From: Asaia siamensis
GTDB taxonomy: Bacteria; Pseudomonadota; Alphaproteobacteria; Acetobacterales; Acetobacteraceae
Reading direction: 5' to 3'
Assembly: GCF_014635085.1 (NCBI RefSeq)
Contig: NZ_BMCH01000007.1
Span: forward strand, 62,001 to 126,000
Length of the DNA stretch: 64,000 nucleotides
Below the pieces are notes generated by a model. It was not told where the DNA came from. It saw only the letters and a program-made list of their open reading frames with translations, and did no database searches. The position numbers were made by a program, and so were the translations under genes. Below are positions 1-64,000 of the stretch, one piece after another. Position 1 is the stretch's first letter; every line of letters starts with the position of its first letter.

Positions 1-16
1 GCGTGTTATGACGGCG

Positions 17-57
17 CCCTGTCTGGTCATGATCCGATGATCATTGACCAGACAGGG
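17..57 (-). terminator. Long hairpin downstream of etfA
   Basis: Positions 17-29 and 45-57 form a perfect 13-bp inverted repeat (arm CCCTGTCTGGTCA) around a 15-base loop that can itself pair. It starts 8 bases after the etfA stop codon. There is no T-run on the minus strand, so it may stabilise the 3' end or act as a weak terminator. Confidence 0.5.
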
Positions 58-64
58 GCCTGAC

Positions 65-982
65 TCAGGCGCCGAGTTCGGCCTTGAGTTGAGGCAGCAC
101 CTCGAAGAGATCGCCAACAAGACCATAATCGGCCACGCTGAAGATCGGGGCTTCGGGGTCCATGTTGACGGCTACGATCACGCGGCTGTCTTTCATGCCA
201 GCCAGATGCTGGATGGCACCCGACAGACCGACGGCGATATAGAGTTCCGGAGCCACGATCTTGCCGGTCTGGCCGACCTGCATTTCGTTCGGAGCAAATC
301 CGGCATCGACAGCAGCGCGCGACGCACCGATAGCGGCACCGAGCTTGTCAGCGACGGGTTCGAGCAGCTTGAAGTTGGCGGCGTCCTTCAGACCGCGCCC
401 ACCCGAAATCACCACGCGGGCGGATTCCAGTTCGGGACGATCGGAATGGGTCAGCTCGATGCCGACATACTCGGCATCAGGCACCTCGACAGCTGCCGAG
501 ATCGCCTCGACAGGAGCAGGCGCCGCATCGCTGAGGCTGGCAGCATCGAAATTGGCGTTACGCACCGTCAGCACCTTGATGGCGTCGCGCGAGCGCACCG
601 TCGACAGGGCACTACCGGCATAGATCGGACGCACAAACGTATTGGCGTCGATGATCTCGACCACTTCGGTGATCGGCTGGACATCAAGCAGACCGGCCAC
701 GCGAGGCAGTACGTTCTTGCCATAGGCGGTCGCGGCGGAAACGATATGATCGTAGTCCGAAGCGCGATCGGCGATCAGCGCTGCAATGCTCTCGGCCAGA
801 TGCGGGGTGGAGTCAGCATGAAGAACGCGGGTGACCCCCTCGATCCTTGCCGCTTCCTGAGCCCCATGGGCGCCAATCAGCAGGACATCGACAGCGCCGA
901 AAGCGCGGGCGGCAGCAACAGCGGAAAGGCTGGCCTTCTTGATGGCGGCGCCTTCGGCTTCGATCAGAACCAGAGTAGTCAT
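65..982 (-). CDS. etfA: Electron transfer flavoprotein, alpha subunit
   Basis: This 305-aa protein is the FAD-binding subunit of the soluble ETF heterodimer. ETF takes electrons from acyl-CoA and other flavin dehydrogenases and passes them to ETF-ubiquinone oxidoreductase. The C-terminal FAD-binding half is clear: an ISGGRG motif near residue 190, then [19 protein letters not shown] near residue 240. Length is normal for the family. It starts two bases after the etfB stop, so the two are surely co-transcribed, and ETF-QO lies just upstream on the same strand, completing the electron path to quinone. A hairpin follows the stop codon. Confidence 0.96.
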
Positions 983-984
983 GC

Positions 985-1734
985 TCAGATCACCTTTGCT
1001 TCGTCACGCAGCTTGCCGACCAGTTCGGCAACGCTCGACACCTTGATGCCTGCCTGACGCACCGGCGGTTCGACCACACTCACGACTTCGAGGCGCGGCG
1101 CGATATCCACGCCCAGCGTATCGGCAGCAATGGTTTCGAGCGGCTTCTTCTTTGCCTTCATGATGTTCGGCATGGTGGCGTAGCGCGGCTCGTTGAGACG
1201 CAGATCGGTCGTGACAACGGCAGGCAGGGCCAGACGCACGGTCTCGAGACCGCCATCGGCCTCGCGCACCACGGTGATGCGGCCATCTTCAACAGCAACC
1301 GAGCTGGCAAAGGTGCCCTGCGGCCAGTTAAGGCGTGCTGCCAGAATCTGGCCTGTCGCATTCATGTCGTCGTCGATGGCCTGCTTGCCCATGACGACCA
1401 GACCGGGGTTTTCGCGGTCGATGATCACCTTGAGCAGCTTGGCAACAGCCAGCGGTTCGAGATCGGCATCGGTCTGCACCAGGATGCCACGATCGGCGCC
1501 CATGGCCATGGCGGTGCGCAGCACCGGCTGGGCTTCTGCCACGCCGATGGTCACAACCACGATTTCAGAGGCAGCGCCTTTTTCGCGAAGGCGGACGGCC
1601 TCCTCGACAGCAATTTCATCGAAGGGATTCATTGACATCTTCACGCCCTGCGTGTCGACGCCGCTGTTATCGGCCTTCACGCGGGGCTTGATGTTGTAAT
1701 CAACCACCCGCTTGACCGGGACCACTATCTTCAT
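985..1734 (-). CDS. etfB: Electron transfer flavoprotein, beta subunit
   Basis: The 249-aa AMP-binding beta subunit of ETF begins [14 protein letters not shown], the normal family N-terminus. I chose the ATG at 1734 because a GAGGAACAG ribosome-binding site lies directly upstream; a further 13 in-frame codons exist upstream but do not resemble the family. Conserved stretches include [19 protein letters not shown] near residue 35 and [15 protein letters not shown] near residue 110. It lies between the ETF-QO gene (58 bases upstream) and etfA (2 bases downstream), so the three form one operon. Confidence 0.96.
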
Positions 1735-1792
1735 CTGTTCCTCGCCGATCCTGGAAATCTCGACTGGGTTCATACCCTATTGCGAATCAAAA

Positions 1793-3436
1793 TCACATAC
1801 CGACCGGATAATTCGGGCCGCCTGCCCCTTCGGGCACGCACCAGTCGATATTCTGTGTCGGGTCCTTTATGTCGCAGGTCTTGCAGTGCACGCAGTTCTG
1901 CGCGTTGATCTGCAGGCGCATAGTGCTGTTCTCTTCCAGCGCCTCATAGACACCGGCAGGGCAATAGCGGCTTTCAGGCGAGCGGAAGATATTCCAGTTG
2001 ACCGGCAGCCATTTCGACGGGTCGCGCAGCTTCAGATGGATCGGCTGATCTTCTTCATGATTGGTGCCCGACAGGAATACGGACGAAGTCAGGTCAAAGG
2101 TCAGCGTGCCATCGGGCTTCGGATAGGCGATGGGCTTGCACTGATCGGCAGGCTTGAGCGCCTCATGATCCGTATGACGGAAATGCAGCGTCCATGGCGC
2201 GCGCCCACGGAAGATCAGGCTGTCGATTCCGGCATAGAGCGCGCCAAGGCGGTTGCCCCAAAGGGCAAAGGCAGGGCGCACATTGCGGGCCTCGAACAGT
2301 TCCTTGAACAGCCATGAGCTCTTGAAGCGGCGTGTATAGCTGGTCGCCTCGCAGGGGCCCTCATGACCGAGAGCTTCAGCCACGGCTTCGGCGGCCAGCA
2401 TGCCCGATTTCATGGCGGTATGGGTGCCCTTGATCTTGGGCATGTTCAGGAAGCCTGCGGAATCACCCGCCAGCACGCCACCCGGGAAAGACAGGCGCGG
2501 CAGGGACTGGAAACCACCTTCTGACAGCGCTCGCGCACCATAGATCAGGCGGCGGCCCCCTTCGAGATGCTTCGCGAACTCAGGATGGGTCTTGAGGCGC
2601 TGCATCTCCTGAAACGGAGAGAGCCAAGTATTGCTGTAATCCAGCCCGGTGACGAAACCGTAGGAGACGAGGTTTTCGCCAAAATGATAGAGCCAGGCGC
2701 CGCCATAGGTGCCGTCATCCATGGGCCAGCCAAAGCTGTGCTGCACAAAGCCAGGTTTGTGCTTCTCGGCTGGAATTTCCCAGACTTCCTTGATGCCGAG
2801 GCCATAGGTCTGCGGATCGACCCCCTGACGCAGATTGAACTGCTTCATCACACGCTGGCTGATCGAGCCGCGCACGCCTTCGGTAAGGATGGTCTGTCTG
2901 GCGCGCAGGATCATGCCCGGGGCGAAATTCGGCCCCTGTTCACCCTCACGGTTCACACCCATATCGCCTGTAATGATACCGCACAGGCGGCCGTCTTCAA
3001 TAAAGGGTTCGGCAGCCGCAAAGCCGGGATAGATCTCGACGCCCAGTTCTTCAGCCTGCGCCCCGAGCCAGCGGCAGACCTCGCCCAGCGACACGACATA
3101 ATTGCCGTGATTGGCCATGGCGGGCATGAGCTTGTCGATGAACGGGATAGAGAAGCCGCGCTTTCCGGTCAGGAAAAGTACCTTCTCTTCCGTCACCGGG
3201 GTTTTCAGCGGTGCGCCGCGTTCCTGCCAGTCGGGAAACAGCTCGGCCAGAGCGCGCGGTTCGATCACGGCACCCGAGACGATATGCGCGCCGATCTCGC
3301 TGCCTTTTTCAACCAGACAGACCGTGGCCTCAGGCATGAGCTGACGCAGGCGGATCGCAGCGGAGAGCCCGGCAGGGCCGCCGCCGACGATGACCACGTC
3401 GAATTCCATTTCCTCGCGTTCGATTTGCGTGCTCAT
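1793..3436 (-). CDS. Electron transfer flavoprotein-ubiquinone oxidoreductase
   Basis: ETF-QO (547 aa) is a membrane-associated FAD and 4Fe-4S enzyme that oxidises reduced ETF and reduces ubiquinone. The N-terminal dinucleotide-binding motif GGGPAG is at residues 18-23. The ferredoxin-like C-terminus has cluster cysteines C515, C518, C521 and C533. I chose the ATG at 3436 (MSTQIEREEMEFDVVIVGGG): 71 further in-frame codons upstream overlap trmB and do not look like the family. It starts 25 bases after the trmB stop and is followed by etfB and etfA. Confidence 0.95.
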   Translation of the reverse strand: MSTQIEREEMEFDVVIVGGGPAGLSAAIRLRQLMPEATVCLVEKGSEIGAHIVSGAVIEPRALAELFPDWQERGAPLKTPVTEEKVLFLTGKRGFSIPFIDKLMPAMANHGNYVVSLGEVCRWLGAQAEELGVEIYPGFAAAEPFIEDGRLCGIITGDMGVNREGEQGPNFAPGMILRARQTILTEGVRGSISQRVMKQFNLRQGVDPQTYGLGIKEVWEIPAEKHKPGFVQHSFGWPMDDGTYGGAWLYHFGENLVSYGFVTGLDYSNTWLSPFQEMQRLKTHPEFAKHLEGGRRLIYGARALSEGGFQSLPRLSFPGGVLAGDSAGFLNMPKIKGTHTAMKSGMLAAEAVAEALGHEGPCEATSYTRRFKSSWLFKELFEARNVRPAFALWGNRLGALYAGIDSLIFRGRAPWTLHFRHTDHEALKPADQCKPIAYPKPDGTLTFDLTSSVFLSGTNHEEDQPIHLKLRDPSKWLPVNWNIFRSPESRYCPAGVYEALEENSTMRLQINAQNCVHCKTCDIKDPTQNIDWCVPEGAGGPNYPVGM

Positions 3437-3461
3437 ACGGGTGTTCCGATCAGTCTCGGTG

Positions 3462-4175
3462 TCAGGCACCGCGACGCGTGAACGTCCAGTAGAACGGCAC
3501 GCGGCCTTCGCGGTAGGCCTTGGCTTCATAGCGTGTGGGCGACCAGCCTTCGGGGCGCTCGCCTTGTGCGGGCGGGGGCGCGTCGAAAAGATCCTGCGCA
3601 CCCATGATCTCGAAAACCCAGTCCTGATAGACAGGGTGATCGCTGGCAACGCGCCAGATGGCTCCGGGCTTCAGCAGGCGGGCCAGTTCGCGAATATTCT
3701 CCGGGTGGATGAAACGTCGCTTGGCATGACGTGCCTTGGGCCACGGATCGGGGAACATCAGATAGGCGCGATCAAGGCAGCAATCGGGCAGGGATTTCAG
3801 AAGCTGACGCGCATCATCGGGCCAGATACGGAAATGATCCGGCGGCGTGATGCTGTCTTCTTCCCCTTCCGGCACGATGCGGGACATGAGGGAGCAGAGC
3901 CCGTTTTCGAAAACTTCAGCAGCGATGTAACCAACATCGGGGTTACGTTGCGCCTGGTCGAGCGCATGCTCGCCCCCGCCAAAACCGATTTCGAGCCAGA
4001 CTGAATCGACCGGCGCGCCGGTGAAGGCGGCTTTCGGATCTGTGGCCTGTTCGGGGTTCAGGCGGAGCCGTGGCAGCGCTTCATCGAGAAGACGCTGCTG
4101 GCGGGCGCGCAGCGGGTGCCCGCGCTGGCGGCCGTAAAGCCGCTCAGGTTGGGACTTGAGAGAAGTGTCAGACAG
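3462..4175 (-). CDS. trmB: tRNA (guanine-N7-)-methyltransferase TrmB, apparent CTG start
   Basis: TrmB makes m7G46 in tRNA using SAM. Family features are clear: LYGRQRGHPLRARQQRLL near the N-terminus, the SAM-binding motif EIGFGGGEH (residues 62-70), MFPDPWPKARHAKRRF in the middle and RYEAKAYREGR near the end. The first in-frame ATG (3887) would remove the SAM-binding site, and there is no in-frame ATG, GTG or TTG between it and the metK stop. The best start is CTG at 4175: seven bases upstream is GAGG, formed at the metK stop codon, and the product is 237 aa, normal for TrmB. A sequencing error remains possible. Confidence 0.9.
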   Translation of the reverse strand: MSDTSLKSQPERLYGRQRGHPLRARQQRLLDEALPRLRLNPEQATDPKAAFTGAPVDSVWLEIGFGGGEHALDQAQRNPDVGYIAAEVFENGLCSLMSRIVPEGEEDSITPPDHFRIWPDDARQLLKSLPDCCLDRAYLMFPDPWPKARHAKRRFIHPENIRELARLLKPGAIWRVASDHPVYQDWVFEIMGAQDLFDAPPPAQGERPEGWSPTRYEAKAYREGRVPFYWTFTRRGA

Positions 4176-4184
4176 TTGGGGACC

Positions 4185-5372
4185 TCAGCGGTTGAGGGCA
4201 CCGTGCAGCGAGCTGACCAGATCGGTCTGCTCCCAGGTGAAGTTGTCCAGCACCGGATCAGGCACGCGACCAAAGTGGCCGTAAGCCGAGGTCGGCACAT
4301 AGATCGGACGGTTGAGGCGCAGATGCTTGCGGATACCGCGCGGCGACAGATCGACCATTTCGTTCAGCAGCTTGCCGAGACGGGCTTCGTCGATGTCCTT
4401 GCCCGTGCCGTCGAGGTCGACATAGACCGAAAGCGGCTTGGACACGCCAATGGCGTAGCTCAGCTGGATGGTGCAGCGATCGGCCAGACCGGCAGCGACC
4501 ACGTTCTTGGCCAGATAGCGCGCGGCATAGGCAGCCGAACGGTCAACCTTGGTGGGGTCCTTGCCAGAGAAAGCACCGCCGCCATGGGGGGCTGCACCGC
4601 CATAGGTGTCGACGATGATCTTGCGACCCGTCAGGCCAGCATCGCCATCGGGACCACCGATCACGAAGTTACCCGTCGGATTAACGTAGAATTCTTCTTC
4701 CGGGCACATCCAGCCTTCCGGCAGGGTCTCGCGTACCACTTCGCGGAGCATTTCGCGAATGGTGTTCTGACGCATGCCTTCGATATGCTGCGTCGAGATC
4801 ACGACCGAGGTCGCACCGACAGGCTTGCCATCGACATAGCGCAGCGTGACCTGGCTCTTGGCATCCGGCAGGAGGCCGACGCCCAGAGCATGGCCGCTCT
4901 TGCGGTAGTCACGAACCTTCTCGAGGATCGACTGAGCGTAGTAGAGCGGGGCCGGCATCAGGTGCTCGGTCTCGCGGGTGGCGAAGCCGAACATGATGCC
5001 CTGGTCGCCTGCGCCCTCATCCTTTTCGCCAGCGCTATCGACGCCAACAGCGATGTCGGCGGACTGCGCGTGGAGCAGCGAGGTGATTTCGGCGTTCTTC
5101 CAGGAGAAACCTTCCTGATCGTAACCGATATCCTTGATGGCGTGACGCGCACGCTCGATCAGCAGCTCGCTGGTGACCGAGGCAGGGCCACGGACTTCAC
5201 CGGCCAGAACGACGCGGTTGGTCGTGCAGAGGGTTTCGCACGCAACGCGGGCTTCCGGGTCTGCCTCGAGATAAGCGTCCAGAACGGTATCGCTAATCCG
5301 GTCAGAGACCTTGTCCGGATGACCTTCAGAAACGGATTCCGATGTGAAGAGAAATTCGCCGTAGTTACGCAC
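4185..5372 (-). CDS. metK: S-adenosylmethionine synthetase
   Basis: MetK makes SAM from methionine and ATP. The 395-aa product has the usual length and signature motifs: GHPDK at residues 17-21, [10 protein letters not shown] near 122-131 and the P-loop-like [16 protein letters not shown] near 268-283. The start codon is GTG with GAGG upstream. trmB, a SAM user, begins within 10 bases of its stop, and other SAM-cycle genes (ahcY, speD, speE) occur elsewhere in the window. About 145 bases separate it from dapB upstream, enough for its own promoter, but I could not identify one with certainty. Confidence 0.97.
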
Positions 5373-5517
5373 TCAGGGACCTCGCAGGGAATGAGTGAAA
5401 GAAAAGCAGCGGACGCGCGACAGCCTGCGCCCGTACCGCAAGAGAGGGCTGTCCTTAGAGGCATAAAGCCGCAAGGGTCAAGCGTTTGTTATGTTTCACC
5501 AAGGAAATCGGGGCGTT

Positions 5518-6261
5518 TCAGGCGCCGAATATTTCCGTCATGCCGTAGAGCCCCGCCGGTTTACCTGCCAGCCATCGCGCGGCCTTGACGGCGCCCTGAG
5601 CAAAGACGCGGCGATCGAAGGCCCGGTGGGACAGCGTGATCTGCTCGGTTCCCGAAGTCAGGATCAGGCTGTGCTCCCCCACGATCTGGCCAGCACGCAG
5701 AGAGGCGAAGCCGATCGCACCGTCGCCGCGCAGCCCCGAACGGTCTGTCTCGATGACATCGGCCAGAGCCACCTTTCGGCCTTCTGCAAACTGCTCGCCA
5801 ATGGCGAGGGCCGTGCCCGAGGGCGCATCGCGCTTCTGACGATGATGTGTCTCGAGAATTTCCGCGTCATATTCATCAGCAGGGAGTTTGGCGCCGAGCT
5901 GACGGGCCAGATCGAGCAGCATGGTCAGGCCCGGAGCAAAATTTGCTGCCCGCAAAACCGGAATCTGCCTTGAGGCGCAGATGATGGCCTCTTCCTGTTC
6001 GGCGTTGAATCCTGTCGTGCCGATCACCCAGGCGCAGCGCGCCTGAGCAAAGGCTTCGGCATTGGCGCAGGTCGCCTCGGGGCTGCTTACGTCAATCACC
6101 ACATCGCTGCACCCTGCCAGACGGGCAGGGTCGGTCACGATATGGCGCAATGCGTCGGGTTTGCGGGCCAGCCCGCCAGAAAGATGGAGTTGTGCCCCCA
6201 CCACTTCCTCGGCGCAAAGTGCGCCAAGGCGCCCCGTAATGCCTGCAATCCCGATACGCAT
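5518..6261 (-). CDS. dapB: 4-hydroxy-tetrahydrodipicolinate reductase
   Basis: DapB catalyses the NAD(P)H-dependent reduction step of the diaminopimelate/lysine pathway. The 247-aa protein has the N-terminal nucleotide-binding motif GIAGITGRLG at residues 4-13, GTTGF near residue 82, and the substrate-binding signature ETHHRQKRDAPSGTA near residue 135. It starts five bases after the dnaJ stop, so it is probably co-transcribed with dnaK-dnaJ. Confidence 0.95.
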   Translation of the reverse strand: MRIGIAGITGRLGALCAEEVVGAQLHLSGGLARKPDALRHIVTDPARLAGCSDVVIDVSSPEATCANAEAFAQARCAWVIGTTGFNAEQEEAIICASRQIPVLRAANFAPGLTMLLDLARQLGAKLPADEYDAEILETHHRQKRDAPSGTALAIGEQFAEGRKVALADVIETDRSGLRGDGAIGFASLRAGQIVGEHSLILTSGTEQITLSHRAFDRRVFAQGAVKAARWLAGKPAGLYGMTEIFGA

Positions 6262-6266
6262 CGTCT

Positions 6267-7409
6267 TTACTTCCCTTCGAAGAAATCCCGGACCTTGGCG
6301 AAGAACCCCGTATGTTCGGGATTGGCCTTTTCCTGATCCTGGGTTTCGCCGGCTTCGGCCTCGAACTCTTCAAGCAGTTCCTTCTGGCGCGGGCTGAGCT
6401 GGTGCGGTGTTTCGACAGCCACCTGGATGTACATGTCACCGCGTGCGCTCGAGCGCAGCACCGAGAAACCCTTGCCACGCAGACGGAAATTCTCGCCGGT
6501 CTGTGTCCCTGCGGGAATCTTCACCTTGGCGCGGCTGCCATCGATGACCGGCACCTCGATCTCGGTGCCGAGTGCGGCCTGTGTCATGCGCAGGGGCACG
6601 CGGCAGTAGATATTGGCCCCGTCACGCTGGAAGATGTCGCTGCCTCCCACCGAGACATGCACATAGAGATCGCCGGGCTGCACATTGCTGCCTCCGGCCT
6701 CACCCTCACCCGTGAGACGGATGCGTGTGCCGTCTTCCACACCGGCCGGAATGGCGATGTCGAGCGTGCGTGTTTTCTCGGTCGTGCCAGCGCCACGGCA
6801 GCTCTTGCACGGATTGCGCACGACCTTGCCCGAACCATGGCAGGTCGGGCAGGGGCGCTCGACCAGAAAGAAGCCCTGCTGCGCCCGCACGGCGCCGGCA
6901 CCGTGACAGGTGGGGCAGGTGGTGTCACCGGCATTGCTGTCTGCCGAGCCCGAGCCATGGCAGCTTTCGCAGGTGACGCGTGTGCGGATCTCGACCGGCT
7001 TCTTGACGCCCGCATAGGCCTCACTCAGCGTGATCTCGACCTGCACCTGAATGTCGTTGCCCGTGCGACGGCGACCGCCACCACGACGCCCCCCCATCAT
7101 GTCGCCGAACATCTCGAAGATATCGTCGAGGCCACCGCCACCGAAACCGCCAAAGCCGCCACCGCCGCCCATGCCGCCATTCTCGAACGCAGCATGGCCG
7201 AAGCGATCATAGGCAGCGCGCTTCTGCTCATCCTTCAGGACGTCATAGGCCTCGTTGATTTCCTTGAACTTGTGTTCGGCTGTCTCGTCACCCGGGTTAC
7301 GATCGGGGTGATAGCGCATGGCCTGCTTGCGATAGGCCTTTTTCAGCTCATCGGCGGTCGCTGTGCGCGTGACTTCAAGAACGGCGTAAAAATCGATTTT
7401 GGTGGCCAT
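6267..7409 (-). CDS. dnaJ: Molecular chaperone DnaJ
   Basis: Type I Hsp40 co-chaperone (380 aa) that stimulates DnaK ATPase and delivers substrates. Domains in order: J domain with HPD (RYHPDRNPGDE) near residues 32-42; a Gly/Phe-rich linker; a zinc domain with four CxxCxGxG repeats (CESCHGSG, CPTCHGAG, CPTCHGSG, CKSCRGAG); and the C-terminal substrate-binding domain. It lies downstream of dnaK with a hairpin-rich 176-base gap between, and is followed closely by dapB. Confidence 0.97.
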   Translation of the reverse strand: MATKIDFYAVLEVTRTATADELKKAYRKQAMRYHPDRNPGDETAEHKFKEINEAYDVLKDEQKRAAYDRFGHAAFENGGMGGGGGFGGFGGGGLDDIFEMFGDMMGGRRGGGRRRTGNDIQVQVEITLSEAYAGVKKPVEIRTRVTCESCHGSGSADSNAGDTTCPTCHGAGAVRAQQGFFLVERPCPTCHGSGKVVRNPCKSCRGAGTTEKTRTLDIAIPAGVEDGTRIRLTGEGEAGGSNVQPGDLYVHVSVGGSDIFQRDGANIYCRVPLRMTQAALGTEIEVPVIDGSRAKVKIPAGTQTGENFRLRGKGFSVLRSSARGDMYIQVAVETPHQLSPRQKELLEEFEAEAGETQDQEKANPEHTGFFAKVRDFFEGK

Positions 7410-7503
7410 GGGAGTCCTCGTCAGGAGATCCAGGGGTCAAGGGGCGCCAGATCAGGCCTTGTCACCGCAATGACAAAGGCGGGGGTGATCAGAACGTCGA
7501 AAC

Positions 7504-7580
7504 GCCCGCCCCTCCCAAGGGAAGGACGGGCGCTGAAAGCGGGAAGCTTCCCGAGAAGGGGGCAGAGCCCCCCTCTGCGT
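7504..7580. repeat. Hairpin mosaic between dnaK and dnaJ (copy A)
   Basis: Three consecutive inverted repeats: GCCCG/CGGGC arms with an inner TCCC/GGGA at 7504-7531, the perfect palindrome CGGGAAGCTTCCCG at 7540-7553, and GGGGGC-aga-GCCCCC at 7558-7572. The last unit resembles units at 30826, 46862, 46955 and 62852. On dnaK-dnaJ mRNA it would fold between the two cistrons and could lower dnaJ expression relative to dnaK. Confidence 0.65.
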
Positions 7581-7585
7581 GGAAC

Positions 7586-9490
<1,905 letters not shown>

Positions 9491-9587
9491 ATTTCAGTCC
9501 TTTCAGCGGCGCTGTCCGGCCCAATCAGGCACCAGGCAACGCCCTTGTTTTCGTCTCCCTGCCTGGGCAGGGGCGGGTTACTCATAA

Positions 9588-9616
9588 AATCTAGGAGGCC
9601 TTGTTAAGGGTTTCAA
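9588..9616 (-). promoter_or_regulatory. Candidate promoter for dnaK
   Basis: On the minus strand, TTGAAA (9616-9611) and TAGATT (9593-9588) are separated by exactly 17 bases, a reasonable housekeeping-type promoter just past the grpE stop and about 100 bases before dnaK. TTGAAA can also be part of heat-shock sigma-32 -35 elements, but I see no matching sigma-32 -10 element. Confidence 0.45.
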
Positions 9617-9619
9617 CCC

Positions 9620-10192
9620 TCATTCTGCCGCTTTGTTTCCACCCTTGGCGACAACCACCATGGCAGGCTTCAGCAGACGGCCATGCAGCGTCCATGTGGG
9701 GGTCCATGCCTGCATCACCGTGCCGTCGGGATGCTCGTCGCTCGGCTGCTCGGCCATGGCCTGATGCAGATTGGCGTCGAACACCTCGCCGACCGGGTGC
9801 TGGCAGGTGATGCCATTGCGCTCGAGAATGCCGACAAAGGAGCGCTCGGTGCTTTCAAAGCCCTCGCGCAGCTTGCTGATCAGCCCGTCTTCGTTCTCGC
9901 CCTTGGCGGGAAGCGAGGCGAGGCCGCGCTGCAGGTTCTCGGCAGCTTCAACGACATCCTTGGCAAATTTCTGCACGGCATACTGGCGGGCATCTTCCAC
10001 CTCGCGCTTGGCGCGCGTGCGGTAGTTCTGCATCTCGGCCTCGGAGCGCATCCATTTGTCGCGGAATTCCTCGACCTGCGCCTCAAGCTCGGTAATGCGG
10101 GCTTCCGGGGTCTTGGCCTCGGTCTGTGCTTCTGCTGTCTCGGGGGTCGGGGTCTCGTTCTGCTCTTCGTGCAGCGCGTTTTCAGTCGTCAT
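9620..10192 (-). CDS. grpE: Nucleotide exchange factor GrpE
   Basis: GrpE (190 aa) releases ADP from DnaK. I chose the ATG at 10192 (MTTENALHEEQNE); the frame stays open far upstream, but that part is antisense to chvI and chvG. The protein has an acidic disordered N-terminus, a long coiled coil (near residues 30-90, FRDKWMRSEAEMQNYR), and the C-terminal beta domain with HPVGEVFDANLHQAM and the PTWTLHGRLLKPAMVVVAKG ending. dnaK follows after 129 bases. Confidence 0.95.
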   Translation of the reverse strand: MTTENALHEEQNETPTPETAEAQTEAKTPEARITELEAQVEEFRDKWMRSEAEMQNYRTRAKREVEDARQYAVQKFAKDVVEAAENLQRGLASLPAKGENEDGLISKLREGFESTERSFVGILERNGITCQHPVGEVFDANLHQAMAEQPSDEHPDGTVMQAWTPTWTLHGRLLKPAMVVVAKGGNKAAE

Positions 10193-10306
10193 CGTGGTCG
10201 CAACCTCGAAAATTCTGGCCCGGCAGGACCGGGCGTCATAGGGTCGGCTTCTGGCGTGCTCCCCCGCTTCGGGGCGAGTATGGCCGCAAGAAGCCACGAA
10301 AGACAC

Positions 10307-10334
10307 CGGTCGACCATCCCGGGATGTCCGACCG
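10307..10334. promoter_or_regulatory. 28-base imperfect palindrome between grpE and chvI
   Basis: The outer arms CGGTCG/CGACCG and the perfect inner core CATCCCGGGATG are separated by two mismatched bases on each side, giving a 28-base dyad. It sits in the divergent grpE/chvI gap and could be an operator for either gene or a hairpin in the grpE leader. No T-run follows on either strand. Confidence 0.4.
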
Positions 10335-10351
10335 TTTTCAGCTGCCCCGTC

Positions 10352-10380
10352 TTGGGCGCAGCCGCGTGGTAAGATATAGG
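10352..10380 (+). promoter_or_regulatory. Candidate promoter for chvI-chvG
   Basis: TTGGGC (10352-10357) and TATAGG (10375-10380) are 17 bases apart and lie about 75 bases before the chvI start. Both hexamers are imperfect, so this is only a plausible reading. Confidence 0.3.
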
Positions 10381-10453
10381 TGGCTGCCACAAGCCATATG
10401 CCAACCCCCCTGTTATTGGCAACAGGCAGAAATTGAAGGCGGATGCATCGCGC

Positions 10454-11167
10454 ATGGAGACGACAAAGCACACCATCGCCCTGGTGGATGACGATCGCAA
10501 TATTCTCACTTCGGTCCAAATGGCGCTCGAAGCTGAGGGGTTTGTCGTGCACACCTATACCGATGGCGAGGCCGCTCTGCAGGGGATTCAGGCGCGGCCG
10601 GTCAGCCTGGCGGTGCTCGATATCAAGATGCCGCGCATGGATGGCATGGAGCTGCTCCAGCGCCTGCGCGCGCGCTCGGCCCTGCCGGTCATTTTTCTCT
10701 CGTCCAAGGACGAGGAACTTGATCAGCTCATGGGGCTCCGCCTCGGTGCTGACGACTACATCACCAAGCCTTTCTCGCAGCGCCTGCTGCTGGAACGCAT
10801 TCGCGCCCTGTTGCGCCGTCAGGATGCCAGCCGCGCCGAGGGCAGTGGCGTCTCGACCGGTGGCGCCGCCATCGTACGTGGCAGTCTGACGCTGGATGAG
10901 ACGCGCCATCAATGCCTTTGGGCAGGTCAGGATATCATGCTGACCGTCACCGAGTTTCTGCTGGTCAAGGCGCTTGCCCTGCGCCCCGGCATGGTGAAAT
11001 CGCGCGATCAGCTGATCGATGCTGCCTATGGCGAGAACATCTATGTCGATGACCGCACGATCGACAGCCATATCAAGCGCGTGCGCAAGAAATTCAGGCA
11101 GATCGACGATAACTTCAATCAGATCGAGACGCTTTACGGCATAGGTTATCGTTACAAGGAAGACTGA
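10454..11167 (+). CDS. chvI: ChvI-type response regulator (OmpR family)
   Basis: This 237-aa DNA-binding response regulator pairs with the ChvG kinase encoded next. In alphaproteobacteria ChvGI governs responses to acid and envelope stress. The receiver domain has acidic residues VDDD (11-14), phosphoacceptor D56 in [13 protein letters not shown], and K105 in ADDYITKPF. The C-terminal winged helix contains [17 protein letters not shown] chose the ATG at 10454 ([14 protein letters not shown]); a TTG seven codons earlier is possible. It ends six bases before chvG. In other alphaproteobacteria the pair often neighbours hprK and phosphotransferase genes; here it stands alone beside the Hsp70 genes. 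Confidence 0.9.
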
Positions 11168-11173
11168 CCGGCC

Positions 11174-12973
11174 ATGCCCCAGCGTGAGTCCATTGGCAGA
11201 CGGTCGCGCCGGGGTGCGCCCGGTCTGCTGGCGCGAGTGATCCGTCGTCTGCGCAGGCGGTCCTTCCGCTATGGCGATACGCTGGCATTGGAGGCCGGAC
11301 GCGACGGGACGCAGTCGGAACGGCGCTTTCATCTGCCGCGTTTTGCCTCGCCGCTCATGCGGCGTATCTTCCTGCTCAATACGCTGCCTCTGGCCATCCT
11401 TGCTGTCACGCTGCTTTTTCTGAACGATTTCCAGAACAGCCTGCTTGAAACCGATGTGAATGCCCTGCGTGAGCAGGCGCATATCTATGCCGCCGCCATG
11501 GGGCAGATTGCCGTGGTGCGCGACCCGGCGCGCCATCCTTTTCCGGGTGCAGAGTTCATGCTTGACGGGGCGCAGGCCCGCCCGCTCCTGCTGCGACTAA
11601 CCGAACCCAGCCCCAATGTGCGCGCCCGTCTGGTCGGGCCTGACGGCACATTGGTGGCAGATAGTCTGAACGAGGCTGCCCTCGTGCGGCGCGATCGCAA
11701 GGGACAGTCTGGCGCTGGCGAGCCTGTACCCCCGCCACGCTGGCAGCCGCCGCGCAATAATGGCATCGAAATTGCCTATGAATGGCTGCTGTCCCTTCTG
11801 CCGCTATCGTCACGCGAAGGCATTGTGACGCTCGAAAATCAGGATGGCCCGCCGCCTTTGCGTTCTGCTGGTGAATATCGCGGCGCAGAGGCCGCCCCTT
11901 ATATCAGGCGCACACCTGAGCATGAGCTGGTCATTACAGTGGCAGAACCGGTCATTCATGACGGTCAGACGGTAGGGGTCATCCAGCTCACACGACAGGC
12001 GCAGGAGGTCGATCGGTCACTTTTCGCCGTACGCTCCTCCATTCTCTCGCTCTTTCTGGCAGCCATGGCCGTGACAGTGCTTCTGTCCTGGTATCTCTCG
12101 ATTACCATCGCCCGGCCTTTGCTGCGTCTCGCCGTTGCGTCGCATGACATGCGCGATATGGCCGGGCGTGCCGATACCGTGCCCGAATCCCTGCTGGTTC
12201 GCCGCGATGAAATCGGCGTTCTGGCGCGCGCCTTGCGGGGCAGCGTGCTGGCGCTCTGGGCCCGTATGGACGCCATCGAGCGCTTTGCTGCCGATGTCAG
12301 TCACGAAATCAAGAACCCGCTATCGTCCATCCGTTCTGCCATCGAGACTCTGCCGCGTATCGAGAACCGCGAACGTCAGACGCGACTTCTGGCCATCATC
12401 AACAACGATGTGCGCCGTCTGGACAGGCTGATTACCGATATTGCCGATGCCAGCCGTATCGACGCTGAACTCTCACGCGCCCGGTCTGAGCCTGTGGCTG
12501 TAGGGATGCTGCTCTCTATCCTGACGGAGATGCATCAGACCACGCGCAAGCCTGAAGATGCCATTATCGTTCTCGACGACTCCCATGACGACGCCGTTCA
12601 TCCCTTGCGGGTGCTGGCGGTGGAAGATCGTCTGGTGCAGGTGTTGCGCAACCTGATTGGCAATGCGATTTCGTTTTCGCCCCCACGCGGGCGGATTACG
12701 CTGTTCATGCGGCCTGTCGACCGGCAGATCCGTATTACGGTCAGTGATGAGGGGCCGGGGATTCCCCCGCTCAAGCTCGAGGATATTTTCGACCGCTTCT
12801 ATTCCGAACGTCCCCAGACGGAGAATTTCGGTCAGCACTCAGGGCTTGGTCTTGCGATCAGCCGTCAGATCATCGAAGCCCTTCACGGTACGCTTCATGC
12901 CGAAAACCGATATGACGAAGCGGGTCGGATTATCGGTGCCTGCTTCGTCATACTTCTGCCGCGCGCCCTCTAG
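11174..12973 (+). CDS. chvG: ChvG-type sensor histidine kinase
   Basis: Membrane sensor kinase of 599 aa. Order of parts: an Arg-rich cytoplasmic N-terminus; a first membrane helix near residues 65-84; a periplasmic sensor domain of about 200 residues; a second helix near 287-310; HAMP linker; HisKA with phospho-acceptor H377 in ADVSHEIKNPLSS; and an ATPase domain with N-box NLIGNAISFSPP, G1 DEGPGIPP and G2 GLGLAIS. It is coupled to chvI (six-base gap). In Agrobacterium and Sinorhizobium the ortholog is ChvG/ExoS. Its stop lies 11 bases from the convergent urcA-family gene. Confidence 0.9.
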   Translation: MPQRESIGRRSRRGAPGLLARVIRRLRRRSFRYGDTLALEAGRDGTQSERRFHLPRFASPLMRRIFLLNTLPLAILAVTLLFLNDFQNSLLETDVNALREQAHIYAAAMGQIAVVRDPARHPFPGAEFMLDGAQARPLLLRLTEPSPNVRARLVGPDGTLVADSLNEAALVRRDRKGQSGAGEPVPPPRWQPPRNNGIEIAYEWLLSLLPLSSREGIVTLENQDGPPPLRSAGEYRGAEAAPYIRRTPEHELVITVAEPVIHDGQTVGVIQLTRQAQEVDRSLFAVRSSILSLFLAAMAVTVLLSWYLSITIARPLLRLAVASHDMRDMAGRADTVPESLLVRRDEIGVLARALRGSVLALWARMDAIERFAADVSHEIKNPLSSIRSAIETLPRIENRERQTRLLAIINNDVRRLDRLITDIADASRIDAELSRARSEPVAVGMLLSILTEMHQTTRKPEDAIIVLDDSHDDAVHPLRVLAVEDRLVQVLRNLIGNAISFSPPRGRITLFMRPVDRQIRITVSDEGPGIPPLKLEDIFDRFYSERPQTENFGQHSGLGLAISRQIIEALHGTLHAENRYDEAGRIIGACFVILLPRAL

Positions 12974-12984
12974 CGCTTTTGCCC

Positions 12985-13326
12985 TCATGAACGAGCCAGA
13001 CGGGTCTGGCTCGCAGCAGCAACGCGACGGGCATAGATGTCACGCATCTGCTGCACGGCGTTTTCGTACGAGGTCTGGGTGCAGGCATCGACATCGGCAG
13101 CGCGCTGGTCGCTGGCGCCCACGGTGCGTTCGCAGATATCGGCAGCCTTGGCATGAATGGCATCTGCAACGCGGTTCCAGTCGCGGTCTGATTTGAGATC
13201 GACATGCGTGATATCGATCTGTGCGGTGTTGTCGCTCGGTGCGATGCGGTTTTCTGCAAAAGCAGGCTGGGCAGCGATGGCGATAAAGCTGACGGCGGCA
13301 ACGAAAGACTTGGCGAAACCGAACAT
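12985..13326 (-). CDS. UrcA family secreted protein
   Basis: A 113-aa protein with a Sec signal peptide (MFGFAKSFVAAVSFIAIAA, cleavage predicted after QPAFA). The mature part has the UrcA-family pattern: V-x-x-x-DL-K, AA-ICER and two conserved Cys (in DICERTVG and DACTQTS) that may form a disulfide. The family is common in alphaproteobacteria and has no known function. I chose the ATG at 13326 because AAGGAT lies at good distance and the signal peptide starts there. A consensus sigma-54 promoter lies upstream, so expression is probably conditional. Confidence 0.8.
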   Translation of the reverse strand: MFGFAKSFVAAVSFIAIAAQPAFAENRIAPSDNTAQIDITHVDLKSDRDWNRVADAIHAKAADICERTVGASDQRAADVDACTQTSYENAVQQMRDIYARRVAAASQTRLARS

Positions 13327-13841
13327 GGTGAGATCCTTTTTTGAAGCGCCGAACCCATCGTCCGGCGGTATGATCTCCCTCTTGCAAAAGCCGTGCCAAA
13401 CTCGAATTTGCAGTGTTTTTAGGCGAAAAAAATTAGGGATAGCTCTCTTTTTGGGTATAAATCGCCGCAAAGAGGCTGGTTTTAATTATAAATGGCATTT
13501 CCTGCCACAAGGATAAGATCCTTTGTTGTGGCGACCATGATTCGCGCGCCCGTTTTTTTGTCGGGGGCAGAAATCAGAGCGTTTCTCGCGGCGCGCGTCG
13601 TCAATCGCACCATATGAGGCTCTACCAGCCGTTTTCCGGAAAGCGGGTCGAGTAAAGGCCGTTTGCTGTAGACCTGTCTTTTTGCAGCTGCGTGGTCAGG
13701 CGCCGTTACGCCGCCATGCCACACGGCTCTTTCTGTCGCCTGCAGGAAGTCTATCCGTGGGACGTTCGCCCATGCAGGCAGGTGCAGAAAGGCGGATTTT
13801 CTCTTTATTTGCAGTTCAGGGATAATCCCTGACGCAGGATG
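13327..13841. other. Intergenic region between dsbB and the urcA-family gene
   Basis: A 515-base gap, locally A+T-rich at 13410-13500, between two minus-strand genes. It holds the sigma-54 promoter at 13383-13399 and a bulged hairpin at 13504-13531 (CCACAA/TTGTGG outer arms, GGAT/ATCC inner arms). An open frame of 80 codons (13724-13482, minus) shows no protein-like features. I see no clear terminator for dsbB. Confidence 0.5.
13383..13399 (-). promoter_or_regulatory. Sigma-54 (RpoN) promoter upstream of the urcA-family gene
   Basis: Read on the minus strand, TTGGCACG (13399-13392), four bases, then TTGCA (13387-13383). This matches the -24/-12 consensus (YTGGCACG-N4-TTGCW) and keeps the obligatory GG-N10-GC spacing. 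Predicted transcription start is near 13372, leaving a leader of about 45 bases before the ATG at 13326. An RpoN activator would be needed; none is encoded in this window. Confidence 0.7.
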
Positions 13842-14342
13842 TCAGCGGGCGGCGTGCCAGCGTCGTGCCTGAAGCACCACGCTATAGCTGACGATGATGA
13901 AAAGCAGGGCGGCGGCGATACCGCCAAGCACTGTCATCGAAACAGGCAGATGAAAGAGATAGGTCGGGTCATCACAGGGCTTGGCCGGGCGCATGGGCAT
14001 GGAGGCCATGCGGTCGTGAAAGCTCGCGCCCGCATGAAAGACTGGCGCATGGCAGGCAGGCAGCGGGCTCTCCCACCATTTCTGCTCGACACCATTATGG
14101 ATGCCAGCCAGCATGACCGAGGCGGCAAGTGCAGGCAGGGCGAGCACAGTCGCCCAGAAACCGACCATACCGGGGATGAGAAGGGCGATAACGCCCAGAA
14201 AAGAGACGATGCGCCAGGGGGCGCGCTCGATCAGGCAGAGTTCGCACGGGGCATAGCCGAGAATATGCTCGGCCCACCACGCGACGCCGATTGCGGCCAT
14301 ACCGGCGAAAAACATCAATCCACCGGTCAGTCGCGCGATCAT
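13842..14342 (-). CDS. dsbB: Disulfide bond formation protein DsbB family
   Basis: Inner-membrane quinone reductase (166 aa) that reoxidises periplasmic DsbA. It has four hydrophobic helices and the two required cysteine pairs: C33-x-x-C36 in APCELCLIER and a second periplasmic pair, C97 and C123. The start codon overlaps the otsA stop (ATGA), so it is translationally coupled to the trehalose genes, although no functional link is known. Confidence 0.9.
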   Translation of the reverse strand: MIARLTGGLMFFAGMAAIGVAWWAEHILGYAPCELCLIERAPWRIVSFLGVIALLIPGMVGFWATVLALPALAASVMLAGIHNGVEQKWWESPLPACHAPVFHAGASFHDRMASMPMRPAKPCDDPTYLFHLPVSMTVLGGIAAALLFIIVSYSVVLQARRWHAAR

Positions 14343-15682
14343 CCCTGTCCTTTTGTCTCTCTGAGCATTTCAAGAAAACTGTCAGCCCAGTTTGCCGCTG
14401 TATTCTGGGTGACGTCCTTGTGCAGAGCCTGCCAGCGTCTTTGCCGCTCTTCAAGGCTCATTGTGATCCCGGCATGAATGGCATCGGCAATGCCTTCATG
14501 GTCATAGGGGTTTACCATGAGGGCTTCTTCCATTTCCGGTGCAGCACCGGCAAGGGAGGAGAGAATGAGCGCCCCCGGGCTATCAGGGCTCTGGGCCGCC
14601 ACAAACTCCTTGGCCACAAGGTTCATGCCGTCCCGCAGCGGGGTGACAAGGGCGACATCGGCAATGCGATGGAACCCGGCAAGGACCTCGCGCGGCACGG
14701 ACTGGGTCAGGTAACGTATGGGCGACCAGTCGAAATTACCGTGCATGGCGTTGATATGGCCCGCCATCTCGTCCAGTTCACGGCGCAGGGCGCGATAGCT
14801 CGCGACCCCTGCGCGAGAGACAGGGGTGATCTGGAGCAGAACCGTCTCGCCCTTGTGCTCGGGATAGCGGTTCAGAAAGGTCTCGTAGCCATGGATACGC
14901 TCGGGAATACCCTTGGAATAATCGAGACGGTCGACACCCAAAATGAGCTTGCGCCCTCGCAGTGAGGCCTGCAGGCGCTGTACCTCTTCGGCCATCACGT
15001 TCTGGATGGCCTGTTCGCCGAATTCGACCGGGTCGATACCGATCGGAAAATGCGCGGCGCGGTTGGGCAGGTTATTGGCTTCGAAGCAGCCATCCATATT
15101 GCGGGCGTCTTCAGCGGTCTGCACACCGATCAGATCATAAGCCGCCATTTCACGCAGCATTTCCTCGGCACAGGGCAGGACGCGGGTCACGCTCCAGGGC
15201 GGAAAGGGAATATGCAGGAAGAAACCGATCTTCGCCTTGACCCCGCGTCTGCGCAGTTTCGCGCCCAGCGGGAAGAGATGGTAGTCATGGATCCAGATCG
15301 TGTCGTCATCGCGCAGCAGGGGCACGAGCTGATCGGCAAAGAGCGCGTTGACCTCGCGATAGACCTTATAATCGGTGCGTTTGTAATTGATGATGCCGAT
15401 ACGATAATGACAGAGCGGCCAGAGCAGTCCGTTCGAGAAATTCTCGTAGAAATGCTCGTACTCGCTGCGCGTCAGATCGATCGTGGCATAGGTGCAGCTC
15501 TCATGCGTGTCGAGCTTGGGTGTCTGGTCTTTCGACTGGCTGGTATGACGCCCGGACCATCCGAACCACAGACTTTCAGTGCCGCGCACGGCATCGCGCA
15601 CACCGACAGCAAGGCCCCCTGCTGGCTGACTGCGCTCACGAGGGGCGGGAACACGGTTGGAAACGACAACGAGGCGACCCAT
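14339..15682 (-). CDS. otsA: Trehalose-6-phosphate synthase
   Basis: OtsA (447 aa, GT20 family) makes trehalose-6-phosphate from UDP-glucose and glucose-6-phosphate. It begins MGRLVVVSNRVP and contains the family segments IHDYHLFPLGAKLR, GVDRLDYSKGIPERI and PLRDGMNLVAKEFVAAQ. Its start overlaps the otsB stop by one base and its stop overlaps the dsbB start, so otsB-otsA-dsbB is a tight operon. Trehalose is a compatible solute for osmotic, heat and drying stress. Confidence 0.96.
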   Translation of the reverse strand: MGRLVVVSNRVPAPRERSQPAGGLAVGVRDAVRGTESLWFGWSGRHTSQSKDQTPKLDTHESCTYATIDLTRSEYEHFYENFSNGLLWPLCHYRIGIINYKRTDYKVYREVNALFADQLVPLLRDDDTIWIHDYHLFPLGAKLRRRGVKAKIGFFLHIPFPPWSVTRVLPCAEEMLREMAAYDLIGVQTAEDARNMDGCFEANNLPNRAAHFPIGIDPVEFGEQAIQNVMAEEVQRLQASLRGRKLILGVDRLDYSKGIPERIHGYETFLNRYPEHKGETVLLQITPVSRAGVASYRALRRELDEMAGHINAMHGNFDWSPIRYLTQSVPREVLAGFHRIADVALVTPLRDGMNLVAKEFVAAQSPDSPGALILSSLAGAAPEMEEALMVNPYDHEGIADAIHAGITMSLEERQRRWQALHKDVTQNTAANWADSFLEMLRETKGQG

Positions 15683-16425
15683 CAGGCATTCTCCCCAAGA
15701 TGGGCGAGCCAGGCCCGGAAATCATGAGCAGTCCTGAAATCATCGGGGATGAGATAGCCATATCCCCCCAGCGCCTTGGCTGCCCGCACACCGTCCATAT
15801 CGGTCACATCATCGCCCACAAAGACGGGAATGCGCCCTGCGAAAGGAGCCTGTGCCATAAGGGCCTCGACGGCGTTGCCCTTGTGGATACCGGCGAGCCG
15901 GATTTCCCATGCCATTTTGGAGGGATGGATTTCGAAAATATCCTGCCCTGAAAGCCATGTTTCGATGGCGCTCCTGAAAGGCGTCTCGGCAGCAGGATTG
16001 CCGCGATAATGCAGCACCAGACCGGCCTTTTTGCGCTCCAGCGCTGTATCGCGAAACTGGCTGACAAGGGCTTCAGCCTGTTGCTGCCATGCGGTGGGTA
16101 TCGGGCTGGCGCTGACGGGCTCTTCAGCGCCGTCCGGGCTGCGACGCAGGGTCAATCCATGCTCGCCCGCGACAGCTGTCGGAATGCCGGGCAGGAAATG
16201 GTCGATCTGGGCTATGGGTCTGCCGGTTACGATGGCGAGGGCGCCGCCGCAAAGATCTCTCAGGCGCAGGAGGGTGTCGATAAGGCCGGGCTCGACCTGA
16301 ACACTGTCAGGGGTCGGTGCAATATCGACCAGAGTCCCGTCGAAATCGAGCAGAAATGCCGCACGGTCCAGCGAGGGCGCTGAGGGACCGGATGACGAGT
16401 AAGCCGAGGGAGAGGGGGTTGTCAT
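15682..16425 (-). CDS. otsB: Trehalose-6-phosphate phosphatase
   Basis: OtsB (about 247 aa, HAD superfamily) dephosphorylates trehalose-6-phosphate. HAD motif I, FLLDFDGTL, has nucleophile D27 and acid D29; motif II/III region GRPIAQIDHFLPG and LVLHYRGNP follow; motif IV is FVGDDVTDMDG near residue 205. I prefer the ATG at 16425 (MTTPSPSAYSS) with GAGGAA 12 bases upstream; an in-frame GTG at 16461 has no visible ribosome-binding site. otsA begins at its stop. Confidence 0.93.
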   Translation of the reverse strand: MTTPSPSAYSSSGPSAPSLDRAAFLLDFDGTLVDIAPTPDSVQVEPGLIDTLLRLRDLCGGALAIVTGRPIAQIDHFLPGIPTAVAGEHGLTLRRSPDGAEEPVSASPIPTAWQQQAEALVSQFRDTALERKKAGLVLHYRGNPAAETPFRSAIETWLSGQDIFEIHPSKMAWEIRLAGIHKGNAVEALMAQAPFAGRIPVFVGDDVTDMDGVRAAKALGGYGYLIPDDFRTAHDFRAWLAHLGENA

Positions 16426-16551
16426 GAGACTGATAACTTCCTCATTGATACGCGGTTGCACCGAAATGCAGGATCAGCCGCGTTATCACCCTCAAATCTG
16501 ATCATAATATGGTCAGAGGATTACTTCGGTCATTTATCTCCGGCTACAGGG

Positions 16552-17370
16552 TCATTGATTATAGGGCTGCGGTGGCGGCAGTGCCTGCCCGGTGCCGCCC
16601 GACGTGCTGCCTCCGGAGAGAGGGGCAAGCTGCATCGGGCCGCCTGCGTCCTGATGTTGTGGCTGGCCGGTCATCTGACGGGGCGCAGAAACCGGGGGAC
16701 GCGACGGCGTCGTCTGTTCGCCGAAGGGGGTCAGAGCCATCGGACCGCCGGATTGTGTGGCAGGAGGTCTGGCTGGCAGGGAGCCCGGAGGGGTGTTCGG
16801 CAGGGTCTGCGGCGGGGCGCCGCCGGAGGTTGCCGCATGGGTGGGGTCGTCGAGATCGCCCGGCTGGTTCTGTGCGCCTTCGGGTGTCGCATTGGTGAGC
16901 ACGGGCACCACTGATTGTGGCAGGGGCGCCAGAGCCGGATCGGTTTTCGGGCCTGAGCAGGCAATGACGGTAATGCCGTAAAGCGCGCTCTTGTATCCAG
17001 TAAGCGACGGCTCTTCAGCCAGAACCCAGCCTTCATAATGACCGCCCGGATCGGTGTCATCGCTGGTGGTGATCAGGGCTGCAGAATCGCTGGGCAGGGT
17101 CTCGGGGCGATCGACGCAGCGCGTGACGCCAAGATGCAGGCTGCGATATTGCGCCTGCCCGCCAACCGGAATGGTCAGGGTCTCGATATGGGAGTCGGTG
17201 CGGTTGAGTACGCGGATAACCGCCTCACCGCGACCCTGCCACAGATCGGCTGGATACATGACGGGGGGAGCAACGGCTTCTGCAGCCAGGGCCGCAGGGA
17301 TGATCGCGCCAGGCGCCATGGTGAGAGGCAGAGCGACAAGCATCGCCGTTCGGGAGAGGGCGCGTTTCAT
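16552..17370 (-). CDS. DUF2155 family exported protein
   Basis: Exported protein (272 aa) with a signal peptide ending near residue 29 (AALAAEAV). Residues about 45-140 match the DUF2155 pattern: AVIRVLNRTDSHIETLTIPVG, SLHLGVTRCVDRPE, GWVLAEEPSLTGYKSALYGITVIAC. The C-terminal 120 residues are Pro/Gly/Thr-rich and probably disordered. DUF2155 genes often follow mlaD in alphaproteobacteria; the function is unknown. Its start overlaps the stop of the 68-aa gene (ATGA), so it is translationally coupled to the mlaD operon. Confidence 0.78.
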   Translation of the reverse strand: MKRALSRTAMLVALPLTMAPGAIIPAALAAEAVAPPVMYPADLWQGRGEAVIRVLNRTDSHIETLTIPVGGQAQYRSLHLGVTRCVDRPETLPSDSAALITTSDDTDPGGHYEGWVLAEEPSLTGYKSALYGITVIACSGPKTDPALAPLPQSVVPVLTNATPEGAQNQPGDLDDPTHAATSGGAPPQTLPNTPPGSLPARPPATQSGGPMALTPFGEQTTPSRPPVSAPRQMTGQPQHQDAGGPMQLAPLSGGSTSGGTGQALPPPQPYNQ

Positions 17371-17573
17371 GCGTTGAGCTCCTTGAGGGCTGCGACCATA
17401 TCGACCAGATGGCGGCGCATTGCGTCAGGATCGACCCCCATCAGCAGCGCGTCCTCAAACACATCCTGCAATGTCTGGCGCAGCTCGGTCTCGTTCTCTC
17501 TCAACACCTTGAGCTTTTCGACGCAGGCGATGGGGGCGCCCTGACGATCGGTCCAGAGGGTGGGGCTGCTCAT
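17367..17573 (-). CDS. Small conserved protein (68 aa) between mlaD and DUF2155
   Basis: A 68-aa acidic, probably helical cytoplasmic protein with no recognised domain and no signal peptide. Its start overlaps the mlaD stop and its stop overlaps the DUF2155 start, each by ATGA, which strongly supports it as a real gene made in ratio with its neighbours. A role linked to the Mla lipid-transport machinery is inference from context only. Confidence 0.65.
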   Translation of the reverse strand: MSSPTLWTDRQGAPIACVEKLKVLRENETELRQTLQDVFEDALLMGVDPDAMRRHLVDMVAALKELNA

Positions 17574-18070
17574 TGGGCAGCGGCCTTGCGGCTCTTGTCG
17601 AGTGAGTCGGTGACCGAGAAAATGAACTTGCTCAGAAGCTGCTCGAGGCTGATCGCGCCCTGTGTCTGCGACACGATCCCGCCCGGCTTGAGGTTCTTTT
17701 CGTCGCCCCCGGGTGAGAGGGCAATGTACTTGCCGCCCAGCAGACTGTCAGAGGTCACGATGGCGGCGCTGTCGGTCGGCAGTTCGATGCCGTCACGCAC
17801 CGTGAAGCCTACTTCGGCGCGATAGCTTTTCGGATCGACCGTCTCGGAGGTCACGTGCCCGACCGTAATGCCCGCCAGTCGCACATCGGAGCCGACAGAC
17901 AGCCCGTCGATCTGGTTGAAGACGGCGCGCAGCTTGTAACCATCATTACCACTCTGGCTGCGCCCCAGAACGGCAATCACCAGAAGGGCCGCCAGGACGG
18001 CAAGCACAAGAAAGCCGGTCGTCAGTTCGAGAAGATCGCGACGGGGGCGAACGCCAGACAATGAACTCAT
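17570..18070 (-). CDS. mlaD: MlaD-type MCE-domain lipid-binding protein
   Basis: Periplasm-facing MCE protein (166 aa) of the Mla pathway that moves phospholipids between the outer and inner membranes. A short cytoplasmic N-terminus precedes one membrane helix (near residues 14-36, LTTGFLVLAVLAALLVIAVLG). The MCE domain follows with LRAVFNQIDGLSVGSDVRLAGI and DSLLGGKYIALSPGG. The C-terminus has a helical segment, LEQLLSKFIFSVTDSL. mlaE and mlaF are not in this window. The start overlaps a small upstream reading frame by ATGA. Confidence 0.9.
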   Translation of the reverse strand: MSSLSGVRPRRDLLELTTGFLVLAVLAALLVIAVLGRSQSGNDGYKLRAVFNQIDGLSVGSDVRLAGITVGHVTSETVDPKSYRAEVGFTVRDGIELPTDSAAIVTSDSLLGGKYIALSPGGDEKNLKPGGIVSQTQGAISLEQLLSKFIFSVTDSLDKSRKAAAQ

Positions 18071-18204
18071 GGTGATTGGGAACTCACAGGCTTGGGTCGC
18101 GCAGGGAAGGACGCAGGAAAAACGATCCGTTCCAGTCCTACAGGCTTCGCTTGCCAGCGTCCATCACCCCGCCGGGCTTTGGGTCGTGGAATGTTATCCA
18201 CCAT
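18067..18204 (-). CDS. Possible 45-aa microprotein upstream of mlaD
   Basis: The frame starts with ATG at 18204, with a GGGG stretch eight bases upstream, and its TGA overlaps the mlaD ATG (ATGA). That is the same overlap found at the next two junctions of the operon. The product is basic and Pro/Arg/Lys-rich with no membrane segment and no recognised family. In many alphaproteobacteria an NDUFA12-type gene sits here; this sequence does not resemble it. Confidence 0.4.
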   Translation of the reverse strand: MVDNIPRPKARRGDGRWQAKPVGLERIVFPASFPARPKPVSSQSP

Positions 18205-18289
18205 ATCCCCATTATGCGGACCATTATCCCCTGTCTGGCGGTCCGAATGCCCCTTTTCCAGCCCCGATTCGAGGCCTAGATTCATAGGT

Positions 18290-19843
18290 ATGACAACGCT
18301 TCTCCAGTGGAACGGGGTGCGGATGCGCGTCGCGCATGTCGCTGCCGATCCTGACGATCTCGCCCTGCGTGCCGTAACTCTTCCTGCCAGTTGGGAAGAC
18401 GAGGCGGCGATCGCGCTCCTGCAGCTTTCCGGCTCGACTGGCGCCCTGCGTCTGTCGAGCGAGGCAGCACGCTGGCTCGATCGTCTTGGCAGCCTGCCTG
18501 CCTTGCCCGGTGAGACGGAAATGCCTGTGCCCGCTCTGGGTCCTGCTCTGGCGGGTGCCCTGCTCGAGCGCCAGATCGCGCCACTTGCGGCCCTCTGGCA
18601 GGGGCAGGTCGATCGTCGTTCCGGCTTCGTGGTCAATCTGGCCGCCTTCGTTCAGGAAGGCGATTTCGACGGTGAGCGCTTTGTCGAGACCCTGCGTCTC
18701 GCCTGCGTGGCGCTGCGTCGTCTGCATGCCGTCAACGGGCCGATGCTCAATGGCGAGTTGCCGCTTTTCGACGCACCTTCGGCCTCTGCGCCGGAGCAGG
18801 ATGGTCTGGGTGGACCGGCGGGCACGCTGCTTCTGACCAATCTCGATAGCTGCCTTGCCCTGATGGGTCTCGATTACGACAGCGAGACCGGGCGCGATGC
18901 GGCCTGCTATCTGAGTTGGCTGGCCACGTCTCTGGCGCGTCAGGGGGCTGGCCCTGTGCCGTTGCCGCCTATTTCCTGCCCGATTGCCGGACTCGAGATC
19001 ACGGGCCGTCAGATACGTGACGAGATGGAAGACAGCCTGCCGGATCTGCCCAATCGCGCGCTGATCGAAACAGGCTTCTCCCTGCCCGGCCCTGTCGATG
19101 CCCTGCTCGGTGTCGAATCCTGCGGTCTGGCACCGATCTTCTCGCCGCTGCGCGCTGATGGTCATCTGCGTGCAAGTGCCCTGTCGCGTCTGGCCCATCG
19201 CGGTCTCAGCCTCGAGGCGGCTCTGGCTTCAGCCGTTCTGGGCGAGAACCCGCTTCCGCAGCCGGGGCCGGAGGCGCATCTGTCGATGCATCGTGCCCTG
19301 ACGGGTTTTGTCGATCGCATGCCGGCACGTCCCGATCCGCGCGCGTCGCTGCCGCTCACGGCGCGTCTGGAGCGTGGTGTGCGCCGTCCTCTTCCTGCCC
19401 GTCATGGCGGGTTCACGCAGCGCACTGCCATTGGCGGCCATCGCCTCTATCTGCGTACGGGGGAATATGAAGACGGTTCGCTGGGCGAGATCTCCCTGAC
19501 GCCGGGGCGTGAAAGCTCGATGGTGCGCGGTCTGCTTGAAAGCGTGGGTCAGGCGGTCACGATCGGTCTGCAGCATGGCGCACCTCTCTCGGCTTATGTC
19601 GAGCAGTTTGCCCATACCCGTTTCGGGCCTGCGGGCACGGTCGAGGGCGATCCGGTGGCGGCCTATGCCTCATCGCTGCTTGATTATGCATTCAGGGCGC
19701 TGTCAGATAGTTATCTGGGCAAGCGTCTGCCCGACAGTGCGCCGGAAGATCCTCATGTGATTGAAGAGGATCCGATGTTGCCGCTTGATATCCCCGGTGA
19801 TCTTCCCCCGCGTGAACGCGGCAGGCTGCGTCTGGTCAGCTGA
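18290..19843 (+). CDS. Degenerate class II ribonucleotide reductase (NrdJ)-like protein
   Basis: A 517-aa protein whose residues about 370-495 closely follow the C-terminal TSCPD-type domain of B12-dependent ribonucleotide reductase: GGFTQRTAIGGHRLYLRTG, EYEDGSLGEISL, GLQHGAPLSAYVEQFAHTRF, LLDYAFRALSDSYLG. Earlier segments also echo NrdJ (TNLDSCLALMGLDYDSETGRD near 183; VESCGLAPIFSPLRADG near 273), but the protein is about half the length of NrdJ and I find no catalytic Cys-barrel motifs. It is probably not an active reductase by itself. The start at 18290 (MTTLLQWNGVRMRV) lacks a clear ribosome-binding site. RidA follows 32 bases downstream. Confidence 0.75.
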   Translation: MTTLLQWNGVRMRVAHVAADPDDLALRAVTLPASWEDEAAIALLQLSGSTGALRLSSEAARWLDRLGSLPALPGETEMPVPALGPALAGALLERQIAPLAALWQGQVDRRSGFVVNLAAFVQEGDFDGERFVETLRLACVALRRLHAVNGPMLNGELPLFDAPSASAPEQDGLGGPAGTLLLTNLDSCLALMGLDYDSETGRDAACYLSWLATSLARQGAGPVPLPPISCPIAGLEITGRQIRDEMEDSLPDLPNRALIETGFSLPGPVDALLGVESCGLAPIFSPLRADGHLRASALSRLAHRGLSLEAALASAVLGENPLPQPGPEAHLSMHRALTGFVDRMPARPDPRASLPLTARLERGVRRPLPARHGGFTQRTAIGGHRLYLRTGEYEDGSLGEISLTPGRESSMVRGLLESVGQAVTIGLQHGAPLSAYVEQFAHTRFGPAGTVEGDPVAAYASSLLDYAFRALSDSYLGKRLPDSAPEDPHVIEEDPMLPLDIPGDLPPRERGRLRLVS

Positions 19844-19875
19844 GGGGAAGCACCCCTCAGCAAGGAGACTGGTCC

Positions 19876-20340
19876 ATGTCTGAAACACCGTCCATGCGCC
19901 TCGCGGCGCTCGGCCTTCATCTGCCCAAGGCCGCGGCGCCGGTTGCTACCTATGTGCCTGTAGCACGCACGGGTTCGCTGCTTGTCGTGTCAGGACAATT
20001 GCCGCTGTCGGGTGGCACGCTCAAGGCGACAGGAAAGCTGGGAGAGGATGTGTCTCCCGAACTGGGGCGTGAATGCGCCGAACTCTGTCTGTTGAACGTT
20101 CTGGCGCAGGTCCAGGCCGAACTGGGCGATCTGTCGAAGGTCAAGCGCATCGTGCGTCTGGGCGGCTTTATTGCATGCACGCCTGACTTCACACAGCATG
20201 CCACCGTCATGAATGGTGCGTCCGATCTGGCGGTCGCCGTGTTCGGTGATGCCGGTCGTCATGCCCGCTCGACGATCGGTGTGCCCTCCCTGCCGCTCGA
20301 TGCTCCCGTCGAGGTTGAAGCACTGATCGAGATCGCCTGA
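19876..20340 (+). CDS. RidA/YjgF family protein
   Basis: Soluble 154-aa protein of the Rid superfamily, whose members hydrolyse reactive enamine/imine intermediates. It shows the family pattern VARTGSLLVVSGQLPL, CLLNVLAQVQAELGDLSKV and a C-terminal HARSTIGVPSLPLDAPVEVEALIEI containing the substrate-binding Arg (ARSTIGV). It is longer than canonical RidA because of its N-terminus, as in the YjgF group with LPxxxxP starts. AAGGAGA precedes the ATG. It follows the NrdJ-like gene closely. Confidence 0.88.
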   Translation: MSETPSMRLAALGLHLPKAAAPVATYVPVARTGSLLVVSGQLPLSGGTLKATGKLGEDVSPELGRECAELCLLNVLAQVQAELGDLSKVKRIVRLGGFIACTPDFTQHATVMNGASDLAVAVFGDAGRHARSTIGVPSLPLDAPVEVEALIEIA

Positions 20341-20406
20341 TCTCACAGCGCAAGACCTGGTCGTTTTTCAACCGCAACCGTCCGGCTTGCGGTTGATTCG
20401 ATCTCA

Positions 20407-21582
20407 GTGACAGCCCACATGCCCAGCATGACGGACTGGTCCCTGACGCTGCATGCTTCCATTACCGAAATCGGTGCCACAGCGTGGGATCGCTGTGCCG
20501 GGGATGATAATCCCTTTCTCAGCCATGCCTTCTTTCTGGCTCTCGAGGAAAGCGGCTCCGTCGGGGCCAGAACGGGCTGGCTGCCGCGTTATGCGGCCCT
20601 GCATGACGGCACCGTTCTGGTGGCTGTGGCTCCTCTCTTTCTCAAGGGGCATTCCTACGGGGAATATGTATTCGACCAGAGCTGGGCGCGTGCCTATGAA
20701 CAGGCCGGGGGGCAATACTACCCCAAGTTGCAGATTGCCGTTCCTTTCTCTCCTGTCAGTGGAAAACGGCTTCTGATCGACCCTGCCCAGCTGGCGCAGG
20801 ATACGATCGCGGGTGTTTTCGGCGATGCGCTGCGCCAAGCCTGTCAGGAGCTGGGGCTGTCTTCCGTCCATATGAGTTTCTGCACCGAGGCCGAGCAGGA
20901 TGTGCTCGCCGGTCATGGCTGGATGAAACGCATCGGCCTGCAATATCACTGGCATAATCAGGGCTATGCCGATTTCGAGCAGTTTCTCGAGGCACTCGCA
21001 TCGCGCAAGCGTAAGGCCATCAGGCGCGAGAGACGCGAGGCACAAGGCTGCGGTCTGACATTTCGCACACTGCGCGGGCCTGAAATCACGGCGCAGGATT
21101 GGGACAGGTTCTACACTTTCTATCAGGCCACGATCGACCGCAAATGGGGGCAGGCCTATCTCACACGCCAGTTTTTCAGTGGCTTGTCAGAGCGGCTTGG
21201 AGAGCGTGTGGTACTGATGCAGGCCCTGCATGACGGGATACCTGTTGCGGCGGCGCTCAATCTCGCCGGGCGCGATACGCTCTATGGTCGTAACTGGGGC
21301 TGCGAGGGCGACTGGCCCTTTCTGCATTTCGAGCTGTGCTATTATCAGGCCATCGATCTTGCCATTGCCGAGGGGCTGGCCCGGGTCGAGGCTGGTGCGC
21401 AGGGCGAACACAAGATCCAGCGCGGTTATCTGCCGAGTCTGACCTATTCCAGCCATTTCATACGCGATCCGGCGCTCGCCCGGGCTGTCAGGCCGTTTCT
21501 CGAAGAAGAGCGAGAGGCGATTTTACAGGAGAAAGAAGCACTTGCCTCTTTCTCGCCTTATCATCACAAAAATAGTTGTTGA
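20407..21582 (+). CDS. FemAB-like GNAT-fold protein (PF04339 type)
   Basis: A 391-aa cytoplasmic protein of the FemAB-like acyltransferase family (formerly DUF482): NPFLSHAFFLALEESGSVG, LKGHSYGEYVFDQSWA, RKRKAIRRERREA, YGRNWGCEGDWPFLHFELCYYQAIDLAI and GAQGEHKIQRGYLP near the end. The substrate is unknown; the family is thought to transfer amino acids or acyl groups. The start may be GTG 20407 or ATG 20419/20428; no good ribosome-binding site decides it. An iron-box promoter overlaps its last bases. Confidence 0.85.
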   Translation: MTAHMPSMTDWSLTLHASITEIGATAWDRCAGDDNPFLSHAFFLALEESGSVGARTGWLPRYAALHDGTVLVAVAPLFLKGHSYGEYVFDQSWARAYEQAGGQYYPKLQIAVPFSPVSGKRLLIDPAQLAQDTIAGVFGDALRQACQELGLSSVHMSFCTEAEQDVLAGHGWMKRIGLQYHWHNQGYADFEQFLEALASRKRKAIRRERREAQGCGLTFRTLRGPEITAQDWDRFYTFYQATIDRKWGQAYLTRQFFSGLSERLGERVVLMQALHDGIPVAAALNLAGRDTLYGRNWGCEGDWPFLHFELCYYQAIDLAIAEGLARVEAGAQGEHKIQRGYLPSLTYSSHFIRDPALARAVRPFLEEEREAILQEKEALASFSPYHHKNSC

Positions 21583-21606
21583 GAACGACTCTCACTATCA
21601 TATAGG
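21579..21606 (+). promoter_or_regulatory. Fur-type box overlapping a candidate promoter
   Basis: TTGAGAACGACTCTCA (21579-21594) is a partial dyad (TGAGA/TCTCA) like the iron boxes before acetic-acid-bacterial TonB genes. It overlaps a -35 hexamer TTGAGA (21579-21584); TATAGG (21601-21606) follows after 16 bases. Transcription would start near 21613 on the plus strand and be repressed by iron-bound Fur (inference). Confidence 0.55.
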
Positions 21607-21612
21607 CTGATT

Positions 21613-21684
21613 GCATCGTCAGCACGCGGGGGCGCTCTCCGCGTCTTTCCAAACGGCCTTCAGGCCTTTGGGATCGTTGTTTTT
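21613..21684 (+). ncRNA. Candidate iron-regulated small RNA
   Basis: Downstream of the iron-box promoter, about 72 bases contain two hairpins: CGCGG/CCGCG arms (21625-21643) and CCAAA-c-GGCC/GGCC-tTTTGG (21649-21671). The second is followed by GATCGTTG and five T residues ending at 21684, a loose intrinsic terminator. There is no reading frame inside. It could be a RyhB-like regulator or merely the leader of the small reading frame at 21747. Confidence 0.35.
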
Positions 21685-21746
21685 ATGCGCCTTGCCTGCC
21701 TGATGGAATGATCAGGTTGGGGGTGCAGTCGTGAGGGTCAGACTGA

Positions 21747-21938
21747 ATGATCAGATATCTTTCGACCGGTGCCGCCGATCTTGCCCGCCTGCTCGCGCAG
21801 AGCCACGCGGCACAGCCATCGCCCGTCTGGGCCGAGGCACAGCTTTTTTTCGGTTTCGATTCCGCCGAGCGCAACGAGGCCGCAGGCCTCGTCACCTCTG
21901 CAGGCTGGGGTGAGCGCGTCGAGTCCATCGCCGGGTGA
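21747..21938 (+). CDS. Hypothetical 63-aa protein downstream of an iron box
   Basis: A short frame with ATG preceded by GAGGGT at nine bases. The product (MIRYLSTGAADLARLLAQS...) is soluble, mildly acidic and has no recognised domain. Amino-acid composition looks protein-like (Ala/Leu/Glu-rich helices). If real, it would be transcribed from the iron-box promoter at 21579. It ends 36 bases before the convergent M1 peptidase gene. Confidence 0.4.
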   Translation: MIRYLSTGAADLARLLAQSHAAQPSPVWAEAQLFFGFDSAERNEAAGLVTSAGWGERVESIAG

Positions 21939-21974
21939 CGCGCTTCCTCTTGCCAATGGCAGGAGGAACAGGGG

Positions 21975-23990
21975 TCATGGGTGGTTGGTGACTGCCGGCG
22001 TGATCGTGAGCCCATTCCGGTCAGGTATGGGCAGACCCTGATCGGGGTCGAGTGCGATCGCCTTAACGGCACCATGATCTGGGAATGTGAGATTCAGCCT
22101 GTCATGCAGCATCCAGGCTTCAGTGGGGATGACCCGCTCGGTTCTGGAACCATCCTGCCATGTAATGCGCAGCGTTACGGGCATCATCAGCTTGCCCTCG
22201 TTGCGTACGCCGATGCTGATCGTGCTTTCCTCTCCCGGTTTGGCATTGCTCTGGCTGAAACCATCCAGACGATATTGCGGCCACCAGTTCTCAAAATACC
22301 AGCCACGCCAGAACCAGGTCAGATCCTCGCCCGCTTCACTCGACATGAATCGGAAGAAATCGGACGGGGTCGGGTGTTTGAAGGCCCAGGCGCGGATATA
22401 GGCCCGGAAGGCCGCATCGAACCGGTCTGGACCGAGAATTTGCTCACGCAGCAGCATCAGCCCATAGGCGCCTTTGAAATAGGTCACCTTGTGGCGATAT
22501 TTCTCTGGCACCAGCTCGGCGGGCATCATCAGGGTGGGAGCATCTGACGCTGTCAGAACGGGAACGATATCCTTTGCCGGATCGCCCGTCTCGGGGGCGA
22601 ATTCCGCGTCTTTCTTGGGGGCATATTCCCCATGATTGAAGTGCTGTGAGGCATAGGCGTCGATGAAGGTGTTGAATCCTTCATCCATGAAGGCGTGACG
22701 GCGCTCATTGCTGCCGACGATCATCGGAAACCAGCCATGACCCAGCTCATGCGTGGTGATCCAGAACAGGACGTCATTCTTGTCCTGCCAGCCATCGAAA
22801 ACGATGCCCGGATATTCCATGCCCGCGCCATGGCCGCCCAGATTGACCGCATTTGGCCACGGGTAAGGATACCATTGCGACGAGAAATACTCGATGGCGT
22901 GTTTGACGTATTCGGTCGAGCGGTCCCAGGCCTGAGGCCCTGCGCCTTCACGCGGATAGACCGACATGGCGAGGCGGGGTTGCGGCTTCTGGCCTTTGGC
23001 AACCGGCAGGGCGGGCAGATCGAGTTTGGCAGCGTCCCAGACGAAAGCCGGCGATGCAGCGAAAGCGACGTCGCGCGTATTCTCCATATGGAAGCGCCAT
23101 GTCTTCTCACCTGAATGCGCCAGATGGGAATTGGGGTCGAGCACATCCTGCGGGGTGCGGATCAGTACGGGTTTGTCGCTCTTTGCCGCATCGGCGAGAC
23201 GCGCCCGTTCAGTGGTGGTCAGCACGTCCTGCGGATTGGTGAGTGCGCCCGATCCGACCACGGTGAAGTTCCAGGGTACGGTCACGGCATAGTCGATGCT
23301 GCCGTATTCGAGATAGAATTCCTGCCCCAGATAGGGAAGCGTGTCCCAGCCACGCAGATCGTCATAGACGCAAAGGCGCGGATACCACTGGGCGACTTCG
23401 AAAATTGCTCCGTCCTTGACTGGGGTAACGGCCGTGCGGCCGCCCCACTCACCGGGAATGGTATGATGCCATGTGACGTGCAGCTTCAGGGCATGCCCTG
23501 AAGCTGCGAGGGGCGCGGGCAGGGTTACCTGCATGCGGGTATCGGAAATCCGGAACGGAACGGATTTTTCCACGCCGTTCGTCTCGAGTGTCACACGCTC
23601 GATGGCATAGCCGTCTGAACTGGCCGGGTGCCAGTCAGGAAAGGCCACCCAGGAGCGGGAATCCTTGCGATAGAGGTTCTGGTCGAGTTGAAGCCAGAGC
23701 ACGTCGAGCGCATCAGGGCTGTTATTGGTATAGGTGATCGTCTCGGTGCCGGTCAGGACATGGCTGGTCGTATCGATGCGGGACTCGATGCGATAATCGG
23801 CGCGGTTCTGCCAGTAGGCCGAGCCGGGGCGGCCAGAACCGCTACGCCAGATATTGGGTGCGTCAGGCAGGACCAGCGTATCGAAAACCGGACGCATTGA
23901 GAGCGGCATGTTCTGGCTGGGGGCCGGTCGCGCCGCCAGGGCGGGCTCCAGACATAATGCCAGACCAAGAAACGGGAAAAACGAACGCAT
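21975..23990 (-). CDS. M1 family zinc metallopeptidase, exported
   Basis: A 671-aa gluzincin aminopeptidase-like enzyme with a signal peptide (MRSFFPFLGLALCLEPALAA). The zinc site is HELGH at residues 414-418 with the third ligand E437 in MDEGFN, 18 residues apart as in M1 enzymes. Around it are GMEYPGIVFDGW (in place of the classic GAMEN) and later YFKGAYGLMLLREQILG with a plausible catalytic Tyr region. The N-terminal beta domain (YRIESRID...TNNSPDALDVLWLQLDQN) fits the family. It probably trims peptides in the periplasm. No operon partner is visible. Confidence 0.9.
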   Translation of the reverse strand: MRSFFPFLGLALCLEPALAARPAPSQNMPLSMRPVFDTLVLPDAPNIWRSGSGRPGSAYWQNRADYRIESRIDTTSHVLTGTETITYTNNSPDALDVLWLQLDQNLYRKDSRSWVAFPDWHPASSDGYAIERVTLETNGVEKSVPFRISDTRMQVTLPAPLAASGHALKLHVTWHHTIPGEWGGRTAVTPVKDGAIFEVAQWYPRLCVYDDLRGWDTLPYLGQEFYLEYGSIDYAVTVPWNFTVVGSGALTNPQDVLTTTERARLADAAKSDKPVLIRTPQDVLDPNSHLAHSGEKTWRFHMENTRDVAFAASPAFVWDAAKLDLPALPVAKGQKPQPRLAMSVYPREGAGPQAWDRSTEYVKHAIEYFSSQWYPYPWPNAVNLGGHGAGMEYPGIVFDGWQDKNDVLFWITTHELGHGWFPMIVGSNERRHAFMDEGFNTFIDAYASQHFNHGEYAPKKDAEFAPETGDPAKDIVPVLTASDAPTLMMPAELVPEKYRHKVTYFKGAYGLMLLREQILGPDRFDAAFRAYIRAWAFKHPTPSDFFRFMSSEAGEDLTWFWRGWYFENWWPQYRLDGFSQSNAKPGEESTISIGVRNEGKLMMPVTLRITWQDGSRTERVIPTEAWMLHDRLNLTFPDHGAVKAIALDPDQGLPIPDRNGLTITPAVTNHP

Positions 23991-24257
23991 AGGCAGGAAG
24001 CCCTATTGATCAGGATGAAGAAACACTCCTGCCAATCGTTTCATTTTCGATCCCATCGCACAAGGTGCTTTTCCCTATGGTCGTTCTACGTGGGGATCCC
24101 GGTATGCCGTCTGGCCCCGGGGATCGGACGCGCGCCGTCGGGGTGGTGTTCAGGGAGTAGGAACGTCACAGAGGCTTCATGGCGCTCCATGCCAGGTCAG
24201 ACAGGACGAGGCATGGGCAGAAGCTATTATGGTGCGTGTTACGCGTCCGGCGATGGC

Positions 24258-25481
24258 TCAGACGGCCTGCCAGTGCTTGATCTGATACTTGTAGGGAGTA
24301 TCGAATTCTTCGATCAGGCGGCTGAACACGTGATGGTCATGCACGCTGGTCGGTGCCATGGGGGCGATGCCGGAAACATCGCGATGAATCAGGCGGTTTA
24401 CGGCGCGATTGAACACGCCGGGTCCGGTCTTGTACGAGATAAACAATCCCGTATGCAGGTAGCTGTTGCGGTAGATGTTCAGCAAGCACTCACTGAGAAG
24501 CGGGCTCTGTGGAACCGATCCGTAGAAATCGTTATGGACAAACTTGTTCTGGGTCAGGAACAGGACATTCTCTTCCTTCTGGTCGAGCATGAACTGGATG
24601 GTCTGATCATCACGCAGGCGGATATCAGCATCAAGCCACCAGCCGCCAAGCGCCTGAATGACGTGAACGCGCAGGATATCGGCTGCCTCGGCTGGATGAC
24701 GGGCCGAAAGGAAGAGCGAGCGCGCTTCGACGCCGTAGACGTCGTAGAGCCATTGTTCTGCCTCAGGCTTGTCGAAGATGCGGACATTGAGCCCGGAGAT
24801 CTGACGATGGAAGTCGAAATTGGCGCGGATCTCTTCGGGAGGGTTCTGGTCCCAGTAGAGGAAAAGCTGATTGGGGATGACGCGGTGTTCGCTGCGTCCC
24901 TTTGTGAAAGGGAAGCCGGCTTGGAGAGCGAAGCCGAGATAAAGCTGGTCGATTTCCTCGCCTGTATGGAATTCCTCAAAGGTATTGGCCGTCAAGCGCA
25001 TGGCGCCCGTCGGGTCTCCGCCACGCCAAGCCAAATGAACGCCTCTGATGAAATTGGCATAGAGTGGAGCGAGAGTTTGCAATTCAGCAATCTCATCGTC
25101 GGGCAACTCCAGACCCGCCTTCATCAGGCATAGCAGGCGGGCCTGCAGGAGCGACTGCGCCAGGGGGTATTCGCCAGGGTTTTTCGAGTGGAACTCGTAG
25201 GCAATACGATAAAAGCGCGAAGCTTCTTTCACACAGAAGTTGGTATGCAGGATATTCGCGAGGGTAAAGGCCTGCATGAGTGTCGAGCAGCCATTCTGCC
25301 GGTAGAAAGCGATGGCCTGCGCCTCATGGGCAAAATCGTCGTCGGTCAGCGCGTCAAGGCCAGCGAGCACACTTGGGAGCGAAGCTGCGGCTTCCTGCTG
25401 CGGTGCTTCTTCGGCTCTCAGTTCATCCCACGCATCGATATCGACCAGAGCAGGATCTGATCCCGGATTTTCGCTGTCCAT
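24258..25481 (-). CDS. Glycosyltransferase with DXD sugar-binding region
   Basis: A 407-aa cytoplasmic protein. Residues about 30-190 are helical and TPR-like (AFYRQNGCSTLMQAFTLAN, EASRFYRIAYEFHSKNPGEY). The C-terminal half contains NQLFLYWDQNPPEEI and QALGGWWLDADIRL near residues 275-285, the DXD region of Gly_transf_sug/OCH1-like transferases. The donor and acceptor sugars cannot be told from sequence. It stands alone: 267 bases to the M1 peptidase and 409 bases of A+T-rich DNA on the other side, which may suggest a separately regulated or acquired gene. Confidence 0.75.
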   Translation of the reverse strand: MDSENPGSDPALVDIDAWDELRAEEAPQQEAAASLPSVLAGLDALTDDDFAHEAQAIAFYRQNGCSTLMQAFTLANILHTNFCVKEASRFYRIAYEFHSKNPGEYPLAQSLLQARLLCLMKAGLELPDDEIAELQTLAPLYANFIRGVHLAWRGGDPTGAMRLTANTFEEFHTGEEIDQLYLGFALQAGFPFTKGRSEHRVIPNQLFLYWDQNPPEEIRANFDFHRQISGLNVRIFDKPEAEQWLYDVYGVEARSLFLSARHPAEAADILRVHVIQALGGWWLDADIRLRDDQTIQFMLDQKEENVLFLTQNKFVHNDFYGSVPQSPLLSECLLNIYRNSYLHTGLFISYKTGPGVFNRAVNRLIHRDVSGIAPMAPTSVHDHHVFSRLIEEFDTPYKYQIKHWQAV

Positions 25482-25637
25482 TGCCCTTAATTTCCCGCTT
25501 CTGTGATAATCGCGTCAGTAACCTATCTCACATCTGTATCCACATGTCCATTCATTGATGGTCATCAGTAATGGAGTATATTATCATTTTATTTCTGATA
25601 TCATAATATATATGTTTTCCACATGTCGGGAAATATT

Positions 25638-25651
25638 TTGAATGAGTTCAA
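25638..25651. promoter_or_regulatory. Candidate operator, copy 1 (TTGAA-N4-TTCAA)
   Basis: TTGAATGAGTTCAA is a perfect 5-bp dyad with a 4-base spacer, matched by a second copy with identical arms starting 91 bases downstream, both before the metal-uptake genes. Confidence 0.4.
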
Positions 25652-25728
25652 ATGTCCTGTCGTATTGACTGGATTGCGTGTCTGGCATTCTGGCGCGTCG
25701 TCACCTTGTTACGTACCATCAATATTAC

Positions 25729-25742
25729 TTGAATCCGTTCAA
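25729..25742. promoter_or_regulatory. Candidate operator, copy 2 (TTGAA-N4-TTCAA)
   Basis: TTGAATCCGTTCAA has the same arms as copy 1 with a different spacer, the pattern expected for a dimeric repressor or activator site upstream of the DUF2946-TonB receptor-PepSY genes. Confidence 0.4.
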
Positions 25743-25890
25743 CCATATTTTTTCGCGATATAAGTCTACCTAAACCAATGCTTGTTCCGGCTTGACCTTG
25801 TCGGTGCATGTGTCGAACTCTGGGGTTGTCTGAACACGGTAGTGACGCGATTTCCTGACTCCCTATGGGCAAAGCCGTCTTCATCGCCTA

Positions 25891-26295
25891 GTGAATCAGG
25901 GCATGAGAGCAATGGGGCGAACGGGTGGCATGAGGGCGGCATTCCTGCTGCTGACTGCGCTCGCCCTGATGGTTCGTCTGGCCGGCACGCCTCCTCAGAC
26001 CGGTGTTGCAACCGATGACCCGCTGGGCACTCTCGCAGCGCTCTCTGTTCTTTGCGAGACGCCCTCGCCTGATGATCCTGACCATAGACATCATGACACG
26101 ACCCTGTCTGACGGGGCCATGCTGCTCTCCCTCGGTGCAGACATATCGGGGCCTGCCCTGGCCCTGATGGTGCCGCAACGCGGTATCGTGCTTTTTGTCC
26201 ATTCTGTGGGGTTCTGGTGTTTCCCTCCCGTGCGTGGCCCTCCCGAGCCCGCGCGTGACAGCCGATCACCCCAGGGGCCACCCGTCTCAACCTGA
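25891..26295 (+). CDS. DUF2946-like small exported protein
   Basis: A protein of up to 134 aa with a hydrophobic N-terminus (MRAAFLLLTALALMVRLAG). A middle part with CETPSPDDPDHRHHD follows, then a second hydrophobic segment and an Arg/Pro-rich tail (PPVRGPPEPARDSRSPQGPP). This layout is typical of DUF2946 proteins found next to TonB receptors for copper or haem. The true start may be ATG 25903, 25912 or 25930 rather than GTG 25891. The TonB receptor starts 80 bases downstream. The His/Asp cluster could bind metal (inference). Confidence 0.6.
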   Translation: MNQGMRAMGRTGGMRAAFLLLTALALMVRLAGTPPQTGVATDDPLGTLAALSVLCETPSPDDPDHRHHDTTLSDGAMLLSLGADISGPALALMVPQRGIVLFVHSVGFWCFPPVRGPPEPARDSRSPQGPPVST

Positions 26296-26375
26296 CACAC
26301 GCCGCTTCATGACAACGGCTGCGCCTGAAGGCGCTCGTCCGGTCATGACCTTTTTCCCGGTCAGGTTATCTCATC

Positions 26376-28751
26376 ATGTCCCTGTTTTTTCGGACCGTGC
26401 GCCGCTGTGGACGCACGCTTCCTGCTTTCCTCGGTCTGGGCAGTCTTCCTGCTCTTGCTGCACAAAACCCGTCTTTGCCGATGCTGCCTCACCATGGTGC
26501 CTCCATGCAGCGCCCTGTTCAGTCATCGCAGACGCCCCCGCCTCAAAAGCGCAATGCACACGAAAAGAAGCGCCTTGCAGCAAGCGAGATCATTCAGGTC
26601 ACAGGGCAGGCCCGTGGCCCTGCGACCCTCTCGCCTACAGGGCAGACAAGCTATAGCGCCGAGCGCAAGGATTTTGCCGGTCACGTCGCGCAAAGCGTGG
26701 CCGACATGCTGGTGACTGTGCCCGGGGCGAGTTTCCTGCAGGGCAACGGCCCGCGAGACACCGTCGTTTCCATACGCGGGTCAGGGGCGCGTCAATCCTA
26801 CGGGTTGCGTAACCTGCAGGTTTCGGAAGACGGATTCCCCGTCACGCAGCCTGACGGTACGGCGCGTGCCGATCTGATAGACCCTCATGCCTATGAAGGG
26901 GTCGATGTCTTTCAGGGCCCGGCTTCGACCCTCTATGGCAATTACGCCATCAACGGGGCGATCAACTTCCGTACACGCAGCGGCGCTTCGATCCACGGGC
27001 TCGAACTCGGATCCGATTTCGGCAGCTTTGGCACGTTCAATAATTACATGACGCTTGGTGCGGGCAATCGCGTCTATGATTTCATGCTGTTTGCGAGTGA
27101 TGTGCGCAGCGATGGCTTCATCGCCAACAGCCAGTATGCGACCTCGACTGAAAACATGCGTCTGCGTGTGTCCCTGTCGCCGAAAGATCGTCTGGTACTG
27201 AAATTCATCAACAATGTGACCGATGCCTCTCTGCCGTTGCGTCTGTCTCTCAGCCAGTATCGCCTCAACCCTTATCAGCAGGGTTGTGCCACCGCCGCTG
27301 GTGCCGCCGCCGGATGTGGTACAGTCTCGCTCTATCGCAATGGCGCTTATGGCGCGCAGACGGCGGTAACGCCTCAACAGGCCAATCTGGGGCGGTTTGA
27401 CCGGCGCAGTATCGTCGGGCTGCGCTGGGAGCATGATTTCACGCCGCGCATGTTCTGGCGCACGCAGTTCACCTATGACCAGCGTCATATCGAGCAGCCA
27501 ACCTCGACGACCTCCTTTGTCGGGCCGTTCAATTCCTACAATGTTCAGACTGATCTGACCCGTCACGACAAGCTGGGCACGACACCGCTCACGAGCTTTG
27601 TCGGGGCGAATTTCGACTATATGGATTACGGCTATCAGGTATACGCCTTGCTGCCACAGCCCGGTGCGACACGTGGCAGCCAGACATCGACCTCTTATGG
27701 CCATCAATGGAATATCGGCCTGCGTTTTGAGGAAGACTGGCAGTTCGCACCAAAATGGCATGTCGTGATCGGATTGGGGGGCACGCAATCCGATATTGGA
27801 GCCGTGCAGACCGTCTTCAGTCACGCTGCCACGGGCACGCGCGCGCAATACATCACGGCTAACAGGCGTTTCTTCAATCTCGCGCCCGAAGCATCTGTCG
27901 TCTTTGCGCCTGACAAGGCCTGGACATGGCATGCGCGACTGGGCACTGCCTATGCCACGCCGGGCTATTCCAGCTTCTTTGTGACGCCGCAGGGCAATTA
28001 CGGGAACAACACCCAGCTCAAGAGCCAGAGCAGCCTTGGCATCGATCTTGGAACAGAATGGCACCCCTCGCCGTCAGTCAATGTGCAGGCGACCGGGTTC
28101 TATGAGTTTTACAGGAACGAACTGGTCAGCCAGTCGGCCGGGGTGAACACCCAGGCGGGCAGCTACACCTTCAACGCCCCCGCGTCCCAGCATCGCGGTG
28201 TGGAACTCGCTGTCACATGGCAAGCCTTGCCCCGGTCCCTGCCGGGGGCGAAGCTGCGTCTGTCCTATACCTATGACAACCAGATCTACACGAATTATGC
28301 CGAAATCCTGTCGAACAGCACGCTGTCGCGCAGCTTTTCGCGCAAGGGTAATCTCATCCCAGGGGTCATGCCGCATTTCCTGAATGCGCGCGTGCTCTAT
28401 GACCAGCCCTCAGGGATTTTCGAGGGGCTGGGTGGGTTTGCCGAAGTGACATGGCGCAGCGCCTTCTACATCGACAATGCCAATCTGCTCAAAATCCCCG
28501 GCTACGGTCTGCTTAATCTGGAGGTGCATTACGACCCACCGGCACGGCTGGGCTGGGTGCATCGTCTGCACAGCTATGTCGAAGTGCAGAATGTCGCCAA
28601 CACCGTCTATGCCGCCGGTGCAACGACCATCAGCGATACGCTTCTGGCCAACGGGCAGCAGGCCGGGGCTGCGACGCTCGCGACAAAGACAGGCTCGATC
28701 TATGCGGGTAGCCCACGCGCCTTTTTCGGCGGTGTACGGGTGCGGTTCTGA
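26376..28751 (+). CDS. TonB-dependent outer membrane receptor, possibly for copper
   Basis: A 791-aa receptor with signal peptide (cleavage after SLPALAA). The plug domain is near residues 95-200 (DMLVTVPGASFLQG, TVVSIRGSGARQSYGLRNLQV, VFQGPASTLYGNYAINGAINFRT). The rest is a beta barrel ending in a C-terminal Phe (GGVRVRF). The ligand is not proven. Copper is suggested by the upstream DUF2946-like protein and by the SCO chaperone opposite; iron is an alternative because PepSY partners also serve siderophore systems. PepSY follows after 12 bases. Confidence 0.85.
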   Translation: MSLFFRTVRRCGRTLPAFLGLGSLPALAAQNPSLPMLPHHGASMQRPVQSSQTPPPQKRNAHEKKRLAASEIIQVTGQARGPATLSPTGQTSYSAERKDFAGHVAQSVADMLVTVPGASFLQGNGPRDTVVSIRGSGARQSYGLRNLQVSEDGFPVTQPDGTARADLIDPHAYEGVDVFQGPASTLYGNYAINGAINFRTRSGASIHGLELGSDFGSFGTFNNYMTLGAGNRVYDFMLFASDVRSDGFIANSQYATSTENMRLRVSLSPKDRLVLKFINNVTDASLPLRLSLSQYRLNPYQQGCATAAGAAAGCGTVSLYRNGAYGAQTAVTPQQANLGRFDRRSIVGLRWEHDFTPRMFWRTQFTYDQRHIEQPTSTTSFVGPFNSYNVQTDLTRHDKLGTTPLTSFVGANFDYMDYGYQVYALLPQPGATRGSQTSTSYGHQWNIGLRFEEDWQFAPKWHVVIGLGGTQSDIGAVQTVFSHAATGTRAQYITANRRFFNLAPEASVVFAPDKAWTWHARLGTAYATPGYSSFFVTPQGNYGNNTQLKSQSSLGIDLGTEWHPSPSVNVQATGFYEFYRNELVSQSAGVNTQAGSYTFNAPASQHRGVELAVTWQALPRSLPGAKLRLSYTYDNQIYTNYAEILSNSTLSRSFSRKGNLIPGVMPHFLNARVLYDQPSGIFEGLGGFAEVTWRSAFYIDNANLLKIPGYGLLNLEVHYDPPARLGWVHRLHSYVEVQNVANTVYAAGATTISDTLLANGQQAGAATLATKTGSIYAGSPRAFFGGVRVRF

Positions 28752-28762
28752 GGGAAGATATC

Positions 28763-30130
28763 ATGGCTTTTTTTTCCAGTCGCAGTCATGTCCTGTGGCC
28801 AGACCGCACCACACTCTGGCGGTGGCATTTCTTTGCCGGGCTTTTCTGCCTGCCTTTCGTGATCATGCTCTGCGTGACCGGCTCGCTCTATCTGTTCAAG
28901 CCGCAGATCGAGACCTTTCTGGATCGCGATATCGATCATGCGGTTTCGGACGGGCTGCCACGAAGCGTCAGTGCCCAGCGCGATGCTGCTCTCGCCGCCG
29001 TGGAGGGGGGACATTTCCTGGCACTGGAAATGCCCTCTCGCAAAAAGCAGGCAACGCGTGTTCTCGTGGCGCATGGTGCCGATGTCGCACGCGTCTATAT
29101 CGACCCGGTCACGCTCAGGGTGCTGGCCTGTCGCGATGAGCAGACACGGTTCGAGCGGCTGGTGTTCCGGCTCCACGGGCAATTGCTGATAGGCAATTGG
29201 GGCTCGGTGATCATGGAGATGGTGGCCTCATGGACCATCGTTCTCGTGGTGACGGGGCTGCTGCTCTGGTGGCCGCGTGGGGGTGGGGCGCAGGGCAGTG
29301 TCGTGCCGAGGCTCCGTCTGGCCGGGCGCCCGTTCTGGCGCGATCTCCACGCTGTCGGGGGGATGTGGGTCTCTCTGGTGCTGGTCTTGTTTCTGGTGTC
29401 GGGTCTGCCCTGGTCGTTTGTCTGGGGCTCCGCATTTTCGGCTGTCGAAAGCCGCATCGGCAGGCTTGTGGCGATACAGGATTGGGAGATAGGGGCTGTT
29501 CCCATCGCGGCAACGCTTTCGGGCCATGCGGCGATGCCCGGCATGTCTGATGCTGAGATGGCGAGCATGGATGGGGGCAGCGAAAACGGTTCAGACTCTG
29601 GTCGTCAGACTGAGAGGGCAAGCCATTCCGGTCTGGATGCGGTTTTCGAGACCGCGCAGCATCTCGCCTTTCCCGCACCGGTGCTTGTGACACCGCCCAC
29701 ATCAGCCGGGGGCGAGTGGCACATACGCTCTGACGCGCAAAATCGCCCCAGACGTATCGAGGCAAGCGTGACGGCTGGAGGCGCCGTTACGCATATAGCG
29801 CGTTTTGCCGACAAGACTTTTTCAGATCGCCTCATCGGTTATGGCGTGGCCTTTCATGAGGGGCATCTCTTCGGCGTGCTCAATCTCGCGCTCAACCTGC
29901 TCGTTGCGTTTGTTCTGACCCTGGCGAGTGTGGCTGCGCTCGTGATCTGGCTGAAGCGACGCCGCCCCGGTCATCTGGACGCCCCCAAAGCCTCACCACG
30001 CCCTGTCGCGGCAGGGGCTCTGGTCGTCATGGTCGTTCTGGGAGTTCTGCTGCCGGAGCTTGGGGCGTCACTGCTTCTGCTTGTGCTGGCGAATGCCCTG
30101 TTCGGGCGGCGTTTTTCAGCGCTTCGATAG
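28763..30130 (+). CDS. PepSY-associated transmembrane protein
   Basis: A 455-aa inner-membrane protein of the PepSY_TM family, often encoded with TonB receptors and thought to reduce the imported metal complex. It has an N-terminal helix (WHFFAGLFCLPFVIMLCVTG) after LWRWH, a PepSY-like periplasmic segment and RLHGQLLIGNWG. Next come helices near residues 150-170 and 205-225 (FWRDLHAVGGMWVSLVLVLF), a second periplasmic domain containing HAAMPGMSDAEMASMDGG, and two C-terminal helices. The His and Met residues are plausible haem or metal ligands. GAGGGAAG precedes the ATG. Its last 15 bases overlap the convergent SCO gene. Confidence 0.82.
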   Translation: MAFFSSRSHVLWPDRTTLWRWHFFAGLFCLPFVIMLCVTGSLYLFKPQIETFLDRDIDHAVSDGLPRSVSAQRDAALAAVEGGHFLALEMPSRKKQATRVLVAHGADVARVYIDPVTLRVLACRDEQTRFERLVFRLHGQLLIGNWGSVIMEMVASWTIVLVVTGLLLWWPRGGGAQGSVVPRLRLAGRPFWRDLHAVGGMWVSLVLVLFLVSGLPWSFVWGSAFSAVESRIGRLVAIQDWEIGAVPIAATLSGHAAMPGMSDAEMASMDGGSENGSDSGRQTERASHSGLDAVFETAQHLAFPAPVLVTPPTSAGGEWHIRSDAQNRPRRIEASVTAGGAVTHIARFADKTFSDRLIGYGVAFHEGHLFGVLNLALNLLVAFVLTLASVAALVIWLKRRRPGHLDAPKASPRPVAAGALVVMVVLGVLLPELGASLLLLVLANALFGRRFSALR

Positions 30131-30802
30131 ATAGGGCATGAGATTACGCGCAACGAGGGCCGGGCTGGAATCTGCGGGCAGTATCGCCTGTAGATGGTTC
30201 TGGCCGTCCATCAGATAAAGCACTGAAGAATGGTCGATGCGGTAATCGCCCTTCTGCTCACCCGCCATCATGGCGTGATCCGGATCGGATCCGCTCATGG
30301 CGGGCATCGTAATATGGGAGGTGACGTGAAATTCCCGGGCCACGGCCTCTATTTGGGCAGGTGTACCGGTGAGGCCGACAATATCGAGTGAGAAATGCCT
30401 CGTATAGCGGGCGACATCTTCCGGCCGGTCGCGCTCCGGGTCGAGCGTGATGAAGAGCGGGACAGGGGGGCGTTTGTCTGGGGGCAGAAGCGTATAGGCC
30501 TGCGCAACGGTAGCCAGTGTCAGCGGGCAGACATCGAGGCAATGCGTATAGCCGAAATAGATCAGGGTCTGCTGCCCGGCGAAGCGCGCCTCGGTAGTTG
30601 GCCGGTTCTCGCTGTCGATCAGGGTGTAGGGGCCACCAATCGGTGCGCTCTGCCGATGCGCAAGAAGCGTCTGAAGCCCGATGGCGCCAGAAAACAGACC
30701 GGCCAGGACGAGCGTGGGCACGATCCAGAGACGGCGTGCAGAATGTCGGGATGCGGGTTGTCTGGAGCGGGAGGGTCTGGCGGCGGAGCGTTTTCGGGCC
30801 AT
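30116..30802 (-). CDS. SCO1/SenC family copper chaperone
   Basis: A 228-aa thioredoxin-fold protein anchored by one N-terminal helix (near residues 25-45). The copper-binding motif is GYTHCLDVCP with C88 and C92, and the third ligand His lies in DYRIDHSSVLYL near residue 196. SCO proteins deliver copper to the CuA or CuB centre of haem-copper oxidases or act as periplasmic thiol reductases. An inserted HAMMAGEQ segment adds a potential extra metal site. It converges on and overlaps the PepSY gene, making a compact metal locus. Confidence 0.9.
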   Translation of the reverse strand: MARKRSAARPSRSRQPASRHSARRLWIVPTLVLAGLFSGAIGLQTLLAHRQSAPIGGPYTLIDSENRPTTEARFAGQQTLIYFGYTHCLDVCPLTLATVAQAYTLLPPDKRPPVPLFITLDPERDRPEDVARYTRHFSLDIVGLTGTPAQIEAVAREFHVTSHITMPAMSGSDPDHAMMAGEQKGDYRIDHSSVLYLMDGQNHLQAILPADSSPALVARNLMPYLSKR

Positions 30803-30825
30803 GCGCGTCTCCCTTGTCGAAGGAG

Positions 30826-30940
30826 GCGGGGCTCTGCCCCGCTCCCCGGAAAGGGGCGAACCCCTTTCATCCCTGCAAGAGGGTTTCCAGAGGGTGATGA
30901 CCCTCTGGCGGTTTGCAGGGTGGAACCCTGCGCACCTCTT
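30826..30940. repeat. Hairpin mosaic downstream of ahcY (copy B)
   Basis: Four successive inverted repeats: GCGGGGC-tct-GCCCCGC (30826-30842), AAAGGGG-cgaa-CCCCTTT (about 30850-30867), CCAGAGGGT-gatg-ACCCTCTGG (30887-30908) and GCAGGGT-gga-ACCCTGC (30915-30931). The units recur, reshuffled, at 46809-46973 and 62772-62870. Confidence 0.75.
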
Positions 30941-32230
30941 TTAGTAGCGGTATTCTTCGTGCTTGAACGGACCGGCAACCGGCACACCGATGTAATCGGC
31001 CTGCTTGTTGCTCATCTTGCTCAGCTCGGCGCCGACCTTGGCGAGATGCAGCGCTGCCACCTTCTCGTCCAGCTTCTTCGGCAGGGTGTAGACCTTGACG
31101 TCGTACTGGCCGGGCTTGGCCGTCCAGAGTTCGATCTGGGCCAGGGTCTGGTTGGTGAAGGAAGCCGACATGACGAAGGACGGATGACCCGTGGCGTTGC
31201 CAAGGTTCACGAGGCGGCCTTCAGACAGCAGGATGATGCGCTTGCCGTCGGGGAACTCGATCTCGTCCACCTGCGGCTTGACGTTGTCCCACTTGTAGTT
31301 GCGCAGCGCCTCGACCTGAATTTCGCTGTCGAAATGGCCGATGTTGCACACGATGGCGCGGTGCTTCATCTCGCGCATATGCTCGACGGTGATGATGTCG
31401 ACATTGCCCGTGCAGGTCACGAAGATGTCGCCACGCGGTGCGGCGGCTTCCATCGTCACGACCTCATAGCCTTCCATTGCGGCCTGCAGGGCGCAGATCG
31501 GATCGACTTCGGTCACTAGCACGCGGCAGCCTGCGTTGCGCAGCGAGGCGGCAGAGCCCTTGCCCACGTCGCCATAACCGGCAACCACGGCAACCTTGCC
31601 AGCCATCATGACGTCGGTGCCACGGCGGATGGCGTCCACCAGGCTCTCGCGGCATCCATAGAGATTGTCGAATTTCGACTTGGTGACGCTGTCATTCACG
31701 TTGATGGCCGGAACCTTCAGCGTGCCCTTCTTTGCCATTTCCCACAGGCGATGCACGCCCGTGGTCGTCTCTTCGGACAGGCCGCGCACGTCGTTCAGCA
31801 TCTCGGGGTACTTGTCGTGCATCAGCACGGTCAGGTCGCCGCCGTCATCGAGGATCATGTTCGGCGTCCAGCCATCGGGACCCTTGATGGTCTGCTCGAT
31901 GCACCACCAGAACTCTTCCTCGCTCAGGCCCTTCCAGGCGAAAACCGGCACGCCGGTCGCGGCGATGGCGGCAGCAGCCTGGTCCTGGGTCGAGAAGATG
32001 TTGCAGGACGACCAGCGCACGGTCGCGCCGAGAGCCGTCAGCGTCTCGATCAGCACGGCGGTCTGGATGGTCATGTGCAGACAGCCAGCGATGCGCGCGC
32101 CCTTGAGCGGCTGGCTGGCGCCATATTCCTCACGGAGCGCCATCAGGCCGGGCATTTCGCCTTCGGCAATGGAAATCTCCTTGCGGCCCCATTCGGCCAG
32201 GGCGATGTCGCGCACCTTGTAATCGGTCAT
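30941..32230 (-). CDS. ahcY: Adenosylhomocysteinase (SAH hydrolase)
   Basis: AhcY (429 aa) splits S-adenosylhomocysteine to adenosine and homocysteine, relieving product inhibition of methyltransferases. It contains [20 protein letters not shown], the NAD-binding [39 protein letters not shown], and the C-terminal KHEEYRY with the conserved Lys-Tyr ending. AAGGGT precedes the ATG. A terminator of the upstream gene separates it from the His/Met-rich protein. Confidence 0.97.
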
Positions 32231-32301
32231 TCTGAAACCCTTGTTTCTCTGATGAGGGGCATTTGTATAATGCGAGTTCCGGCTTTGGGCCAGCGCACAA
32301 G

Positions 32302-32334
32302 AAAAAAGCGCCCGACCCCATGAGGGCGGGCGCC
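32302..32334 (-). terminator. Intrinsic terminator of the His/Met-rich protein gene
   Basis: On the minus strand a GC-rich stem (GCGCCCG/CGGGCGC arms, loop around TCATGGGG) is followed directly by six T residues (32307-32302). It lies 41 bases after the 32376 stop and upstream of ahcY. Confidence 0.85.
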
Positions 32335-32375
32335 TGATTCAGGCCCGGTAAGGCGGAACGGACGCTATCGGCTGC

Positions 32376-32747
32376 TTATTGCTGGGCCGATTTGTCGGAC
32401 ATTTTCATGCCCTTCATGCTGTGTTTGTGCTTGGAGGCCTGCTCGTGCTGGGGTGACGAGATGGGCATCTTGTCCGAGGTTTCGCCCGTGGGGACGACCG
32501 TCGCACCGGGGGCGCTCGGTGTCTTCGGATCGGGCTGCTCGCTTGCCTGGTTCTTGAACGTCTTGTTCTGTTCGGTCGGGTTATGGATGTGGGTTGACTG
32601 GTTCTTGAGCGTTTCGGCCTTCTGGGCTGATGGGGCCTGATCGCTGTCGGTAGCCGTCGTCGCCTGGGCGAAGGCAGGGGCTGAAACGAGAGCAGGGGCC
32701 GCAAGCAGGGCGGATGCGGTCAGGACGGCTTTGAATGCGTGTTTCAT
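32376..32747 (-). CDS. Exported His/Met/Lys-rich small protein
   Basis: A 123-aa protein with a signal peptide (MKHAFKAVLTASALLAAPAL, cleavage after SAPAFA). The mature part is hydrophilic and low-complexity, rich in Thr, Gln, Asn and Lys. It ends with a Met/His segment (HKHSMKGMKMSD) that could bind copper or another soft metal. No family recognised. I chose the ATG at 32747, preceded by CAGGAG. It has its own terminator. Confidence 0.65.
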   Translation of the reverse strand: MKHAFKAVLTASALLAAPALVSAPAFAQATTATDSDQAPSAQKAETLKNQSTHIHNPTEQNKTFKNQASEQPDPKTPSAPGATVVPTGETSDKMPISSPQHEQASKHKHSMKGMKMSDKSAQQ

Positions 32748-32956
32748 GACAGGCTCCTGTCGGAAAACGGGGTAGGGATGTCGGGCCGGGTTCTTCGTTT
32801 TGCGGGACATCTGGACGAACTGGTAACAAACCGGCGGCGTTCCGGTTTCCTCGTCACAAGATTAAGGTTTGAAACCGGTTGCCTGTCTCGGGCACACATG
32901 CGAGAGAGCGAGCGGCGCCCAGCTTGCGCTTCCGATCCCTCACGATGGAGGATGGC

Positions 32957-34042
32957 ATGTCCAACACACGCTCGCAGCTGCCGTTCTCAGTCGTCGCAGG
33001 CCAGGACATGAAGCCGAACGGCGTATTGCCTCACGGCATTGCCAACGGGCTGGTCTGGGCCATCAGGGCGAGGCCGGGTGAAGATCCTGTGCCGCTCGAG
33101 CCGCATGAGATCGAGAGCCTGCTCAATGATCGCACGCCACCCTCGAATTATCCCAAACCCTCGGAAAGCTGGGCCTGGCTGCATTTCGACACCGTGCACA
33201 GCTCGGCGCGACAGCATGTCGCCACCCTGCCCTGCCTGCCGGAAGACGTCAGCGCCATGCTGGCCGAAACCGAATATGGCGTCATGCTGGAGGCCCTTCC
33301 CGGTCTCGTATGGGGCGCGCTCCCTGCTTTTGACGATGCCGTTTCGGAAGAGGATCGCGATATCTGCGCCTGGCGCTTTGCCATGCGCCCCGATCTGCTC
33401 ATCACGACACGACGCAATCCGATACCGGTTCTGGGGGCTGCGTTCCGCACACTGCGGGCAGACTCCATTCCGCGCAGCCCCGCTGGGGTGATTGATCGTG
33501 CATTGCGCGAATTCACCGGCAGTGTGCGTCGTCAGATCGGCAAGCTCGATGACGAACTTGACCGTGCCGAAGACGCGCTGCTTCTGATCGAGCGCCGCAC
33601 CGATCTGGGTCATCTCGGTGGTATCGTCGGTAAGGGTCGTCGTCGCGCAACCGAGCTGCGTCGTGTCGTGACCCCGATCGACCGTGTGTTGCGTGACGAG
33701 GATCTCGAACTGCCGGAATGGGCCGAAGACGAGCTGCGTGATCGCACCGAGCGCCAGGTTCATGCGGCGCTGGACGACATGATCGCGCTTCTTGATCGCG
33801 CACGCTCGCTTCAGGACGAACTGGGCTCTTCCCAGGCCGAAGAGACCAACCGGCGCCTGTATATTCTGACTGCTGCCACCATTCTCATGTTTCCCGCGAC
33901 GCTCGTGACCGGATTTTTCGGCATGAATACGGGCGGCATGTATCTGGCCAGCGGGCAGCTCGGCACACTCGAGGCAGGTGCCGTGTGCTTTATCGCCATG
34001 ATCCTGACCTGGGTGTTCCTGAAGCTCGCCCGCCTGCTCTAG
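32957..34042 (+). CDS. CorA/ZntB family divalent metal transporter
   Basis: A 361-aa protein of the CorA metal ion transporter superfamily. A large cytoplasmic N-terminal domain with the helical stalk (REFTGSVRRQIGKLDDELDRAEDAL and DDMIALLDRARSLQDELGSS) leads to two C-terminal helices. The pore signature is GMNTGG after FPATLVTGFF, the GMN motif followed by the residues usual in ZntB-like members. Zn2+ or Mg2+ is the likely substrate. The start at 32957 has GGAGGAT directly upstream. Confidence 0.85.
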   Translation: MSNTRSQLPFSVVAGQDMKPNGVLPHGIANGLVWAIRARPGEDPVPLEPHEIESLLNDRTPPSNYPKPSESWAWLHFDTVHSSARQHVATLPCLPEDVSAMLAETEYGVMLEALPGLVWGALPAFDDAVSEEDRDICAWRFAMRPDLLITTRRNPIPVLGAAFRTLRADSIPRSPAGVIDRALREFTGSVRRQIGKLDDELDRAEDALLLIERRTDLGHLGGIVGKGRRRATELRRVVTPIDRVLRDEDLELPEWAEDELRDRTERQVHAALDDMIALLDRARSLQDELGSSQAEETNRRLYILTAATILMFPATLVTGFFGMNTGGMYLASGQLGTLEAGAVCFIAMILTWVFLKLARLL

Positions 34043-34049
34043 GCTGGTT

Positions 34050-34580
34050 TCAGGCCGAATGGTCCCGACCGGGTGTGAAAGCCGCCCGTTCGATCTGCTC
34101 CCAGGGGCCGCGCAGATAGCGCCACAAGGTCAGGGCTGCGGCAGGATGGGCCTCCCGCATCGGTTCGGCCAGCAGCCGGTGATGCAGGTCGCGCGCCTGC
34201 TCTGGTGATACCTTGTTCTGCACGGTCAGATGAGGTCGCCATGGCGCCTGATCCTGCCTTGTCATTCTGTCTTTGGGTATGAGCGCGCAGAACGATGCGC
34301 GTATTGCCGCGCCCTCCGGGATTGAGAGGCGATAAGCCACGCCTTTTCCCAACAGATAAGGCGCGCCGATCTGTACGAGAGGGGCCGGGCGAGGCTGTCT
34401 CATGAGGGTCAGAACCTGCGTCAGATACTCCGCGGGCAAGGCATGAAACAGGGTGACATGGGCAGGCACGATATTCCGCTCGCGCGGAAAATACAGGTCG
34501 CGCTGTGTCTGCGCCCAGGCCTGTTCTTCCGGCGCTAGTTCGAGCGTCATGATCAATGGCGCTTCGCTGGTTTCCTGCAC
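34050..34580 (-). CDS. 2'-5' RNA ligase / phosphoesterase superfamily protein
   Basis: A 176-aa 2H phosphoesterase-like protein. The two catalytic H-x-T motifs are visible: HVTLFH near residue 42 and HLTVQN near residue 120. Family members act on 2',3'-cyclic or 2'-5' phosphodiester ends of RNA; the real substrate is not known. The GTG start at 34580 has GAGGAA five bases upstream; ATG at 34550 is possible. It converges with the CorA/ZntB gene, seven bases apart. Confidence 0.82.
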   Translation of the reverse strand: MQETSEAPLIMTLELAPEEQAWAQTQRDLYFPRERNIVPAHVTLFHALPAEYLTQVLTLMRQPRPAPLVQIGAPYLLGKGVAYRLSIPEGAAIRASFCALIPKDRMTRQDQAPWRPHLTVQNKVSPEQARDLHHRLLAEPMREAHPAAALTLWRYLRGPWEQIERAAFTPGRDHSA

Positions 34581-34668
34581 GGTTTTTCCTCTCTCCGCCC
34601 GGGTGGGAGCCAGAGCGGTTCAGCCGCAGCTATGGTTGCATGAGGAAAAGGCGAAGAGGTCGGCGCGC

Positions 34669-35598
34669 TCACTCCCCGCCGATATGATGCGTTCCACGGG
34701 CGCGGGCGAGGTCTTCCTGATGCTGGCGGGCGGCATAACGGGCGCGCTGTTCATCTGTGCGTTCGGCAGCACAGGCAGGACACTGGACGCCTTCGACATA
34801 GAGATCTGACAGCTTGTCCTCTGCGGAAACCGGGCGGCGGCAGGCATGGCACAGATCATAGGCACCGGGTTCGAGGCCATGACGCACGGTGACGCGCTGG
34901 TCGAAGACGAAGCATTCGCCTTCCCACAGGCTTTCGGATTCCGGCACGTCTTCGAGATATTTCAGAATGCCGCCCTTGAGATGATAGACGTCTTCCACGC
35001 CTTCGGAGAGCGCGAAGGCGGTCGATTTTTCGCAGCGTATGCCGCCAGTGCAGAACATGGCGATTTTCGGCTTGCGCCCCTCCGCTTCAAGAGCCGCGCG
35101 GCGGGCACGAAACCACTCGGGGAACTGACGAAAGCTCTGGATATCGGGGTCGATGGCGCCCTTGAAGGTGCCGACAGCCACCTCATAGTCATTGCGCGTG
35201 TCGATTAGGATCGTATCGGGGTCTGAAATCAGCGCGTTCCAGTCGGCGGCAGGCACGTAATGGCCGACACCGGCAAGCGGATCGATATCAGGCTGTCCCA
35301 TGGTCACGATCTCACGCTTCAGACGTACCTTCATGCGATTGAAGGGCATGGAAACATCATAGGACAGCTTCCACTCCAGCGCATCGCAGCCAGGCAATGT
35401 GCGAATATGGGCAAGAATGGCGTCTATGCCCTCGGGAGTGCCGGCAATTGTCCCGTTGATACCCTCGCGCGCCAGAAGCAGCGTACCCCGAATGCCAAAA
35501 CTGGTGCAGGCATCCAGCAGGGGAGCGCGCAGCCCGACAGGATCTGCAAAACACGTAAAACGGTAAAGGGCTGCAATGCAGATGGAGTGCTGCGGCAT
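34669..35598 (-). CDS. trhO: tRNA uridine-34 hydroxylase TrhO (rhodanese domain)
   Basis: TrhO (YceA family, 309 aa) makes 5-hydroxyuridine at position 34 of tRNA in an oxygen-dependent reaction. The N-terminal acylphosphatase-like domain has [20 protein letters not shown]. The rhodanese domain has [15 protein letters not shown] and the active-site loop [12 protein letters not shown] with the catalytic Cys near residue 183. The C-terminus has a Cys-rich zinc-like region ([13 protein letters not shown] and CPACAAER). Confidence 0.92.
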
Positions 35599-35898
35599 GA
35601 TAGAATTCCCGGTAACCTCAAGAGCTATTCGGGGGGGGTCATAGCGCAGGAAGATGCTCGGCTTCCATCATGAATGGTCGAGCCATGCGGGTTTTTGATC
35701 GTATTTCGGGATGCCCTTCCCGCGAGCGAGACATTAATGATATTTGACTGAAAATCACCCAATCGGTAAATTTCATCATTAATTTAATGAAAACTGAGTG
35801 AAATTTAATTGTAGTTCCCCGGTTAAGTTATCACATGCCGCCTTATAACAAAACTTTAACGGTTATGGCCTTAGGATGAGCGGGTCGGGGAGGCTCAA
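35599..35898. other. A+T-rich upstream region of the Hint-domain gene
   Basis: A 300-base gap between divergent genes. At 35768-35806 lie nested inverted repeats: AAATTTCA (35768-35775) with TGAAATTT (35799-35806), and TTTCAT (35771-35776) with ATGAAA (35887-... see 35787-35792). The region is A+T-rich until about 35870, and GGGGAGG lies just before the ATG at 35899. It likely holds the promoter and regulator sites of the Hint-domain gene. Confidence 0.5.
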
Positions 35899-38127
35899 AT
35901 GGCAACATCGGTGACAGTTCTCAGCGGTGGTAACTGGACTGCGACATACAAAAATGGTGCGACCTGGTATGTGAGCGGCTCAGTGTCTGCCACAGGTGCC
36001 GTAACGCTGTCGAATATCGGGACTCTCACCGTTTCCAGCGGTGCCGTCGTGTCGGGGGCAACTGTTACAGGTGGCGTCCCAACGGTTTCCGTTCTGAATG
36101 GCGGAACCATGGTCTCCTCTTACGAGCTGAACGGTTACCTGCGCGTAGCGAACGGGGGAGTGGTCTCTGGGAATACCCTCAACTCCACCGAGGTCACCCT
36201 GTCTTCAGGCGGGAGTTCGGTCAATGATCTCTTCGTCAATAGTGGATCAGGGACAGATACGAACGCCTATGTCTATGTAAGTTCGGGCGCTTCTCTGGTG
36301 GGTGCCACCATGAGTGATGGCGCTGTAGCAGGGTTGGCTCTGTCGGCATTTTCAGGTGCAACGGTGTCGGGGCTGACATTGGGTTCTGGCGCCAGTGCGT
36401 ATGTGTCTTCCGGCGCTACAGCCTCTGACATCAACACGGGTGCTGGCAGCGTTCTGTCGATGGCTACCTCTTACGGCAGTGGCAGCGCCTATGTGTATGT
36501 TCCGCCGCAGAGTGCGGTGGTTCTCAGCGGTGGAACATGGTCAGCTGTATCGATCAACAAAGTCACCTATTATGTCAGTGGCAATGTCTCTGCGACTGGT
36601 GCCGTAACCTTTTCGGCAATATCGACACTGACCATTTCAAGTGGCGCAACCGTTTCTGGCGTCACCATCAGTGGCAGTGTGGCGACAGTATCGGTCATGG
36701 GCGGTGGGACTCTGGAGAATTCTCTCCTACTCAACGGCTACGTCTCAGCCATGAGTGGCGCGACGCTTTCGAGCAATGTCCTCAATTCGAATGTTGTCTA
36801 TCTCTCATCAGGTGCGCAATCCATAAATGATACCTATGTCAATAGTGGGTCGGGGGCCGATGGGTATTCGGATGCCTATATCTATAGTGGCGCGAGTATC
36901 ATCTCTCCCTATATCGGATCGGCGGGTGCGGGCAGTTTCGTTGTGCGCGTGTCCTCTGGTGCGTCGATTACCGACCCGACATTAATTCAGAATGGCGGCC
37001 AGCTTCTGGTATCTGGCGGTACCGTAAGCACGACCGATCCGGCCCCCTGCTTTCTGGCTGGGACACTTATCGAGACCCATAAGGGGATGGTCGCGGTTGA
37101 GGATATCGAGATCGGTGACAAGGTTCTGGCCCGTGTAGGGGGAGTGACCGAGGAACGCGAGGTGATCTGGGCCGGAAAAGCATCCGCGATAATCCGGCCT
37201 GATCTGCCGAGTGATCTTTCTGGTTATCCCGTCAGGATACTGAAAGATGCTCTCGGAGAGAGCCTGCCCTTCAAGGACATGCTTATCACTTCAGAACACT
37301 GCCTTTTTCTGGATGATGCGTTCGTTCCCGTCCGCATGTTGGTCAATGGAAGCTCTATTTTCTATGATCGAACCTTCAGTGAATACGAGTATTATCACAT
37401 CGAAACAGAGCATCACTCGGTGATCATGGCTGACGGCGTCTGGAGCGAAAGCTATCTGGATACCGGCAAGCGCCAGTCTTTCCGGCAGACCGGAGCGGTG
37501 CATGTTCTGGGTGCGCGAACACTGGACTGGCATATCGCCGCCGCCGCCCAACTGAGGACTGACCGCGCGTTCGTTGAGCCGATCTTCGAGCGTGTAGTGG
37601 CCCGTGCTGCGCTTAATGATGTGCAGACCCGTGATGGCACTCAACTGGAGACGACGCTCGATCCGGACCTCTATATCGTTACAGAAGCGGGTGAGTGGAT
37701 TGGACGCAGTCGATCCAGAGACGGTCACTATGTTTTCGTTCTGCCGGACAACGCCCGTGACGTGCGTATCGTCTCCAACACAAGTCGCCCCAGTGACGCT
37801 ATTGCGCCTTATGTCGATGACAGACGGCGCCTCGGCGTTCTGGTGGGAGCGATCACGCTTTTTGACAGCTGGGAAACAGTCAATCTGCCGGACGCGCTCA
37901 ATAATGCTGGCCAGCATGGCTGGAATAATCTCGAGCCGTGCGGCAGACGCTGGACAAATGGCAATGCTGCCTTGTCTCTGCCTGAGCGCCGTCCGGGAGG
38001 GCTAACTCTTCTCGCGCTCAGGGTTGATGCTGCCGGCCCATACCTCAAGCCGCGTTTTCCGGCAGAAACCGCTTATTACGGAAGTGTCGACGACGAAGAC
38101 TATGTTCAGGCGCTGCGTCGCGCCTGA
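35899..38127 (+). CDS. Duplicated Ser/Gly-rich repeat protein with autoprocessing Hint domain
   Basis: A 742-aa protein. Residues 5-200 and 206-380 are two copies of the same Ser/Gly/Thr/Val-rich beta-strand repeat block (VLSGG-W..., YVSGSVSATGAVT, TLTVSSGA, NSGSG), like the passenger regions of autotransporters. A Hint_2 (hedgehog/intein) domain follows at about 384-520. It begins CFLAGTLIETHKGMVAVEDI and has the putative nucleophile C384, the hedgehog-type T-x-x-H motif T464-H467 (TSEH) and a later HIETEHHSV. A conserved-looking tail (about 520-742) completes it. No signal peptide is seen, so export may be non-classical. Such proteins are frequent in acetic acid bacteria; their role is unknown. 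Confidence 0.82.
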   Translation: MATSVTVLSGGNWTATYKNGATWYVSGSVSATGAVTLSNIGTLTVSSGAVVSGATVTGGVPTVSVLNGGTMVSSYELNGYLRVANGGVVSGNTLNSTEVTLSSGGSSVNDLFVNSGSGTDTNAYVYVSSGASLVGATMSDGAVAGLALSAFSGATVSGLTLGSGASAYVSSGATASDINTGAGSVLSMATSYGSGSAYVYVPPQSAVVLSGGTWSAVSINKVTYYVSGNVSATGAVTFSAISTLTISSGATVSGVTISGSVATVSVMGGGTLENSLLLNGYVSAMSGATLSSNVLNSNVVYLSSGAQSINDTYVNSGSGADGYSDAYIYSGASIISPYIGSAGAGSFVVRVSSGASITDPTLIQNGGQLLVSGGTVSTTDPAPCFLAGTLIETHKGMVAVEDIEIGDKVLARVGGVTEEREVIWAGKASAIIRPDLPSDLSGYPVRILKDALGESLPFKDMLITSEHCLFLDDAFVPVRMLVNGSSIFYDRTFSEYEYYHIETEHHSVIMADGVWSESYLDTGKRQSFRQTGAVHVLGARTLDWHIAAAAQLRTDRAFVEPIFERVVARAALNDVQTRDGTQLETTLDPDLYIVTEAGEWIGRSRSRDGHYVFVLPDNARDVRIVSNTSRPSDAIAPYVDDRRRLGVLVGAITLFDSWETVNLPDALNNAGQHGWNNLEPCGRRWTNGNAALSLPERRPGGLTLLALRVDAAGPYLKPRFPAETAYYGSVDDEDYVQALRRA

Positions 38128-38145
38128 CATTTCCCTGAGGCAGGA

Positions 38146-40491
38146 TCAGTAGCTCATGCTGATCTGCCCCAGGAAGGTACGACCGCCCGAAGGGGTGGCA
38201 CGGTTCGAGAACAGACTCTGATAATTCAGGCGATTTGCCAGATTGTACCCGTTCAGGGCGAGCTTCCAGTGCTTGCCGAGACGATGTGAAACGACAGCAT
38301 CGAAATCGAGATTGGCCGGCACGCGCAGCGTATTGGTCGTGTTCAGCCAGACCTGCTGACGCCAGGTCATGCCGCCACCGAACGAGACGTTATAGGGAGT
38401 GTTCGGGAAAGCTTCGTACACAGACCACAGCGTTGCCTGATTATGCGGAACATACTGCACCTGCTTGCCCACGGCTGCTGCTGTATCGGAGGCCAGAGTG
38501 TCGCTGTCATACAAGGCGTAGGTAGCCGAGACATTCCACCCGCGCATGATCATGCCGCTGACAGAGAGTTCGAGGCCCTGATTGCGCTGCTTGTCGCTTG
38601 AGCCCAGCACCTGGCCCGTAACCGGGTCGGCATTGATGGCGTTGTTCTTTTCCAGACGGAACAGCGAGGCCGTAAAGCCCATACGGTCATGAAAGGCACT
38701 GTATTTCGCACCCACCTCATAGAGTGTGGCCTTTTCCGGGCTGGCGAAGGAGTTGGTGCCGGGGCGGATCGGCACCGAGCCATTGGTCACATACATTCCG
38801 CTAGGCGTGGTCGAGGTCGCCCAGGTGAAATAATAGGTCTGATGCTCGTCCGGCGTGCCGACAAGGCTGACATTGGGATTAAAGACGCTGCTGACCTGAT
38901 GGTAATGGATGTCGGGGTTGGTCTTCACGTTACCGCCCGTCAGATTATAGCTGGTCTGCCAGCGATCCCAGCGGAAGCCGCCCTTTACCGACAGCCAGTT
39001 GGTCAGCCAGATCTGGTCATAGAAGAACAGGCCAGTGTCAAAGCCATAGCCATTGGAATGCGACTTGGCGCCCAGCGCACCGAGCGAGACCAGACCGGCG
39101 GGGTTCAGGTCGCCCGGTACCAGCTGCAGATTGCCGACATAGGGGTTCGGATTGACCAGAGAGGCATAGGGCTTGGCCTTGAGATAGGTCGATTGCGAGC
39201 GCACGTCATTGACGCGTTCAAGATCGAAGCCGGTCACGATCTGATGCTTCAGGAAGCCAGTGCGGAAATCGGCGACCATCGAGCCGACATTCTGAACCGA
39301 CCAGCTTGTCTGCTGATAGGGCAGGGGCGCCATGGTGGTGCCCGGTCCCTTGCCATTGCCCGCGCCACTGGGGCCAGAGCGCGCTACGAGCGCTGAAGCC
39401 GGGTTGCCCAGGAAGTAATTATTGACGCAGGTCGCGTCGCAGGTCGCCTTCGAGGCTGCGAAGGTCCGGTAGAACTGGCCGCCACGCAGATCATCGTAGA
39501 ATTTGATGTGGTCGTTGAGTTTGTAGGAGAAACGCGCCGTTTCCATATTGTCGTTGGTGGCGTTCTGGTCGTTGTTCGTGCCGTAGAAATTGGTCCGCCG
39601 AATACCGTATTCGGTAATCGGACCGCCAATCCTGGCGCCCGGCGGCGTGACGACAGGCACACCGAAGTCGGGGATCGAATTCTCCTGCTGATGCATATAT
39701 TGCAGCACGAGCGTGGCGCGGTTGCCGAGCCCGAAAGCGATCGAAGGTGCGATGCCCCAGCGATGCGAATAGAGGAAATCGCGACCGACAATATTGTTCT
39801 CGTTGCCCATGCCGGTGATGCGAAGCGCCGTATGGTCGTCGAGCTTCTTGTTGACGTCGAGCACACCGCGATAATACGAGCCCGAACCGCCATTGAATTC
39901 AGCGCCATAATGATCGGTCAGGGTCGGTGTCTTGGTCACCATATTGATGGCGCCGCCTGTCGTGCCATTACCGAACACCTCGGATGACGGCCCCTTGATG
40001 ACAGAGATCGTCTCAAGATTGAACGCATCGCGGCTATAGACGCCGAAATCGCGCAGACCGTCCTGGTAGATATCGTTCTGGGCCTGAAAGCCGCGGATCA
40101 GGAACTGGTCGCCATTCATGCCGCCCGCGCCTTCGCCAATTGAAGACGTCACGCCGGGCACGTTGCGCAGGGCTTCATCAACCGATTTCACGTTCTGCTG
40201 CTTCATCAGCATCTGCGGCACGATATTGATCTGCTGCGGCGTATGCAGCGCGTCCTGCGGCATGCGCGAAAGGCCGATCGGGTCTTTCAGCGTGTTGAAG
40301 CCGTTCCCTATGACCGTGATCTGTTCATCGGACTTGTCTCTGTTGCGTTTTTCTTCCTTGCGCTGGCGCTGGGGTTTCTTGTCGTTGCGGGCATCGACAT
40401 CATCCGTGGCGGCATGGGTCTGAGTCGCGCCAAGAACGAGACCAGTCAGCATCGGAAGAAGAGACAGGGATTTGCGCGTAGGGGAACGCAT
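38146..40491 (-). CDS. TonB-dependent siderophore receptor
   Basis: A 781-aa outer-membrane receptor resembling catecholate/ferric siderophore receptors (FhuA/Fiu type). Signal peptide ends near GATQTHA. A Lys/Arg-rich linker follows, then the TonB-box-like EQITVIG and the plug (PQQINIVPQMLMKQQNVKSV, DEALRNVPGVTSS, QFLIRGFQAQNDIYQDGLRDF, SVIKGPSSEVFGNGTTGGAIN). The barrel ends RTFLGQISMSY with a terminal aromatic residue. A palindrome lies in its leader. It converges with the Hint-domain gene, 18 bases apart. Confidence 0.9.
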   Translation of the reverse strand: MRSPTRKSLSLLPMLTGLVLGATQTHAATDDVDARNDKKPQRQRKEEKRNRDKSDEQITVIGNGFNTLKDPIGLSRMPQDALHTPQQINIVPQMLMKQQNVKSVDEALRNVPGVTSSIGEGAGGMNGDQFLIRGFQAQNDIYQDGLRDFGVYSRDAFNLETISVIKGPSSEVFGNGTTGGAINMVTKTPTLTDHYGAEFNGGSGSYYRGVLDVNKKLDDHTALRITGMGNENNIVGRDFLYSHRWGIAPSIAFGLGNRATLVLQYMHQQENSIPDFGVPVVTPPGARIGGPITEYGIRRTNFYGTNNDQNATNDNMETARFSYKLNDHIKFYDDLRGGQFYRTFAASKATCDATCVNNYFLGNPASALVARSGPSGAGNGKGPGTTMAPLPYQQTSWSVQNVGSMVADFRTGFLKHQIVTGFDLERVNDVRSQSTYLKAKPYASLVNPNPYVGNLQLVPGDLNPAGLVSLGALGAKSHSNGYGFDTGLFFYDQIWLTNWLSVKGGFRWDRWQTSYNLTGGNVKTNPDIHYHQVSSVFNPNVSLVGTPDEHQTYYFTWATSTTPSGMYVTNGSVPIRPGTNSFASPEKATLYEVGAKYSAFHDRMGFTASLFRLEKNNAINADPVTGQVLGSSDKQRNQGLELSVSGMIMRGWNVSATYALYDSDTLASDTAAAVGKQVQYVPHNQATLWSVYEAFPNTPYNVSFGGGMTWRQQVWLNTTNTLRVPANLDFDAVVSHRLGKHWKLALNGYNLANRLNYQSLFSNRATPSGGRTFLGQISMSY

Positions 40492-40909
40492 GTGGCGCGA
40501 TGCTCCGTGATGTTGCGAGAATTTCGCAACTCCTTACTGAAAGCGCGACTGAGTCTCAATTGATTTGTTGCGAAATGTGTTTGTAAATTTCACAAGTGTT
40601 AAAAATGAAACACTGGAATACTCCTTTCTGTCGCGCTGGTTCTCGTGTCTGCGAAAGAGAAATGGGCTGGCAGTGTCAAATAAATCTAAGCAAAAACAGG
40701 CTCGTAAGATCTGAAGCGCAGAGCGCGCTCGCCCGAGGGCATGTGGCACGCGCAGGCCGGGTTGTCCGGCACCACCTGGTTGGCCCTACAGCCAGGGCTC
40801 ACGAAACAGTCTCTTGATCTGGGGGGCGTTTTGGGGAAGGTCGAGGGAACGCCGTCTCTGTGGCCCACCTGGCCGCAGAGAGAAAAATTCTGGTCGAAGG
40901 AGCGCGTTG
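40492..40909. other. Divergent region between the siderophore receptor and aldose epimerase genes
   Basis: A 418-base gap. It is A+T-rich near 40550-40620 and contains the palindrome at 40512-40530. A nine-base TGAGTCTCA dyad at 40550-40558 partly resembles the iron box at 21579. The rest (40690-40900) is GC-rich with no gene I can support. Confidence 0.45.
40512..40530 (-). promoter_or_regulatory. 19-base palindrome in the siderophore receptor leader
   Basis: GTTGCGA-gaatt-TCGCAAC is a perfect 7-bp dyad 21 bases before the receptor ATG. A further GTTGCGA half-site lies at 40567-40573. It may be an operator or a leader hairpin that affects translation. It is not a classical Fur box. Confidence 0.4.
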
Positions 40910-41782
40910 ATGACGTCTGAAAGCCATAGTTTCAGCAATGGGCGATACATGGCACGGGTCGCCGCCCTGGGGGCAGAGTTGTGCTCGTTATGCGATGAAA
41001 CGGGGCGCGAACTGATCTGGAGTGGTGGTGCCTGGCCACGTCATTCGCCGGTACTCTTTCCGATCGTGGGTCGCCTGCTCGATAATCATGCCCTGATCGA
41101 CGGGCTGGATTATACCCTCACCCAGCACGGTTTTGCGCGCGATCGTGTCTTTCGCTGGGTCGAGCGGACGCCGACCGGCTGCGTTCTGGTGCTCGAAGAC
41201 GACCCAACCAGCCGCGCCCTGTTCCCCTTCGCATTCAGACTGACGCTCAGCTACAGCCTCGATGATGAGGGGCTGCATCTGCGCTACGATCTGGCAAATC
41301 CTGACAGTCTAAGCGTGCTTCATGCCTCTCTTGGCGCGCATCCGGCTTTTGTCTGGCCTTTCCAGCCCGATACGCAAAAGACAGACTATGTCATCGATTT
41401 CGAGGCGCCCGAGCCTGAATCGCTGGCCGTTCTGTCCGAAGGCCTTATCGCGGAAGGGGAGCGGCCAAGCCCGGTCAGTGGCACAAGAATCCAGCTTGAT
41501 GACAGCCTGTTTGAAAATGATGCGCTGATTTTCATGAATCCAGCCAGCCGCAGCCTGCGTTTTCATGCAGATAAAGGCGAAGCGCTCGTCTTTTCCTGGC
41601 ACGGTTTCGAGCAGCTTGGCCTGTGGATGAAGCCGGGCTCGGATTTTCTGTGCATCGAGCCCTGGCAGGGCTATGCCAGCCCTGTCGATTTCGAAGGGCC
41701 CTTCGAGCAGAAACCAGGTCTGCTGCATCTGCAACCCGGTGCACAGTGGTGCGCGGGCTGGTCGGTGCGTCTCGGTGACTGA
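40910..41782 (+). CDS. Aldose 1-epimerase family protein
   Basis: A 290-aa cytoplasmic galactose mutarotase-like protein. It has the fold's motifs: VAALGAELCSLCDETGRELIWSG near the N-terminus, HGFARDRVFRW with the conserved His and Arg, LHASLGAHPAFVWPF with the catalytic His, and FLCIEPWQG with the catalytic Glu. This pattern is closest to the LacX/YeaD-like subgroup. I chose the ATG at 40910 with AAGGAG eight bases upstream. Confidence 0.88.
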   Translation: MTSESHSFSNGRYMARVAALGAELCSLCDETGRELIWSGGAWPRHSPVLFPIVGRLLDNHALIDGLDYTLTQHGFARDRVFRWVERTPTGCVLVLEDDPTSRALFPFAFRLTLSYSLDDEGLHLRYDLANPDSLSVLHASLGAHPAFVWPFQPDTQKTDYVIDFEAPEPESLAVLSEGLIAEGERPSPVSGTRIQLDDSLFENDALIFMNPASRSLRFHADKGEALVFSWHGFEQLGLWMKPGSDFLCIEPWQGYASPVDFEGPFEQKPGLLHLQPGAQWCAGWSVRLGD

Positions 41783-41884
41783 CCGCACGCAGTGACGGCG
41801 CGTGTCATCATAACATCCCTTGCATGATCGGTCGGGTGGTGGAACGTTCAGGCCCTTCGCCCCCTGATCCCGATCCGAGGTTTC

Positions 41885-42796
41885 ATGATCCGACGCTCGC
41901 TCTGTGCCGTTTCGACGCTTTTTACGGTCACACTTGTCACATCTTTTTCCGGGCAGGCCCTTGCCTGGGGGCCCTATGGCCACGCCATTGTCGCTGATAT
42001 CGCGCAAAGCCGCCTGACGCCTCAGGCGACGAGCGAGGTCACGCGACTTCTGGCCCTGGAAAACCACCAGACACTCGATCAGGTGGCCTCATGGCCCGAT
42101 ACGATCGGCCATGTGCCCAAGGAGAAGGGCGGCCTGCCCCAGACCCTGCCCTGGCACTATGTCGATACCGACGCGAAATTTGCGACCTATGACATGGCAC
42201 GTGATTGCGGCAACGATATCTGCGTCACCGAAAAACTGCCCGAGATGGAAAAAATCCTGGCCGATCCCAAGGCGGCACCGGCCGATCGTCTGGTCGCCCT
42301 GAAATGGATCGTGCATCTCGCTGGCGATCTGCATCAGCCTCTTCACGCCGCCGAGCGCGATCACGACAAGGGCGGCAACATGGTGAAGGTCTCGTATTTC
42401 GGCCAGGATCGTGACGGGCATGAAAACCTGCACTCACTCTGGGACGAAGGCATCATGGATCACGAGCGTCATCTCGTGGTGGGGCCGCATTATTCCATAG
42501 ATTTCACTAGGGCGCGTGAAGAAGCCGATCGTCTGAACGCCCAGATCACGCCGGGCCAGGCTGCGTTCTGGACCGGCGATTTCTCGGCGGGAACGGTGCA
42601 TGACTCGGTTGTGAAATGGACCGATGAAAGCCATGCCCTGGCCCGTGATGTTGCTTATGGCGCCCTGCCCGCAGGCAGGAAGAAAGACCTCGGCGAGGCC
42701 TATACGGCCATCGCCTTTCCGGTGATCGAAACCCGTCTGCAGCAGGCAGGTGTACGTCTGGCAGACCTGATCAACACGGCCTTTCCGACCCCCTGA
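41885..42796 (+). CDS. S1/P1 type nuclease, exported
   Basis: A 303-aa secreted zinc-dependent single-strand nuclease. After a signal peptide (cleavage after SGQALA) the mature protein starts WGPYGH, giving the N-terminal Trp amine and the first His as zinc ligands. Further ligands lie in WHYVDTDAKF, VHLAGDLHQPLHAAERDHDKGGN and ENLHSLWDEGIMDH. It cleaves single-stranded nucleic acids and 3'-phosphates in this family, probably to scavenge phosphate or nucleosides. Confidence 0.92.
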   Translation: MIRRSLCAVSTLFTVTLVTSFSGQALAWGPYGHAIVADIAQSRLTPQATSEVTRLLALENHQTLDQVASWPDTIGHVPKEKGGLPQTLPWHYVDTDAKFATYDMARDCGNDICVTEKLPEMEKILADPKAAPADRLVALKWIVHLAGDLHQPLHAAERDHDKGGNMVKVSYFGQDRDGHENLHSLWDEGIMDHERHLVVGPHYSIDFTRAREEADRLNAQITPGQAAFWTGDFSAGTVHDSVVKWTDESHALARDVAYGALPAGRKKDLGEAYTAIAFPVIETRLQQAGVRLADLINTAFPTP

Positions 42797-42808
42797 TGGA
42801 TCGGGCTA

Positions 42809-42831
42809 GGGGCGTTGTCAGGCAACGCCCC
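42809..42831. terminator. Shared terminator hairpin between S1 nuclease and S9 peptidase genes
   Basis: GGGGCGTTG-tcagg-CAACGCCCC is a perfect 9-bp stem placed between convergent stop codons, suited to end transcription from both sides, though without a long T-run. Confidence 0.6.
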
Positions 42832-42841
42832 GTTTGCCGGA

Positions 42842-44731
42842 TCAGAGCTGGCCGAAGATCTGCTGATAGAAAGTCAGTTCTCTGGCAAAGCTGTCCTTCA
42901 GGGTCTGTTCCTGACGAAAGCCATGGCCCTCGCCTTCATAGACATGCAGTTCAGAGTGCCTGCCCAGTGCCAGCAGGCCGTCATGCATGGCCTGCGCCTG
43001 TGCCAGAGGGACGACCTTGTCGAGATCGCCATGCAGGAACAGAACAGGTGCCGTGATTTCCGAGACATGGGTAAGGGGCGAACGCGCCAGATACAGCGCT
43101 TCCTGCTCGGGATAGGGACCAATCAGCCGATCGAGATAGCGGGATTCGAACTTGTGCGTATCCCCGGCCAAAGCGCGCAGATCGGCCACGCCATAAAGCG
43201 AGCACCCGGCGGCGAAGACATCGGATGACGCCAGCGCCGTCAGCACCGTAAGACCGCCCGCGCTGCTGCCCCGAATGACGCAGCGCTCCGGGTCGGCAAG
43301 ACCCTGTGCGATGACATGACGCACGGCAGCGATGCAATCCTGCACATCGACGATGCCCCATTGACCTTCAAGCGCCTCGCGATAGGCGCGGCCGAACCCG
43401 GTCGAGCCTCGATAATTGACGTCCAGCACGGCAAAGCCACGGCTCGTCCACCATTGCACCTTGAAAGAGAAAGCGGCGTTGGCGCGTGCCGTCGGGCCGC
43501 CATGGGCCATCACGACGAGTGGCGGACGCTCCTTTGTCGCAAGCCTGTGGTGACGATTGGCTGGTGCATAATAAAGCGCGTGGGCGGTCTGGCCTCCTGC
43601 TGACGGGAAGGCAAGCGCGACAGGCGCCGCGCAGTCGCTTGCATCTATCCCATCGGGGAAGGTGAAGGCCTGTCTGATCCGGTTGGTATCTTGGCCAATG
43701 ACGATGGCCGGGGGAGCATCTGGCGGCGTATCGATCCAGGCGAGTGTGCCATCGAACGGTACGGGACTCTGGGCAGCATTGCGTTCAGGCTGGTCAGTCC
43801 ACACGCCGTTTTCCAGAATACCGATTCGGCTGACGCCCTCGGTCACGATCTGCGCCATGAGGCGTCCATCGGCCAGAGGGACCAGACTGCGCTGACCGAA
43901 CACCCAATGAGGAAATCCGGTTTCTCCCTTCGGGTCGGGTAGCCATTCCGGAGCCTGTTGGGGGTCGATGGAAAACCGGCAGGGTCGCCAGGAGCCGTCT
44001 GCATCGCTGCTGGCGAGCAGCGTGCGGGCGCTTTCCCAGACAGGATCGACCACGCTGCATCGCATGGCTGCGCCGCAAACAGCCCGATGAGTGCCAGAAT
44101 CCGGCACGCCGTCATGCCAGCTGAGCGGTGCTATCGAGAGTGTCGTAGCATCCCAGGGCATGTCCGGGTGAGACCAGGAGATCCAGGCCAGATGGGCATC
44201 GTCTGGTGCGGGGCGAGGGGCCGCATAGAAATCATCGCCTTCGATCAGGACTTTCTCGGTCTGACGGTCCAGCCAGACAACGGCAGCCTTTGCATCGCCC
44301 GGCTCGCGAGAATCTTCACGCACGCAGAACACGCCGCGTTCTGCTGCGTCAAAGGCAAACTCGGCATAGGTGCAGCCTGTGCTGGCAGCGAGGCTGACCA
44401 GGGTACCGTCGGTTTCCCTGAGCCAGACCGCGCCGGTCTTGCGATCGCTGAATACCACGCGCTGCGTTGGCGACACACAATAGGCCCCTCCGCCATATTC
44501 ATGCACGCGTGAACCCACATCATGGGTTGGTGGTAATAAATCCTGAGGCGTTCCGTTGCGTTCAACGCTGACAAGGGCCATGCGCCCCCCTTCCTGCGGT
44601 CGCCCTTCGAGCCAGTACAGCCTGTCTCCGGCGGCCTGAAGCTCGGCAAGGGAGACGCTGCGGCCCGCCACAAGGTCTGGTGAGACCCATGAGGGCCAGG
44701 AACCGGAAGGGATCGGAGATGGATTCGTCAT
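42842..44731 (-). CDS. S9 family prolyl oligopeptidase-like peptidase
   Basis: A 629-aa soluble peptidase, with an N-terminal beta-propeller and C-terminal alpha/beta hydrolase. The catalytic Ser lies in RGSSAGGLTVL, Asp in FLHGDLDKVVPL and His in YEGEGHGFR. VMAHGGPTARA and DVNYRGSTGFGRAYREAL are typical of dipeptidyl-aminopeptidase/acylaminoacyl-peptidase members. I chose the ATG at 44731 because homologs begin near PSGSWPSWVSPDLVA; ATG at 44794 is an alternative. No signal peptide is seen. Confidence 0.88.
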   Translation of the reverse strand: MTNPSPIPSGSWPSWVSPDLVAGRSVSLAELQAAGDRLYWLEGRPQEGGRMALVSVERNGTPQDLLPPTHDVGSRVHEYGGGAYCVSPTQRVVFSDRKTGAVWLRETDGTLVSLAASTGCTYAEFAFDAAERGVFCVREDSREPGDAKAAVVWLDRQTEKVLIEGDDFYAAPRPAPDDAHLAWISWSHPDMPWDATTLSIAPLSWHDGVPDSGTHRAVCGAAMRCSVVDPVWESARTLLASSDADGSWRPCRFSIDPQQAPEWLPDPKGETGFPHWVFGQRSLVPLADGRLMAQIVTEGVSRIGILENGVWTDQPERNAAQSPVPFDGTLAWIDTPPDAPPAIVIGQDTNRIRQAFTFPDGIDASDCAAPVALAFPSAGGQTAHALYYAPANRHHRLATKERPPLVVMAHGGPTARANAAFSFKVQWWTSRGFAVLDVNYRGSTGFGRAYREALEGQWGIVDVQDCIAAVRHVIAQGLADPERCVIRGSSAGGLTVLTALASSDVFAAGCSLYGVADLRALAGDTHKFESRYLDRLIGPYPEQEALYLARSPLTHVSEITAPVLFLHGDLDKVVPLAQAQAMHDGLLALGRHSELHVYEGEGHGFRQEQTLKDSFARELTFYQQIFGQL

Positions 44732-44837
44732 AGGATTCAAGATAATCCGACAGAAACCATCTGACGAGTTTTCCTGGGAGCGGCTTTCAGGCATCAAGTC
44801 GGACTCTTTATCGCCAAGCCCACCAAGGATAAGAGCC

Positions 44838-45485
44838 CTGCTGCATTTTCTGGAACATCTGCTGAAGGAGTACGGCTACGGCATTGTTGGCGTGGTTGTC
44901 ATGCTGGAAAGCATGGGTCTGCCCCTGCCCGCCGAAAGCCTGATCATCGGGGCAGCGCTCTATGCGGCCACGACCCATCATCTCGAGATACGCTGGGTGG
45001 TTGTCGCGGCTGTGACCGGCGCTATCATGGGCGATAATTTCGGCTATCTGATCGGGCGTTCCGTCGGTTTCAAGCTGCTTCAGAAACATGGCGGCAAGGT
45101 TGGGCTGACCCATGAGCGCCTGCTTCTGGGGCGGTATCTGTTCAAGCGTCATGGCGGGACGGTCGTTTTCGTCGGTCGTTTCGTCGCCATTCTGCGCGTC
45201 TTCGTGGCCTTGCTGGCCGGGGCAAATCACATGCCCTGGAAATCCTTCCTCTGGCATAATGCGCTCGGTGGCGTAGTCTGGGCGGGTGGCTATGCGGTAG
45301 CGACCTATTTTCTTGGCAAGGAAATCTTCAGCCTTTCCGGCCCCCTTGCCATCGGTATCGGGTCTCTGGTCGTGCTGTTCCTTGGGGTCAGCCTCTATTT
45401 CCTCAAGAAAAATGAAAAGCGGCTGACGGATGAGGCTCTGAAAGAGGCCAAGGCCGAGGCTCCGGCTGAAAAGGATGCGACATGA
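44838..45485 (+). CDS. DedA family membrane protein, probable CTG start
   Basis: DedA-type protein of about 215 aa, a probable lipid scramblase/flippase family member. It has ESMGLPLPAESLIIGAALYA, GDNFGYLIGRSVG, FVGRFVAILRVFVALLAGANHMPW and C-terminal helices with a charged Lys/Glu tail. Canonical starts (GTG 44892, ATG 44901) would cut the first helix. The open frame upstream encodes a family-like LHFLEHLLKEYGYGIVGVVV, and the best start is CTG 44838, with AAGGAT eight bases upstream. The stop overlaps the start of the SDR gene (ATGA). Confidence 0.82.
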   Translation: MLHFLEHLLKEYGYGIVGVVVMLESMGLPLPAESLIIGAALYAATTHHLEIRWVVVAAVTGAIMGDNFGYLIGRSVGFKLLQKHGGKVGLTHERLLLGRYLFKRHGGTVVFVGRFVAILRVFVALLAGANHMPWKSFLWHNALGGVVWAGGYAVATYFLGKEIFSLSGPLAIGIGSLVVLFLGVSLYFLKKNEKRLTDEALKEAKAEAPAEKDAT

Positions 45486-46432
45486 GCGAGACAGTCTATC
45501 CATCCAGCCAGGGGCAAACGGCCATCGTCACCGGCGCAACTGGTGGTCTGGGTCTTGCTACTTCTATCGGTCTGGCGCGCAACGGGGCGGAAGTGATCGT
45601 GACCGGTCGCAACGCCGAAAAGGGGCGCGAGGCCCTTGCCACGATCGCAAGGACCGTACCCGGTGCGAAACTGCGTTTCGAGGGGCTCGATCTGGCGTCC
45701 CTCGCCTCCATCGCGCGCTTTGCCGAGCGCATGAATGGCCAGCCCGTGCATGTTCTGGTCAATAATGCCGGCGTCATGGCGCCGCCGCAGCGTCGCAGCA
45801 CCCAGGACGGGTTCGAACTGCAATTCGGGACAAATCATCTGGGGCATTTCGCCCTGACCGGCCGGCTTCTGCCATCGCTGATTGCCGGTGAGGCGCGTAT
45901 CGTTACGGTTGCCTCTCTCGCCGCCTGGAAAGGCGAGATACCGCTCGATGATCTGAACGCTACCGAAAGCTACCGGCGTTTTGCCCGCTACCGTCAGAGC
46001 AAGCTCGCCAATCTCCTGTTCAGTCTGGAACTCGACCGCCGAGCCAGAGCGGCAGGTGCCCCTCTCCATGTGCGTGCCGCGCATCCCGGCTGGTCGACCA
46101 GTTCCATCATCACCAATAGTGCGGCTCTGGATATCTCCCGGTCGCCTGCGAGCCGTGCCCTTGCCATGATCCAGGATCGTCTCGGGAATGTGTTGTTCCG
46201 CCTGATGGGGCAGGATGTGACAGCAGGTGCTGCACCGTTTGTCTATGCTGCGCTCTCTACAGCCGCACGGAATGGCGGTTATTACGGTCCACAAGGGGCC
46301 GGAGAGAGACGTGGACCGCCCGGTCCTGCCATGCTTCCCCCCTCCGCCATGGGGCTTTCCCTTGCTGAAAAGCTCTGGCAGGCTTCTGAAAACATGACCG
46401 GTGTACGGTTTGAGTGGGAGAGAGTTCGATGA
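45482..46432 (+). CDS. Short-chain dehydrogenase/reductase
   Basis: A 316-aa Rossmann-fold oxidoreductase of the SDR family, closest in pattern to retinol dehydrogenase/WW-domain oxidoreductase-like members. It contains TGATGGLGLATS (cofactor), NNAGVMAPP, and catalytic Y-x-x-x-K in YRQSKLANLLFSLEL. The substrate is unknown. It is coupled to dedA and to the small downstream gene by ATGA overlaps at both ends. Confidence 0.88.
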   Translation: MSETVYPSSQGQTAIVTGATGGLGLATSIGLARNGAEVIVTGRNAEKGREALATIARTVPGAKLRFEGLDLASLASIARFAERMNGQPVHVLVNNAGVMAPPQRRSTQDGFELQFGTNHLGHFALTGRLLPSLIAGEARIVTVASLAAWKGEIPLDDLNATESYRRFARYRQSKLANLLFSLELDRRARAAGAPLHVRAAHPGWSTSSIITNSAALDISRSPASRALAMIQDRLGNVLFRLMGQDVTAGAAPFVYAALSTAARNGGYYGPQGAGERRGPPGPAMLPPSAMGLSLAEKLWQASENMTGVRFEWERVR

Positions 46433-46737
46433 GCATGACCCTATCCGTTTTCAAGGAAAGCCTCGAAGACGGTATTCCGCCCCAGGGCCTCTCTCCCGCT
46501 TTGCTCGCCCTGTGGTGGGGAGGCCGCTCTGACTGGCCCGCCGCCCATGAAATCGTGCAGGCGAACGAGCAGGACCCTGAATGCAACTGGGTTCATGCCT
46601 GGCTGCACCGTGTGGAAGACGACGTCGACAACGCGCGCTACTGGTATCGCCGCGCAGGTCACGCCATGGGTCACGGCCCGGTTATGGATGAGTGGCAGAC
46701 CATCGTGATCCGCCTGCTGAGCGGCTCCGGGTATTAA
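46429..46737 (+). CDS. Conserved small protein (102 aa)
   Basis: A soluble 102-aa acidic protein beginning MSMTLSVFKESLEDG, with many Trp and His (LLALWWGGRSDWPAAHEI, CNWVHAWLHRVEDDVDNARYWYRRAGH). The middle resembles a single TPR-like helical hairpin. Function unknown. The start overlaps the SDR stop (ATGA), so dedA, SDR and this gene form one operon, which ends in a hairpin mosaic. Confidence 0.7.
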   Translation: MSMTLSVFKESLEDGIPPQGLSPALLALWWGGRSDWPAAHEIVQANEQDPECNWVHAWLHRVEDDVDNARYWYRRAGHAMGHGPVMDEWQTIVIRLLSGSGY

Positions 46738-46808
46738 GCGGCCTGCAGGCTGCCCCGCCTCCGTTAGAGGCCAGTTTCTGAAAACTGATTGATCAAAAAG
46801 CGGGGATC

Positions 46809-46973
46809 AAAGGGGTGCGCCCCTTTGCGGGTTCAGGGCGGAGCCCTGAGTGCGGTCCTGCACGGGGCGCTGCCCCGTCCCCCGCCAAAGGACGGTCGTC
46901 CTTTGGAAACCTGATTTGACTCAAGCGGGGATTGAAGGGAGGCCCCTTCGCGGGTCCGGGGCAGAGCCCCGGA
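46809..46973. repeat. Hairpin mosaic between the 102-aa gene and speE (copy C)
   Basis: Five inverted repeats in a row: AAAGGGG-tgcg-CCCCTTT (46809-46826), TCAGGGC-gga-GCCCTGA (46833-46849), ACGGGGC-gct-GCCCCGT (46862-46878), CCAAAGGAC-ggtc-GTCCTTTGG (46885-46906), TCCGGGGC-aga-GCCCCGGA (46955-46973). It lies between convergent genes and is the longest copy of this element in the window. Confidence 0.8.
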
Positions 46974-46981
46974 GAAGCGTT

Positions 46982-47854
46982 TCAGCCTTCCTGCTTGGGC
47001 AGGTTTTCAGCGATGTAAGGCGGCAGGTTGAACGCGCCAACATGGATTTCCGGCGTCCAGTAGCGTGTCGTGCCGAGAATGCCTGCAGCTTCGGCGCGCG
47101 CGCGGACATCTTCCACGCTCTGCTTGGTGGGGTTTACACCCTTGGCAGCAACGCCCAGCGTCATGAAGCCACCGACATAGGTCGGTACAGCGGCAACGTA
47201 AGCCGAGACATGTGGGAAGAAACTGGCGCGACGGGCACTGGTCTCACGCAGTTCGTCTGCCTGCATGAAGGGCACGCCGCACTGATTGACGATGAGACCC
47301 TGTGCCGAAAGGATACGGGCGCAATCCTTGTAGAAAGCGTCGGTAAAGAGCACTTCGCCCACGCCGATCGGATCGGTGGAGTCGACGATGATGACATCGA
47401 ACGAACCGTCTTCGGCCTTGGCGACATAATCGATGCCGTCACCGACGATGACATCGGCGCGCGGGTCGTTCCAGGCATCGCCGGCGATGTTGGGCAGGTG
47501 CTGCTTCGAAAGCTCGATCACGGCGCCGTCGATCTCGACCATGACGGCCTTTTCGACGGTCTTGTGCTGCAGCACGCGACGCAGAACGCCGCCGTCACCG
47601 GCACCGATGATCAGCACGCGCTTGGCATCGGGATGCGTCAGCAGGGGTACATGCGTCAGCATTTCCTGATAGACGAATTCGTCACGCTCGGTGATCTGGA
47701 TGACACCATCGAGCACGAGAACGCGGCCGTGGAAATCGCTTTCGAACACCACGATGTCCTGAAAGTCGCTCTTGACGCGTGCAAGTTCACGCGTGACGCG
47801 AAAGCGCTGGCCCCAGTCGGGGTACAGGGTTTCGTTGATCCAAGATTCAGACAT
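46982..47854 (-). CDS. speE: Spermidine synthase
   Basis: SpeE (290 aa) transfers the aminopropyl group from decarboxylated SAM to putrescine. Signature motifs: LDGVIQITERDEFVYQEMLTHVPL, VLIIGAGDGGVLRRVLQH (SAM-type binding), GDGIDYV and FDVIIVDSTDPIG. speD, which supplies decarboxylated SAM, lies just upstream with a terminator between. Confidence 0.96.
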   Translation of the reverse strand: MSESWINETLYPDWGQRFRVTRELARVKSDFQDIVVFESDFHGRVLVLDGVIQITERDEFVYQEMLTHVPLLTHPDAKRVLIIGAGDGGVLRRVLQHKTVEKAVMVEIDGAVIELSKQHLPNIAGDAWNDPRADVIVGDGIDYVAKAEDGSFDVIIVDSTDPIGVGEVLFTDAFYKDCARILSAQGLIVNQCGVPFMQADELRETSARRASFFPHVSAYVAAVPTYVGGFMTLGVAAKGVNPTKQSVEDVRARAEAAGILGTTRYWTPEIHVGAFNLPPYIAENLPKQEG

Positions 47855-47874
47855 TGCGCTGCCTTTCCCTCATG

Positions 47875-47904
47875 AAAAAAAGGCCGGGCTGCTCGCCCGG
47901 CCTT
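47875..47904 (-). terminator. Intrinsic terminator of speD
   Basis: On the minus strand, AGGCCGGGC-gagca-GCCCGGCCT forms a near-perfect stem followed by seven T residues (47881-47875). It lies in the speD-speE gap, so speE must be expressed by read-through or from its own promoter. Confidence 0.88.
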
Positions 47905-47934
47905 ATCTGCATTTCACGCAGATCCTGACATCGG

Positions 47935-48411
47935 TCAGGCTACGTTGTCGATCTTCTCGCGACCGCGGCGCACCTCGTCAGCGACGACGCGACCGGCCTG
48001 GAACAGGCGCTGCATGACCGGAATCGTGAGATTCGGGTCGCAGGCACCGCACATGAACACGTCAACAGCGGCGAAATTGCGCTCGGGCCAGGTGTGGATC
48101 GAGATGTGGCTTTCAGCCAGAACGATCACGCCCGACACGCCACCATTCGGCGTGAAGTGATGGAAGTGGCTGTGCAGGATTGTTGCCCCTGCGGTAACCG
48201 CGGCTTCGCAAAGCGTTGCGTCGATTGACGCAGGGTCGTCCAGATTCTTGGCGTCCCAGAAATCAATCAGCAAATGATGACCGGCGAAGCGTTCACCATC
48301 ACGCTCAATAAAGTAATCCTTGCACACCTCTTCATGAGATGTGTTCGATGCGACAGTCTGGTTATCTCTCGGGAGTCCCGATACCATCCCCAGTTGAGCA
48401 AGTGCGTTCAT
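47935..48411 (-). CDS. speD: S-adenosylmethionine decarboxylase proenzyme (bacterial SpeH type)
   Basis: A 158-aa pyruvoyl-dependent enzyme that decarboxylates SAM for spermidine synthesis. The self-cleavage site lies in ESHISIHTWPE, where the Ser becomes the pyruvoyl group; FMCGACDP holds the conserved Cys. The ATG at 48411 has AGAGG upstream; a GTG one codon earlier is less likely. A strong terminator follows it, then speE. Confidence 0.94.
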   Translation of the reverse strand: MNALAQLGMVSGLPRDNQTVASNTSHEEVCKDYFIERDGERFAGHHLLIDFWDAKNLDDPASIDATLCEAAVTAGATILHSHFHHFTPNGGVSGVIVLAESHISIHTWPERNFAAVDVFMCGACDPNLTIPVMQRLFQAGRVVADEVRRGREKIDNVA

Positions 48412-48555
48412 CACGTACCTCTAAACCAGCAGACAGCCTGTTGGGCAACATGCCCCCTTGGGCCAAGGCCGCGCAATTAAAGGTCATACCCCCCGGATGC
48501 AAGAAGTTTTTGCACCCGGTCATCGTATTTTCATCAAACAGTCAGATCTGACCCA

Positions 48556-48864
48556 TCATCCGCGCACGATACGGAAGGCGCCGAAAAACTCGACGCTGAC
48601 GATCAGGGGGGCACAAGCCTCGTCAAGGGCGGCAAAGGCTTCGGGGTGGTCGGTCTTGAACTCAAGATAATCCTGATAGGACGCCCATTCGTCGATCGCG
48701 ATGTAGCGCCCGGTCTGCATCACGTCTGCGATGAGTTTGGTCCCTCTGAAAGAGGGCTCGTTGCGAAATAGCCGAGCCCATGGGCCTTCAGGCCCATAGG
48801 TCGATTCGAACGTCTCGATCTGACTCGGTACGACAGCGTAGCTTCGGACGATCTCGCAGCTCAC
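48556..48864 (-). CDS. Antibiotic biosynthesis monooxygenase (ABM)-like protein
   Basis: A small (102-aa) dimeric alpha/beta barrel-like protein: IVRSYAVVPSQIETFESTYGPEG, WARLFRNEPSFRGTKL, YIAIDEWASYQDYLEFKTDHPEAF. ABM-fold proteins include quinol monooxygenases and haem-degrading enzymes, but no cofactor or substrate can be named here. The GTG at 48864 has GAAGGG nine bases upstream and lies five bases after the fba stop, so it is in the fba operon. Confidence 0.7.
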   Translation of the reverse strand: MSCEIVRSYAVVPSQIETFESTYGPEGPWARLFRNEPSFRGTKLIADVMQTGRYIAIDEWASYQDYLEFKTDHPEAFAALDEACAPLIVSVEFFGAFRIVRG

Positions 48865-48869
48865 CTCCG

Positions 48870-49979
48870 TCAGCCCTTCGTGGCGATCGATCTGTCCTTG
48901 GAGCCCAGATCGGCAAAGGCTTCTTCCAGACGATCGACGATGCTCTTTTCGCCGACGCGCAGCCATTTGCGCGGATCGTAGAACTTCTTGTATGGCGCGT
49001 CGGTCTCGGGGTCGATCTGATGCAGGAACGCCTTTGGGTGGTCGAGCACATATTTCCCGATGCCATTGGCGAAGGCGAACTGAACATCGGTGTCGATATT
49101 CATCTTGAAGACACCATAGGAGACGGCAGCGGTGATCTTGTCCTTCTCCGAACCCGAACCGCCATGAAAGACGAGAGCCAGCGGCTTGGGGCCGAGGCCG
49201 GTCTTCTCGGCGACATGCTCCTGCGAGTGAAGCAGGATCTCGGGACGAAGCTGCACATTGCCGGGCTTGTATACGCCGTGCACATTGCCGAATGACGCAG
49301 CAACCGTGACGTGACCGAGCGGTGAGAGGCGGTTCCAGGCAACCAGAACGTCTTCGGGCTGGGTGTAGAGATGGGCGTTGTCTTCATGATCTTCGAGATC
49401 ATGACCAACGCCGTCTTCCTCGCCGCCGGTGACACCGAGTTCGATCTCGAGGCTGATCCCGAGCTTGGCCATGCGGGGCAGCAGGCGCGCGCATTCAGAC
49501 AGATTGTCTTCCAGCGGTTCAGCCGAGAGGTCGAGCATATGCGACGAAAAGAGCGGCGGCCGGCCAGCGGCGACCTCTGCCTCGCTCAGATCGAGCAGCC
49601 CTTCCACCCAGGGGATGAGTTTGCGATCGGCGTGATCGGTGTGAAGAATGACGCAGATGCCATATTCCTTGGCGAGAAGATGCACGTGGCGTGCCATGGC
49701 TGCAGCACCCAGCACGCGTGCCTTGTGCTGGTCAGCCAGTCCTTCACCCGCATAGAAGCGGGCGCCGCCGTTGGAGCATTGAATGATGACATCCGAGTTG
49801 TTGCGGGCTGCGGCTTCGAGAACCGCATTGACGCTGTCGGTGCCGACAACATTGATGGCCGGCAGGGCATAACCGCCCTCCTTGCAGGCGTCGATCAGGG
49901 CGAGATAGTCATCACCTGTGACAACTCCCGGGGGCAGGGCTCGGCTGGGGCGCGACGCATTCGGGCTTGTAGGGGTCAT
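48870..49979 (-). CDS. fba: Class II fructose-bisphosphate aldolase
   Basis: Zinc-dependent aldolase of 369 aa that splits or forms fructose-1,6-bisphosphate. ALPAINVVGTDSVNAVLEAA, VILHTDHADRKL (catalytic Asp and zinc His), the loop EIGVTGGEEDGV-like LELGVTGGEEDGVGHD, and LVFHGGSGSEKDKI (phosphate binding). I chose the ATG at 49979; 28 further in-frame codons overlap the divergent promoter region. Many acetic acid bacteria depend on the pentose phosphate pathway, so aldolase serves mainly gluconeogenesis. Confidence 0.94.
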   Translation of the reverse strand: MTPTSPNASRPSRALPPGVVTGDDYLALIDACKEGGYALPAINVVGTDSVNAVLEAAARNNSDVIIQCSNGGARFYAGEGLADQHKARVLGAAAMARHVHLLAKEYGICVILHTDHADRKLIPWVEGLLDLSEAEVAAGRPPLFSSHMLDLSAEPLEDNLSECARLLPRMAKLGISLEIELGVTGGEEDGVGHDLEDHEDNAHLYTQPEDVLVAWNRLSPLGHVTVAASFGNVHGVYKPGNVQLRPEILLHSQEHVAEKTGLGPKPLALVFHGGSGSEKDKITAAVSYGVFKMNIDTDVQFAFANGIGKYVLDHPKAFLHQIDPETDAPYKKFYDPRKWLRVGEKSIVDRLEEAFADLGSKDRSIATKG

Positions 49980-50125
49980 AATGATCTCATGTCTCTGATA
50001 ACGGGTCGTCACGGCTATTTTATCGCTATCTGACAAAGCCGTGCCTAGACCTTTCATGGACACATTGAAGTCATTCTCGTTGCAGAACCACAGGATTTAC
50101 GCGGGTTTGATAGTTTACCCTTGCG

Positions 50126-50146
50126 CTGATCGACCCGTTCGGTCAG
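50126..50146. promoter_or_regulatory. Candidate TetR operator between fba and tetR-type gene
   Basis: CTGATCG...CGGTCAG (50126-50146) is a 21-base dyad with one mismatch per 7-base arm, similar to AcrR/TetR operators (TGACCG...CGGTCA). It lies 79 bases before the TetR-family gene and could mediate autoregulation. Confidence 0.4.
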
Positions 50147-50224
50147 TTTGTCGCCTCTCTCCACGGGAATGATGCGACACATGTCCGACCCGCCGGATCG
50201 GGGCAGGATTAACGCAGAGAACAG

Positions 50225-50920
50225 GTGGGCCGTTTGAACAAGAAAGAAGAGATCTCCTTGCCGACGACGGAAGAGCGTCAGGAAGAGAGCGTCTCGTGCA
50301 ATGCGAAGCGCCGCCAGATTCTGGATGGCGCCGAGGCAATCTTTCTCGAATCCGGCTATGAAGGGGCCTCGATGTCCCAGATTGCCTGTCGCGCCAAGGT
50401 GTCGAAGGGCACGCTTTATAATCACTTCGAAAACAAGGCGGCTCTTTTTGGCGCTGTCATCGAGGATCTGAGCCGAAGCAAGCTCGCGCCCGCCATCTGC
50501 CAGAGCCATCTCACCGCCATCACCTGTGCCGAGGCGTTTGCACAGCTTGCCGAGCGCTTCATCAGCATCTTGCTTCAGCCCGGCCCGCTGCGTCTGTATC
50601 GCATTATCGTGTCCGAAGCGCCGCATTTTCCTGATCTTGCCGATACGTTCTGGCGTTACGGTTTTGGCAGGACTCTGAGCACGATGACCCAGTGGATCGA
50701 GTTCTGGATCGAACGCGGGGCGATCCGGACCGATGATCCGGTTTTTGCTGCCGAGCAGTTCATGGCGCTTTGTCAGACCCGGCTCGTGCAGCGCAAGCGT
50801 TTTGAACTGCCTATCGATAGCAGTGAAGAACAGATCCGGTTCGTTGCCGGACGTATCGGCAAGGCGTTCGTCGCTATTTATGGAACCGAAGCCGAGCAGG
50901 GTGCGGCACGGCAGGCGTAG
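50225..50920 (+). CDS. TetR/AcrR family transcriptional regulator
   Basis: A 231-aa regulator. The N-terminal helix-turn-helix (near residues 28-75) is clear: RRQILDGAEAIFLESGYEGASMSQIA and KVSKGTLYNHFENKAALF. The C-terminal ligand-binding region has FFWRYG-like DTFWRYGFGRTLS, typical of the AefR-type C-terminus. Its target is not given by a partner gene; fba is divergent and a matching palindrome lies between them. Confidence 0.88.
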   Translation: MGRLNKKEEISLPTTEERQEESVSCNAKRRQILDGAEAIFLESGYEGASMSQIACRAKVSKGTLYNHFENKAALFGAVIEDLSRSKLAPAICQSHLTAITCAEAFAQLAERFISILLQPGPLRLYRIIVSEAPHFPDLADTFWRYGFGRTLSTMTQWIEFWIERGAIRTDDPVFAAEQFMALCQTRLVQRKRFELPIDSSEEQIRFVAGRIGKAFVAIYGTEAEQGAARQA

Positions 50921-51050
50921 ATCCCGGTTTCGTGGCGGCTATGGCGTTAAACGGGTCGCCGTTCTGGTTCTGGCGCGGGATGTGATTTTAAAAACGGCGT
51001 GGCAGTGTCTATAGCGGGCGTCATAACGTCCCGTCGTAAAGTGTCGCCCG

Positions 51051-51842
51051 ATGAATTGGTTCCGTTTCCGGCTATTTGGACTTGCCGCCTGTCTGGGTTT
51101 GATCGCCTCGACCCGAAATGATGCCATGGCAGGCGCTGTGGTGCCTGTAGAGCAGGCCGAAGTGGTGGCCGTTCTGCCGCATGACCCGACCTCATTCACC
51201 GAAGGTCTCTTTTTTCAGGATGGCTCCCTGTTCGAGAGTACCGGGCGGGTCGGGCATTCCGTCATACGAAAGGTGGCGCTCGATACGGGCAAGGTTCTGG
51301 CAGAGAGTGTTCTGCCTGACGGCTATTTTGGTGAAGGTATCGTCACGTGGCGTGACCGGCTGATCAGCCTGACCTGGCGCAGCGGAAAGGGCTTTATCTG
51401 GAGCTACCCAGGTTTGGCGAGAATCGGGGGTTTTTCCTATCTCGGTGAAGGCTGGGGCCTGACTCATGACGACCGCACGCTCATCATGTCCGATGGAACG
51501 CCCTGCCTGAGGCGCCTTGACCCTGTGACACTTCATGTCCTGGCAAAGCTTTGTGTAACAGCGGGCGGTGTACCAGTAAGAAGACTGAATGAACTCGAAT
51601 ATATCCACGGTGAAATCTGGGCGAATATATGGATGACGCCGGAAATAGCTAGAATCGATCCCGTAACGGGTGAAGTGAAATCCTGGCTCGATCTCACTGC
51701 GCTGCAAGAAAACATTAACTCTTTCGATCCCGATGCTGTCGCCAACGGGATCGCTTTTGATCAAAAAAATGACAGGGTATTCGTTACTGGAAAATATTGG
51801 CCAAGATTATACCAGATAAAATTTCCTGACCGTAAGCACTGA
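51051..51842 (+). CDS. Glutaminyl-peptide cyclotransferase, exported
   Basis: A 263-aa beta-propeller glutaminyl cyclase of the plant/bacterial type, which forms N-terminal pyroglutamate. An N-terminal signal segment (FGLAACLGLIAS) precedes VVAVLPHDPTSFTEGLFFQDGSLFESTG and LNELEYIHGEIWANIWMT, both family signatures including the catalytic Glu region (FTEGL, NELE). The last 40 codons are A+T-richer than the rest. Confidence 0.88.
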   Translation: MNWFRFRLFGLAACLGLIASTRNDAMAGAVVPVEQAEVVAVLPHDPTSFTEGLFFQDGSLFESTGRVGHSVIRKVALDTGKVLAESVLPDGYFGEGIVTWRDRLISLTWRSGKGFIWSYPGLARIGGFSYLGEGWGLTHDDRTLIMSDGTPCLRRLDPVTLHVLAKLCVTAGGVPVRRLNELEYIHGEIWANIWMTPEIARIDPVTGEVKSWLDLTALQENINSFDPDAVANGIAFDQKNDRVFVTGKYWPRLYQIKFPDRKH

Positions 51843-51964
51843 TTTTCTTTGTAATAGGCACTTCTTCGGTCTTGATTACATAGATGTGACCAGAAAACGC
51901 AGATAATGGTTTATCGGGCCACGAATAACGCTATGAGATGCTCTCGCCCCCCTTGTGGAGCAAT

Positions 51965-52016
51965 TTGAACCTTTGAATTGAACGATAAGTCCTTGAAATG
52001 AACAAGGCACCGTTCA
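51965..52016. promoter_or_regulatory. Cluster of TTGAA/TGAAC boxes upstream of the IclR gene
   Basis: Boxes at 51965-51970 (TTGAAC), 51973-51977, 51978-51983 (TTGAAC), 51993-51997, 51999-52003 (TGAAC) and the inverted GTTCA at 52012-52016 lie within 52 bases before the start codon. The density suggests an autoregulatory site. Confidence 0.3.
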
Positions 52017-52023
52017 TGATGGG

Positions 52024-52812
52024 ATGGAGCGGCACGTGGCATATTCGGATCAAGATTGGCCCCAGGGTACGCAAACCCTTGGTCGTGGTCTTTCAATCAT
52101 CCTGGCCGTCAAGGCCGGGGTCGACACACTTTCCGAATTGGCGCTCGAAATCGGGTGTACGCGCAGTACAACGCAACGCCTTACTGCGGCGCTGTTGCAG
52201 CAGGGCTGGCTGCGCCTGAAATCGACCGGCCGTTACGGATTGGGAGAGAAGCTGACCACACTGACAGCGCAGGCCCAGACGGCCTCGCCGCTTCTTGGTC
52301 TTGCCGCCCCCCTGCTGCAGAATCTCAACGAAACCACCGGCAAGATGGTCCATCTCGGCGTGCGCTCTGACAGCCATGTCATCTATCTCATGCGTCTTGA
52401 GGGTCGTCACCCGCTCGCCTTGCGCACGCGCACGGGCCAGCATGTTCCGCTTGCCCGCACGGGCACGGGGCGCGCCCTGATTCTCGATGAGAGCGAAAGC
52501 GACTGGGCGCGGTTCTACCGGGCGAGCTATCGCCACATGCCTGCCGGTCTGCCAAGCTGGATCAACCGCATGCGCTTCTACCGCGCCTCTGACTGCGTGT
52601 TCGATCTGGAAGATGACGAGATCGGCGTTCACTGTGTTGCCGCGCCCGTGCGCGATGCGACCGGAGCGATTGTCGCCTCGATCAGCGTGACGGAACGTGC
52701 CGGCGAGATGCCGCTCATGCGCATGAAGGCCCTGGCGCCCCAGATACGTCAGACCGCTTCGCAGCTTTCGGCAAAGCTGGGCTGGCACGAGCTGAGCGAT
52801 GTCGCCGACTAG
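52024..52812 (+). CDS. IclR family transcriptional regulator
   Basis: A 262-aa regulator with an N-terminal winged helix (near residues 15-75: LGRGLSIILAVKAGVDTLSELA, CTRSTTQRLTAALLQQGWL). A C-terminal IclR effector domain follows (LQNLNETTGKMVHLGVRSDSHVIYL, TGTGRALIL, IGVHCVAAPVRDATGAIVASISVT). No metabolic gene adjoins it, so its regulon cannot be inferred. Several TTGAA/TGAAC boxes lie just upstream. Confidence 0.9.
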   Translation: MERHVAYSDQDWPQGTQTLGRGLSIILAVKAGVDTLSELALEIGCTRSTTQRLTAALLQQGWLRLKSTGRYGLGEKLTTLTAQAQTASPLLGLAAPLLQNLNETTGKMVHLGVRSDSHVIYLMRLEGRHPLALRTRTGQHVPLARTGTGRALILDESESDWARFYRASYRHMPAGLPSWINRMRFYRASDCVFDLEDDEIGVHCVAAPVRDATGAIVASISVTERAGEMPLMRMKALAPQIRQTASQLSAKLGWHELSDVAD

Positions 52813-53149
52813 GGGGGCCGCCGGGAACGGGTTTTCAGGGCATCTGCGACCTGATTGCGTGGGCCCCGCAGGGCGTCGTTATACTGATGGCAGGCAGGTA
52901 CCGAGCAATGGCGCGTCTCATGTCTGGACGCTGCGGGTGTCCGGATACGCCGCAGGATGTGCCCGGCCGGTTTTGCAGAGCTGATCGGGCCAGAGCTCTT
53001 TAGCGCGCCTCGTTCTTCTGGCAGAGAAGCTGGCCCGCGAATGAACATTCTCTGCAGCGCGGGCGCTTTCAGGGTATTCTGGGGCGTCTTGTAACCCTGT
53101 TAAGGCTGTTTCAACGCCCTTTCACCGGGAGGCGTTGGTTGGCGCTGTT
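52813..53149. other. Intergenic region between the IclR gene and yggT, possible RNA
   Basis: A 337-base gap between convergent genes. TTGCGT and TATACT (52890-52895, 19-base spacer) form a possible promoter. Downstream is a strong bulged stem near 52929-52955 (CTGCGG/CCGCAG outer arms). No coding frame or T-run terminator is convincing. Confidence 0.35.
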
Positions 53150-53458
53150 TCAGTAATGGGATTGCAGGGACAGCATGACGAGCTGGCGCAACGCCGGGAC
53201 AACCAGATATTGCAGCGCCAGCAGCACCGCCAGCGGGCTGAGATCGAGCATACCGAACTGAGGCAGGATCGACCGTACCGGGTTGAGAACGGGCTCGACG
53301 ATCCGTCCGAGAAAGACGGCGACATTGTAAACGAAGCGGTTGCTGGGATCGAGAATTCTGAAACCCAGCAGCATGCTCATGACGCAATAAAGGACCAGTG
53401 CCCAGGTGAAGACCTGGATCAGCATCATGATGATTTTGTAGAGGGTAAGGATCAGCAC
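53150..53458 (-). CDS. YggT family integral membrane protein
   Basis: A 102-aa protein with two hydrophobic regions and the YggT motifs: LYKIIMMLIQVFTWALVLYC near the start, DPSNRFVYNVAVFLGRIVEP and PVRSILPQFGMLDLSPLAVLLA. Members affect cell envelope or cation homeostasis and shape; the biochemical role is uncertain. GTG at 53458 has GAGAGA upstream and matches the family length; a longer frame to 53518 is less likely. Confidence 0.88.
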   Translation of the reverse strand: MLILTLYKIIMMLIQVFTWALVLYCVMSMLLGFRILDPSNRFVYNVAVFLGRIVEPVLNPVRSILPQFGMLDLSPLAVLLALQYLVVPALRQLVMLSLQSHY

Positions 53459-53549
53459 GTCTGGTCTCTCTGCAGGAAGGCAAGGCATTTCTTCTAACGC
53501 CTGACACAGGCCTCGCACAACCGAGCCCAGGCATTACAGGCCGTCAATC

Positions 53550-53577
53550 TTGACTTTGACATGAATCCGTGTAGCCT
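53550..53577 (+). promoter_or_regulatory. Candidate promoter for tRNA-Ala
   Basis: TTGACT (53550-53555) and TAGCCT (53572-53577) are 16 bases apart and end 14 bases before the mature tRNA 5' end. Confidence 0.5.
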
Positions 53578-53591
53578 CCGTCGCGTTCCGT

Positions 53592-53667
53592 GGGGCTGTA
53601 GCTCAGATGGGAGAGCGCCTCGTTCGCAATGAGGAGGTCAGGGGTTCGATTCCCCTCAGCTCCACCA
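53592..53667 (+). tRNA. tRNA-Ala (anticodon CGC)
   Basis: A 76-base cloverleaf. The acceptor stem GGGGCTG pairs with CAGCTCC, the D-loop is AGCTCAGATGGGAGAGC, the anticodon stem CCTCG/TGAGG encloses loop TTCGCAA (anticodon CGC, codon GCG), and the T-arm is GGGGTTCGATTCCCC. The CCA end is encoded. The 3' side shows no integrase or attachment duplication. Confidence 0.97.
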
Positions 53668-53717
53668 TGGAATCCTTTCCAGATCCCCCGCCAGTCGACT
53701 TGGTCCCGCCTTCCGTC

Positions 53718-54644
53718 TCAACGTACCCAGACGCGGCCAGCGCTCAAAGAAACCCAGATATCGTGCTGGGCAAACCAGTCTGCACCAAGCAGCATATCCA
53801 CATTATCGCGCATGTCCGAAACGGTCAGAACCGGGTCTTTCCAGATCGGGTTACCGCTACCGGCTGTCTCTTCGCCGAGATGCAGCGCATGGAAGCGATG
53901 CCAGTGATACCAGCGCGCATTGAGATCGACACCACTGGTCACGCCGCCCGGATCCTGACGCAGAACATCGTCTGTAATGCCCATCGCATGGGCGAAGCGT
54001 CGCGAGAGAATATGTGAGCGTGCGCCGCTATCGAGCAGGGCTGTGCCGCTTTGGCCGTCCAGTGTGAAGGAAACGGTCAGTCTTGTGCCCTCATGTCTGG
54101 CCTTGAGGGTTGTATAGCCGGCTGGCCATGACGGTTTCGCCACGCAAGTACCGCTTTGGCCGACGGGGCGCCAGAGAGTGAGACGCTGATGGGGGACATC
54201 GAATTCGAGATCGAAATGCTGGAGCAGATCGACCCCCATCAGCCCGGCAATGGGTGGGGTCAGGATCGGCAGGCCAGGCAGCGCGCCCAGCGGGATGGAG
54301 CGCTGACCCAGAGGGATTAGGCCGAGGGAAAGCGCGCGTATCAGCATGTTGGGCGCAAGCTGGCCGCGGTCATTCGGGCCCTGAATGACGGTTGCATGGG
54401 CAGGGTCGGGCGTCAGATGCAGTGCCGCCGCCGCTTCGGGCGTGATCAGACTGCCTTCGGACCCGGTATCGAGAATGAAGCGCGCCTGACGCCCGTCGAG
54501 CACGACAGGCGCGTTGAGAAACAGCGCGTCGTTGTGGAGCGGGATCTCTGCAATACGCTCGGCGGCGCAAGGCGTGGCCATAGCACGAGGGGGCAGAAAT
54601 CCAGCCATGATCATGGCGGGCAGGGCAAGAGCAGGGCGCAGCAC
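53718..54644 (-). CDS. Exported retropepsin-like aspartic protease
   Basis: A 308-aa protein with an N-terminal signal peptide (cleavage near MATPCAA). It has two aspartyl-protease lobes in one chain: FILDTGSEGSLITPEAAAAL near residue 57 and ALLDSGARSHILSRRFA near residue 203. The second has DSG instead of DTG. IAGLMGVDLLQHFDLEFD and LLGADWFAQHDIW are the downstream conserved loops. Substrates are unknown. xerC lies six bases upstream. Confidence 0.85.
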   Translation of the reverse strand: MLRPALALPAMIMAGFLPPRAMATPCAAERIAEIPLHNDALFLNAPVVLDGRQARFILDTGSEGSLITPEAAAALHLTPDPAHATVIQGPNDRGQLAPNMLIRALSLGLIPLGQRSIPLGALPGLPILTPPIAGLMGVDLLQHFDLEFDVPHQRLTLWRPVGQSGTCVAKPSWPAGYTTLKARHEGTRLTVSFTLDGQSGTALLDSGARSHILSRRFAHAMGITDDVLRQDPGGVTSGVDLNARWYHWHRFHALHLGEETAGSGNPIWKDPVLTVSDMRDNVDMLLGADWFAQHDIWVSLSAGRVWVR

Positions 54645-54650
54645 GTGTTC

Positions 54651-55586
54651 TTATTTCCTTGCGCGTGGGTGAGCCTGCCAGACGGCAAGGAGATGATTTT
54701 CATCAGCCAGCGTATAGTTTTGGGTCGTAGAAAGGCTGGCATGCCCCAGAAGTTCCTGTATGGCGCGCAGATCGGCGCCGCCTTCCAGAAGATGGGTGGC
54801 GAAGGAGTGCCTCAGACTGTGCGGGGTGGCGCTGGCATCCAGCCCGCCCTGTTCGCGCCAGAGCTGCATCACGCGTCGCGCTACGGCAGGCTGCAGGCGC
54901 TTGCCGCGCAGCCCGACAAAGAGCGGCGCCTCCGGTATGGGGCAGGGGTGATGGACGCGCCAGGCCGCAAGAGCTTTTGCGACATGAGGCAGAAGCGGCA
55001 CCAGACGTTCCTTGCCGCCTTTGCCCACCACACGCAGGCCATTTTGCGCGGCCCGGTCATGATCGCGCACGTTCAGCGACAGGGCCTCGCCTATACGCAG
55101 CCCTGCCCCATATAAGAGGGTGAACAGGGCCTCATCGCGCGCGGCGCAGAGCGGGTGCTCGGCCAGCGCCGCCATTTCAACAGGAGCCGTGCGTGCGACG
55201 TCGCGCGCTAGGGGGCGCGGCAGACGTTTACGGGTTTTCGGCGCGCTCAGCTGGCTCAATGCCGAGGCGCTCACCCCATGGATGGAATTGAGATAGCGGG
55301 TGAAAGACCGCAGGGCCGAGACCCGTCTGGCACGCGAGCGGGCGCGGCCATCGGGTGTCCCTGGCTGCATTTCTGACCGGCTTGCGTCATGGGCCAGCCA
55401 GGCGCGAAAATCCGCCGTGCGCAGAGCGGCGAAAGCGTTCAGATCGGGCTCCTGCCCCAGATGCTCACCAAGAAAGCCGAGTGCCGATGCCACATCATTG
55501 CGATAGGCCTGCACGGTGTTCGGGCTTGCCCGTTTTTCATGCGCCAGCCAGTCCAGCCAGTTTTCGAGACATTCATGCATCTGCAT
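54651..55586 (-). CDS. xerC: Site-specific tyrosine recombinase XerC
   Basis: XerC (311 aa), which with XerD resolves chromosome dimers at dif. The N-terminal SAM-like domain has KRASPNTVQAYRNDVASALGFL. The catalytic set is Arg in YGAGLRIGEAL, Lys in GKGGKERLVPL, HSLRHSFATHLLEGGADL (His and Arg), His in ELLGHASLSTTQNYT and Tyr in NYTLA. This is the housekeeping recombinase rather than a phage integrase: no excisionase or attachment site accompanies it. The protease gene follows directly; priA is divergent. Confidence 0.92.
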   Translation of the reverse strand: MQMHECLENWLDWLAHEKRASPNTVQAYRNDVASALGFLGEHLGQEPDLNAFAALRTADFRAWLAHDASRSEMQPGTPDGRARSRARRVSALRSFTRYLNSIHGVSASALSQLSAPKTRKRLPRPLARDVARTAPVEMAALAEHPLCAARDEALFTLLYGAGLRIGEALSLNVRDHDRAAQNGLRVVGKGGKERLVPLLPHVAKALAAWRVHHPCPIPEAPLFVGLRGKRLQPAVARRVMQLWREQGGLDASATPHSLRHSFATHLLEGGADLRAIQELLGHASLSTTQNYTLADENHLLAVWQAHPRARK

Positions 55587-55642
55587 GACGGCGGACCTCG
55601 TCTCGGTTAAGAGGACAGGGCAGAAGGGGGCGCTCAGGCAAC

Positions 55643-57877
55643 ATGACGGAACCGAGCTTAATGAAGCTGACAGCAGATGGCGAGAGAGCGGTGCGTGTCA
55701 GCGTTCTGCTGCCGCTGCCTTTTCCGACACCGCTCGATTATCTGGCCCCTGAAGGGCGTGTTTCCCCCGGCGATCTGGTTAGCGTGCCCCTGGGGCGCAG
55801 GCAGGAAACTGGTTGTGTATGGGATACGCAAAGCGATGTCCCGGCCGATTTTGCGCCCGCACCTGCCAGAGAGGTTGCCCTCGCCCGACTGAAGCCGATC
55901 CTCGGGCAGCTCGATCTGCCCCCGATCCCGGCTGATCTTCGGCGCTTCATCGACTGGCTGGCTGCCTATACGCTGACCCCACCCGGGCTCGTGCTGGCCA
56001 TGGCCATCAGGGCGCGCCACACACAGCCGACCCGCGTACAGCTTGGCTGGATCAGGGGGGAGGCCGATCTTGCCGGGCTACGCCTGACCGAAGCCCGGCA
56101 ACGCGTACTCGATGCCATAGGGGATGTGCCGCTTTCGACGGCAGCGCTGACAGAAAAAACCGGCGTTTCTCCCGCAGTGCTGCGCGGCCTCGCGTCGGCG
56201 GGCGTTCTGAAAGAGGCCCCGCTCGTCGTTGCGCCTCTTTTTGCGCCTCCCGATGCGGGATTTCACCCCCCTCACTTGTCAGAGGAGCAGCGCGAGGCCG
56301 CCGATCATCTGTCAGAAGGGGTCAAGGCCCATCGTTTTGGTGTCACGTTGCTGGAGGGTGTGACCGGGTCGGGAAAGACAGAAGTCTATTTCGAGGCTGT
56401 GGCTGCCTGTCTTGCGGCCGGGCGGCAATGTCTGGTTCTGCTGCCTGAAATCGCTCTTTCCACCCAATGGACCGACCGTTTCGCACGCCGTTTCGGTGTG
56501 CAGCCTGCCTTGTGGCACTCCGAGCTTGGCGGCAAGAAGCGCCGGGAGACCTGGCACGCCATCGCTCAGGGGCAGGCGGCTGTGGTCGTTGGCGCGCGCT
56601 CTGCCCTGTTTCTGCCCTTTCCCGATCTTGGCCTCATCATCGTCGATGAGGAGCATGAATCCGCTTTCAAGCAGGAAGAAGGCGTGACCTATCATGGTCG
56701 CGACATGGCCATCGTCCGGGCGCGCCTTTCCGACGTGCCGGCGATACTGGTCTCGGCCACGCCCAGTCTCGAAACCCTGACCAATGTAGAGAACGGGCGA
56801 TACCAGCATGTCACCCTCCATAGTCGTCATGGCAATGCGACCCTGCCCGATGTCAGACTGGTCGATATGCGACGCGCCCCGCCGGAGCGCGGTCAGTTTC
56901 TGTCGCCGGAACTCGTTGCCGCCATCAGCGCGACCTTCGAGCGTCAGGAACAGGCCATGCTGTTCCTCAATCGCCGAGGCTATGCGCCGCTGACGCTGTG
57001 CCGCAGTTGCGGCCATCGCATGGAATGCCCGAACTGTTCCGCCTGGCTGGTCGAGCATCGCGCCCGTCAGATGTTGACCTGCCACCATTGCGGTCATCAT
57101 GAGGCGCTGCCCGAAACCTGCCCGTCATGCGATGCCGAAGCCAGCTTGGTGGCGATTGGCCCCGGTATCGAGCGTGTTCATGAAGAAGCACGGCTGCATT
57201 TTCCCGACGCGCGTATTCTGGTCATGGCATCCGACACGCTTGGCTCGCCCTCTGCGACAGCTGAGGCCGTGCGCCGCATCAGTGACCGGGAGATCGATCT
57301 TGTCATCGGTACCCAGATTGTCGCCAAAGGCTGGCATTTTCCTGATCTGACTCTTGTAGGTGTGGTCGATGCCGATCTCGGGCTGGGCGGGGGCGATCTG
57401 CGCGCCGCAGAGCGCACCGTGCAGCTTCTGCATCAGGTCTCTGGTCGTGCCGGTCGTGCCGACAAGCCGGGCGCGGTGCTTCTGCAGAGCTATCTGGGCG
57501 ACCACCCGGTCATGAAGGCGCTCGTCTCGAACGACTATCAGGCCTTCATGGAACAGGAATCTGCGCAGAGAAAGCCCGGTTTCTGGCCACCATACGGGCG
57601 TCTGGCAGCGTTGATTGTCAGCGCCGATTCCGCCGAAGCCGCCGATCGTCTGGCTGCCAAGCTGGGTGCCAGAGCGCCCGAACTGCCTGGAACGCAGGTG
57701 CTTGGCCCCGCTCCAGCGCCTCTGGCTATTTTAAGGGGTCGTCATCGCCGACGCCTGCTTTTGCGCACACGGCGGAATGTCGCCGTGCAGCCTATTCTGA
57801 GGCAATGGCTTGAGGGCGTGAAACTTTCGAGCCATGAGCGGATCGACATCGATATCGATCCGATTTCGTTTCTGTAG
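55643..57877 (+). CDS. priA: Primosomal protein N' (PriA helicase)
   Basis: PriA (744 aa) reloads the replisome at stalled forks. It has an N-terminal 3'-DNA-binding domain (VSVLLPLPFPTPLDYLAPEG), a helicase core with Walker A GVTGSGKTEVYF, Walker B IIVDEEHE and motif VSATPSLETL. The zinc region follows with eight Cys (CRSCGHRMECPNC and CHHCGHHEALPETCPSC), then motif V/VI (GTQIVAKGWHFPDLTLVG, HQVSGRAGRADKPG). Full length. Confidence 0.96.
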   Translation: MTEPSLMKLTADGERAVRVSVLLPLPFPTPLDYLAPEGRVSPGDLVSVPLGRRQETGCVWDTQSDVPADFAPAPAREVALARLKPILGQLDLPPIPADLRRFIDWLAAYTLTPPGLVLAMAIRARHTQPTRVQLGWIRGEADLAGLRLTEARQRVLDAIGDVPLSTAALTEKTGVSPAVLRGLASAGVLKEAPLVVAPLFAPPDAGFHPPHLSEEQREAADHLSEGVKAHRFGVTLLEGVTGSGKTEVYFEAVAACLAAGRQCLVLLPEIALSTQWTDRFARRFGVQPALWHSELGGKKRRETWHAIAQGQAAVVVGARSALFLPFPDLGLIIVDEEHESAFKQEEGVTYHGRDMAIVRARLSDVPAILVSATPSLETLTNVENGRYQHVTLHSRHGNATLPDVRLVDMRRAPPERGQFLSPELVAAISATFERQEQAMLFLNRRGYAPLTLCRSCGHRMECPNCSAWLVEHRARQMLTCHHCGHHEALPETCPSCDAEASLVAIGPGIERVHEEARLHFPDARILVMASDTLGSPSATAEAVRRISDREIDLVIGTQIVAKGWHFPDLTLVGVVDADLGLGGGDLRAAERTVQLLHQVSGRAGRADKPGAVLLQSYLGDHPVMKALVSNDYQAFMEQESAQRKPGFWPPYGRLAALIVSADSAEAADRLAAKLGARAPELPGTQVLGPAPAPLAILRGRHRRRLLLRTRRNVAVQPILRQWLEGVKLSSHERIDIDIDPISFL

Positions 57878-57908
57878 GAAGGTTGCGGGGCACCGTCCCG
57901 CCACCGGA

Positions 57909-57992
57909 AGGGGCATCGCCCCTCTTATCCCGTTGCGGGATATTGAGGAGACGATGACCTTTTGTCGGAGGCAAGGGGGAGTCCCTCCCGAC
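57909..57992. repeat. Hairpin mosaic downstream of priA (copy D)
   Basis: AGGGGC-atc-GCCCCT (57909-57923), ATCCCG-ttg-CGGGAT (57927-57941) and GTCGG...CCGAC (57964-57992) follow one another between priA and the convergent 84-aa gene. Confidence 0.6.
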
Positions 57993-58005
57993 AGGAGAGG
58001 CTTTT

Positions 58006-58260
58006 TCAGGCGGCCTTGTCTTCGCGCTTGGGCTTGATGGCCTTGACCACGAAGGTGACGATGGCGATGACGGCGAGAACATGCTGCAGATGGGGGCGCA
58101 GCTTCTTGGGGCCGAACAGGCTGAGGAAGGTGAGGCCACCCAGAATGGCTTCTTTCGTCTGCGGCTTGGCAGAGCAGCACATCTTGCTGATGCAGCAGCC
58201 TTTCTTGCCTTCGTCCGGGGCGGTCAGTTCAGTGACCTTGGCTTTGTTCTTCTTGAACAT
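58006..58260 (-). CDS. Small Cys-rich membrane protein (84 aa)
   Basis: A basic 84-aa protein starting MFKKNKAKVTEL. A double-cysteine cluster GCCISKMCCSAK (near residues 20-31) is followed by KEAILGGLTFLSLFG and a hydrophobic helix (LQHVLAVIAIVTFVVKAI), ending in a Lys-rich tail. I recognise no family; the CC-x4-CC spacing suggests metal or disulfide chemistry on the cytoplasmic side. GGAGAATC upstream of the ATG at 58260 is a plausible ribosome-binding site. Confidence 0.6.
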   Translation of the reverse strand: MFKKNKAKVTELTAPDEGKKGCCISKMCCSAKPQTKEAILGGLTFLSLFGPKKLRPHLQHVLAVIAIVTFVVKAIKPKREDKAA

Positions 58261-58330
58261 CGGATTCTCCTTTGACGTCTCTGTCTTATCAAACAACGCA
58301 GACGCGACAGAGTTGAGATCGTGACGTGCT

Positions 58331-59011
58331 TTAAATCGGACGTCCATCCACGGCGGCCTGCAATGTCTTCACACGTTTGGCACCATTGCTGGCAAGCGGA
58401 TCGACGACAAGCACCTGTCGGGCGGCGGCGAGAGCGGCTTTCATGTCATGTCGCTCTTCCTCTATCTGAGAGAGGAGCTGCCATGACAATGGATCGTCAG
58501 GGTCTTTCTGAAGTGCGACGCCAAGGTCGCTGATAGCCCCTTCGAAATCGCCTGCCGCGTAGCGTACACGGGCGCGGCCGCGACGAATGAAGGCCTTGTC
58601 CGGCTGAAGGACAAGCGCATTGTCCAGAGCGGCCTCGGCCTTGCGATAATCATGAGCCTTGAGGCTCGAATCGGCATTTTCGAGCAGAAGGCGCGTGCTG
58701 GCCGACAGGCCCTTCTGTCGCAAGGTTTCAGCGCGGCGCTCCAGCTCACGGGCTTCCGTTGCGGTCTTTGCCGCACGCAGCGCCTTGCTGGTCTCCTGCA
58801 GCGGATCGGGTTTCGGCTTAGCGGGGGAAGTGGCCTTGGCAGAAGGCGCTATCTGGCTGGGCTGAAGAGCCGGAACAGGCGCGGCATGGGTAGAGGAAAG
58901 CGTAGAAACGACAAAAGCCGCGCTGCTGAAAAGCAGACACGGCCTGACGACGGCCCGGTAAAGGGCCGTGCAATGCGTCAAAACGGGGCGGTGGCTCCGT
59001 TTCGGCATCAA
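58331..59011 (-). CDS. Exported TPR-repeat protein
   Basis: A 226-aa protein with an N-terminal signal or anchor (VVRPCLLFSSAAFVVSTLS), a Pro/Ala/Lys-rich linker and a helical segment rich in Arg/Glu. Two to three tetratricopeptide repeats follow (near residues 115-215; YRKAEAALDNALVLQPDKAF, RVRYAAGDFEGAISDLGVAL, ALAAARQVLVVDPLA). It likely mediates protein contacts in the periplasm. The start lies just before the rpmJ stop. Confidence 0.8.
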   Translation of the reverse strand: MMPKRSHRPVLTHCTALYRAVVRPCLLFSSAAFVVSTLSSTHAAPVPALQPSQIAPSAKATSPAKPKPDPLQETSKALRAAKTATEARELERRAETLRQKGLSASTRLLLENADSSLKAHDYRKAEAALDNALVLQPDKAFIRRGRARVRYAAGDFEGAISDLGVALQKDPDDPLSWQLLSQIEEERHDMKAALAAARQVLVVDPLASNGAKRVKTLQAAVDGRPI

Positions 59012-59018
59012 CAGGAGA

Positions 59019-59144
59019 TTAGCCCTGGCGTGCTTTCATACGCGGGTTCTTCTTGTTGATGACATAAACGCGGCCACGACGGCGAACGACGCGGCAGTCC
59101 TTGTCGCGGAGCTTTGCGGATTTGAGGCTGTTACGGATCTTCAT
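59019..59144 (-). CDS. rpmJ: 50S ribosomal protein L36
   Basis: A 41-aa ribosomal protein starting [17 protein letters not shown] and ending [12 protein letters not shown]. It belongs to the form that lacks the full four-ligand zinc ribbon (one Cys only, in [15 protein letters not shown]). Very basic, as expected. It lies seven bases upstream of the TPR protein start. Confidence 0.95.
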
Positions 59145-59311
59145 GATAATTTGCTTCCCGGGCCATGCAAGACGAACGGGCGTCGCGCCCGCGAGAGGTG
59201 GTCGGAATACTAACCGGCATGGCGGGAGTCAACTCTTTGCTGCGTTTCCCGGCGCCGAAAGCCTTTATTTTGGGCGTTTTCAAAGGAGAGAAACGCAATT
59301 ATCCTGATTCC

Positions 59312-59704
59312 ATGAAGAAAGCCCTGCCTGTTTTCGCCATCCTCCTCCTGGGACTCCCACTTGCGGCCCAAGCTGCGCCCCATCCGAAAAACGATCCGGC
59401 GTCGGTGCTCAACCGGATTCTCGGTGTGCTACAGACCGACCCGGACTCGGCGAGCGATACATGCGTCGAAGCGCTGAAGGAACTGCACAAGACGCAGGGG
59501 ATCGTCGCTAATCAGGATACCGACAGCAATAACCAGGATGCTGCGGTCGCCCGCGACGTGCTCGAATCCGATTTTGAGGAAACAATTGAGGTCTGCGGGG
59601 CCGATGCGCGCCGACTGTGCCGCACCAAGGGCGAGAGTGACCCCAAATTGCCGCCGCTCTGTGCGGCTGCCCAATCCCGCCCGCCGAGCGAGAATGACGA
59701 CTGA
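59312..59704 (+). CDS. Exported small protein with conserved Cys
   Basis: A 130-aa protein with signal peptide (MKKALPVFAILLLGLPLAAQ, cleavage after AQA). The mature part is acidic (TDPDSASDTC, DTDSNNQDAAVARDVLE, EVCGADARRLC, LPPLCAAAQ) with four Cys that could form two disulfides. No family recognised. The ATG at 59312 is preceded by AAGGAGAG about 20 bases upstream. It ends before a hairpin shared with the convergent oligopeptidase gene. Confidence 0.65.
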   Translation: MKKALPVFAILLLGLPLAAQAAPHPKNDPASVLNRILGVLQTDPDSASDTCVEALKELHKTQGIVANQDTDSNNQDAAVARDVLESDFEETIEVCGADARRLCRTKGESDPKLPPLCAAAQSRPPSENDD

Positions 59705-59710
59705 TAATCG

Positions 59711-59731
59711 GGCCCGGCGCTCTGCCGGGCC
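59711..59731. terminator. Hairpin between convergent genes
   Basis: GGCCCGGC-gctct-GCCGGGCC is a perfect 8-bp stem between the 59704 stop and the 59740 stop, likely a bidirectional terminator without a strong T-run. Confidence 0.55.
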
Positions 59732-59739
59732 TGTTCTGA

Positions 59740-61824
59740 TCAGAGCGGGCGTCGTTCCATGGCCCACAGGGCGAAGCCCTGCACATAGGCCACTTCTTCA
59801 AGACGCTTGAACCGCCCGGAAGACCCTCCATGACCGGCATCCATGTTGATGCGGCACAGGAAGGGCCCACCCTGGGCGATTTCGCGTAGTTTCGCGATCC
59901 ATTTCGCGGGTTCCCAATAGGTCACGCGCGGGTCTGACAGACCGCCCATGGCCAGAACCGGCGGATAGGCAACGGGCCGGATGTTGTCATAGGGCGAGTA
60001 ACTGGCGATCAGGTCATAGGCGTCGCCGTCTTCCAGCGGATTGCCCCATTCGGGCCATTCGGGCGGGGTGAGCGGCAGGGTGTCGTCAGACATGGTGTTC
60101 AGCACATCGACGAACGGTACCTGTGCCGCGATACCCGCGAACAGATCGGGGGCGAGATTGGCGACTGCCCCCATAAGCAACCCGCCTGCCGAGCCACCAT
60201 GGGCGACGATACGCCCTTCCCTGCCATAGCCCTGTGCTGCGAGATGACGCCCACAGGTAACAAAATCGGTGAAGCTGTTGGGCTTGTGCTTGCCGCGTCC
60301 CTGAAGGAACCAGTCCCAGCCTTTTTCCGATCCGCCACGAATATGGGCAACGGCATAGATCCAGCCACGATCGACCAGACTGAAGACCGAGGTGCTGAAC
60401 CCGGATTCCATCGAGATGCCATAAGAGCCATAGCCGTAGAGCAGCAGCGGTGCCGTGCCATCGCATGGCGTGTCACGGCGCTTGAGCACAGTGATAGGCA
60501 CTTCGGCACCATCAGACGCACGGGCAAAAAGACGCCGCGTTTCATACAGGGCCGGGTCATGACCTGACGGAATCTCGCGGATCTTCTGCAGGGTCTGGGC
60601 GCCGCTCGCCATATCGACATCGTACCAATGGGCCGGCGTGGTTGGTGACTCATAGATATAGCGCAGTGTCGTATCGCCATATTCGAGAAAGCCGAGCAAG
60701 GTGAGGTCGAAGGCTTCCTCCTTCATGCCGATGGTTCTGGCCTCGGCACGTACCGGACCTTGCACATCCTGACGGATGACATGGATTTCGATATTGCCAT
60801 TCACCCGTTCGGACCAGGCGAGATAATCCCGGCTGGCGGCGGCGCCAAGCAGGAAGCGACCCGGCTCGTGCGGCACGAAGGGCGTCCAGTTTTCGCGTGA
60901 CGGCGAGGAATCCGGCACCTGCATGAACTGGAAATCGATCGCGTTGCCGGTATTGGTCAGAACGATGAAGCGGTCATTCCAGTGCGTGAAGTTGTAGCGT
61001 TCGCCTCGTACCAGAGGAGACGCAACCTGCGGCATCTGTGTCGGGTCGCTGGCAGGAATGAGAAGCGTCTCGTTGGTATCGTGATCGCCTCGTTCAATCA
61101 CGATCCACTTGCGCGATGCCGTGACATTCAGGCTGACGAAGAAGCCCGAATCCGGTTCGTCAAAGACCAGCACATCCTCACCACCGGCGAGCGGACGGCG
61201 ATAGACCCGTGACGGACGGCCATTATCGTCGCGATAGACCCAGAACAGCCACTGGCTGTCAGGCGAAATGACGAAGCTGCCTGCGGCACTCTCGACCGCA
61301 GGGGCATAGGCCTTGCCTGTTTCGAGGTCGATACTGTGCAGGCGATAGACTTCAGAGCCCTGCATGTCTGCCGCGTAGACGAAGACCCGATGATCGTCGG
61401 AATGGCGTGTGCCCGCGAGCGCGAAATAGGCATGCTCCTTTGCAAGGGCTTCGACATCGAGAAGAACCTGCTCATCCCCTCCGGCGCGGGGGCGACGCAG
61501 ATAGACCGGATGCTGGGCGTCTTTTGCAAAGCGCGAGAAATAGAGCCACGCGCCATCGGGCCAGGGTACGGAATCCTCGGCGGGCGGGATACGCCCGATC
61601 ATTTCCTTGAGCAGGGCCTCGCGCACGGGCGCCGTTTTTTCGAGGCAATGCTCGGTGTAGGCGTTCTCTTCGCGCAGGGCCTCGGCAATATCGGTTCGCA
61701 GCAGCGATGGGTCGCGCAGCACCTTCTGCCAGTTCTCATCCTTCATCCAGGCATAATCATCCTGCCTGACACGTCCGAGCTGGGTGATGGTGTGCGGGAC
61801 GCGCCGGGGAGCGGGGGGGATCAT
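59740..61824 (-). CDS. ptrB: Oligopeptidase B (S9A family)
   Basis: A 694-aa cytoplasmic serine peptidase cleaving short peptides after basic residues. The N-terminal seven-bladed propeller is followed by the alpha/beta-hydrolase domain. YGYGSYGISMESGFSTSVFSLVDRG, HIRGGSEKGWDWFLQGR, catalytic Ser in GGSAGGLLMGAVANL, Asp in GLSDPRVTYWEPAKW and His in DAGHGGSSGRF are all present. The two acidic residues that set basic-residue preference are plausible but not verified. Confidence 0.93.
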   Translation of the reverse strand: MIPPAPRRVPHTITQLGRVRQDDYAWMKDENWQKVLRDPSLLRTDIAEALREENAYTEHCLEKTAPVREALLKEMIGRIPPAEDSVPWPDGAWLYFSRFAKDAQHPVYLRRPRAGGDEQVLLDVEALAKEHAYFALAGTRHSDDHRVFVYAADMQGSEVYRLHSIDLETGKAYAPAVESAAGSFVISPDSQWLFWVYRDDNGRPSRVYRRPLAGGEDVLVFDEPDSGFFVSLNVTASRKWIVIERGDHDTNETLLIPASDPTQMPQVASPLVRGERYNFTHWNDRFIVLTNTGNAIDFQFMQVPDSSPSRENWTPFVPHEPGRFLLGAAASRDYLAWSERVNGNIEIHVIRQDVQGPVRAEARTIGMKEEAFDLTLLGFLEYGDTTLRYIYESPTTPAHWYDVDMASGAQTLQKIREIPSGHDPALYETRRLFARASDGAEVPITVLKRRDTPCDGTAPLLLYGYGSYGISMESGFSTSVFSLVDRGWIYAVAHIRGGSEKGWDWFLQGRGKHKPNSFTDFVTCGRHLAAQGYGREGRIVAHGGSAGGLLMGAVANLAPDLFAGIAAQVPFVDVLNTMSDDTLPLTPPEWPEWGNPLEDGDAYDLIASYSPYDNIRPVAYPPVLAMGGLSDPRVTYWEPAKWIAKLREIAQGGPFLCRINMDAGHGGSSGRFKRLEEVAYVQGFALWAMERRPL

Positions 61825-62064
61825 GGCAAGGCCTCGAAGTTGTTCAGAAACAAGGTCGATAGAGTGCGGCAGAACAGGATGCGCCTCAACGCCCTAAAAT
61901 TCTGTTTCTGCGAAGTTTCGATGTGAGAACAAACCTGCGCCCGGCTCACATGTTACAAAAGCACACGTCCTTCACCCCGGCATTCGGCTTCGGGAGAAAG
62001 CGTTTTAACGGCCCCCGGCTTTGCAGGCGGGGTCTGACGAAGAGCAGACAAAGGATAGTTTTTC

Positions 62065-62592
62065 ATGTTCGCACGTACTTGCCTCGGCCTGACAGCTCTG
62101 TGCAGCCTCGTCTTTGTTGGTGCAGCTCACGCCCAGCAGGCTCCCGTTCCCTCGGTTGCGCCTGGCACTCAGTCCACCGTCATGCCTGCCGGATCGCTGC
62201 CCGTGCACCGCGATGGCGCACCGCATGCGCCCACCAATGTCATGCAGTCGGTTGGCGGAGCCGAAGTGAGCGACACGGTGTCGACTGCCGCCACGCCGGG
62301 CGTGCTCGACACCTATGGTCTGCCCTCGCTCGACTCAGCGAAGGCTGGCAATCTGGCCGGGCTCGCAAGCTATTGCGTGCGCAATCACCTTGTGCATGGC
62401 ACCACCCTGCGCGTTGTTGGTCGCACCCTTGCCAAGCGTCCTGACGTGAAGAACGATCAGTATTATTCGCTCGGCGGCAAGGGCCTGCTGCAGACCAGCA
62501 CGAATGTGCCGTTCGATGTGTCCACGCTCGACCTCAGCCATCGCACGCAGCTCTGCGCGCAGGTCGGCCAGCGCGGTCAGGACTACAAGTAA
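62065..62592 (+). CDS. DUF2501-like exported protein
   Basis: A 175-aa secreted protein with a signal peptide (LTALCSLVFVGAAHA). A Pro/Thr/Ser-rich linker follows, then a C-terminal region that fits the DUF2501 (YjjA-like) layout: NLAGLASYCVRNHLVHGTTLR, KNDQYYSLGGKGLLQTS, STLDLSHRTQLCAQVGQRG, with two Cys. The function of that family is unknown. A clear intrinsic terminator follows. Confidence 0.7.
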   Translation: MFARTCLGLTALCSLVFVGAAHAQQAPVPSVAPGTQSTVMPAGSLPVHRDGAPHAPTNVMQSVGGAEVSDTVSTAATPGVLDTYGLPSLDSAKAGNLAGLASYCVRNHLVHGTTLRVVGRTLAKRPDVKNDQYYSLGGKGLLQTSTNVPFDVSTLDLSHRTQLCAQVGQRGQDYK

Positions 62593-62616
62593 GCCCTGCC
62601 TGTCGAAGCCTTCGCG

Positions 62617-62647
62617 AAAGGGCCAGTCCGCAAGGGCTGGCCTTTTT
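62617..62647 (+). terminator. Intrinsic terminator of the DUF2501-like gene
   Basis: GGCCAG/CTGGCC with additional inner pairs (TCC/GGG) and a GCAA loop, followed by five T residues at 62643-62647, 25 bases after the stop. Confidence 0.85.
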
Positions 62648-62664
62648 GCTATGTTGGGGGTGCG

Positions 62665-62870
62665 TTATGTTGAGGCTTCCCGAGGGCTTCGCCCCTCTTC
62701 CCGCTAAAGGACAGCCGTCGTTGAAGCGGGATCGAAGGGGCCAGCCTCTTCGCGTGTCAGGGCGGCACCCTGCAAAGGCTTTGCAAGCCATGCAGCCCCG
62801 CGACCGGTCGGAAATCAAAGCAGGGACTGAAAAAACCAGCCCCTCTGCGGGTCCGGGGCAAAGCCCCGGA
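62665..62870. repeat. Hairpin mosaic between the DUF2501-like gene and opgH (copy E)
   Basis: Includes AGGGC-ttc-GCCCCT (about 62683-62697), GCAAAG-g-CTTTGC (62772-62784) and TCCGGGGC-aaa-GCCCCGGA (62852-62870). The last unit differs by one base in the loop from the 46955-46973 unit of copy C. It lies between convergent genes. Confidence 0.7.
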
Positions 62871-62877
62871 TGCCGCT

Positions 62878-64000
62878 TCAGTAAGGCAGAGCCAGCACCA
62901 GATCGAGGCCTTCTGCACTGCAGAGAACAGCGGCCTTTTCCTGACGCGTGAGCACGTTGAGGGCATCGGCGACAGAAGGAGCCTCGCGCAGTTTCAGCAG
63001 ACCGACAACGAGGTTGGCATCGATGGCGGTGCCGGGTTTACGCGGGGCGGGCAGGGCGCGGCGATGCTCGGCCACCAGTTCGGGATCGACGCGCAGGGCG
63101 GCAAAAGCCTCTTCGGGTGGACGGTTGGGCATGGCTTCAGCCTGTGTCCGGCGCAGATCGTTCTCGGCGGCCAGCTGCAGGATGGGCGGCAGGGCGGTTT
63201 CTTCAGGAATCAGAAGCAGCCCCCAGCTTTTCAGCCAGAGTCCCACATCACGGCTGGCCGTCATGGCCGCCAGCGGTATGGCAAGCGCGAGGCCGAGCAG
63301 AACCGGTGTCATCCAGAGGAACAGCGAGAAGGAGACAGACCAGGCGGCTGCAGCCATGACGACACCGAAAGCGGTGTAAATCCAGTAGCCGTGAGCGATT
63401 TCCTTGAGGGAAACGCGACCGTCATCGCGGTTCTGGGCGTTCCAGCCAGAATCGCGCCCGCGCAGGATCGAGATCACGCCCGAGGTATGGATAAGCATGG
63501 CGATGGGGGCGATGAGGCCACCGATGAGTGTCTCGAGCGCGATGGAGGCCGTCAGGCGCAGTACCCCGCCACAGCTACGCAGCATGGCGCGGTCGAACAG
63601 CGTCGTGATCAGAGCAAGCGCCTTGGGGGCGAGCAGCACAGCCATGGTGCCGATGAACACATATTTGGCCTGTACCGGATCGACCTGCGGCCAATGCGGA
63701 TAGAGGGTCTTGGTGTCACCGAAATATTCCGGCCGGTCGAAATGCGACTGGAGCGAAATCAGGATGCCGAAAAGCAGGAAAAGCAGCCAGAGCGGTGAGG
63801 TGATATAGGCGCCGATGCCGACCATCATATGCATCCGGCTGACCCAGTGCAGGCCGCGTGACAGCACGATCTTGCCATGCTGCAGATTGCCCTGGCACCA
63901 GCGACGGTCGCGAATGGCAACATCGGTGAGCGAGGGCGGGCTTTCTTCATAGGAGCCGAAAAGACCGGGGATCATGTGAATGGCCCAGCCGCCGCGACGC
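62878..64000 (-). CDS. opgH: Glucans biosynthesis glucosyltransferase OpgH (C-terminal part)
   Basis: The 3' end of an opgH/mdoH gene that continues past the right edge, so about 374 codons are seen. Before the first in-window Met the frame reads RRGGWAIHMIPGLFGSYEESPPS. RRWCQGNLQH near the left part of the chain is the family's (Q/R)xxRW glycan-synthase motif. Several membrane helices follow (ITSPLWLLFLLFGILIS, a pair near 115-175 and another near 200-250). The enzyme makes the beta-1,2-glucan backbone of periplasmic glucans across the inner membrane. Confidence 0.9.
   Translation of the reverse strand, partial: RRGGWAIHMIPGLFGSYEESPPSLTDVAIRDRRWCQGNLQHGKIVLSRGLHWVSRMHMMVGIGAYITSPLWLLFLLFGILISLQSHFDRPEYFGDTKTLYPHWPQVDPVQAKYVFIGTMAVLLAPKALALITTLFDRAMLRSCGGVLRLTASIALETLIGGLIAPIAMLIHTSGVISILRGRDSGWNAQNRDDGRVSLKEIAHGYWIYTAFGVVMAAAAWSVSFSLFLWMTPVLLGLALAIPLAAMTASRDVGLWLKSWGLLLIPEETALPPILQLAAENDLRRTQAEAMPNRPPEEAFAALRVDPELVAEHRRALPAPRKPGTAIDANLVVGLLKLREAPSVADALNVLTRQEKAAVLCSAEGLDLVLALPY

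Follow-up and report, generated by a model that had tools for sequence, protein, structure and literature searches.

The question raised by this locus is how a repeat protein that is joined to a Hint domain, and that starts without an evident signal peptide, might be processed and exported, and what the part following the Hint domain might contribute. The gene lies in a stretch of 64,000 nucleotides of the Asaia siamensis genome (contig NZ_BMCH01000007.1, positions 62,001 to 126,000), called hereafter the window.

Architecture of the precursor and its relatives

The reading frame and the length that the initial annotation had given for it both hold. As judged from sequence comparisons and structural models, the precursor is built of three parts: a passenger (residues 1–383), a B-type-BIL-like Hint domain (384–518) and a lineage-specific C-terminal domain (about 543–723, hereafter C-domain). 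The features are the following.

35887..35893, + strand: GGGGAGG ribosome-binding site, ATG five bases downstream (sequence reading)
35899..38127, + strand: precursor ORF, 742 aa, passenger, Hint and C-terminal domain (ORF call; orthologue synteny)
35917..36426, + strand: strand-loop-strand repeat block, first copy, residues 7–176 (self-alignment)
36520..37029, + strand: repeat block, second copy, residues 208–377 (self-alignment)
37048..37452, + strand: Hint domain proper, residues 384–518 (PF13403 match and structural alignment)
37048..37050, + strand: C384, predicted nucleophile, with P383-C384 as the expected scissile bond (conservation)
37288..37299, + strand: T464-S-E-H467, block B TxxH (conservation)
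37447..37452, + strand: E517-S518, at the place of the intein His-Asn (conservation; place inferred from structural alignment)
37525..38067, + strand: conserved C-terminal domain, residues 543–723, with DDRR, GW and WT.G motifs (75-row alignment, model)

Gene order is common to the orthologues in three Asaia species and is less complete in Swaminathania. The N-termini of three Asaia orthologues begin like that of the window protein, without a hydrophobic stretch, and the Swaminathania orthologue has a longer called start, with MMAVTSQ internal. No signal peptide was found in the first 45 residues of the window protein by a crude hydropathy test, in which the 11-residue maximum was 1.25, versus 1.67–2.10 in four exported-looking proteins of the window and 0.57–0.68 in two cytosolic ones. 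Crude as it is, this test agrees with the earlier remark that a signal peptide is missing. Among the relatives described below, the N-terminus was below the weakest exported control in 81 of 97 and as hydrophobic in the other 16 (two of 99 proteins, shorter than 400 aa, were dropped).

The passenger contains a tandem duplication, as had been proposed: residues 7–176 and 208–377 are 49% identical over 170 aa without a gap, and the self-alignment score of 400 is far above those of 1000 shuffles (mean 84, sd 11, maximum 131). An NCBIfam scan of the window protein returned nothing besides sub-threshold matches, in three stretches, to TIGR04415 (23.4 bits, curated cut-off 30), a strand-loop-strand repeat model named O_hepto_targRPT. 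In the passenger, Pfam gave a single row, for a GlmU hexapeptide model that did not reach its cut-off (E 0.19). Ser makes up 19% of the passenger and Gly 15%, and Cys is absent. The passenger is acidic and also rich in Thr, and is probably a solenoid.

The host genome encodes 11 Hint_2 ORFs, the window gene included, and the region following the Hint domain, taken as a query, hit exactly these 11 places at E<=1. Median pairwise identity among the paralogues was 33% for the passenger, 49% for the Hint domain and 40% for the C-terminal part. A set of 99 relatives was assembled from 88 ORFs with a full Hint domain plus C-domain, taken from the loci of the scan of named genomes described below, and the 11 own ones. 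One start-cut ORF apart, their passengers range from 32 to 948 aa and are of many sequence types. In 96 of these proteins (three were dropped, either for a passenger shorter than 100 aa or for a Cys that was not located), Cys made up 0.10% of passenger residues versus 0.79% of residues C-terminal to the catalytic Cys, and the median passenger pI was 4.2.

The C-domain gave no Pfam or NCBIfam match in the scans of the window protein. Folded alone from 75 sequences, its AlphaFold2 model reached a pLDDT of 91.0 and a pTM of 0.79, and this model shows an N-terminal helix and a strand-rich core that we read as a beta-sandwich. Compared with the PDB, the model had no Foldseek match at E<=0.001 (best E 0.06), and the best VIA-align score (Z 5.9, Hikeshi) lies within the stated noise range of that tool; because neither search gave a clear match, it was not possible to name a family for the domain. 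The DRR, GW and WT.G motifs are invariant in the alignment, which suggests a binding face. An ORF of 197 aa matching the C-domain, without Hint, was observed in Labrys (L067:11969-12562), with a complete Hint-plus-C gene lying about 0.9 kb upstream of it.

When named genomes were scanned, the top 80 of 517 matches were kept and gave 78 loci, 76 of them in acetic-acid bacteria and two in Labrys; among these best 80 matches the closest named relatives are from Asaia, and the two Labrys loci are those in which the C-domain occurs outside Acetobacteraceae. In a class-wide sample, which included five Acetobacteraceae genomes and in which at most 8 candidates were scored per genome, four genomes out of 385 contained the C-domain, each of them from Acetobacteraceae. 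Hint_2 was found in 96 of 120 sampled Acetobacteraceae genomes. By title or abstract, no functional study of these Hint proteins was present among the matches listed in the literature. A missense change in a Hint-domain protein is reported, in the portion of PMC11999647 consulted, as one of several mutations in a mutant with a higher cellulose yield, its causal role being unproven.

The Hint domain and its predicted chemistry

A search with the Hint_2 profile, which had been suggested as a check, gave a match to PF13403 at residues 383–522 (E 3.5e-33, 115.5 bits versus a cut-off of 28.4), spanning profile positions 1–146 of 147. A model of the Hint domain plus C-domain, made from 11 sequences, had a pLDDT of 77.3 and a pTM of 0.61; locally, pLDDT was around 90 for most of model residues 1–50 and for much of 1–130. 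By structural alignment, model residues 1–135 (384–518 of the precursor) resemble BIL, intein and Hedgehog structures. The BIL of C. thermocellum (2lwy) shares the top place of the structural comparison with several others (Z 12.6; 22% identity and an rmsd of 2.2 A, 116 residues), and by sequence no other PDB entry matched below 0.001 (E 8e-5 for 2lwy). Hedgehog 1at0 aligned with Z 10.6 and rmsd 2.8 A over 118 residues. 2lwy is an A-type BIL ending in His-Asn, whereas the window family ends in Glu-Ser.

The catalytic positions named in the initial annotation, C384 and the TxxH at 464–467 (here TSEH), are where it had placed them, and their loss in homologues was the observation that it had put forward as evidence against its reading. 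In the alignment of relatives, T464 and H467 were each present in 99 of 99, E517 in 99 of 99 and S518 in 97 of 99, the register of E517-S518 being inferred, as the structurally aligned range stops at model residue 135. D490, H500 and H506 were nearly or fully invariant among the 99. C384 was found in 98 of 98 rows spanning the position, rows that had been selected partly on a Cys motif. Since one scan pattern contained this motif, the count was redone on loci found with the C-domain profile, 20 in number and from three other genomes (G026, G158, G334). Eighteen of them yielded a Hint row (two, L113 and L117, are alike in their Hint start), and Cys, TxEH and Glu-Ser were present in 18 of 18. 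C384 and the TxxH are thus kept in homologues, and the sequence part of the earlier claim stands.

Some loci of this set showed signs of decay. L129 and L131, without a Hint row, are C-domain fragments with stop codons in a family member, apparently decaying copies. L115 has one stop codon within its C-domain match.

Because Cys and TxEH are conserved and Glu-Ser takes the place of His-Asn, N-terminal cleavage or transfer is plausible and intein splicing is not. Splicing was rejected on the Glu-Ser at that place (E in 99 of 99, S in 97 of 99). A Pfam scan found no homing endonuclease domain, the Hint_2 match being 140 residues long. From the sequence, N-terminal thioester chemistry is expected, and Asn cyclisation and splicing are not. 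We consider it fairly probable, on sequence and model, that the Hint domain is competent for N-terminal cleavage, and release of the repeat domain by such a cleavage is plausible.

Pro precedes C384 in the window protein, and the same holds for three of its four orthologues; across the family, Val, Ala, Pro or Thr occupies this position in 79 of 97. Pro at -1 is unfavourable for N-terminal cleavage in inteins, and it may slow cleavage at C384. Alternatively, the Hint domain may have lost its activity and act beside the passenger as a structural or chaperone-like part. The Pro here and in those three orthologues speaks for this reading, which is unlikely, given that the catalytic Cys, Thr and His are invariant while other parts of the protein vary widely.

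Cleavage by an active Hint domain is the preferred reading, and B-type BILs offer its closest precedent. In the parts of PMC7765530 that were available, they are described as having no C-terminal motif, N-terminal cleavage, an atypical C-terminal reaction and hypervariable host proteins. The window family shares with them the Hint fold, the N-terminal Cys, the TxxH, the lack of His-Asn and hypervariable flanks; unlike them, it adds a C-domain of about 180 residues and has repeat-rich members tied to Aah/TibC. By analogy, an atypical C-terminal cleavage may also occur. The protein could be a plain B-type BIL, in which N-terminal hydrolysis frees variable passengers, leaving the C-domain on the Hint as nothing more than a part for export or retention. 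The conserved Cys and TxxH, together with the missing splicing motif and the hypervariable context known from B-type BILs in those same parts of PMC7765530, speak for this explanation, which by itself gives no reason for one domain of about 180 residues after every own Hint; we hold it to be a serious candidate at a little under an even chance.

A second Hint_2 group was noticed near TibC genes, in which Cys and the block B His are kept and Ser-Pro-x-His replaces Thr-x-x-His. This variant was present in 8 of 15 TibC-near Hint ORFs (loci L162, L166, L169, L175, L176 and L178). Several of the group have a short tail replacing the C-domain, and L178 has a partial C-domain match.

Proposed glycosylation and export of the passengers

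In AIDA-I and TibA, Ser residues of the passengers are heptosylated by AAH/TibC, according to the sections of PMC4358343 at hand. Strand-loop-strand Ser/Gly repeats and transferases of the same NCBIfam family are common to these systems and the host genome. The window protein differs from AIDA-I and TibA in having neither a signal peptide by hydropathy nor a barrel, with Hint plus C-domain instead.

Three genes of the host genome match TIGR04414 (Aah/TibC) at more than 540 bits each, and for two of them the distance to the nearer of two Hint paralogues is 1.7 and 2.8 kb; the window itself had no TIGR04414 or HlyD match over cut-off. All 12 TIGR04415 matches of the host genome (E<=0.01) fell inside Hint ORFs, where two paralogues pass the cut-off on single stretches and a third with its neighbours. 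Among 120 genomes of the family, 31 had TIGR04414 over cut-off and all 31 also had Hint_2 (Fisher p 3e-4, uncorrected for phylogeny); these 31 also strongly matched the HlyD of the host.

Proximity was examined in 40 TibC regions, which together hold 48 of the 50 matches over cut-off in other genomes; a TibC ORF was called in 38 of them and the other two gave none. A Hint ORF lay within 5 kb of TibC in 12 of the 38 regions, versus 1.45 expected (Poisson p 5e-8) from rounded genome sizes if Hint genes are evenly spread, and no Hint ORF lay within this distance in the remaining 26. In six regions the Hint and TibC ORFs overlap or are 1–4 bases apart. Thirteen of 15 TibC-near Hint ORFs were repeat-rich (L194, with its Hint ORF in pieces, was excluded), versus 24 of the 93 proteins left for comparison once six TibC-near ones had been taken out of the 99 relatives.

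Given this proximity, the richness in repeats, the TIGR04415 matches and the precedent of AIDA-I and TibA, repeat passengers of the Hint proteins are likely targets of Aah/TibC transferases. As for the window passenger, its repeats suggest that it may well be glycosylated too, a view that we place just short of probable. Repeat-rich ORFs without a Hint match also occur beside TibC (1914 aa at L161, 609 aa at L166), and could be Hint-free targets.

How such a passenger leaves the cell was considered next to the secretion genes of the host. An autotransporter barrel (PF03797) was not found in the host genome by a search that was positive in the E. coli and Caulobacter controls, and the Pfam scan of the window protein revealed no beta-barrel translocator. 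Classical autotransporter export was accordingly rejected for this genome.

One type I adaptor (HlyD) was over cut-off in the host genome, in an operon of the order ABC-HlyD-Sel1-GT2/TPR-unknown-GT4. In 40 family regions chosen by HlyD, some of them cut by contig ends, the ABC gene was present in 40, Sel1 in 39, GT2/TPR in 37, the unknown gene in 35 and GT4 in 34. HlyD matched at E<=1e-30 in 93 of 120 family genomes. Hint and HlyD occurred together in 82 genomes, Hint without HlyD in 14, HlyD without Hint in 11, and neither in 13 (Fisher p 1.3e-4), an association that phylogeny could explain. Near the type I operon, a Hint ORF was found in 1 of the 40 regions and TibC in none of the 40; in a further case (G436, L185) TibC directly adjoins the operon. 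Seven genes were scanned at the type I locus of the host, of which none resembles a repeat or RTX substrate, and the Pfam scan of the window protein gave no RTX match. The own operon lies outside the window (G000:C3:356-369 kb, L201), and includes two glycosyltransferases, Sel1 and a 306-aa protein.

The acidic pI, the low Cys content and the start unlike a signal peptide would fit type I export, as supportive traits read from the sequences. Judged by gene neighbourhood the case for this route is weak; it is the weakest step of the model, and we regard type I secretion of the passenger as possible but doubtful.

In the model that we propose, the passenger, synthesised without a signal peptide, would receive O-linked sugars in the cytoplasm from heptosyltransferases of the Aah/TibC type. 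It would then be exported, possibly via the type I secretion system of which the family usually has a single one. The Hint domain would perform an N-to-S acyl shift at C384, assisted by T464 and H467, and resolution of the thioester by water or another nucleophile would part the passenger from the Hint domain and C-domain. The Pro before C384, the lack of TIGR04414 and HlyD matches over cut-off on the window and the sub-threshold TIGR04415 score of the window protein speak against this model. Taken as a whole, with a glycosylated passenger, type I export and Hint cleavage at C384, we see this model as evenly balanced between right and wrong.

A lipid-type gene cluster and the meaning of the family

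In nine regions (that of the own genome and eight others), a fatty-acyl-AMP-ligase-like gene adjoins TibC. Seven of the nine contain a reducing PKS (KS-AT-DH-ER-KR-ACP), for which the nearest NCBIfam model was of the mycobacterial Pks2 type, with a score far below its cut-off; in G466 and G392, the stretch examined stops before the expected place of the PKS. One to three Hint-plus-C genes lie beside a second ligase in 7 of the 9 regions, and no Hint gene was seen on either side of the G416 and G499 clusters. The own cluster (G000:C1:193-212 kb, L013) is situated outside the window and contains two Hint paralogues, two TibC genes, acyl ligases and the reducing PKS. Nine of the 11 own Hint genes, that of the window included, lie outside the PKS/ligase cluster.

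PKS clusters of the beta group, accompanied by acyl ligases, O-heptosyltransferases and, for Asaia, hint-domain proteins, have already been described (PMC8776678), so that the neighbourhood of Hint, heptosyltransferase and PKS genes is not new. Those clusters and ours have the PKS, the acyl ligases, an O-heptosyltransferase and the Asaia hint proteins in common, whereas the window gene is located elsewhere. In the passages of PMC8776678 that were accessible, they are treated as metabolite clusters, with no role proposed for Hint and no link drawn between Hint, repeats and glycosylation.

The comparison with Hedgehog bears on what this cluster might mean. The window protein and the Hog part of Hedgehog (1at0) share the Hint fold, an extra region after it and the lack of Asn-type cleavage, but a Pfam scan of the window protein showed no Hedge signalling domain. 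The position of the C-domain is analogous to that of the adduct-recognition region. The C-domain is much larger than the sterol recognition region of Hedgehog.

By extension, the C-domain could be an adduct-recognition region through which a lipid or sugar-lipid is joined to the C-terminus of the passenger, as an outer-membrane anchor. A conserved domain following Hint in 11 of 11 paralogues, paralogues of the same layout in the lipid-type cluster in 7 of 9 cassettes, and the lack of a His-Asn for intein-type C-terminal cleavage all agree with it. Against it, no nucleophile or sterol-like ligand was identified, the C-domain is without a clear structural relative, the clusters of two genomes are without a Hint gene while 9 of 11 own Hint genes lie outside the cluster, and the tail of the other Hint_2 group in the family is not the same and is often short. 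We consider this quite unlikely. The more specific form, that Hint and C-domain pass heptosylated passengers to a lipid or glycolipid nucleophile as in Hedgehog, is an analogy that we judge very unlikely; the nucleophile in some genomes would be the product of the linked reducing PKS/acyl-ligase cluster, and the outcome would be C-terminally lipidated surface glycoproteins made without a signal peptide or an autotransporter barrel.

Returning to cleavage, the description that suits the window protein best is that of a Hint_2 precursor resembling B-type BILs, in which the passenger is exchangeable and probably glycosylated and the C-domain is lineage-specific. The initial annotation was right in its Hint assignment and on the conservation of the catalytic residues; it had overlooked the C-domain, the ten paralogues and the likely link to glycosylation and glycosyltransferases.

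The frame offered here is that of a conserved, predicted self-processing cassette that serves exchangeable, probably glycosylated passengers and carries a domain for which no family is assigned. Should the Hint domain attach something to the passenger, Hedgehog lipidation would have a parallel in prokaryotes; cleavage alone would still account for a large family of surface-protein candidates.
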